This document shows, one piece after another, positions 1 through 36,611 of a DNA stretch of 36,611 nt. Every line of letters starts with the position of its first letter. Position 1 is the stretch's first letter. The notes under the pieces are model-generated. The model did no database searches, was not told where the DNA came from, and saw only the letters and a list, made by a program, of their open reading frames with translations. The stretch spans positions 1 through 36,611 of the forward strand of contig PXSF01000126.1 in assembly GCA_003022845.1 (NCBI GenBank), written 5' to 3'. A program made the translations under genes and the position numbers. Origin of the DNA: Halobacteriales archaeon SW_10_66_29 (GTDB taxonomy: Archaea > Halobacteriota > Halobacteria > Halobacteriales > Haloarculaceae).

Positions 1-99
1 CTGTACGTACGTGAACACTCGAAGTGAGAATCCAGGCGGAACGGGTCTGTCTCCGCAGAGAGCAGCGACTGGTGAGTAAACGAATTACAGCCACCAGTA

Positions 100-1011
100 T
101 CAAACGTACGGCGCACAGACGTCGCGGATCCCGTTTTCGAACTCGATCCGGGGTTCCCAGTCCGTCGCGTCCATGAGTTTCGACGGGTCGGCGCGCTGGC
201 GGTAGTTGTAGTTCGACAGCGGGACCGGTTCGTAGACGGGGTCGATATCGGTCCCGAGCGTCTCGTTGAGGAGCGCGACGGTTTCGTTGAACGAGACGTT
301 GTGGCCGGTGCCGACGTTGTAGACGCCGGCCAGGCGGGCGTCCGCGATCGCCTCGACGGCGCTGACCACGTCCGAGACGTGGACGTAATCGCGGGTCTGT
401 TCGCCGTCGCCCCAGAGAACGGGCTGCTCGCCGCGGGCCATCTTGTCCGCCCACTGCGAGACCGTGTTGGCGTACTGGCCTTTGTGCTCCTCGGCGCCGC
501 CGTAACCCTGGTACACCGAGAAAAAGCGCGTCCCCGCGATAGCGAGGTCGTCGTACATGTCGTTGTAGTACTCCGCGTAGCGCTCGCGGGAGAGCATCGA
601 GGCCTCGTAGCCCGTGCCCGCGGTCACCAGGTCATCCTCCCGCCCTGGCGGGTCGTTGTCGTATACCGACGAGGAGGACGCGTAGACGACCGTGTCACAG
701 CCCGCCTCCTGGACCTGCTCGACGGTGTTGACGAACCCGTCGACGTTCACCTGCGCGCCTTCGCGGGGGTTCTCCTCGAGCATCCCGCGGGAGGAGAGCG
801 CGGCGAAGTGGATCAGGACGTCGACGTCCGCGGGGAGGTCGGCGTCCAGGACGCTCCGCTCGACGAACGTCACGTCGTCGTCCAGGTTCGCCGGGGTGCC
901 AAAGGAGCAGTCGTCCAGTGCGATCACCTCGTTGTCGGCGGAGAGGTGGTTCGCGACGTTCGAGCCGATGAAGCCCGCCCCGCCGGTCACCAGTACCCGC
1001 TTGCCGTCCAT
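100..1011 (-). CDS. NAD-dependent epimerase/dehydratase (UDP-glucose 4-epimerase-like SDR)
   Basis: N-term MDGKRVLVTGGAGFIGSNV (Rossmann GxxGxxG), YxxS/R..Y region, DYVHVSDVV; internal ATG at 1011 preferred over the longer ORF start. Confidence 0.9.
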   Translation of the reverse strand: MDGKRVLVTGGAGFIGSNVANHLSADNEVIALDDCSFGTPANLDDDVTFVERSVLDADLPADVDVLIHFAALSSRGMLEENPREGAQVNVDGFVNTVEQVQEAGCDTVVYASSSSVYDNDPPGREDDLVTAGTGYEASMLSRERYAEYYNDMYDDLAIAGTRFFSVYQGYGGAEEHKGQYANTVSQWADKMARGEQPVLWGDGEQTRDYVHVSDVVSAVEAIADARLAGVYNVGTGHNVSFNETVALLNETLGTDIDPVYEPVPLSNYNYRQRADPSKLMDATDWEPRIEFENGIRDVCAPYV

Positions 1012-1259
1012 AGGTGCCCTACTACGGGAGACGAATAAAGAACTACCGGAAGCGTACGCAATAAGTGACCGAACTCGCGCGACCCGGCGGACCCGTCGCT
1101 CGCGGGTCGTCGGGTCGAGGAGAAGCGTCGCGGGTGTCGGTCGGCTGACACGCCGCGGTGCTGGTGACCTGGCCATTCGGCGATACGCGGCGGCAGAACA
1201 GTGATCCTGCTTATACTGCCGGACGTAATTCCGTTACCACCCGGATAGCGCTCAGCATC

Positions 1260-1373
1260 TGATACTGATTGTTGTGACTCGTTACCGCCGGGTACTCCTC
1301 GGACACCAGTTTCGGGACGTGAAACCGCCGCTGTTGCGATGTGGTTGTGAAAATAATCACAACAATCAGTATG
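1260..1373. repeat. Short element bounded by inverted repeats (MITE-like)
   Basis: ATACTGATTGTTGTGA (1262-1277) is the perfect reverse complement of TCACAACAATCAGTAT (1356-1371); intergenic. Confidence 0.6.
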
Positions 1374-1433
1374 AGACAACCGAAAACCCCAGTCTGAGCG
1401 TCACTCGGAGTAACAGAGTCACGTCCGGCAGTA

Positions 1434-1568
1434 TCAGACCTCGCCCATTTCGAGTACGCTGACCTCGTGTCCCTGCTCGTCGATGTGCGTTTCCGCTCTA
1501 GATTCTGCTGCGACACGAGATGGGTGGAAGCCGATCCTTCCACACTCCTCACAGGCAATCTCGTACAT
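1434..1568 (-). CDS. 44-aa putative zinc-finger micro-protein (CxxC ... HxxxxxH)
   Basis: Reverse-strand ORF MYEIACEECGRIGFHPSRVAAESRAETHIDEQGHEVSVLEMGEV*; C6-x2-C9 and H28-x5-H34; shorter than the ORF-track cutoff. Confidence 0.7.
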   Translation of the reverse strand: MYEIACEECGRIGFHPSRVAAESRAETHIDEQGHEVSVLEMGEV

Positions 1569-1606
1569 GCATACCCCTCGGCGAGAAGGGTGTCCCCTCG
1601 GTCCGA

Positions 1607-3561
1607 CTACGCCGCAGGGGCCGAGGAGAGTTCGCGGGTGAGCGCGTCGATGAGCGCCTCGCGGGCGGCCTCGCGCTCGCCGGCGAGGAACTCGACGCGG
1701 CCGTCGCGGGCGCCGCGGGAGTCGAGCGCGGCGGCAGCGGCGGTCTCGCTCGCAGTCTCGACGAGCGCGCGGACGTCCAGGTCGGCGTCGCTGCGGATGT
1801 ACGCCTCGTCGGTGGCGACGCCGACGAGCGCGACGGCGTCCTCGCGGTGGCGTCGGTACAGTTCCTCGAGCAGCAGCGGTTCGGGCGGGAACTCGTAGCG
1901 GTGGGTGTACGCCTCCGTATCGAGCACCAGCACCGTCCCGGCGTCGGTCTCGCGGCGGTCGAGGTTCGCCTCCGCCGTCTCGGTTTCGGCCTCCATCCGG
2001 GTGCGGTACTGCTCGCTGACGTGCCCGGCGAGCCCTACTGGGTCGTCGGCCTTGTCGGCGAACAGCAGGTCGACGATCAGTTCGCGCTTGTCCTCGTAGG
2101 ACTGGTAGAACGCCTCCAGGGCGATCGCTTCCCGGAGTTCGCGGACGTCGTCCGCGTCGTACTCGGCCTCCGATGCGAGGTCGCCGGTGTCCCTTCCCGC
2201 GCGGGATCGACGAGGATGTCGACCGCCGACGCGACCTCGTCGTCGATCGCCCGCTCGTCGACGACGATCCGCCGGGCGCCGTAGATGGAAAGCAGGTCGA
2301 ACCCGTCCAGCGACTCGGCGGAGCCGCCGGCGGCGACGAACACGAACAGCGGCACCGCCTCGTCGTGGCGGTGCTTGTTCGACAGCATCGTCGTCACGTC
2401 CTTGGTCGCGTCGTCCATGTCGTACACCGACCCTTCGAGCGGCCGGCGGTCGAAGTAGTGGTACTCCGCGTCGCCGGCGCCGTGCTCCTCGCGGATCAGC
2501 GGCAGCGTCGCCCGCTCGATGGCGGCGCTCGCAACGTACCCGTCAGCGGTGGCGGCGTGGCGCACGACGATCGGCTGGCCCGAAAGCACTGCCCGCCGGA
2601 TCGCGGTCGCGGCGTCCCGGAGCGGGTCGGCGACCGCCTCGACGGCCTCGTCGGCCGCCAGCGGCTCGACCGCGTCGGGCCGCGCCCGCTTGGTCATCGC
2701 CTCGCGCATCCGCTCGGTGACTGCCTCGCGCTCCTCGTCCTCGAGGATCACCAGCGCCTCCGTCTCGATCTGGAGCTCGTCGCGCCGGCGCTCGACCTCG
2801 CCCTCGATGCGGACGACGTCACCCTCGTCGGCCGCCGGGTACGCCCGGACGCCGGCCTCCTCGAACGCCGCACACTCGATCGTCCCCGTCTCGTCGCGGA
2901 GCTCGAACACCGTCGGCCCGCTGGTCTGGCGCGCGGTCTCGATCTCGCCTTCGACGCGAACGCGCTGGCCGACGGACTCGGACAGCTTGTCGATCGTCGC
3001 GTCGTCCGGCTCGGCCCGCGCTTCATCCTGCTCCTGTTGGTGGCTCTGTGCCTGCTGTGTCTCCTGGCTGTCGTCGGTCGACTCCGTCCCCTCACTGGCG
3101 TCCTCGGTCTGCTCGGCAGCCGGGGGGCCCCCGCTCGGGGTGTGCCGAACGGGTGCGTCGTCGTCCGCCCCAGCCGCTTCGTCGAGCAGTTTCTCGTCGG
3201 CGTCGGGGTCGTCGATCAGCGCGCCCCGGAACCGGGATTTGTTCTGGCGGATCGACCAGCCGAGGTCGACGTTGCCGTTGTCGCGGACGTTCTGGACCTT
3301 GACGTACACGGTGTCGCCCGGCTCCAGCTCCACGCTGTCGAGGCGCCGGTCCAGCTCGCTTTTGTGCAGCAAGCCGGTGACGCTGTCGCCGATGTCGACG
3401 AAGATGCCGAACTCGGCGTACCCGTCGACCGTGCCGCGGTAGTAGCGGTTGGCAGTCAGCTCGTCCGGACTACTACCCCGGAACTCGAAGACGACGTCTT
3501 CCTCGTGCAGCTCACAGACGCGACCGTCGACAGACGTACCGCAGATGATACACGAACCCAT
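1607..3561 (-). pseudogene. S1/OB-fold and DHH-family (RecJ-like) nucleic-acid-binding protein, apparently frameshifted
   Basis: N-term MGSCIICGTSVDGRVC zinc motif, S1-like YYRGTVDGYAEFGIFVDIGDSVTGLLHKSEL, OB domain, DHH-like part; frame shifts near 2191-2196 (DPAREG|DTGDLASEAEYDADDVRELREAIALEAFYQ) and continues to stop 1607. Confidence 0.75.
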
Positions 3562-3662
3562 TGACTGTGGAAAACATGTCCGGCCTAAAACGGTTGTCGG
3601 ATTGACTCCGTCGCGAATCGCGGCGTTTCGGGCCGGGATCGTGGCCGATTCGCTCGCACCGC

Positions 3663-3926
3663 TCACTCGAAGACGCCGCTCTCGTCTTCGAGCCGCTCGA
3701 TCTCGCGCGCAATGTCGCGGGCCTCCGGCGGGTCGAGCGCGACCTCGATCTCGTTGCCGCTGTCGTCGCGACAGCTGAGCTTCACCCGCTCGTCGCCGAA
3801 CGCCCGGACCTCGGCCTCTGTGACGTCGTACAGCTTTGCCGTCGCCGTCTTGTTCGAAGCGCCGACGTGCTCGTAGGTCCCGTCGTTCAGCTCCAGCATG
3901 AACCGCTCCATGTCGATCGTGAACAT
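3663..3926 (-). CDS. Conserved hypothetical protein (haloarchaeal type, 87 aa)
   Basis: Complete acidic ORF MFTIDMERFMLELNDGTYEHVGASNKT... Confidence 0.6.
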   Translation of the reverse strand: MFTIDMERFMLELNDGTYEHVGASNKTATAKLYDVTEAEVRAFGDERVKLSCRDDSGNEIEVALDPPEARDIAREIERLEDESGVFE

Positions 3927-4129
3927 GTCCGGCCCTCCGGCCGCCCGGCATTTACGCGTTGTCGTGCGTGGGGTGACGGTCGGTCACGGTCGAACGGCGT
4001 ACAGCGCTGCTCCGGCGCGATCGTGCCGTCCAGCCGTCACGAACCGCGGGAAAAGTATTAGTGGAGGTATCCGAATGGCTGTTATGAGGTGGCCTGATGG
4101 TGGGTCAGGCCCGCCCGCAGGACCAAGGC

Positions 4130-4825
4130 ATGCTCGAATACAGCTTCAGCGTCAAACACGAGGGGTGCTGGACGGCCGACATCAACGACGAGTTTCCCGA
4201 CGTCACGGCCACGATCCTGGAGTCTCACGCCTTCACAGACAGTAGCTCGACCATCGTCGAGATCCCAGACATCGACGAGGCGACCGCGACGGAGATCGTC
4301 GAGTGGGTGAGCGACCACCCGGTCGTCAGGTCCGCGAACATGGTCAAACACGAGGAGGAGGTGGCGCTGATGAGTTTCCAGACCGACTACAGCGACTGCG
4401 AGACCGAACCCATCGGGAACGTCTTCCGGGAACAGCCCTGCATTCCGCTGTCGACCCCCGAGATCCGCAACGGGTTCGAACACTGCAACCTCATGCTGGC
4501 GAGCAAAGAGCAGGTCCGGGCGACCTACGAGGAGCTGCGCGAGTACGGCCCCGTCGAGATCCGCTCGCTCAGCGAACTCGACACCAAGTTCGCGGCCTCG
4601 GACCTCTCGGCTGTCAGCCAGGCCGTCGCGGACCTCTCGCCCCGCCAGCAACAGGTGCTCAAGCGCGCGATCCGGCGCGGCTACTACGACGTGCCCCAGG
4701 GCTGCAACATCGAGGACCTGGCCGAACACGACGACGCGACGATGTCGACCGTCGCCGAACACCTCCGGCACGCCGAGCACAAGATCTTCGACGCGATCGA
4801 ACCGCTGCTGTCCGGCGAGGAGTGA
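4130..4825 (+). CDS. Bat-type helix-turn-helix (HTH-10) transcriptional regulator
   Basis: MLEYSFSVKHEGCWTADINDEFP...; C-term LSPRQQQVLKRAIRRGYYDVPQGCNIEDLAEHDDATMSTVAEHLRHAEHKIF. Confidence 0.85.
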   Translation: MLEYSFSVKHEGCWTADINDEFPDVTATILESHAFTDSSSTIVEIPDIDEATATEIVEWVSDHPVVRSANMVKHEEEVALMSFQTDYSDCETEPIGNVFREQPCIPLSTPEIRNGFEHCNLMLASKEQVRATYEELREYGPVEIRSLSELDTKFAASDLSAVSQAVADLSPRQQQVLKRAIRRGYYDVPQGCNIEDLAEHDDATMSTVAEHLRHAEHKIFDAIEPLLSGEE

Positions 4826-4908
4826 GCGAGGAGGCCGGCTGGCACGCGACCGTCGTTTCGGGTGCCGACGCAGTATTTAAAACACCCGCGGGCTACGACT
4901 CAGCGTTT

Positions 4909-6087
4909 ATGAGCCAGCAGTCGCACTATCCCCCAATGGCAGACCTGTCAGTCGGAGTTCTCGATGGCGAAACGCCGTACGAGCGGGGGCGCGCACACGG
5001 CGAGCAGTTTGCGGCAGCCATCGAGGAAAACGTCGACACCTACCTCGACCGGTTCGCGCACAACGGCGTCGACGAGGCCACCGCCCGGGAGCATGCGACC
5101 CGGTTCGTCCCCATCATCGAGGACGCAAAGGAGGCCTACGCCGAGGGGATGCACGGCGTCGCCGAGGGCAGTGACCTCCCGCTGGAGGCGGTTGCGCTGA
5201 TCAACGTCCGCTACGAGATCCTGTTCAGCGCGTTCGCCGAGCAGACTGCCGACGCGCCCGGCGGGGAGGCCGACGGCTGCACGGCGTTCGGCGTCCAGGG
5301 GGAGGCGACCGCCGACGGCAAACCGTACGTCGGGCAGAACTGGGACTGGATCCCCGAGGTCAACACGTTCCTGATGGACCTGCGGCGCCCCGAGAAACCC
5401 AACGCGCTCGCGCTCACCGAGGCCGGCCTGGTCGGCGGCAAGTTCGGCCTGAACGAGCACGGCATCGGCTACGTCGTCAACGGGCTCGTCTCCGCCGAGG
5501 ACGGCGACGACCCGTACCGAACGCCATCGCACGTGGCCCACCTCGACCTGCTGGACGCGACGCGGCTCGGCGAGGCGATCGGCGTCATCGTCACCGGCGA
5601 CTCCCCGTGTTCGGGCAACGTCCTGCTGGGCCACCCCGCCGGCGAGATGATCGACATCGAGAGCACCCCCGAGGAGTCGTTTTACCTCTATCCCGAGGAC
5701 GGCGTCCTCACGCACGCGAACCACTTCGAGTCCGGCCAAAACCGCGGCTCGTTCGAGCAACTCGCGACCCACTCGCTGTGTCGCGGCCCCCGGATGCAGC
5801 GGCTCCTCGAACGGGAGGTCGGGGAGATCGACGTTGGGACGCTGAAGGACACGCTGCGGGATCACTTCAACGAGCCGTCGAGCATCTGCAGCCACGTCGA
5901 TCCCGAACTGCCCGACCACGAAATCGGTCACACGAACGCCAGCGTCATCATGGATCTTCAGGACCGGCGGCTCCTGCTGACCGAGGGGCCGCCCTGTGAA
6001 TCCGAGTACGAGGAGTTCCACTTGCCGGACCACCACTCGGGGAGTGAATCCCCCAACTTTAAGACGAATCGAGAATATACAATATGA
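4909..6087 (+). CDS. C45-family peptidase / acyl-CoA:6-aminopenicillanic acid acyltransferase-like Ntn hydrolase (copy 1)
   Basis: GxxYERGRAHGEQFAAAI, DGCTAFG (autoprocessing Gly-Cys-Thr), GQNWDW, GLNEHGIGYVVNGL; TATA-like tatttaaa at about 4873. Confidence 0.88.
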   Translation: MSQQSHYPPMADLSVGVLDGETPYERGRAHGEQFAAAIEENVDTYLDRFAHNGVDEATAREHATRFVPIIEDAKEAYAEGMHGVAEGSDLPLEAVALINVRYEILFSAFAEQTADAPGGEADGCTAFGVQGEATADGKPYVGQNWDWIPEVNTFLMDLRRPEKPNALALTEAGLVGGKFGLNEHGIGYVVNGLVSAEDGDDPYRTPSHVAHLDLLDATRLGEAIGVIVTGDSPCSGNVLLGHPAGEMIDIESTPEESFYLYPEDGVLTHANHFESGQNRGSFEQLATHSLCRGPRMQRLLEREVGEIDVGTLKDTLRDHFNEPSSICSHVDPELPDHEIGHTNASVIMDLQDRRLLLTEGPPCESEYEEFHLPDHHSGSESPNFKTNREYTI

Positions 6088-6236
6088 TGGCGATGGCTCA
6101 GAGTACTCTTGGCCGAATCTGGAATCGGATCGTCGACCGCTACGACCAGGACGATGAAGCGGATTGCTGTGAGGCCACTATCGAAGAGGTTTCAGCTAGC
6201 TCCTCAGAGTCCGAGTCGAACAGCTGTTGCAAATAA
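6084..6236 (+). CDS. 50-aa cysteine-pair micro-protein upstream of arsR
   Basis: MMAMAQSTLGRIWNRIVDRYDQDDEADCCEATIEEVSASSSESESNSCCK*; begins inside the preceding stop (ATGATG) and is followed by the ArsR ATG. Confidence 0.65.
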   Translation: MMAMAQSTLGRIWNRIVDRYDQDDEADCCEATIEEVSASSSESESNSCCK

Positions 6237-6257
6237 CTCAAAACGCATAATACCAAT

Positions 6258-6641
6258 ATGTCTGAAACAGACTCCCCGCCGGACGATGCTCAGGATGCGC
6301 TCGAACGGCTTTACGATGACCCAGAGGCACGGATTGCCTCCCTACAGAACGGTCGGCCATCTGACCAAGACGTTGCCGGCCAAGCGGCTATCTTCAAGGC
6401 GCTTGGAAATGACGATCGCCTTCGTGTTCTCGAGGCACTCCGTGACTCGGAGTGCTGTGGCTGTGAGTTACAGGTTGTCCTGGATGCCCCACAATCGACC
6501 GTCTCCACTCACCTCCGGAAGCTGAAAGAGGCCGGATTAGTGAAATCCCGCAAGAAGGGGAAGTGGAGCTACTATCGGATCGCCGACACTGCCGTGTTCG
6601 AACTACTCGATCTCGCCCACGCGGTCCAGGATGATGCTTGA
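6258..6641 (+). CDS. ArsR-family winged-helix transcriptional regulator
   Basis: [65 protein letters not shown]. Confidence 0.92.
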
Positions 6642-7605
6642 GATGTTTCCATCGGGACTCGGCGAGGCACTACTGGACTCCTGGGAGTACTTCCTCCACC
6701 TCGCCGTCATTCTGGTTCCCCTCTTCATCGGCGCGTCATTCCTCGTGGGCCTCGCACAGGAATACCTCCCACCGGAGAAAGTCGAACGCAAACTTCGTGG
6801 CCACGATGAAGGGACCGGCAACGTGGCTGCCGCAGGGCTGGGCGCGGTGACACCGTTCTGTTCGTGCTCGACTGTCCCCGTCCTCGCCGGATTGCTCCAA
6901 GCAGGTGCACCGCTTGGTCTCGCGTTCTCGTTCTTGCTTGCGTCGCCACTCGTTAACGAGATCGCGGTGATACTACTCATCGGGCTGTTTGGAATCGAGA
7001 TTACGATCTACTACGTCGTACTGACGTTCCTTGCTGCTATCATTGGTGGCATCATAATCGGTCGGCTTGGGCTGGGAGGACACGTCAAAGACGTCCGGAT
7101 TGTCGAGGACACGGAGCAAGCCGTCGCAACGGACGGTGGTACAGCTGATTGTTGTGCAGGTGGGTCCGTCACAGCGAACCAGACACACAGACAGCACGTT
7201 AAGACAGCCGCACGTGAGGCGTGGTCGTTCTTCGTCGATACGCTTCCGTACCTCATTCTCGGAATGACGCTCGGGGCACTGATTCACGGTGTGGTCCCCG
7301 TCGATGTCCTCCATGCGGTTCTCGGATCGAAGAATCCGCTGGCCGTACCGCTGGCGGCGGTGGCGGGTGCCCCGGTTTACATCAGCCTCAGCGGCATGTT
7401 GCCTATCGCGGCGTCGCTCAGCGAGCAGGGTATTGCTATCGGGACCGTCTTAGCCTTCGTCATCGGTGGCGCGGGCGTGAGCATTCCGAACCTGATCCTC
7501 CTGAACAAACTCTTCAAACGTCGGCTGTTGCTCGTCTACGCTGGGACTGTCGTCACAATTGGGGTCGTCGTTGGTGTCGTTTTCAACGTCTTCCTGCGTC
7601 CCTGA
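6631..7605 (+). CDS. Permease (YraQ/DUF318 family, putative metal(loid) exporter)
   Basis: Multiple TM segments, [23 protein letters not shown] and [12 protein letters not shown] motifs; overlaps the arsR stop; start may be 6634. Confidence 0.88.
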
Positions 7606-7700
7606 CAGTCCCGATCTGTGTCGAGATTTGGCTGTGTCATGGCCCGAACAACGGGATTTGGGACGGCACGGCTTGAGTAAATCACGTCTGGCTGTATACT
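7604..7700. repeat. Dispersed intergenic repeat copy A
   Basis: 7630-7678 matches 10386-10434 at 46/49 positions; CCCTGACAGTCCCGA..TGTGTCGAGAT and AAATCACGTC..G.TGTAT shared with 10583-10639. Confidence 0.65.
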
Positions 7701-7815
7701 TCAATCGAAGTCCACCGTCAAGCACCACCCTAAACGAGCGTATCAGAAAGGAAGGGATAGAGCTCACAATGAGCAGCGGAGAAACAGTTTAAAAACTAGT
7801 CACCCATGGAGGATG

Positions 7816-9138
7816 TCAGGCGAACTCGTCAATGGGAAGTCCGTATATCGAGTCCGGAGTCACAACCACCACATGCTCATCAAGGGCTGTCCTGATTTTT
7901 GGCGGCGCTCCTCCGGTCGAGAGGCGTGTCTGCCAACGGCGCTGTCCTGACTCAATATCGAAAGCTTGTACTGACGTCTCTTTGCCGAACTGTTGGGAGG
8001 TAAGGAAAACCGTGTCGGTACTGAGGAATATATGTTGATTTTCATAGTCAGAGGTGATTGAGGACCTCCACCGTTGACTACCGTCATCCATGTCGTAGCT
8101 AATTAGGCTACCATCGGAGTAATAGACAAAGATGCTATTGGTCCCAACACCCATCGCAGTGTGTTCTCCCTCTGTGTCATCAATTACCCAGCGTTCATTG
8201 CCCGCAGCCACATCTATGGCCCGGAGTTCTCCTCCACCATCGGCCACGTAAATATCAGAAGGATATGCAGAGTCAGTTGGAGCGGGTTCGGCGAGCCGCC
8301 AATCCCGTTCTAATGACCGATGCCAGATAGTCTTTCCGTCAGGGAGTGAATAGCCAAATGCTGAAAATCCAACAGCAATACTAAACGTATCGCCACGAGT
8401 GAAAATTCGAGCGGAACTGTCTGGGCTGAGGGAGTCGTTCCACTGTTCGTCACCAGTGTCGATACCAAGGGCTGTTACTGTATTGGTTACGTCCGAGTAT
8501 ACGATCAAAAGCCCATGCGAAGTCGTCGCATCTTCTGTCATACCCGTGACTGTCCGCCAGCGTTCATCTCCCGTACTGGCGTCGATATTGAGTATCCGGG
8601 CTCGACCAGGTTCCTCCGCTGATGTCCTCCCAGCGAAGACAGTATCTTCCGTTACTTCGATGAAATTGAGAGGGTTAATATCGAAATCCTGGGCCCAAAG
8701 CTGATCCCCGGTTCCCGCATCATGGGCACCCAATCTACCAGTTCCAGGCGAAACACGAGCCGAGTAGTATACTGAATCGCCACTGAAAATGATGTCTTTT
8801 GGTTCAGCAATATCTGATGACCCCCAGTCAAGATCACTAGTCCACTGTACTCCCCCAGTTTCTGAAAGGTGAATGAGTTTCCCGTATTCTACAATGTATA
8901 CGCCATCGCCGACAGTGACCGCGGATGAGCCCAGTTCGTCGGGTATATCATACTCCCACTCTGGGGTGTTGGGTAGCGACTCAGACCTCTCTGACGGTGA
9001 TTTAGAATCGGATGTCCCATTGGATCCCTCGGAATCAGATGGCTCATCGGATGGTTCGGGACCAGGTGAGCTATCGTTTGATGTACAGCCTGCTCCTAGA
9101 AGAACCCCGACAGCGGCTAAGTAGTGACGTCGGTCCAT
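7816..9138 (-). CDS. PQQ-like beta-propeller repeat lipoprotein
   Basis: MDRRHYLAAVGVLLGAGCTSNDSS lipobox; repeated DTGDEQW / DVAAGNERW / DMDDGSQRW / DIESGQRRW. Confidence 0.85.
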   Translation of the reverse strand: MDRRHYLAAVGVLLGAGCTSNDSSPGPEPSDEPSDSEGSNGTSDSKSPSERSESLPNTPEWEYDIPDELGSSAVTVGDGVYIVEYGKLIHLSETGGVQWTSDLDWGSSDIAEPKDIIFSGDSVYYSARVSPGTGRLGAHDAGTGDQLWAQDFDINPLNFIEVTEDTVFAGRTSAEEPGRARILNIDASTGDERWRTVTGMTEDATTSHGLLIVYSDVTNTVTALGIDTGDEQWNDSLSPDSSARIFTRGDTFSIAVGFSAFGYSLPDGKTIWHRSLERDWRLAEPAPTDSAYPSDIYVADGGGELRAIDVAAGNERWVIDDTEGEHTAMGVGTNSIFVYYSDGSLISYDMDDGSQRWRSSITSDYENQHIFLSTDTVFLTSQQFGKETSVQAFDIESGQRRWQTRLSTGGAPPKIRTALDEHVVVVTPDSIYGLPIDEFA

Positions 9139-9233
9139 TGTTATATTAGATTTCGGAAATAATACTTAAGCATTTGTCGGTTGCTACAACAACTGTGTCA
9201 CATTTCTAGGGGCTACAAAGGCTCTTGTACAAT

Positions 9234-9455
9234 TTAGCGAAACACGTTGACGACGAAGCAGTCAAGAGGCGCGTGTAGCGGTGCTCCAGCAAGGTTGAGC
9301 GCCCGAACGAACCCGTAGGTTCGGACGGACGGCTCCAGCCTTGGTTTGGAGAGACCCCGGAATTTTGCCAGCCACGGATTCAGCAGTGACCGGAGGCGTT
9401 CGACCTGGTTGATGTGGACGCCGTCATCCGTGACAAATTCTTGATGCTGGTGGCT
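9234..9455 (-). pseudogene. C-terminal remnant of IS1595-type transposase
   Basis: Reverse-strand translation ...HQHQEFVTDDGVHINQVERLRSLLNPWLAKFRGLSKPRLEPSVRTYGFVRALNLAGAPLHAPLDCFVVNVFR*; no N-terminal part in the window. Confidence 0.6.
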
Positions 9456-9554
9456 GTCTGACTGCCCTCGCTCGTCATGATCTGAGCGGTCATCTTGCCT
9501 CTCACGACCGGAAGCACCGAAGCGTTTGTATACATTGCATACGAAGTAAACAGT

Positions 9555-9845
9555 ATGGGAACGATCTCAACGCGCGTACCCGACGAGTTAGAGGCCGAAC
9601 TCGAGGCGTATCTCGAGGACGAGAAACTCGACCGGAGTACGGCCGTTCGGAAACTCCTCTCCGAGGGACTCGAAAAGTGGCGTCGCGAACGGGCACTCGA
9701 GCAACTCGCGGCGGGCAGTATCACGTTTAGCAAGGCAGCTGAGCTGGCAGGGATGTCCGTCTGGGATTTTGCGCAACTCGCCAAAGAACGTGATGTCACC
9801 TGGGTGGCAGACGAACATCTCGACGCGGATCTCGAGGAGCTGTGA
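9555..9845 (+). CDS. UPF0175-family antitoxin-like protein with RHH-like N-terminus
   Basis: MGTISTRVPDELEAELEAYLEDEKLDRSTAVRKLLSEGLEKWRRERALEQLAAGSITFSKAAELAGMSVWDFAQLAKERDV. Confidence 0.87.
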   Translation: MGTISTRVPDELEAELEAYLEDEKLDRSTAVRKLLSEGLEKWRRERALEQLAAGSITFSKAAELAGMSVWDFAQLAKERDVTWVADEHLDADLEEL

Positions 9846-10358
9846 ATGTGGGTCTTCGACGCCACGCCACTCATCTACCTCGCGAAAGTTGATCGACTCG
9901 CGCTCGTCGAGCACCTCGATGCGTCGTGTGTCATCCCCGAGCGCGTCTACGAGGAAGTCGTCGAAACCGGTCTCGACCAGGGCTATCCGGACGCCCGTCG
10001 CATCGAGCGCAGCGTCGACGCCGACAGAGTTGATACTGTGTCGGTTGAAACCACTCCGCTGCTGTCGCGCCTCCAGGAGAATAACAACCTCAGCGACGCC
10101 GACGTCGCTGTCCTCGCCTGCACGGACGCCCACGATGGCGTGGCCGTGATGGATGAGACGTACGGCCGTGAGGTTGCAGCGGCCGAGGGGATCACAACCC
10201 GAGGGACGGCATATCTCGTGCTGAAACTCGCTAGTGAGGGCACGATCAGTGTCGACGACGCTCGAATGGTAATTGATGCAATGATCGACGAGGGCTGGTA
10301 CTGCGCCCCCGATGTCTACGTGAAGATTGTCCAGAAACTCGAATACAGCCAGACGTGA
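9846..10358 (+). CDS. DUF3368 / PIN-like toxin
   Basis: MWVFDATPLIYLAKVDRLALVEHL..., NNLSDADVAVLACTDAHDGVAVMDETYGREVAAAEGITTRGTAYLVLKLASEG; ATG follows directly on the antitoxin stop. Confidence 0.87.
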   Translation: MWVFDATPLIYLAKVDRLALVEHLDASCVIPERVYEEVVETGLDQGYPDARRIERSVDADRVDTVSVETTPLLSRLQENNNLSDADVAVLACTDAHDGVAVMDETYGREVAAAEGITTRGTAYLVLKLASEGTISVDDARMVIDAMIDEGWYCAPDVYVKIVQKLEYSQT

Positions 10359-10385
10359 CTCCGGACAGTGCCAGGACAGTCCATC

Positions 10386-10434
10386 GGCTGTGTCATGGCC
10401 CGAACAACGGGAGTTGGGACGGCATGGCTCGAGT
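10386..10434. repeat. Dispersed intergenic repeat copy B
   Basis: 46/49 identical to 7630-7678. Confidence 0.65.
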
Positions 10435-10659
10435 GATACGGTCGTTCGTGATTCGTTACCGCGACGGTGTCACAGTTCGTGCGTCACAGTCCGGCAAACG
10501 CCCGATACGACGAGGCAGTCCCGAAAATATACACCCGGACGTGACTCTGTTAGACGTCAGGACACGATATCCACGAGTATCGACCCTGACAGTCCCGAGT
10601 TGTGTCGAGATGACTGCGGCAAATCACGTCCGGGTGTATGATCACGAACGACCGTATCA
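10434..10659. repeat. 226-bp element with nested inverted repeats (MITE-like)
   Basis: TGATACGGTCGTTCGTGAT (10434-10452) perfectly inverted at 10641-10659; ATACACCCGGACGTG (10529-10543) perfectly inverted at 10625-10639. Confidence 0.7.
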
Positions 10660-11793
10660 GTTGATCTGCTGGGTCGCGCTCGCCGAATCGAACAGCCGCG
10701 CGCCGTAGACGACGGCCTCCCCGTTGGGGCCGAACACGATGAGGTCCTCCTCGTCGAAGCCGACAGTGACGGTGTCGCCCGGGAAGATCTCCGCGATGTC
10801 GTCGGTCACGAAGTCGATCGGCTCGCCGTCGGGGCGGGTCGCGTGGACGACCGACTCGGTCCCCAGCGGCTCGATGACGTCGATCGTCACGTCGAGTTCG
10901 AAGCTGCCGCCACCCGCCGAAAGGTACTGCGGCCTGACCCCGAGGTCGACCGTCTCGCCGACATGAGGCTCCAGCTCCTCGCTGGGAACCTCGATCTCCA
11001 TGCCGAACCCGCGCAGGGTTGGTGTGCCGTCAGTCAGCTGGAGGTCAACGGGCAGGAAGTTCGTCGCCGGGGTGCCGATGAACTCCGCGACGTACGTCGA
11101 GTTCGGGAAGTCGAACAGCTCAGTCGGCGGGGCGACCTGCTCGACGTGGCCCTCCCGCAGCGTCACGACGGTGTCGCTCATCGTCATCGCCTCGGTCTGG
11201 TCGTGGGTGACGTAGACGACGGTCGCATCCAGGCGCTTGTGGAGCTGCTGGACTTCGACGCGCAGCTCCGCGCGGAGCTTGGCGTCGAGGTCGCTCATCG
11301 GCTCGTCGAACAGGATGATCTCGGGCTCTTTGACGAACGCCGCCCCGAGCGCGACCCGCTGTTGCTGGCCGCCCGAGAGCGCGTCCGGCTTCTTTTCGAG
11401 CTGGTCGGCGATCTGGAGGATCTCCGCGGCCTCCTCGACGCGCTCGGCACGCTCTTCGTTGGGAACACCCTCGATCTTGAGCGCGTAGCCGATGTTCTCC
11501 CGGACCGTCATGTGGGGGTACAGCGCGATGTTCTGGAACACCATCGAGATGTCCCGGTCCTGGGGCCGCTCGTCCGTGACGTCCTCGTCGCCGAAGTAGA
11601 GCCGGCCGCTCGTCGGCTCCTGGAGGCCGGCGATCATCCGCAGGAGCGTGGTCTTCCCGCACCCCGAGGGGCCGACGATCGTCGTGAACTCCCCCTCCTC
11701 GATCGTGAGGTCGATGTCGTCGTTGGCGACCACTGTTCTGTCGTCCGCGTCGTACTCCTTGCGCAACCGTTCCGTGCGAATCTCTTTTGCCAT
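10657..11793 (-). CDS. ABC transporter ATP-binding protein, MalK/UgpC type
   Basis: Walker A GPSGCGKTT, signature LSGGQQQRVALG, Walker B IILFDEPMSDLD, TOBE-like C-term. Confidence 0.95.
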   Translation of the reverse strand: MAKEIRTERLRKEYDADDRTVVANDDIDLTIEEGEFTTIVGPSGCGKTTLLRMIAGLQEPTSGRLYFGDEDVTDERPQDRDISMVFQNIALYPHMTVRENIGYALKIEGVPNEERAERVEEAAEILQIADQLEKKPDALSGGQQQRVALGAAFVKEPEIILFDEPMSDLDAKLRAELRVEVQQLHKRLDATVVYVTHDQTEAMTMSDTVVTLREGHVEQVAPPTELFDFPNSTYVAEFIGTPATNFLPVDLQLTDGTPTLRGFGMEIEVPSEELEPHVGETVDLGVRPQYLSAGGGSFELDVTIDVIEPLGTESVVHATRPDGEPIDFVTDDIAEIFPGDTVTVGFDEEDLIVFGPNGEAVVYGARLFDSASATQQIN

Positions 11794-11878
11794 GATATCA
11801 CCGTGTGGTTCCGTGTGCGTTGCTGCTGTCGGCCGACCGTGCGTGGTTCGGGTCTTTGCGTTCGATTGCGAGCGCTGT

Positions 11879-11977
11879 CCCCCGGGAGATGCCGACGCCG
11901 ATCATCCGTTTCCCCCGGGAGGTGCCGACGTCGCTCATCCGTTTCCCCCGGGAGGTGCCGACGCCGATCATCCGCTC
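11879..11977. repeat. 33-bp tandem repeat, 3 copies
   Basis: CCCCCGGGAGRTGCCGACGYCGMTCATCCGYTY at 11879-11911, 11912-11944, 11945-11977. Confidence 0.9.
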
Positions 11978-12840
11978 TCACCGATGTTGATGCCGAGCAT
12001 CAGGTACCGCTGGAAAAACAGCGCGATGAGAAACGGCGGGATGCAGATCAGCACCGACACGCTCATCGCGGTCTCCCAGCCCGCGTCCCGGCCCAGAAGC
12101 AGCGCCGCACCGACCGGCAGCGTGTACATCTCCGAGTCCGACAGCACGATCTGGGCCAGCAGGAAGTTGTTCCAGCCCGCCGAAAACGAGAAGATCGCGG
12201 CGGTGACGATCCCCGGCCGGGCGATCGGCAACACGACGTCGCGGACGGCCCGCCAGCGGCTGGCGCCCTCGATCCAGGCCCGTTCCTCCAGCGAGATCGG
12301 CACCGTCTCGAAGTACTGCCACATCAGCCAGATGTTCAAAGGCGACAGCAGCGCCGTCAGCCCGAGCACGAGCGCGAAGTGGCTGTTCAGCAGGCCGAGC
12401 GTCTGGAACAGGATGTAGAACGGCACTGCCAGCACGATGCCGCTGAACATGTACGACAGCAGGATCGACCGCGAGAACGCCGCCTTTCCGCGGAACTCGA
12501 ACCGCGTCAGGATGTACCCCGAGATGCACGCGATCGTCGTCGCCAGCACCATCACGCCGACGGTCACGACGATGCTGTTGTACGTGTACGTGAGTGCGTC
12601 GGTCTCGGTCAGCAGTTCGGTGAAGTTCTCGAACGAGATCGTCTGCGGGATGATATGCAGGTCGCCGCCGGAGAACACCGCGCCCGTCGGCTGGAACGCG
12701 ACCAGCAGCATGACGTACAGCGGGACGGCCGTCAACAGACACATCAGGAGGATGACCAGGTAGGTGAGCGTCCGCTGGACCCGCCCGAGCGTCCGCTGGG
12801 GAACGGCGTCGGTGACCGCGTCGGCGACGGCGGCGATCAT
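11968..12840 (-). CDS. Carbohydrate-type ABC transporter permease (MalG-like)
   Basis: Multi-TM; EAA-like motif IEGASRWRAVRDVVLPIARPGIVTAAIFSF; ATGA overlap with upstream permease. Confidence 0.92.
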   Translation of the reverse strand: MIAAVADAVTDAVPQRTLGRVQRTLTYLVILLMCLLTAVPLYVMLLVAFQPTGAVFSGGDLHIIPQTISFENFTELLTETDALTYTYNSIVVTVGVMVLATTIACISGYILTRFEFRGKAAFSRSILLSYMFSGIVLAVPFYILFQTLGLLNSHFALVLGLTALLSPLNIWLMWQYFETVPISLEERAWIEGASRWRAVRDVVLPIARPGIVTAAIFSFSAGWNNFLLAQIVLSDSEMYTLPVGAALLLGRDAGWETAMSVSVLICIPPFLIALFFQRYLMLGINIGESG

Positions 12841-13757
12841 CCGGCGCCCACCTCCCCCCTATCGAGGAGCTTGAAGTACACCACGGCGCCGATCGCCAGG
12901 AGGAAAAACAGGAGGCTCCCGAGGGCGGCGCCCTGGCCGTAGGAAAACTCCCGGAAGATGAGCCGGTAGATCAGAAGCGGGATCGTGAGCGTCTCGTTGA
13001 TCGGCCCGCCGCGGGTCGCGATGAAGATGAGGTCGAAGTGGTTGAACAGCCAGATGCCCCGCAGGAACACGACCAGGAGCAGCGTCGTCCGGATGTGGGG
13101 GTACGTGATGTCGCGGAACTTCTCCCAGGCGTTGGCGCCCTCGACGGTCGCGCGCTCGTAGAGGGCACTGTCGATGGACTGCAGCTGCGCCAGCAGGATG
13201 AAAAAGGCAAACGCGGCGTACACCCAGGTACTCATCGCGATCACTGCCGGCATCGCCCACTCGGTCGTGCCGAAAAAGCGGATCCCCTCGTCGAGGACGC
13301 CGAGGCCGACGAGCAGTTCGTTCACGATGCCGGTGTTCTGGTTGAGCATGAACTGCCAGAGAAAGGCGATGACGACCGTCGGGATCAGGTACGGAAAGAG
13401 GATGAGCGTCCGGGCGAGCGAGCCGCCGCGGATACCCTGGTTGACCGCGAGCGCGAACAGCAAGCCGAGCCCGACGCTCGTCAGCGTCGTCACGACCGCG
13501 AACACGACGGTGTTGTTGAGTGCTTTCCAGAAGAGGTCGTGAGCGATGACGTCGGCGTAGTTGCCGAGCCCGACGAACTGCGCGCTCGCGACGACGTTCT
13601 CGTGGACGCTCGCCCAGAACCCATAGAGGATCGGGAAGAGCCACATCAGCATCGCGAACCCGACGAACAGCGCGAGCGCGACCTTCCCGAGGAGGAGGAC
13701 GGACGACTCCCAGCGGAATCTGTCGGCGCCGAGCCGCTCTCTCATGTCGGTTGCCAT
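12837..13757 (-). CDS. Sugar-type ABC transporter permease (MalF-like)
   Basis: Multi-TM; EAA motif ATVEGANAWEKFRDITYPHIRTTLLLVVFL. Confidence 0.92.
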   Translation of the reverse strand: MATDMRERLGADRFRWESSVLLLGKVALALFVGFAMLMWLFPILYGFWASVHENVVASAQFVGLGNYADVIAHDLFWKALNNTVVFAVVTTLTSVGLGLLFALAVNQGIRGGSLARTLILFPYLIPTVVIAFLWQFMLNQNTGIVNELLVGLGVLDEGIRFFGTTEWAMPAVIAMSTWVYAAFAFFILLAQLQSIDSALYERATVEGANAWEKFRDITYPHIRTTLLLVVFLRGIWLFNHFDLIFIATRGGPINETLTIPLLIYRLIFREFSYGQGAALGSLLFFLLAIGAVVYFKLLDRGEVGAG

Positions 13758-13777
13758 TGTGAGGGACTGCCAAAACG

Positions 13778-15184
13778 TTACGGGCCGCTGAAGTCGATCT
13801 GGTCCTGTGCCCAGTCGATCGTCCCGCCCGGCGACTTGCCGCCGTGCAACAGCTGTGCGGCCGCCTGTCCCCAGACGAGCCCGTTCGCGACTGCCGGGTA
13901 GTTCAGGGCGCCGTCATCGCCCGTCGCGACCGGCGGCGTGAAGTTCTCGGCTTCGCTTGCGAACATGTCCATCATCCCCTGGTGGACACCGTCCTCCTCG
14001 CGGTACCAGTCCGCGTTCATCCCTGCTTCCGTCGCGGGGATGTAGTCAGCAGCGTTGACCTTCTTGAACTGCCGCTGCTGTTCCTCGGCGTGCCACCACT
14101 GCAGGAACTCCCGGGCCGCATCGTTCTTCTCGGCGTCGGTGTCCCAGACCATATTGCCCTCGAACCAGGCGAACTTCTTCTCGTTGTCCGCGTCGCCGCC
14201 GACCGGGAAGAACGCGTTTTCGGTGTTCTCCCTGAGTTCCGGCAGGTCCGCGAGGTACAGGTTCGGGATCCACATGCCGATGTACGGGACGGCCGCCGTC
14301 GACTCCTGTGAGTAGGCCGTCGCCGCCTGGTCCCAGCCGAGCCCGTTCCCGTTCGTCGAGTACTCGTAGGCGTTCTGCATCCATTCGTAGGTCTCGATCC
14401 CGCGGTCGCGGTCGTCGCCTGACGCCATCGCCAGTTCGATGTCGGTGCCCGACCCCGCCCAGACGTTCACGTCGTTGTTCCACAGCAGCTGGTTCTGCAT
14501 CGCGAACGCGAGCGTGCTCTCGCCGTTGGGGAACTGCAACGCCTTGATGTCCTCCTCCCCTTCGATCCGCTGGGCCTGCTGGAGGTAGTCGCTGAACGTC
14601 TCCGGGTTGTCGTACAGGTCCGTCCGGTAGTGCCAGGTCATCGGTCCGACGATGCTCACCGCGAAGAACTTCTCCTCGCGGTCGGTGAACGTCCGGAGGT
14701 CGTTGTCCTCCGCGACGCCGGTGATCGGCGCGAGCTTGTCTTCGAGCGCGTACCGGTAGGCCTGCCCGAACGTGTACCAGAGGATGTTTGGCGGGTTCCC
14801 GGCGGCCTGGCGCTTCTGGATCTCTTCCTGCTCGGAGGAGCCGCTCGGCAGCAGCTCCGGCGTGACCTCGATGCTGGAGTGGCTGTCGTTGAACTCGCCG
14901 GCCATCTCTTTGAGCGTGTCCTCCGCCTGGTTGCGGTCGTGTAGCCACGTCAGCTCCACCGACGAACTGCTGCCGTTGCCGGTCGAGTCGCCGTTGCCGT
15001 TCTCGGAGTCACCGTTACCGTCCCCGTTGCCGTTCGCGTTGCCGTTTTCGTTGCCGTTCTCGTTCCCATTCCCGTTCCCGTTGCCGGAGTCGTCGTCACC
15101 GCCGATACAGCCCGCCAGGGCGATGGCGCCGGCCACGCCGCTCGTTTTCAAAAACGTTCGCCTCTTCTGGTTGCCGTCGAACAT
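13778..15184 (-). CDS. Extracellular solute-binding lipoprotein (Tat-exported, CUT1-type)
   Basis: KRRTFLKTSGVAGAIALAGC Tat and lipobox; GN-rich linker; SBP-like body; adjacent to two permeases. Confidence 0.92.
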   Translation of the reverse strand: MFDGNQKRRTFLKTSGVAGAIALAGCIGGDDDSGNGNGNGNENGNENGNANGNGDGNGDSENGNGDSTGNGSSSSVELTWLHDRNQAEDTLKEMAGEFNDSHSSIEVTPELLPSGSSEQEEIQKRQAAGNPPNILWYTFGQAYRYALEDKLAPITGVAEDNDLRTFTDREEKFFAVSIVGPMTWHYRTDLYDNPETFSDYLQQAQRIEGEEDIKALQFPNGESTLAFAMQNQLLWNNDVNVWAGSGTDIELAMASGDDRDRGIETYEWMQNAYEYSTNGNGLGWDQAATAYSQESTAAVPYIGMWIPNLYLADLPELRENTENAFFPVGGDADNEKKFAWFEGNMVWDTDAEKNDAAREFLQWWHAEEQQRQFKKVNAADYIPATEAGMNADWYREEDGVHQGMMDMFASEAENFTPPVATGDDGALNYPAVANGLVWGQAAAQLLHGGKSPGGTIDWAQDQIDFSGP

Positions 15185-15310
15185 CTGCTTTCAGCCGTGC
15201 CCCTGTCACGACGGCAGGGATGACTGTCGCCGTCCGACGGCGGGGAACTATAAAAACACTCCCAGCAGTAGGGCCGAACATCCATACTGCTTTCCGATGA
15301 CAGACAGGGT

Positions 15311-16405
15311 ATGGGTCAGCTTCCGCACCTGGTCCTCGAGGGCGAGCCCCGCGAACGGGGGCGCCGCCACGGGGAGCAGTTCGCAGCCGAGATCGAAGCC
15401 AACGTGGGCCGATACCTGGACTACTTCGCCCAGTACGGCGTCGACGAGGACGTCGCCCGCGAGCAAGCGAGCGGGTTCGTCCCGCGCATCGAGGACGCCA
15501 ACGAGGCCTACTTCGCGGAGATGGCGGGCGTCGCCGAGGGGAGCGGGCTCCCGCTGGAGGACGTCACCATCGTCAACGTCAGACACACGATCGTCTACAG
15601 CGCGTTCGCCGACGACGTCGCCGAGGAGGCCGAGGCGCCCGGTCCCGTCGACGGCTGTACGAGCTTCGGGATCCAGCCCGAGCGCAGCGCGTCGGGCAAC
15701 ACCGTGCTGGGACAGAACTGGGACTGGCTCGCACCGATCGACGCGTTCATCATGGACGCCCGGCCCGACGGGGCGCCGAACCTCGTGACGCTGACGGAGG
15801 CGGGGATGGTCGGCGGGAAGTTCGGCCTCAACGAACACGGGATCGGCTACGTCGTCAACGGGCTGACGACGCCCGACGACGGCGCTGATCCGGCCCGGAA
15901 ACCCTCGCACGTCCGGGGCCGGGAGATCCTGACCGCCGACCGCCTCGACAAGGCGATCGAACCGGTGATCGCTGACAAGCGGCCCTGCTCGCGCAACTAC
16001 ATGATCGGCCACGCCGCCGGCGAAATCGTCGACATCGAAACCGGGCCGGAGGCGGTGAGCTACCTCTACCCCGACGAGGGGCTGCTCACCCACGCGAACC
16101 ACTTCCGGGACCGCGAGACGTTCACCAGCGAGTTCGAACAGATCGTCCCCCACACCGTCTGCCGTGGAATGCGCATCGAGCGACTGCTCTCGCGCCAGGA
16201 CTCGATCGCCGAGGACGACATCAAGGCGGTGCTCCGGGACCACTTCGACGCCCCGATGGGGATCTGTCACCACCTCAACGACGAGGAGGACGACCCCTCC
16301 CGGACGAAAGCCAGCGTCATCATGGACCTCGACCAGCGGCGGATGCTCGCGGCCGCCGGCCCGCCCTGCGAGCACGAGTACGTCGAGTTTCCGGTCGCAA
16401 CCTGA
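15311..16405 (+). CDS. C45-family peptidase / AAT-like Ntn hydrolase (copy 2)
   Basis: RERGRRHGEQFAAEIEANV, DGCTSFGIQ, GQNWDW, GGKFGLNEHGIGYVVNGL; paralog of 4909-6087. Confidence 0.9.
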   Translation: MGQLPHLVLEGEPRERGRRHGEQFAAEIEANVGRYLDYFAQYGVDEDVAREQASGFVPRIEDANEAYFAEMAGVAEGSGLPLEDVTIVNVRHTIVYSAFADDVAEEAEAPGPVDGCTSFGIQPERSASGNTVLGQNWDWLAPIDAFIMDARPDGAPNLVTLTEAGMVGGKFGLNEHGIGYVVNGLTTPDDGADPARKPSHVRGREILTADRLDKAIEPVIADKRPCSRNYMIGHAAGEIVDIETGPEAVSYLYPDEGLLTHANHFRDRETFTSEFEQIVPHTVCRGMRIERLLSRQDSIAEDDIKAVLRDHFDAPMGICHHLNDEEDDPSRTKASVIMDLDQRRMLAAAGPPCEHEYVEFPVAT

Positions 16406-16470
16406 GATATATACGTACCCCCACGTCTGGGACCTGTGGACTATTGTTCGCGCTGCGCAAGCACGCTACC

Positions 16471-17316
16471 GTGACTGACGCGACACTACACCACATCTCA
16501 GTCTACCCCGTGAAGGGGCTCGACGCGGTCGGCCTCGACCGTGTCGGGATCGCGCCCGGCGGCGGGCTCGCGGACGACCGCGTGTACGGGATGTACGACG
16601 ACGAGGGGCACATCAACGGCAGGCGCACAGCAGCGATCCACGCGATCGAGGCGTCGTTCGACCGCGACACGGGGGCGGTCCAGCTGTCGGCGCCCGGCCG
16701 CCCGGCGCGGACCTTCGACGTCGAGGACGACCGCGCCGCGCTGGAGTCGTGGCTCGGCGAGCACCTCGACCTGGACGTGACCCTCCGCGGCGGGGGCGGC
16801 GGCGGGCACAGCGACCGCGCCATCTTCGGCGACGGGTCCGGGACCGGACCGACCATCGTGGGCAGGGCGACGCTACGCGAGATCGCCTCGTGGTACGACG
16901 GCATCGAACCCGCGGAGATGCGCCGGCGGCTCCGCCCCAATCTGGTGGTCGAGGGCGTCGAGGCGTTCTGGGAGGAGCGGCTACTCGACAGCTTCGAGCG
17001 GGCCGTCTACGCGGAGGAACCCGACGACGATACTGGCGAGTTCCCGCGGGTCCGCATCGGCGACGTGGTCCTCGAAGGGGTCGAACCGATCCCGCGGTGT
17101 GCGGTGCCGACCCACGACCCCAACACCGGCGAGGAGTACGACGGGTTCCGCGAGACGTTCATCGAGCAACGTGGCGAGACCATGCCGCCGTGGTCCGGCG
17201 AGGAGACGATCGCCGGCAACCTCTACACGGCGACGGTCGGAATGCGGATTCCCGAAGCGGAACGCGACGCCGAACTCGCAGTCGGCGATTCTGTCGAACT
17301 GCTCGACGGCGCGTAG
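16471..17316 (+). CDS. MOSC domain-containing protein
   Basis: HHISVYPVKGLDAVGLDRVGI ... LRPNLVVEG ... VEPIPRCAVPTHDPNTGEE; GTG start preferred. Confidence 0.88.
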   Translation: MTDATLHHISVYPVKGLDAVGLDRVGIAPGGGLADDRVYGMYDDEGHINGRRTAAIHAIEASFDRDTGAVQLSAPGRPARTFDVEDDRAALESWLGEHLDLDVTLRGGGGGGHSDRAIFGDGSGTGPTIVGRATLREIASWYDGIEPAEMRRRLRPNLVVEGVEAFWEERLLDSFERAVYAEEPDDDTGEFPRVRIGDVVLEGVEPIPRCAVPTHDPNTGEEYDGFRETFIEQRGETMPPWSGEETIAGNLYTATVGMRIPEAERDAELAVGDSVELLDGA

Positions 17317-17323
17317 CGGGGAG

Positions 17324-17977
17324 CTATTGGCGCCCGTCAACCTGCTCACGGAAATTCGCAAACACGCGGGTGCTGTTGGTGTCATCGAACCCGTGCTCGC
17401 CGGGATTCCAGTCGCTCGGTTCGTCGCGGACGGCCGCGGTGAACTCGGGGTGGAACTGCACCGTCCAGACCGGCGCGTCCGCGTGGCGGCTACAGAAGAA
17501 CTCGTTGTACGCGGTGCGCGCCGTCGGCACCATCCCCTCGCCGAGTTCGGTCACCACGTCGGCATGCAACACCGGGACGACGGTGTCGACGCCGTCGAGG
17601 ATCGGCGCCTCGCCGGTCCGCTCCATCCCGACGAACGTCGCGCGCCGGGTGTCGCCGACCACCTCCCCTCCGAGGGCGGCGTTGACCGCCTGGTGGCCGA
17701 AACAGACGCCGAGCAGCGGGATTTCCTCGGCAATGCACTCCTGAATGATGTCGAACTCCGGGTCGAGCCACTCACCGTGAGCCTCACGGTCGTAGACGCT
17801 CGCGGTGCTCCCGCTGAGGACAACGCCGGCGTACTCCTCGAGCGCCGGCGGCTCCGGATCGGGGACGAACGCCCTGTACTCCGTTTCGCCCGGCGTGTGC
17901 CGGACGATCTCCGGCCCGAGAAACCGGTAGTCGGGCTTGACCTCCGTGTCGAGGACGAGGATCGTCGACGCGCTCAT
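17324..17977 (-). CDS. Class-I glutamine amidotransferase-like protein
   Basis: GVVLSGSTASVYD, PLLGVCFGHQAVNAALGGEV nucleophile elbow, VQFHPEF. Confidence 0.9.
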   Translation of the reverse strand: MSASTILVLDTEVKPDYRFLGPEIVRHTPGETEYRAFVPDPEPPALEEYAGVVLSGSTASVYDREAHGEWLDPEFDIIQECIAEEIPLLGVCFGHQAVNAALGGEVVGDTRRATFVGMERTGEAPILDGVDTVVPVLHADVVTELGEGMVPTARTAYNEFFCSRHADAPVWTVQFHPEFTAAVRDEPSDWNPGEHGFDDTNSTRVFANFREQVDGRQ

Positions 17978-18063
17978 GCGACGAACGCTCCCCGCCGGAC
18001 CACCATAAAAGCTCCACAATATACGAGGGACTCTTTAACTGCGTTCAGTGAATCGAGGGTCGT

Positions 18064-19338
18064 ATGCAACCGGACACACCGTTCGACGGGCTGGACGAGG
18101 TGACCCACGTCTTGCTGGAGTTCGGCGACGTCAACGGCATCTCGCGGTCGAAGCAGGTGACCGTCGAGCACTTCCTGTCGAACTGGCGCGAGGGGTTTCC
18201 CGTCAACATGCTGCTTCTGGTCCAGACGCCGCGCAACCGCGTCCCGGAGGGGTCGGGCTACGGGAAAGAGATCGGCTACGGCGACGGCCGGCTCCGGCCC
18301 GACCCCGACAGCGTCAGGCGGCTTCCCTGGCGGGACGACGCCGTCCGCGTCCGCTGTGCCCTCGAATACGAGGGCGAGCGCGTCGGGGCCGCGCCGCGGG
18401 CCGTCCTCCAGTCGGTCCTCGACGACATCGACCTCGGGCTCGAGTTCTTCGTGGGCAGCGAACTGGAGTTCTACCTGCTCGAGGACGGCGCGCCGGTGAC
18501 CGAACACAAACACGAGTGGGTGTCGTGGGCGACCGAGGCCGCCTCGCCGGTGTACGACCGCCTCGTCGAGTGGGGCCCGGAGTACGGCGTGCCGATCCAG
18601 TCCCTGGAGCACGAACACGGCCCGGGGCAGTTCGAAGTGCTGTTCGAGTACGGCCCGCCGCTTTCGCAGGCCGATCGGACGTTCGACTTCAAGCGACTCG
18701 TCAAGCGGACCGCCCGATACTGCGACCAGCAGGCGACGTTCATGGCCAAGCCGTTCGGCGAGGAGAGCGCGAACGGCTACCACCTCCACGTCAGTGCCTT
18801 CGACGGCGACGAGAACGCCTTCGCGGGCGGGGAGGGACTCTCCGAGACTGGGCGGGCCTTTGTCGCGGGGGTACTCGACCACGCCGAGGCGCTGACGGCG
18901 TTTCACGCGCCGACGCTGAACGCCTACAAGCGCTTCGACGAGCACGGGTTCGCCCCCGACAGCGCCTCGTGGGGGTTCGACAACCGGATGGCCGCGCTCC
19001 GGGTGCCGACGGGGACGCCCCGCATCGAGAACCGCATCGGGAGCGCCGACGCGAACCCCTATCTGGTCATCGCGGGCACGCTCGCCGCCGGCGTCGACGG
19101 GGTCCGGCGGTCGCTCGACCCCGGCGACCCCGCCGAGGGGAGCCCGGCCGAGAGCTGTTCGCGGCTCCCGCGCTCGCCCGAGGCCGCGCTCGCGGCCCTG
19201 GAGTCCGACGAGGTGCTCGTCGACGCACTCGGGGAGGACCTCGTGCGCGCCTACGTGGCGAGCAAGCGCCGCGACCTTGCCGCCTTCCGCGAGCACGTCA
19301 CCGACTGGGAACGCGAGCAGTACGTCGAACTGCTGTGA
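18064..19338 (+). CDS. Glutamine synthetase family protein (GS-like / gamma-glutamyl amine ligase-like)
   Basis: DVNGISRSKQV, FFVGSELEFYLL, GPGQFEVLFEYGP, ATFMAKPF, NGYHLHVSAFDG, NRIGSADANPYLVIAG. Confidence 0.9.
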   Translation: MQPDTPFDGLDEVTHVLLEFGDVNGISRSKQVTVEHFLSNWREGFPVNMLLLVQTPRNRVPEGSGYGKEIGYGDGRLRPDPDSVRRLPWRDDAVRVRCALEYEGERVGAAPRAVLQSVLDDIDLGLEFFVGSELEFYLLEDGAPVTEHKHEWVSWATEAASPVYDRLVEWGPEYGVPIQSLEHEHGPGQFEVLFEYGPPLSQADRTFDFKRLVKRTARYCDQQATFMAKPFGEESANGYHLHVSAFDGDENAFAGGEGLSETGRAFVAGVLDHAEALTAFHAPTLNAYKRFDEHGFAPDSASWGFDNRMAALRVPTGTPRIENRIGSADANPYLVIAGTLAAGVDGVRRSLDPGDPAEGSPAESCSRLPRSPEAALAALESDEVLVDALGEDLVRAYVASKRRDLAAFREHVTDWEREQYVELL

Positions 19339-19412
19339 CCATGCCGGAGGAACTGACGCTCCTCGTCGCACACCACGCCGAGCACTGGGGGCTGTGACCG
19401 CCGGGCGCGCCC

Positions 19413-19925
19413 TCACTCGCCGTCGAGGACGACGTCGCGCATCCCCTCGGACATGTTCGCGATCACGCCCGGGTCGCGTTCGATCTCGTTCATCACGAAC
19501 CGGGAGGACGTCTCGTTGACGCCGTCGATGGCGACCATCGACTCGATGACCTTGTTCATCTGCTCGCGGTTCTGGACGCGCGTGATCGTGACGAAGTCGA
19601 CGTCGCCCATCGTGTAGAACACCTGCTCGACGCCGTCGATGGCCGCCAGCTGCTCGCCGACCGCCTCGGAGTACCCCTGCTCGTGGGTGACCGACACCTC
19701 GGTGATCGCGACCATCGCCAGCCCGAACGGCGCGGGGTCGACGTCGGCGGTGACACCGGTGACGACCCCCCGCTCTTTCAGGTTGTTCAGCCGGTAGTGG
19801 ACCGCCGACTTCGAGAGGTCGAGCTCCTCGGCCAGCGTCTCCAAACTCACGTCGAAGTCCGCTTCGATGTTCTCTAACAGCGCCAGGTCGACCTCGTCGA
19901 ACTGTTCGGCGGTGTGCTCACTCAT
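19413..19925 (-). CDS. Lrp/AsnC-family transcriptional regulator
   Basis: VDLALLENIEADFDVSLETLAEELDLSKSAVHYRLNNLKERGVVTG; RAM-like C-term. Confidence 0.92.
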   Translation of the reverse strand: MSEHTAEQFDEVDLALLENIEADFDVSLETLAEELDLSKSAVHYRLNNLKERGVVTGVTADVDPAPFGLAMVAITEVSVTHEQGYSEAVGEQLAAIDGVEQVFYTMGDVDFVTITRVQNREQMNKVIESMVAIDGVNETSSRFVMNEIERDPGVIANMSEGMRDVVLDGE

Positions 19926-20188
19926 ATACCTCGATAGAGACAGTACGGAATCATAAAAATTTCCGAATCGGTCGGACATTGTTCAACACATCACTGCCGT
20001 CCAGGCGCGAGCCGCTGCGACGACGGATCCATTCGCCCCCTCCCCGCGGCCCTCGTCGCTCATACTCGGCTACGAGATGGTCAACGCGATCGAGGTACTA
20101 TAGTACGGAGTCCTAATGAAAATCATTTTGTAGAACTCCATCCACCTTAGAAGAATATTTATAGGACAATGTTGATATTATACGTGTT

Positions 20189-21667
20189 ATGGCATCGGAG
20201 ACAGCGAATCTGTACGACGAAGCCAGGAACTACGTCGGTGGCGAGTGGCGGGCCCCGTCGGCGGACGGCCAGGACGTGCTGAACCCGGCGACGGGCGAGC
20301 CGTTCGCGACCGTGGGGTTCAGTTCAGCCGAGGACGTCGACGACGCGGTCGGCATCGCGCGCGAGGCGTTCGGGACGTGGCGGAACCGTCCGATCGAGGA
20401 GCGGATCCAGCCGCTGTTCGCGTTCAAGGAGCTGCTCGAACAGCACCAGGACGAGCTGGCGGAGCTGCTCGTCAGAGAGCACGGCAAGACGCTCGGGGAG
20501 GCGCGCGGCGAACTCCGCCGTGGGATCGAGAACGTGGAGACGGCCTGCGGCATGCCGACGCTCATGCAGGCCGGCCACGTCGAGAACGCCGCGCCGGGGA
20601 TCGACGAGACTGCAGTCAGGAAGCCACTGGGCGTGTTCGCCGCCGTGACGCCGTTCAACTTCCCGGGAATGATCCCGCTGTGGTTCCTGCCATACGCCGT
20701 CGCTGCCGGCAACAGCTTCATCCTGAAACCCAGCGAGCAGACGCCGCTGACCGCACAGAAGCTGTTCGAACTCGTCGAGGAGGCGGGGTTCCCCGATGGC
20801 GTCGTCCAGCTGGTCCACGGGAGCGTCGACACCGTCGACGCTATCCTCGAACACGACGACGTCGAAGGTATTTCCTTCGTGGGCTCGACCCCTGTCGCAC
20901 GGACGATCTACGAGAAGGCCGCCGCCAACGGCAAGCGCGTCCAGGCCCAGGGCGGCGCGAAGAACCACGTCATCGTCTCGGAGACGGCCGACCTCGAGTT
21001 CGCGGCGGAGAAGACCGTCGGGTCGGCGCTTGCCTGCTCGGGCGAGCGCTGTCTCGCCAACGACGTCGTCGCAGTCGAGGAGTCCGTCTACGAGGAGTTC
21101 GTCGACCTCGTCGTGGCCGAAACCGAGCGCCAGGTCGTCGGCAACGGCCTCGACGAGGCGACGACCATCGGCCCGCTGATCACTGCCGAGCACGAACAGC
21201 GGGTCCGCAACTACGTCGAGACTGGCGTCCAGGAGGGGGCCGATCTCGTCGTCGACGGGCGGGACGTGACCGTCGACGGCTACCCCGACGGACACTTCCT
21301 CGGCCCCTGCGTGTTCCGGGACGTCACCGCAGACATGGTGATCGCGACCGAGGAGATCTTCGGCCCGGTGCTGGGGCTCGTGCCCGTCGCCGACGTTGCG
21401 GCGGGCATCGAGACGATGAACCGCAGCGACTACGGCAACGCCGCCAGCCTGTTCACCGGCAGCGGGGCCGAGGCTCGCCAGTTCCGCCACGACGCCGAAG
21501 CCGGCAACCTCGCGGTGAACGCGGGGACGGCCGCGCCGATGGCCTTTTTCCACTTCGGCGGCCGGAAGGACTCCTTCTTCGGCGACCTCCACGCCCAGGC
21601 CGAGGACGTCGTCCGCTTTTACACCGACGAGACCGTCTACATCGAGCGCTGGCCGGGCGCCGAGTAG
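20189..21667 (+). CDS. Aldehyde dehydrogenase, methylmalonate/malonate-semialdehyde dehydrogenase-like
   Basis: PFNFPGMIPLWFLPYAVAAGN, AQGGAKNHVIV, SALACSGERCLA; TATA-like aatatttata at about 20153. Confidence 0.88.
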   Translation: MASETANLYDEARNYVGGEWRAPSADGQDVLNPATGEPFATVGFSSAEDVDDAVGIAREAFGTWRNRPIEERIQPLFAFKELLEQHQDELAELLVREHGKTLGEARGELRRGIENVETACGMPTLMQAGHVENAAPGIDETAVRKPLGVFAAVTPFNFPGMIPLWFLPYAVAAGNSFILKPSEQTPLTAQKLFELVEEAGFPDGVVQLVHGSVDTVDAILEHDDVEGISFVGSTPVARTIYEKAAANGKRVQAQGGAKNHVIVSETADLEFAAEKTVGSALACSGERCLANDVVAVEESVYEEFVDLVVAETERQVVGNGLDEATTIGPLITAEHEQRVRNYVETGVQEGADLVVDGRDVTVDGYPDGHFLGPCVFRDVTADMVIATEEIFGPVLGLVPVADVAAGIETMNRSDYGNAASLFTGSGAEARQFRHDAEAGNLAVNAGTAAPMAFFHFGGRKDSFFGDLHAQAEDVVRFYTDETVYIERWPGAE

Positions 21668-21782
21668 GTCGCGGGCCTCCATCAGCCCGCTGTGATAGAA
21701 TAATCACTATGAGCGGTTCGGCGATCCTGATTGAACAATTTTTGAAAAAATTTTATCTATAGTGGACGATATAGTATAGATT

Positions 21783-23096
21783 ATGTCACAGCCTGAACTG
21801 AGTACTGAGAAGGCGAGAGAGATCCCACACTGGTACAGTCCCGATTCGGAGACGCTGTCGATCACCGAGGGGAGCGGCGTCCACGTGTGGGACACCGAGG
21901 GCAGGCAGCACCTGGACTTCTGTTCGCAGCTGTACTGTGCGAACCTGGGCCACAGCAACGAGGAGATCGAATCGGCGATCACCGACCAGGCGTCGACGAT
22001 CGCGTACGTCTCCTCGTCGAAGCGCTCGCCGGTGCGGGAGGAGCTGGCCGGCCGCCTCGCGGCGGTCGCGCCGGAGGGGCTGACGGACACGTTCTTCTCG
22101 ATCTCGGGCAGCGAGGCCAACGAGATCGCCTGCCACCTGGCCCGCGAGCACACCGGGGCGACGAAGATCCTCACGCGCTGGCGCTCCTACCACGGGGCGA
22201 CCTACGGCGCCGGCGGCCTCACCGGCGACCCGGACACTCGCGCCGCGCTCGAACGGAACGCCGAGACGACGGGCACCGGGAAGTTCCTGCCGCCAATCCC
22301 GGAGGCGTTCGACACCGACGACCCCGAGGAGCTGGCCGAGCGCGCGGCCGATCACCTGGATTTCGTCATCCGCAACGAGGGGGCCGACAACATCGCGGCG
22401 ATCATCACGGAGCCGATCGCCGGCACCAGCGGGGCCTTCACCGGGCCCGCCGACTACTTCCAGCGGGTCCAGGAGCTCTGTAACGAGTACGACATCCTGC
22501 TGATCTCCGACGAGGTCATCGCGGGCTTTGGCCGGTGTGGCGACTGGTTCGGCATCCAGACGGAGGACGTCCGCCCGGACATGATCACGTTCGCAAAAGG
22601 CGTCACCGGCGCGTACATGCCGCTGGCCGGGGTGATGACGCCGCCGGAGATCGGCGATGCGGTCGCCGAGGACGGGCTCGCGCTCGGCCAGACGTTCGGC
22701 GGCCACCCGGTCGCCTGCGCGGCGGCTCTCGCGGCGATCGACACATACGAGGACGGTGTCATCGAGCACGTCCAGGAGACGGAGCCGGTGCTGGAGGCCG
22801 GCCTGCAGGAGATCGCCGAGCGCTACGACGTCGTCCACGACATCCGTGGTCGCGGGTTCCACTGGAGCGTCGTCTTCGCCGACCCCGAGACGGGCGAGGC
22901 GCTGCACGACCCGCGCGTCGACGACGGCGACAACCCGGTCCACGACGTCATCGCGGGCTGTCGCGAGCGGGGCGTCCTCGTCGGCGGCGGCCGGCCGACG
23001 ACCCAGATCCTCCTGTCGCCGCCGCTGGTCGCGGACGCCGCGGATCTGAAAGCGGGGATCAGCGCGCTGGACGATGCGATCAGCACGGTCTTTTGA
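21783..23096 (+). CDS. Class-III PLP-dependent aminotransferase
   Basis: SGSEANEIACHLAREHTGATKILTRWRSYHG, LISDEVIAGFGRCGDWFGIQ, TFAKGVTGAYMPLAGV. Confidence 0.92.
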   Translation: MSQPELSTEKAREIPHWYSPDSETLSITEGSGVHVWDTEGRQHLDFCSQLYCANLGHSNEEIESAITDQASTIAYVSSSKRSPVREELAGRLAAVAPEGLTDTFFSISGSEANEIACHLAREHTGATKILTRWRSYHGATYGAGGLTGDPDTRAALERNAETTGTGKFLPPIPEAFDTDDPEELAERAADHLDFVIRNEGADNIAAIITEPIAGTSGAFTGPADYFQRVQELCNEYDILLISDEVIAGFGRCGDWFGIQTEDVRPDMITFAKGVTGAYMPLAGVMTPPEIGDAVAEDGLALGQTFGGHPVACAAALAAIDTYEDGVIEHVQETEPVLEAGLQEIAERYDVVHDIRGRGFHWSVVFADPETGEALHDPRVDDGDNPVHDVIAGCRERGVLVGGGRPTTQILLSPPLVADAADLKAGISALDDAISTVF

Positions 23097-23098
23097 CC

Positions 23099-24091
23099 AT
23101 GGCGGGCGCCCCCGAGTTCGACGGGACGCGCATCATCAGCGAATCCTGCGTCCGGCGGATCGGCGACGTCGCCGGGGCGATCGACGCCGTCGAGGAGGCG
23201 TTTTGCCGGTACGCGGCCGGCGAGGCGACCATGCCGCCGAAGTCCTACGTCGATCTGGAAGACGTCGACGGCGACTTCCGCTCGATGCCGGCGCGGGTCG
23301 GCGACGGCGCGGGCGTGAAGTGGGTGAACGTCCATCCGGACAACCCCGAGCGGTTCGGCCTCCCGACGGTGATGGGGTTAGTCGTCTACAGCGACCCCGA
23401 GTCGGCGTACCCGCTCGCGGTGCTGGACGGCACCGAACTCACCCGCCTGCGGACGGGCGCGGCCGCCGGCGTCGCGACGCGCCACCTCGCGCCCGCCGAC
23501 GCGAGCACGCTGGGCATCGTCGGCGCCGGCGAGCAGGCCCGCACCCAGCTGGCAGCCGTCGCCACCGTGCGGGACATCGAGCGCGTCGTCGTCACCGATC
23601 TCGACGACGCTGCGGTCACGGCGTTTGTCACCCACGCGGCCGAGGCGGGGTTCGACGCCCAGCGCGGCAGCCCCCAGGACGTCGCCGCCTGCGAAATCGT
23701 CTCGACGACAACGCCCTCCCGGGAGCCGATACTCGAAGCCGGGTGGATCCCGGGCGGGACACACGTCAACGCGATGGGCGCCGACGCCGCGGGCAAGCAG
23801 GAGCTCGACCCCGCGCTGCTCGAACGAGCGGCGGTCGTGATCGACGACTGGGAGCAGTGTGCCCACAGCGGCGAGATCAACGTCCCGGTCGCCCGGGAGG
23901 GCTTCACCCGCGAGGACGTGGCCGCCGAGATCGGCGACGTCGTTGCCGGCGAGACCGACGGCCTCCGCGCCCGGACGACGGTGTTCGACTCCACCGGGCT
24001 GGCGATCCAGGACATCGCAACGGCCCGCCGGCTGTACGAGACCGCCGTAGACGAGGGTGAGGGGAAACTCGTGGAGATCGTCGGTGGATGA
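23099..24091 (+). CDS. Ornithine cyclodeaminase / mu-crystallin family protein
   Basis: TRLRTGAAAGVATRHLAPADASTLGIVGAGEQARTQL, GTHVNAMGADAAGKQELDP; ATG adjacent to upstream stop. Confidence 0.9.
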   Translation: MAGAPEFDGTRIISESCVRRIGDVAGAIDAVEEAFCRYAAGEATMPPKSYVDLEDVDGDFRSMPARVGDGAGVKWVNVHPDNPERFGLPTVMGLVVYSDPESAYPLAVLDGTELTRLRTGAAAGVATRHLAPADASTLGIVGAGEQARTQLAAVATVRDIERVVVTDLDDAAVTAFVTHAAEAGFDAQRGSPQDVAACEIVSTTTPSREPILEAGWIPGGTHVNAMGADAAGKQELDPALLERAAVVIDDWEQCAHSGEINVPVAREGFTREDVAAEIGDVVAGETDGLRARTTVFDSTGLAIQDIATARRLYETAVDEGEGKLVEIVGG

Positions 24092-24158
24092 GCGGAGTAC
24101 TTAACGGGCCCCAGGCATGGGGGGATGGCGTTACCGTGACCGGGAGGCATCACTGACC

Positions 24159-25444
24159 ATGGACGTCGACCTCTGGAGCGACGTGGAAGCGACCTACCGG
24201 GAGCGGACGCCCCGGAGCCGGGAGCTGTACGGCGAGACGGCCGAGCACGTCCCGGCGGCGGTCGGCAGCACGTTCCGCGAGTGGACGCCGCACCCGCTGT
24301 ACATCGACCGCGCGGAGGGCGTCCACCTGCAGGATGTCGACGGGAACCGCTACCTCGACTTCGGGATGAACAACGGCGCGGGGATGAGCGGCCACGCCCA
24401 CCCCGCGCTCGTCGAGGCGATCCAGGATCAGGCCGAGCAGGGGACGCTGTACACCAAGCCCAGCGAGCTGCTGGTCGAGGCCGCCGAAGCCATCACGGAG
24501 CGCTGGGACGCCGTCGACACGGTCCGGTTCACCAACAGCGGCACCGAGAGCACGATGCATGCGATCCGCGTCGCCCGCGCCCACTCCGGGCGGGACAAGA
24601 TCCTCAAAATCGAGGGGTCGTACCACGGCGTCCACGACTACGCACTGATCAGCAAGTCCGCTCCCCGGGAGAAACTCGGCCATCCGAAGCGCCCGACGAA
24701 AGTCGTCGAAAGCGACGGCGTTCCCTCCAGGAGCAGGTTCGGGAGATCGGTGCGATCATCGTCGAGCCGATCGTGATGAACGTCGGCGTCACCCAGCCCT
24801 ACGGGGAGTTCCTGGGCGGCCTCCGCGAGCTGTGCGACGAGTACGGGCTCGTCTACATCTTCGACGAGGTCAAAACCGGGGTGAAGGTCGCGCCCGGCGG
24901 CGCCGCCGAACTCTACGGCGTCGACCCCGATCTGGTCGCGATGGCCAAGAGCATCGGGGGCAACGTTCCCGTCGGGGCGTTCGGCGGCGACGACGCGATC
25001 ATGGCCGAGATCACGGACGGCGCAGCACACTTCGGCACGTACAACGCCAATCCGCTGGCGCTCCGTGCGGTCATCACCCAGCTCCGGGAGGTACTCACCG
25101 GGGACGCCTACGACCACGTCGACGCCCTCGGCGAGCGCCTCGCCCGCGGCTACGAGGACGTGCTGGCCGACCACGGGGTCGCGGGCCACGTCGACTGGGT
25201 CAACTCCCAGGGGACGATCAACTTCTTCGAGGAGCCCGTCCACGACTACCGGGATTTCCTCGCAAACGTCGACGTCGACTTCCACGAAAACTACTGGTTT
25301 GCGATGCTCAACCGGGGCGTGCTTGCCCACCCCCACCACCCGTCCCAGCAGTGGACGATCAGCGTCCAGCACACCCGCGAGCACGTCGACGAGCACCTGG
25401 AGACGTTCAAGGAGGTGGCACCACGGCTGGCGCGAAAGCAGTGA
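24159..25444 (+). pseudogene. Glutamate-1-semialdehyde aminomutase-like class-III aminotransferase, internal deletion with frameshift
   Basis: Frame 1 to ...PTKVVESDGVP (about 24725) then other frame LQEQVREIGAIIVEPIVMNVGVTQPYGEFL...IFDEVKTG...MAKSIGGNVPVGAFGG. Confidence 0.8.
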
Positions 25445-25599
25445 CTCCAGTCTCTACGGCCTTCCGGCCCTGCTACCGATTGCAGTAAATACAATTGAAA
25501 TTGCTATTTCGATATTTTTTCCTAACAGATACAGTTTCAGGAGAACAGAATCCAGAGTAATCGCCATAATTTATTACGATGGGGGTACGTGTACAGCCC

Positions 25600-27042
25600 A
25601 TGAGCGACAGTAGCACTCGACTGTGCGGGCCGTTCGTCGGCGGCGAACCGGTGGCAGCGTCGGACGGGAGGACCCGGAAGCTCGTGAACCCGGCGACCGA
25701 GGCAGTCGTCGGGACGGTCGACGGCGGCGGCGCCGGGGACGTCGACGAGGCCGTACGGGACAGCCGCAGGGCAGCCGGGGAGTGGACCGCGCTCGCGCCG
25801 CCCGAACGGGGGCGCATCCTCCAGGACGTCGCCGCGGCGATCCGCGAGCAGCAAGCGTCGCTGGCCGAACTGGAAGCGGCGGACGCGGGCAAGCCCATCT
25901 CCGATGCGGAGTCGGAGGTCGAGAGCCTGGCGCGGTATTTCGAGTACTACGCGGGCATCACGGACAAGATCGGCGGCGAGACGGTGCCCGCGGGCGACGC
26001 CTACCTCGGCTACACCCGGCGGGAGCCGCTCGGCGTCACCGGGCACATTCTGCCGTGGAACTTCCCGTTGCTACTGTTCGGGCGCAGCGTCGCGCCCTCG
26101 GTCGCGGCGGGAAACGCGACGGTCGTCAAGCCGGCCGGGGAGACGCCGCGGACCGCGGTCGAGGCCGCACGGATCGCGGTCGAGGCCGGGCTCCCGCCGG
26201 GCGTGATCAACGTCGTGCCGGGCAGCGGCACCGACGCCGGCAGCGCGCTCGCGGGCCACGAGGGGATCGACTGCGTCAGCTTCACCGGGTCGGTGCCGAC
26301 CGGCGTCGCGGTTGGCAGAGCGGCTATCGAAAACGTGAACCCGGTCCACCTCGAACTCGGCGGCAACGGGCCGAACGTGGTGTTCCCGGACGCTGACTTC
26401 GAAAACGCCGTCGACAACGCGCTCGCGGCCGTCTTCTCGAACGCGGGGCAGGTCTGCTCGGCGGGGCCGCGGCTGCTCGTCCACGAGGACGTCCACGACG
26501 AGTTCCTCGATGAACTCGCCGACCGCGCGGCGGAGATCACGCTCGGGCCGCCCATGGACGATCCGGACATGGGACCGCTCATCTCGGAAACGCAGTACGG
26601 GACGGTCCGGCGGTCCATCGACGACGCCCGCGAGGCGGTCGGCGATCCGGTCGTCGGCGGTGACGTGCCCGACCGCGAGGGCTACTTCGTGGAGCCAACG
26701 ATCTTCGACGACGTCCCGAACGACGCGACAATCGCCCAGGAGGAGGTGTTCGGGCCGGTGCTGACGGTCACGACGTTCGCCGACGAGGCGGAGGCGCTCG
26801 CACTCGCCAACGACACCGAGTACGGACTGACAGCCGGTATCTTCACCGAGGACATGGGTCGCGCCCACCGCTTCGCGCGGGACGTCGAGGCGGGGGTCGT
26901 CTACATCAACGAGTGGTTCGCAGCCGGCGTCGAATCGCCGTTCGGCGGCACCAAGAACAGCGGGATCGGCCGCGAGGCGGGCGAGGAGGCGATCCGCGGC
27001 TACACCCAGGTCAAGGCCGTGACCGGGGCGATCGACCGGTGA
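25600..27042 (+). CDS. NAD(P)-dependent aldehyde dehydrogenase (betaine-aldehyde/gamma-aminobutyraldehyde DH-like)
   Basis: ILPWNFPLLLFGRSVAPSVAAGN, HLELGGNGPNVVFPDADF, NAGQVCSAGPRLLV, NEWFAAGVESPFGGTKNSGIGRE. Confidence 0.92.
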   Translation: MSDSSTRLCGPFVGGEPVAASDGRTRKLVNPATEAVVGTVDGGGAGDVDEAVRDSRRAAGEWTALAPPERGRILQDVAAAIREQQASLAELEAADAGKPISDAESEVESLARYFEYYAGITDKIGGETVPAGDAYLGYTRREPLGVTGHILPWNFPLLLFGRSVAPSVAAGNATVVKPAGETPRTAVEAARIAVEAGLPPGVINVVPGSGTDAGSALAGHEGIDCVSFTGSVPTGVAVGRAAIENVNPVHLELGGNGPNVVFPDADFENAVDNALAAVFSNAGQVCSAGPRLLVHEDVHDEFLDELADRAAEITLGPPMDDPDMGPLISETQYGTVRRSIDDAREAVGDPVVGGDVPDREGYFVEPTIFDDVPNDATIAQEEVFGPVLTVTTFADEAEALALANDTEYGLTAGIFTEDMGRAHRFARDVEAGVVYINEWFAAGVESPFGGTKNSGIGREAGEEAIRGYTQVKAVTGAIDR

Positions 27043-27120
27043 TCATGGGTATTTTGGGTCGCTGGGCGTTCCTGGCCTGATCACACCGAGCGCTGTTCGG
27101 AGACGGCTGATAGTGACTTG

Positions 27121-28430
27121 AGGGGAATCCTGCTTAACTCCCTCGCGCGTGATGTATGAGAGGGAGTGCAGAGGTCGACAATAATCCGCGCCTCAGAGCG
27201 TGGGATAGTGACTGACCCAGGATGCGAAGGAAATCAAGCATAGGTCACGCGCCCGCCTGCCGCGCTGGCAGGCGGGCGAGGAACCTGTCTAGATGGATTT
27301 CCGCATCACGCACCGCACTCCAGAGGCAAATCATGGCGTACATCGGTATCGACGTTCACAAGACCGCATCGCAAATCGCCGTCTTACCCGAGGAGCCGAC
27401 GGGTACCGACGACGTTGAACCGCTCGAAGAGATTCGCGTCGAGAACGCGAATCTCGACGAATTTGCTCACCGGTACGAAGGAAGTGAAGCTGTGCTGGAA
27501 GCGACTAGCAACTACTACACGATCTACGAGACGTTGGACAAGTATCTTGATGTGAAAGTTGCAAATCCACTGGAGATGAAGTGGATTGCCGAAGCTGCTC
27601 AGAAAACTGACGAAATCGACGCGAAGAAGCTTGCAGAGCTTGATCAACACGGCGTGCGCTACGATGATGACCTCTTCACCAAGGAGGGGCGCGAGTTCTT
27701 GGCAGAACTCGCGCTCGAGGAGCCGGGTACCCTCCTGTTGGAACAGTGGCTTGAGACGATAGATGACCTGACTGAACGAATCGAAACACTTGACGAAGAG
27801 ATTGAAGAGATCGCAGCTGACTGTGAGCACCCACAGCTGTTGCAGACGATTCCAGGCGTTGGAGCGTACTCAGCGGTAGTGATCTATGCGGAAATCGGCG
27901 AAATAGAGCGGTTTGAGGATGCTGATAAGTTAGTGAGTTACGCTGGGTTGGATCCAACTGTCCGCGAGTCGGGGGACTCGCGGACGGAAGGCTCGATCAG
28001 CAAAGAAGGCAACAGTCAGTTACGAGACGTGCTAGTTCGGGCAGCGAAGGTAGCCGTTCACACGTGCAACGATCCGTATTTGAGTACGTTCTACTGGCGG
28101 TTACGTGGAGAGAAGAACAAACCAGCACTGGTTGCACGTGTGGCAACGGCACGGAAACTGCTGATTTCGATCTATCACATGCTTGACCGGGAGGAAGAAT
28201 ACGATCCACCAGGAGTGAGTGACTGAGCGACGCCCGAGCGTCGCTCATGAGCGGTGCTCGCCCATCGTGAGTGACAACTCTCGCCAGGTAAGATATCTCC
28301 CGCTGGTGGACCGAAACAGGTAGCTTCGTCTCACTGTCTGTCGATTTCGACTAAAAAAGAACCAAGAAGCGCAATTCACCCTAACTACTATGTCGCTCAA
28401 CGTGGTTAGTCTCACCAGCAGGATTCCCCT
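27121..28430 (+). mobile_element. IS110-family insertion element (about 1.31 kb between inverted repeats)
   Basis: AGGGGAATCCTGCT (27121-27134) perfectly inverted at 28417-28430, enclosing an IS110-type transposase; exact ends not determinable. Confidence 0.65.
27333..28226 (+). CDS. IS110-family (DEDD RuvC / transposase IS116/IS110/IS902) transposase, probably internally deleted
   Basis: MAYIGIDVHKTASQIAVLPEE, EATSNYYTIYETL, KTDEIDAKKLAEL, LLQTIPGVGAYSAVVIYAEIGEIERFEDADKLVSYAGLDPTVRESG; only 297 aa. Confidence 0.9.
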   Translation: MAYIGIDVHKTASQIAVLPEEPTGTDDVEPLEEIRVENANLDEFAHRYEGSEAVLEATSNYYTIYETLDKYLDVKVANPLEMKWIAEAAQKTDEIDAKKLAELDQHGVRYDDDLFTKEGREFLAELALEEPGTLLLEQWLETIDDLTERIETLDEEIEEIAADCEHPQLLQTIPGVGAYSAVVIYAEIGEIERFEDADKLVSYAGLDPTVRESGDSRTEGSISKEGNSQLRDVLVRAAKVAVHTCNDPYLSTFYWRLRGEKNKPALVARVATARKLLISIYHMLDREEEYDPPGVSD

Positions 28431-28494
28431 AGATGATTGTTGTGAGTCGTTACCGCTGTCGACCCATTACGTCGTCTCGCTCGGCGAGCACCTC

Positions 28495-28657
28495 GCCCCT
28501 TTCAGTCCCACCCGACGTGGCTGTCCAGGCCGGGCGGGACTGAAAGGGGCCGCCCGTTCGATCCATCCCGGACGACGCAAGCACTGCACCGAGCGAACGA
28601 AGTGAGCGAGGGAAGCGCGCAGCAAGTCCCGGATGGTCGAACGGGCGGGGGCTTTCA
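28495..28657. repeat. Structured palindromic repeat element (two large stem-loops)
   Basis: 28495-28514 pairs with 28531-28550 (19/20); CGCCCGTTCGA 28551-28561 pairs with 28637-28647; outer TGAAAG 28541 / CTTTCA 28657. Confidence 0.7.
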
Positions 28658-28872
28658 TGCTGTTCGAAACACTGTTGAGCACTACTCTGGACACTACCAC
28701 CACACCGATCCGGAACTCACTTTTAAACCCTCACAGATCAACGGCTGTAGAGATTTGTCGGTGTGTGCCGTGTGAACAGTATGGACACACGAAATTCAGC
28801 TGTCCGCACCGCGCGGCGCGGGGACGTGTCGGTGTCCAGTCCCCGACGCCCGTCGGACCAGGGTGACCTGCC

Positions 28873-30330
28873 ATGACCCACGAATACACAACCGCAGCGA
28901 CGCTCGCCAGGGAGATCCGCGCCGGCGAGGTGTCGCCGGTCGACGTGCTGGACGACCTGTTCGCACAGATCGACGCCCACGACGACGCGGTAAACGCGTT
29001 CACGTACCGCCGCGAGGACGACGCCTACGAGGCTGCGCGCGAGGCCGAGCGGGCCGTCGAGGAGGGGCGTGGCCTCGGCCCCCTTCACGGCGTTCCCGTC
29101 GCCATCAAGGACCTCGACACGCCGGTCGAGGGCGCGCCGATGACCTGCGGGTCGGCACCGCTGGCGGACAACGTCGCCGAGGAGGACTGCCTGCCGGTCG
29201 AGCGCCTGAAAGACGCCGGCGCTATCGTCGTCGGGATGACGAACGTCCCGGAGTTCGGCCACAAAGGGACGACCGACAACCCGCTGCACGGGACGACCGT
29301 CACGCCGTTCGACACGGACCGCATCGCCGGCGGCTCGTCGGGCGGGAGCGCCGCCGCGCTGGCCGCCGGGATGACGCCGCTGGCGATCGGGTCGGATGCC
29401 GGCGGCTCCATCCGCATCCCGGCAAGCGCCTGCGGCATCGCGGGGCTGATGCCGAGCTTCGGGCTCGTTCCCTTCGACGCCCGGCCGGACGCCCTGGAGG
29501 CGCACTCGCCGTTCACGGCGCTGGGGCCGATGGCCCGCTCCGTCGAGGACGTGGCGCTGATGCTCGACGTGCTGGTCGGCTGGGACGCCTCGGACCCGTT
29601 TTCCGTCCCCGCGCCCGAGGCCGACTACGTCGGCGCGACCCGCCGCGGCGCCGACTCGCTGTCGGTGGGGTACAGCCCGGATCTGGGAATCTTCCCGATG
29701 GAGGACGTCGTCCGTGACATCGTCGAGGAGGCAGTGGCGGAGCTGGACGCCGCCGGCGCGTCAGTGACCCCCTCCGAGCCCGCGTTCGGCCACGACTACG
29801 AGACGATGCTCGCCGCCTGGGAGGAGGGGTTCAAGCTGCTGCTGTCCTCATTGCCGGAGAAGGTCGAGCAGGCGACGGGGATCGACCTCTGGGGCGAGCA
29901 CCGCGACGAACTCATGGACCAGTTCGTGGCGTACATCGAGGAGGGCCTCGACCAGTCTGCCGCGGAGTTCAAGCGCGCGGACATGGTCCGGACCGACGTC
30001 TACGACGCCGTCAACGACGTGTTGGCCGACAACGACGTGTTCGTGACGGCGACGCTGGCGACGCCGCCGTTCGACGCCGACATCGCCGGCCCGACGGCGG
30101 TCGACGGCCACCCGGTCGACCCCTACTTCGGCTGGCCGCTGACCTGGGTGTTCAACCTCACCGGCCACCCGGTGCTGTCGGTGCCCGCGGGGTTCACCGA
30201 CGACGGCCTGCCGGTCGGCCTGCAGATCGTCGGCCAGCGGTTCGACGACGAGACCGTACTCGCGGCCGGCGCTGCCATAGAGCGGATCCGGCCCTGGGAC
30301 GACCACTACCCGCCGGCAGGGATCGCCTGA
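28873..30330 (+). CDS. Amidase (amidase signature family, GatA-like)
   Basis: GPLHGVPVAIKDLDTPVEG, GGSSGGSAAALAAGMTPLAIGSDAGGSIRIPASACGIAGL. Confidence 0.93.
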   Translation: MTHEYTTAATLAREIRAGEVSPVDVLDDLFAQIDAHDDAVNAFTYRREDDAYEAAREAERAVEEGRGLGPLHGVPVAIKDLDTPVEGAPMTCGSAPLADNVAEEDCLPVERLKDAGAIVVGMTNVPEFGHKGTTDNPLHGTTVTPFDTDRIAGGSSGGSAAALAAGMTPLAIGSDAGGSIRIPASACGIAGLMPSFGLVPFDARPDALEAHSPFTALGPMARSVEDVALMLDVLVGWDASDPFSVPAPEADYVGATRRGADSLSVGYSPDLGIFPMEDVVRDIVEEAVAELDAAGASVTPSEPAFGHDYETMLAAWEEGFKLLLSSLPEKVEQATGIDLWGEHRDELMDQFVAYIEEGLDQSAAEFKRADMVRTDVYDAVNDVLADNDVFVTATLATPPFDADIAGPTAVDGHPVDPYFGWPLTWVFNLTGHPVLSVPAGFTDDGLPVGLQIVGQRFDDETVLAAGAAIERIRPWDDHYPPAGIA

Positions 30331-30365
30331 TCGCGACCGGCGACCTGGCTGTCCTGCCGCGCCGA

Positions 30366-31043
30366 CTACTCCCTCTGCAACTGGTCGATCAGCCGACGCA
30401 GCGTCGCCAGGTCGTACTGCCCGGGCGCGGTCGCGTCGGCGGGGTCGACGGGCGCGTAGCCGATCCGGGAGCCGTACAGCGGTGCGACCGCCCGCGAGTG
30501 CCGGCCGGCCTCGCCCATCGCCATCGTCGCGACCGTCCGGCCCGCTGCGGTCGCCTCGTGGGTCGCCGAGAGCAGCGCCAGCACGTCCCCCCGCGTCTCG
30601 GCAGTCACGGCGAGTTTTCCGACGTCCCCCAGTTCCGCTGTCTCGGTGAGGAGTTCCGACAGCGTCTCCCGGTCGGGCGTCCCCTCGAAGTCGTGGACCG
30701 AGACGACGACCGCGACGTCGTGCGTGCGGGCGTGCTCGAGGAGGTCAGCACAGTCGCCGGCCCGGACTGCGGCGAGTTCGATGTCGACCGCCTCGACGGC
30801 CGGGTGCTCGACCGCCCGTTCGAGCGTCTCGATCCGTGCGGGATTGTCGGCTGCCTCGCCGCCCTCCCACTCGACCCGGTTGGTGACCAGCAGTGGAAGG
30901 TTGCCCTCGTAGGCCGAGAGTTGGGAGCGGCCGTCCTCGGCGAGGTCGGCGCGGAACTCGACGGCGTCGGCGTGCTCGCGGGCGGCCAGTTCGACCGAGA
31001 GGTCGGCCGTGACCGCCGCGAGCACGAACTCCTCGAACTCCAT
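30366..31043 (-). CDS. aroD: 3-dehydroquinate dehydratase, type I
   Basis: VEFRADLAED, LLVTNRVEWEGG, VDIELAA, VVVSVHDFEGTP, VGKLAVTAET, MGEAGRHSRAVAPLYGSRIGYAP. Confidence 0.9.
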   Translation of the reverse strand: MEFEEFVLAAVTADLSVELAAREHADAVEFRADLAEDGRSQLSAYEGNLPLLVTNRVEWEGGEAADNPARIETLERAVEHPAVEAVDIELAAVRAGDCADLLEHARTHDVAVVVSVHDFEGTPDRETLSELLTETAELGDVGKLAVTAETRGDVLALLSATHEATAAGRTVATMAMGEAGRHSRAVAPLYGSRIGYAPVDPADATAPGQYDLATLRRLIDQLQRE

Positions 31044-31164
31044 GCTCCCGTTTCTGGCTGGCGGGAGTAAAAGAACGTCGCTGGACCTGCTGTATCGCCT
31101 CCCTTGTGATCCCCCGGTCAGCGTGCCGATACAGTTTCGTCGCTGGCCGCCCTACTCCGTCCCG

Positions 31165-31644
31165 ATGCTCCCTCCCGACCCCATCGTCGTCACGGTCGCG
31201 TTGCTGCTTCTCGGCGTCGTCGCGAGCGTCGTGCCGCTCGTTCCTGGCGGGGCGGTCTCGACGCTCGGCATCGTCTACTACTGGCTGGCGGCGGGGGACC
31301 TCGCCACTGTTGCCCTCCTCGGCTTCGTGGCGCTGGGCGTTTTCATCGTCGCCTTCGATCTCGTCGGCGGCGCCATCTCGGCGCAGGTCGGCGGCGCATC
31401 GACGAAAACGACGTTCGTCGCCGCCGTCGCGGGGATCGGACTCCTGTTCGTGCTCGGGCCGCTCGGTGCCCTCCTGGGCGTCGTCGGAGTCGTGTTCTCC
31501 CTGGAGTATCTCCGGCACCGCGACGTCCGCCGGGGGCTCCGGACCGCGGCTGTCACGGCCGTCGGGATGCTCGCCTCGACGGCGATGCAGGTGCTGCTCA
31601 CCGTGTCGATGCTCGCCGGATTTCTGCTGGTGGTGTGGCTGTAG
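31165..31644 (+). CDS. DUF456-family membrane protein
   Basis: LLLLGVVASVVPLVPGGAVSTLGIVYYWLAAG; Gly-rich TM segments. Confidence 0.75.
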   Translation: MLPPDPIVVTVALLLLGVVASVVPLVPGGAVSTLGIVYYWLAAGDLATVALLGFVALGVFIVAFDLVGGAISAQVGGASTKTTFVAAVAGIGLLFVLGPLGALLGVVGVVFSLEYLRHRDVRRGLRTAAVTAVGMLASTAMQVLLTVSMLAGFLLVVWL

Positions 31645-31691
31645 GCTGTCCGGCTGTCGAAGCGAAACCGCGAGAAGCGTATCGACGCCGA

Positions 31692-32657
31692 TCAGGCGAC
31701 CGGGATGTCCTGCTCGGCTTCGAGCAGTTCGTGGTAGCGGTTGCGGATCGTCACCTCGGAGATGTCGGCGACTTCGCTGACCGCCGCCTGGGTGGTCTTC
31801 TCGTTGGTGAGCAGCGCGGCGGCGTACACCGCGGCGGCCGCGAGGCCCACCGGCGACTTGCCGGAGTGGACACCCTGCTCTTTGGCGTTCTGGAGCAGCT
31901 GGCGGGCGCGCATCTCCGCCTCCTCGGACAGCTCCAGCGAGGAGGCGAACCGCGGCACGTAGCTTTCGGGGTCGGCCGGCTTCACTTCGAGGCCGAGCTC
32001 CCGGACGACGTACCGGTAGGTGCGCGCGATCTCGCTTTTCTCGACGCGGGAGACCTCGGTGATCTCGTCGAGCGACCGGGGGACGCCGGCCTGGCGGGCG
32101 GCGGCGTACACCGACGCCGTCGAGACGCCCTCGATCGAGCGGCCCGGCAGCAGGTTCTCGTCGAGCGCGCGGCGGTAGATCACCGAGGCGGTCTCGCGGA
32201 CGTTCTCCGGCAGGCCCAGCGCGGAGGCCATCCGGTCGATCTCGCCCAGCGCCTGCTTGAGGTTGCGCTCCTTCGAATCGCGGGTCCGGAACCGCTCGTT
32301 CCACTTGCGGAGGCGCTGCATCTTCTTGCGCTGCTTGGCGCCGAGCGCGTTGCCGTAGGCGTCCTTGTCGCGCCAGTCGATGTTGGTCGACAGCCCCTTG
32401 TCGTGCATCATGTTCGTCGTCGGCGCCCCGACCCGGGACTTCTGGTCTTTCTCCTGGGCGTCGAAGGCGCGCCACTCCGGCCCGCGGTCGACCGAGTCCT
32501 CCTCGACGACCAGCCCACACTCGGTACAGACGGTCTCGCCGTGCTCGTCGTCGACGATCAGCTTCCCGCCACACTCCGGGCAGTCGATCGACTCCTCTTC
32601 GCGTTCCTCGGTCTGTTCGCTCTCCTGTACTCGCGTTCGCGTGTTCGAGTCACTCAT
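31692..32657 (-). CDS. tfb: Transcription initiation factor TFB (TFIIB homolog)
   Basis: Zn ribbon CPECGGKLIVDDEHGETVCTECGLVVEE; cyclin repeats; DKGLSTNIDWRDKDAYGN. Confidence 0.96.
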   Translation of the reverse strand: MSDSNTRTRVQESEQTEEREEESIDCPECGGKLIVDDEHGETVCTECGLVVEEDSVDRGPEWRAFDAQEKDQKSRVGAPTTNMMHDKGLSTNIDWRDKDAYGNALGAKQRKKMQRLRKWNERFRTRDSKERNLKQALGEIDRMASALGLPENVRETASVIYRRALDENLLPGRSIEGVSTASVYAAARQAGVPRSLDEITEVSRVEKSEIARTYRYVVRELGLEVKPADPESYVPRFASSLELSEEAEMRARQLLQNAKEQGVHSGKSPVGLAAAAVYAAALLTNEKTTQAAVSEVADISEVTIRNRYHELLEAEQDIPVA

Positions 32658-32942
32658 ATGTTGGAATGTGCTCTCCGGGAGATTTCTCCCCGTAAAAATC
32701 CCGGGCTGTTAGCTAAACAAACGTTAGTCCGAAAAGCACTTAAACTTTTCGCTATCTGGACTATGATACCCGTCTGACGCGCCGTATCGCCGGAATTTGG
32801 CAACCGGATATATACTCTTAAGTATGAGCATCGTTCACATGCGCCCCCGATTTCCGGCTGTTGAGGGGCCAGCGCGAGGGATGAGCGTTTACTCACATCG
32901 AATGATCCCACTCTATGCCATTCGATGGTATCTAGTGGTTCA

Positions 32943-32981
32943 TATCGACCCTGGCAGTTCCGAGTTGTGTCGAGATGACTG
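32943..32981. repeat. Dispersed intergenic repeat copy D
   Basis: TATCGACCCTGGCAGTTCCGAGTTGTGTCGAGATGACTG matches 10578-10616 at 37/39 positions. Confidence 0.65.
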
Positions 32982-33025
32982 ATAGTGATTGTTGCGATTA
33001 TTTTCGGAACCACGTCACATGAACG

Positions 33026-33058
33026 GTTGGTTCGCGGGCTGAGGCCCACGAAACCAAC
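33026..33058. terminator. Hairpin just downstream of the GT2-flippase gene (possible terminator or processing site)
   Basis: GTTGGTTCG CGGGC tga GGCCCA CGAAACCAAC near-perfect stem ending 5 nt before stop at 33063. Confidence 0.35.
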
Positions 33059-33062
33059 GATA

Positions 33063-34877
33063 TCAGTTCTGGAGCGTGGGGTCGGCCTCGCGGCCCTCCT
33101 CGACGGCGGTCGTCAGCGAGACGTTGAGGACCATCATCGCGGCGAGGCCGCCCAGTACCGTGACGGCGTTTTTGATCGCGTGGTCGACGATGGCGACCGA
33201 GAGCGCGGTCACGGCGCCGACGGGCGTCAGCGCGACCATCAGCAGCGTGAACGCCCCCTCGTAGAGGCCGATGCCGCCGGGCGACAGCGGGAGCACTTTC
33301 GCGAGGTTCCCGACGCTGACGGCGAAAAAGCCCGCGCCGATGAGAAGTCCGGGCGCCATCTCGACGCCGAAGGCGAGCAGCACGACGATGGCGACGAACA
33401 CGTCGATGGTCCAGATGAGGAGGCTGCCGAGGCCGACCCGGAGGAACGCCCGGCGGTCCCGGGCGACGGTCTGGACGTCGCCGGCGAACTGCTCGACGAC
33501 GCCCGCGACGGTGTCGGCGTACCGGTCGCTGCTGAGCCGGCCGACGACTCGCCGGACGTAGTTGGTCTCCGAGCGCGCCGTGTAGACGATTATCGCCACG
33601 GCGCACAGCGCCGCCAGGCCGACGCCGGTGGCGACGAACAGCGCCGTCCGGCCGCTCTGTGCTTCGCTGCCCTCGACTGGCTGGCCGGTCAGCGCTGCCT
33701 CGAGTTCGGCCGTCGACCCCGTCGCGGCGAGGCCGAGCAGGACCATCCCCGCCAGGAACGTGATCGTCAGCAGGTCGTACACCCGTTCGACGGCCAGCGA
33801 CGCCACGCCCGAGGGGTAGGGGATCCCCCGCCGCGCTTTCACGATGTACGCACGGACGGCGTCGCCGGCCCGGGCCGGGAACACGAGGTTGCCGGTCTGG
33901 CTGATGAACACCGCCCCCGTGAGGAACGCCCAGTCAGTCCGGAAGCCGATCGAGTCGAGGATGTCCCGGTAGCGCAGCCCCCGTAGCGGCCACGAGAGCA
34001 GGTAGACGACGGCCGCGAGCCCGACCAGCAGCGGGTCGGCGCCGGCCATGCTGTCGAGCACGGCCGACGGATCGAGGTAGACGGTCATCAACAGCACTGC
34101 GAGGACGATCAGCAGGCTCCCCGCCGCGAGGCTCGTCCGGCGGGTCACTCGCGGGCTGACCGACAGCTGCCAGAACGTCCGTACGATCTGGCTGCCCATC
34201 CCGAACACGTCCCGGACGAGGTCGACCTTGGAGTCGCCTTTCGGGGTCCAGGCGACGGGGAGCTCTGCGACGCGGTAGCCGGCCCGCTGGGCGCGCACCA
34301 GCAGTTCGGTGTCCCAGAACCAGTGGTCGTCCTCCACCTCCTCCAGCAGCGCGAACAGCACCTCCCGGTCGAACGCCTTGAATCCGCACTGGTGATCGCG
34401 CACCTCCGAGCGCAACAGCAGGCGGACCAAGGCGTTGTACCCCCGGCTCGGCACGTCGCGTTTTGCCGGCCGGTCGGCGTCACTGCCGGCCAGCAGCCGC
34501 GACCCAGTCGCGACGTCTGCCTCCCCCGAGCGGACGTGCTCGACGAGTTCCTCCAGGTGTGCCATGTCCGTCGCCAGGTCGGTGTCGAAGTACACCAGCG
34601 TCCCCCCGCGGGCCTGCCGGAACGCGAACTCCAGGGCGCCGCCCCGGCCCAGCCGCTCGTCGCTGTGGAGGTGCCTGACTGCCCCGTGCTCGGCCGCGAG
34701 TTCGTCGGCGATTTCGGGGGTCCGGTCGTCGCAGCCGTCCTCGGCGACGATCACCTCGTAGCTCCCCGCGGGGAGAAACGAGTCGAGGTGTTCGAGCGTC
34801 ACGTGCACCGTCTCGGCCAGCGTCGCCTCCTCGTTGTAGGCGGGCAGGACGACGCTCACCTCGACGGACGCTCCCAT
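33063..34877 (-). CDS. GT2 glycosyltransferase (dolichyl-phosphate mannosyltransferase-like) fused to LPG-synthase/flippase-like membrane domain
   Basis: MGASVEVSVVLPAYNEEATLAETVHV, DTDLATDMAHLEELV, DHQCGFKAFDREVL; C-term multi-TM with PARAGDAVRAYIVKARRGI and LPLSPGGIGLYEGAF. Confidence 0.88.
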   Translation of the reverse strand: MGASVEVSVVLPAYNEEATLAETVHVTLEHLDSFLPAGSYEVIVAEDGCDDRTPEIADELAAEHGAVRHLHSDERLGRGGALEFAFRQARGGTLVYFDTDLATDMAHLEELVEHVRSGEADVATGSRLLAGSDADRPAKRDVPSRGYNALVRLLLRSEVRDHQCGFKAFDREVLFALLEEVEDDHWFWDTELLVRAQRAGYRVAELPVAWTPKGDSKVDLVRDVFGMGSQIVRTFWQLSVSPRVTRRTSLAAGSLLIVLAVLLMTVYLDPSAVLDSMAGADPLLVGLAAVVYLLSWPLRGLRYRDILDSIGFRTDWAFLTGAVFISQTGNLVFPARAGDAVRAYIVKARRGIPYPSGVASLAVERVYDLLTITFLAGMVLLGLAATGSTAELEAALTGQPVEGSEAQSGRTALFVATGVGLAALCAVAIIVYTARSETNYVRRVVGRLSSDRYADTVAGVVEQFAGDVQTVARDRRAFLRVGLGSLLIWTIDVFVAIVVLLAFGVEMAPGLLIGAGFFAVSVGNLAKVLPLSPGGIGLYEGAFTLLMVALTPVGAVTALSVAIVDHAIKNAVTVLGGLAAMMVLNVSLTTAVEEGREADPTLQN

Positions 34878-34950
34878 TGTGTGCAGGTGATTTGCTGCGA
34901 GTAAGAACCTTCTGGATCGGAGAATCGACGGCCGCGACGGAGCCAACGCG

Positions 34951-35020
34951 AGTAGCTGCTCGTCTCCCGTTACAGGTCCAGCGCGAGTAGCTGCTCGTCT
35001 CCCGTTACAGGTCCAGCGCG
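34951..35020. repeat. 35-bp tandem duplication (2 full copies and a partial third)
   Basis: AGTAGCTGCTCGTCTCCCGTTACAGGTCCAGCGCG x2, then AGTAACTGCTCGTC. Confidence 0.9.
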
Positions 35021-36282
35021 AGTAACTGCTCGTCCGTGGCGGCGTAGACGCGATCCGCGACGAGGAGGTCCCGCAGCGATCCGACGGGGCTCTCCGCGAC
35101 GACCTCCCCGTTCCCGTCGAGCCGATAGACGCCCCCGTCGGTGCCGGCGTAGACGCCGTCGTCGGCCGGGGGGAGGCACTCGATCGGGCTCCCGTCGAGG
35201 GATCGTTGCCAGCGGGTCTCCCCCGCGCTGTCGAGTGCCTGAACCTCCCGGAGGCCGACGTACGGCCCGGCGTCGCCGACGCCGACCGCGTGGCGGTCGT
35301 CAGTCCCCAGGCCCCATCGCTCCTGGCCGGTTGCCGCGTCGAGCACGGCGAACTGGAACCCGTCGCTGACGTACACCGCCCCGTCGCGGACGGCCAGGAT
35401 ACTGCCGCCAGTGCGGTCGCTCGTCCACTGCAGTTCGCCGTCCTCGAAGGCAGCGACCAGCGAGCGGGTCGCGGCGTAGACCTGCTCGCCGGCGTGGACC
35501 GACCGGATGCGACCCCCATCCGGCCGGGCGAGCCACCGTTCGTACCCCTCGGCTGCGTCCAGCGCGAGCAGGCGATCCTCGGTCGTCGCGCACACCACGC
35601 CGTCCTGTACGGCCGCGACGGAGACCTCGGCGCGGCCCTCGGGTGGACTGACCTCGTGAGACCACGCTACCTCGCCGCTCTCGGCGTCGAGGCGGTAGAT
35701 CCGCCTGTCGTCGCTGCCGAGGTACAGGGCGTCGCAGTGTGGCACTGGCGGCTCGTAGACGCTCCCGGTTTCAGTGACCCACTGCTCGGTCCCGTCGTCT
35801 GCGATCGCGGCCACGTACCCGCTGCCGCTGCCGATGGCGTCGTCGCCGTAGCCGACGTAGACGTCCCCGCCGACGACCGGCGTCGTGAACGAGGAGTAGC
35901 CGCCGGTTTCGCCGTACCCCCACAGGCGCTCGCCGGTCGCCGCGTCGAGTGCGACCACGCCGCCGCTGCCGTTGGCGAACCCCTCGCGGCCGTAGAGGAC
36001 ACCGTTTGAGACCGCCGCGATGCTGCCGCCGGTCCCGTAGCGCCACTCGGGGTCGGGCGTCCTGACTCCCTCCTGGTTCTGATCGTCGTCTGCGTCGTTC
36101 GCGTTCCCGTTCGGATTCTCGTCGCTGTCGTCTCCGCTGTTGTCGTCGCCGACTGGTCCGCCGTCTGTCGATCCGTCGTCGCCGGAATCGGTGTCGCCGT
36201 TGTCGTCGCCAGTCACACAGCCCGCCGCCCCAGCGACGAGCGCCCCGGAGACTGCGAGAAATGACCGTCGTCCCAGTTTCAT
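35005..36282 (-). CDS. PQQ-like beta-propeller lipoprotein
   Basis: MKLGRRSFLAVSGALVAGAAGC Tat-like and lipobox; repeated DAATGERLW / DAESGEVAW / DAATGQERW. Confidence 0.87.
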   Translation of the reverse strand: MKLGRRSFLAVSGALVAGAAGCVTGDDNGDTDSGDDGSTDGGPVGDDNSGDDSDENPNGNANDADDDQNQEGVRTPDPEWRYGTGGSIAAVSNGVLYGREGFANGSGGVVALDAATGERLWGYGETGGYSSFTTPVVGGDVYVGYGDDAIGSGSGYVAAIADDGTEQWVTETGSVYEPPVPHCDALYLGSDDRRIYRLDAESGEVAWSHEVSPPEGRAEVSVAAVQDGVVCATTEDRLLALDAAEGYERWLARPDGGRIRSVHAGEQVYAATRSLVAAFEDGELQWTSDRTGGSILAVRDGAVYVSDGFQFAVLDAATGQERWGLGTDDRHAVGVGDAGPYVGLREVQALDSAGETRWQRSLDGSPIECLPPADDGVYAGTDGGVYRLDGNGEVVAESPVGSLRDLLVADRVYAATDEQLLALDL

Positions 36283-36394
36283 GTCTCCTCGTTGTGACGG
36301 CACGGATAAACCAGTACCCGAGAGTCAAATGTATCTTTGAGTGACTGGGCCCCGAACACCCTGCACGGGCCGATCGCGACCTCCTTCTGGCGAC

Positions 36395-36611
36395 TCACTC
36401 CCCGCTCTCGGCCGGTGCCGTCCGGTCGGTGTCGGCGTCGATGCGGTCGAACTGTTCGACGAACCCTCGCTCGATGAGGTCCCGCGTCCCGTCCGGGCCG
36501 GTGATCGCCAGTTCGACCTCGTCGTAGGGCGGCTCGTAGGTCAGTTCGAACGTGAACGAGGAACAGCAGGCCGACTCCTTGCCGACGAAGCGCGCGAGCG
36601 ACTCGAGACTC
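36395..36611 (-). CDS. Partial hypothetical protein with Cys pair (5' end outside window)
   Basis: Reverse-strand ...ESLESLARFVGKESACCSSFTFELTYEPPYDEVELAITGPDGTRDLIERGFVEQFDRIDADTDRTAPAESGE*. Confidence 0.6.
   Translation of the reverse strand, partial: SLESLARFVGKESACCSSFTFELTYEPPYDEVELAITGPDGTRDLIERGFVEQFDRIDADTDRTAPAESGE

What the first reader, a model, noticed from the sequence alone, without database searches (positions are those of the whole stretch)
27109..27213. Candidate bridge-RNA guide: 10-bp left-flank sequence repeated inside the IS110 leader
GATAGTGACT lies just outside the left inverted repeat (27109-27118) and again at 27204-27213 in the about 200-bp noncoding leader, which also has a 12-bp perfect hairpin (27250-27278). 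IS110 elements encode bridge RNAs in a noncoding end whose loops match target and donor sequences, and IS621 uses a CT core. The repeat ends in CT and the right junction also has CT after GGATTCCC. This fits a target-guide loop but is not proof.
Basis: partly seen in the sequence, partly recalled or inferred. Interest (0 to 1): 0.66.

Follow-up and report, generated by a model that had tools for sequence, protein, structure and literature searches.

The report
Self-targeting guide RNA of haloarchaeal transposon

Summary
The repeat is real and the central idea holds: GATAGTGACT at 27204-27213 is the left arm of the target-binding loop of an IS110/IS1111-type bridge (seek) RNA. Empty sites put the element at 27114-28433 (1320 bp), inside GATAG|TGATTRTTGYGA, the terminal repeat of an abundant MITE-like repeat. 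So only GATAG of the "flank" copy is target. The core is TG (not CT), and AC(T) is the element's own left end, matched by a handshake guide. The missed right-target guide is ACAATAATC, 27178-27186.

In 91 haloarchaeal relatives (42 clusters), guides at the same leader columns match each element's own flanks: left 4-mer 33/42 own, 3/1670 swapped. The right end carries no such signal. Donor and handshake guides also track the element's own ends or flanks. The leader has a covarying structure (82 compensatory cells, 23 in shuffles, 0/500).

The architecture is a mosaic: inverted repeats, 7/3-bp extensions and guide order are IS1111-like; the RNA lies in the left end, as in IS621. The conserved ~200-nt right end is unexplained. 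This copy's transposase lacks ~44 residues, so it is probably not autonomous. Expression and activity are untested. New variant of a known kind.

The parts
27114..28433 (+). whole insertion sequence, 1320 bp (first base = first base of the TG core; a second TG lies at 28434-28435)
   Evidence: empty sites L073 and L085; 7/3-bp extension rule (PMC11187229)
27109..27113 (+). left half of the target, GATAG
   Evidence: empty site; repeat target
28434..28445 (+). core TG plus right half of the target, TGATTGTTGTGA
   Evidence: empty site
27121..27134 (+). left subterminal inverted repeat AGGGGAATCCTGCT (7-bp extension 27114-27120 outside it)
28417..28430 (+). right subterminal inverted repeat AGCAGGATTCCCCT (3-bp extension 28431-28433 outside it)
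27137..27314 (+). predicted bridge/seek RNA region; ends approximate
   Evidence: covarying structure on 31 relatives; fold z-score -5.1
27138..27166 (+). 5' stem-loop, CTCCCT/AGGGAG
   Evidence: register differs between subgroups
27147..27153 (+). GCGTGAT in the 5' loop, pairs with ATCACGC 27305-27311 in the 3' tail (long-range helix)
   Evidence: 96.7% of cells paired, three pairs with double changes
27173..27217 (+). target-binding loop: closing stem 27173-27176/27214-27217, apical hairpin 27188-27191/27198-27201
   Evidence: 99.2% and 98.4% of cells paired, six pairs with double changes
27178..27186 (+). right-target guide ACAATAATC (5' arm), pairs with the top strand GATTRTTGT; columns 27180-27185 carry the covariation
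27204..27213 (+). the finding: left-target guide GATAG (27204-27208), core TG (27209-27210), handshake guide AC (27211-27212) and T
27235..27238 (+). right-donor guide CAAG, complement of element bases 4-7 (CTTG)
   Evidence: own 27/42 against 102/1288 swapped; weaker than the other guides
27242..27286 (+). inner stem AGGT/ACCT (27242-27245/27283-27286) and 12-bp hairpin 27250-27278 of the donor-binding loop
27289..27297 (+). left-donor guide CTAGA = own right end (27289-27293), core TG (27294-27295), handshake guide 27296-27297 (mismatched in this copy)
27333..28226 (+). transposase/recombinase, 297 aa; DEDD (D7, E56, D93, D96) and GLDPTVRESG kept; about 44 aa missing after residue ~102 (near 27638)
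28224..28247 (+). hairpin at the transposase stop codon, TGAGCGACGC/GCGTCGCTCA
   Evidence: also in relatives
28378..28395 (+). promoter-like stretch that would read out of the right end, into the left-end RNA in the circular form (inference)
   Evidence: conserved A+T-rich block at this place in relatives; not tested

Best explanation
27114-28433 is a haloarchaeal IS110/IS1111-type insertion sequence whose left noncoding end encodes a bridge (seek) RNA. The target-binding loop (27173-27217) recognises GATAG-TG-ATTRTTGYGA: its 5' arm (27178-27186) pairs with the top strand right of the core, its 3' arm (GATAG+TG, 27204-27210) with the bottom strand left of the core. The donor-binding loop reads the element's own ends: its 5' arm (27235-27238) pairs with the left end, its 3' arm (27289-27295) with the right end plus core. 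The two bases after each 3' arm are handshake guides that fit the partner DNA after strand exchange. The recombinase would use the RNA to insert the circular element into the terminal repeats of an abundant MITE-like repeat. Shown by sequence comparison: boundaries, empty sites, target repeat, guide-flank and guide-end covariation, RNA covariation. Inferred: transcription, binding by the transposase, strand-exchange steps. This copy's transposase is internally shortened and probably needs help in trans.
For: Two reciprocal empty sites. Nine best of about 6500 column pairs lie on two guide-flank diagonals. Left 4-mer own 33/42 against 3/1670 swapped, 26 different 4-mers. Right-end last 4 bases copied in 38/42 (58/896 swapped), seven right-end types. 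Handshake positions track the element's own bases 3-4 and target bases +2,+3. 82 double-change cells against 23 in shuffles, 0/500. Target occurs 81 times exactly in the genome, control 0.
Against: No expression, binding or activity data. The right-donor guide signal is modest and the window's donor-loop handshake bases mismatch. Left guides of the other copies of this subtype (G106, G109) cannot be read because their contigs break. The transposase is shortened. The clusters are related, so the swapped-pair counts are not independent trials.
Confidence: 0.93

Rival explanations
1. The repeat is a chance 10-mer with no function.
For: Two other exact 10-bp repeats occur in the same 1.9 kb.
Against: The same columns match own flanks in 33/42 clusters against 3/1670 swapped pairs, inside a covarying loop.
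Confidence: 0.01
2. The guiding RNA of this element lies in the right end, as in most IS1111 elements, and the left-end motif is a remnant or a protein-binding repeat.
For: Published IS1111 elements mostly carry the RNA downstream (PMC11187229, PMC11208160). The right end is conserved in length and in sequence blocks.
Against: No right-end column tracks the flanks (best z 4.3, no diagonal) and RNAalifold finds no shared pairs. Remnants would not keep tracking 26 different targets.
Confidence: 0.03
3. The 10-bp repeat is a target-site duplication or att-like direct repeat made at insertion.
For: It abuts the left inverted repeat.
Against: The right flank has no copy; the empty site holds GATAGTGATTGTTG once and insertion adds at most TG or TGA.
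Confidence: 0.01
4. It is a plain IS110-group (IS621-type) bridge RNA in the left end with the usual guide order.
For: Left-end position, 5' stem-loop then target loop then donor loop, as described for IS621 (PMC11208160).
Against: In both loops the 5' arm pairs with the right half and the 3' arm with the left half, the reverse of IS621. The inverted repeats are 14 bp with 7/3 extensions and the core is TG.
Confidence: 0.02

Closest known systems
IS1111-group seekRNA elements (ISEc11, ISPa11, ISKpn4; Siddiquee et al. 2024, PMC11187229)
   Same: Subterminal inverted repeats of 11-18 bp, 7-bp left and 3-bp right extensions, right-target guide before left-target guide, repeated target
   Different: There the RNA is downstream of the transposase gene; here it is upstream, and the downstream region of similar length shows no guide. 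Host is a haloarchaeon.
IS621 bridge RNA (IS110 group; PMC11208160, PMC11208158)
   Same: RNA in the left end; 5' stem-loop, target loop, donor loop; dinucleotide core; handshake guides beside the 3' arm; repeated palindromic target
   Different: Guide order and handshake geometry mirrored; core TG instead of CT; long inverted repeats; long right end; loop-to-tail helix not described in the papers read
ISHvo10 and ISAcp5 (named in PMC11187229)
   Same: Diverged IS1111-type elements with long noncoding regions on both sides; ISHvo10's name suggests a Haloferax element
   Different: Their RNA is not characterised in that paper; sequences were not compared here
IS4321/IS5075 (IS1111 group)
   Same: Insert into the terminal inverted repeat of another mobile element (title of the reference cited in PMC11208160); here it is a MITE-like repeat
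   Different: Bacterial, other target; only distant transposase similarity (28% over 42% of the protein)

Membership tests
IS110 family in the wide sense (DEDD recombinase) | DEDD N-terminal domain and Transposase_20 domain | tested here: met
   PF02371 E 1e-26; PF01548 27.6 bits, just under its cut-off of 29; NF033542 191.8 bits against 140; D7, E56, D93, D96 aligned
IS1111 group | subterminal inverted repeats with 7-bp and 3-bp extensions | tested here: met
   14 bp, 7/3, fixed by empty sites
IS1111 group | top-strand-pairing guide precedes bottom-strand-pairing guide | tested here: met
   27180-27185 before 27204-27208
IS1111 group | guiding RNA in the noncoding region downstream of the transposase (usual, with known exceptions) | tested here: not met
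   guide signal only in the left end
IS1111 group | GL-P----S(T)G motif in the C-terminal domain | tested here: met
   GLDPTVRESG
IS1111 group | transposase falls in the IS1111 branch of the tree | not tested
   no full set of reference sequences at hand
IS110 group sensu stricto (IS621-like) | RNA in the left end | tested here: met
IS110 group sensu stricto (IS621-like) | no long inverted repeats; left guide before right guide | tested here: not met
Bridge RNA (functional class) | two loops whose arms match target and donor and covary with them | tested here: met
   right-donor guide is the weakest
Bridge RNA (functional class) | handshake guides that match the partner DNA | tested here: met
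   over relatives; the donor-loop pair is mismatched in the window copy
Bridge RNA (functional class) | RNA is expressed, bound by the recombinase and needed for recombination | not testable with these tools
   needs small-RNA sequencing, co-purification and a recombination assay

The most novel reading that the evidence does not exclude
A haloarchaeal branch of IS110-family elements uses a third bridge-RNA layout (left-end location, mirrored guide order, mirrored handshake guides, loop-to-tail helix) that works in a high-salt cytoplasm, and its conserved ~200-nt right end carries a further, undescribed component (for instance a complete outward promoter plus a second RNA or a regulatory site).
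Probability: 0.35. Interest if true: 0.68.

Novelty: new variant of a known kind. Interest (0 to 1): 0.55.

Why it matters
Published work ties the position of the RNA (left or right end) to the split between IS110 and IS1111. A large haloarchaeal group with IS1111 ends and guide order but an IS621-like left-end RNA breaks that rule and shows that guide order and RNA position are separable. The handshake covariation in mirrored geometry is independent support, from a distant branch, for the strand-exchange model derived from IS621. The rules read here (TG core, 5-nt left guide, 6-9-nt right guide) make reprogramming directly testable in Haloferax, where a salt-tolerant archaeal bridge system would be a new tool.

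Tried and rejected
Rfam at gathering and permissive thresholds: no related family. Guide search in the right end on both strands: no diagonal. RNAalifold on right ends: no shared pairs. A first hand-written structure string was off by one column in most helices and gave null results; corrected. One exact-match count of the left guide returned 0 because the slice included insertion columns; corrected. Reading the left flank as a 10-bp target duplication was rejected because the right flank lacks it. A TGA core was considered first, then reduced to TG because the third base at the right flank varies with the target while the element's third base stays A. A CT core was rejected. A tree with reference transposases was not built for lack of full reference sequences.

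Full report
Observation. GATAGTGACT stands at 27109-27118 and 27204-27213, a 14-bp perfect inverted repeat at 27121-27134/28417-28430, and a 12-bp hairpin at 27250-27278. As a bare 10-mer repeat this is unremarkable: two other exact 10-bp repeats occur in the same 1.9 kb, and 8-mers of the flank appear in 2.6% of shuffled leaders, 10-mers in 0.14%.

Boundaries and target. A genome of the same genus (G106) carries ends 99% identical to this element; the left end lies at another locus, the 3' end of a creatininase-like gene. The window locus is empty in G106...GGCTGATAGTGATTGTTGTGAGTC... (L073). The creatininase locus is empty in the window's own genome...GTCTGATAGTGATTATTGTGACTG... (L085). The window reads ...GGCTGATAG|TGACTTG[AGGGGAATCCTGCT]...[AGCAGGATTCCCCT]AGA|TGATTGTTGTGAGTC. 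So the element is 27114-28433 with 7- and 3-bp extensions outside the inverted repeat, exactly the rule given for IS1111 elements (PMC11187229).

The target is an abundant repeat. GATAGTGATTRTTGYGA occurs 81 times in the 2.28-Mb draft of the window's genome, 95 times in G106 and 55 times in G109, the three genomes that carry this subtype (92-99% identical ends), and 0-13 times in the other fifteen genomes of the genus; the reversed-pattern control is 0. Many copies are terminal repeats of MITE-like elements (ATAGTGATTRTTGTGA...TCACAAYAATCACTAT). Insertion into a repeat is common in the family: REP sequences for IS621 and ISPa11, Tn21 terminal repeats for IS4321/IS5075 (as stated or cited in PMC11208160, PMC11208158 and PMC11187229).

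Relatives. Searches of named genomes and of 394 genomes of the class gave 91 elements with distinct flanks, forming 42 clusters at under 93% leader identity. Most share a left end of about 213 nt, a right end of about 204 nt, inverted repeats of 11-18 bp, and ends TGACTYG.../...ATAGG.

Test of the guide. For every leader column and every flank position the own match was compared with matches to the flanks of the other clusters. The nine best pairs all lie on two diagonals. Flank bases -4 to -1 match columns 27205-27208 in 93-95% of clusters against 27-32% for swapped flanks (z 8.4-9.5), with -5 at 27204 weaker (57%). Right-flank bases +2 to +7 are complementary to 27185-27180 (60-76% against 24-34%, z 3.6-6.7). 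The exact left 4-mer agrees in 33 of 42 clusters and in 3 of 1670 swapped pairs, over 26 different 4-mers. In the window the right guide is ACAATAATC (27178-27186): eight Watson-Crick pairs and one G-U with this target, a full match to the GATTATTGT variant. Right-end columns give no diagonal.

Donor guides. Leader 27289-27293 copies the element's own last five bases, exactly for seven right-end types (CTAGA, ATAGG, ATACG, AGCGA, AGAGA, AGAGG, AGGGA), followed by TG; own last-4 match 38/42 against 58/896 swapped. Around 27235-27238 lies the complement of element bases 4-7 (27/42 own against 102/1288).

Core and handshake. The right flank begins with T in 39/40 and TG in nearly all clusters while the third base varies with the target, so the core is read as TG. 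Directly after the left-target guide and core, leader bases 27211-27212 match the element's own bases 3-4 (A in all; C or T co-varying, 38/40). Directly after the left-donor guide and core, 27296-27297 match target bases +2 (31/40, swapped 0.37) and +3 (22/40, swapped 0.29). These are the relations described for IS621 handshake guides, where bases beside the 3' arm pair with the partner DNA after top-strand exchange (PMC11208158). So GATAGTGACT reads the finished left junction: target GATAG, core TG, element AC, and one T more. In this copy the donor-loop handshake bases are mismatched.

Structure. On an alignment of 31 leaders, six helices pair in 88% of cells, with 82 double-change cells against 23.1 in shuffles (0/500) and 26-44% paired when slid (unsupervised fold). 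Helices: 5' stem-loop; target-loop closing stem and apical hairpin (99.2% and 98.4% paired); donor-loop stem and hairpin; and a 7-bp helix between the loop of the 5' hairpin and the 3' tail (96.7%, for example GCGTGAA/TTCACGC against GCATGGA/TCCATGC). The last is a pseudoknot if the 5' stem coexists. In the window it partly overlaps a possible closing stem of the donor loop, so alternative conformations are possible. The window sequence folds 5.1 sd below shuffles.

Transposase. The gene is 27333-28226 (297 aa), an IS110-family transposase with distant relatives of solved structure, ISCro4 and IS621. Compared with full-length relatives it lacks about 44 residues after LAE (residues 100-102), just past the last catalytic aspartate, where the coiled coil begins by the published domain order, and has 6 extra residues near the N terminus. 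The copy is probably not autonomous (inference). A draft-assembly artefact cannot be excluded.

Comparison. It works like a bridge RNA. By inverted repeats, extensions and guide order it is IS1111-like; by RNA position and loop order it is IS621-like. PMC11187229 names ISHvo10 and ISAcp5 as diverged elements with two long noncoding regions and ISMtsp17 as one with an upstream region; the searches made here found no paper that characterises the RNA of such elements, within a library that lacks most subscription journals and preprints. I file it as a mosaic variant and leave group membership open, since the usual downstream RNA position is not met and no reference tree was built.

Open points. 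The right end is conserved in blocks but shows neither guide signal nor a shared fold. It holds a hairpin at the tnp stop and a promoter-like stretch near 28378-28395 that would drive the left-end RNA in the circular form (inference). No expression or activity data exist here.

Noticed in passing
window 32981-32997 and 80 further exact sites in G000: GATAGTGATTRTTGYGA is the terminal inverted repeat of an abundant MITE-like repeat (81 exact copies in the 2.28-Mb draft, 95 in G106, 55 in G109, few or none elsewhere in the genus). No transposase for it was sought.
   Followed up: partly
window ~27638 (transposase residues 102/103): In-frame loss of about 44 residues compared with full-length relatives, plus 6 extra residues near the N terminus.
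   Followed up: partly
28248-28416 and equivalents in relatives: Right noncoding end of near-constant length with conserved sequence blocks but no guide signal and no shared RNA fold. Function unexplained.
   Followed up: partly
28495-28657: Two large hairpin-forming inverted repeats (26 nt at 88%, 21 nt at 86%) directly right of the element; the motif CGGGACTGAAAGGGGC recurs seven times in the genome with up to one mismatch, two of them here.
   Followed up: partly
L025, L170, L183: Elements with the same left guide (TAGAA) but different right guides and right flanks, looking like natural reprogramming of one half of the target guide.
   Followed up: no
L033 and L032 (G106 contigs C12 and C84): Both contigs end inside the element after 86-89 bp of it, which suggests the element is multicopy in G106.
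   Followed up: no
27222-27332: The mechanical ORF call starts at 27222 (334 aa) and would wrongly translate the donor loop of the RNA; relatives support the start at 27333.
   Followed up: yes
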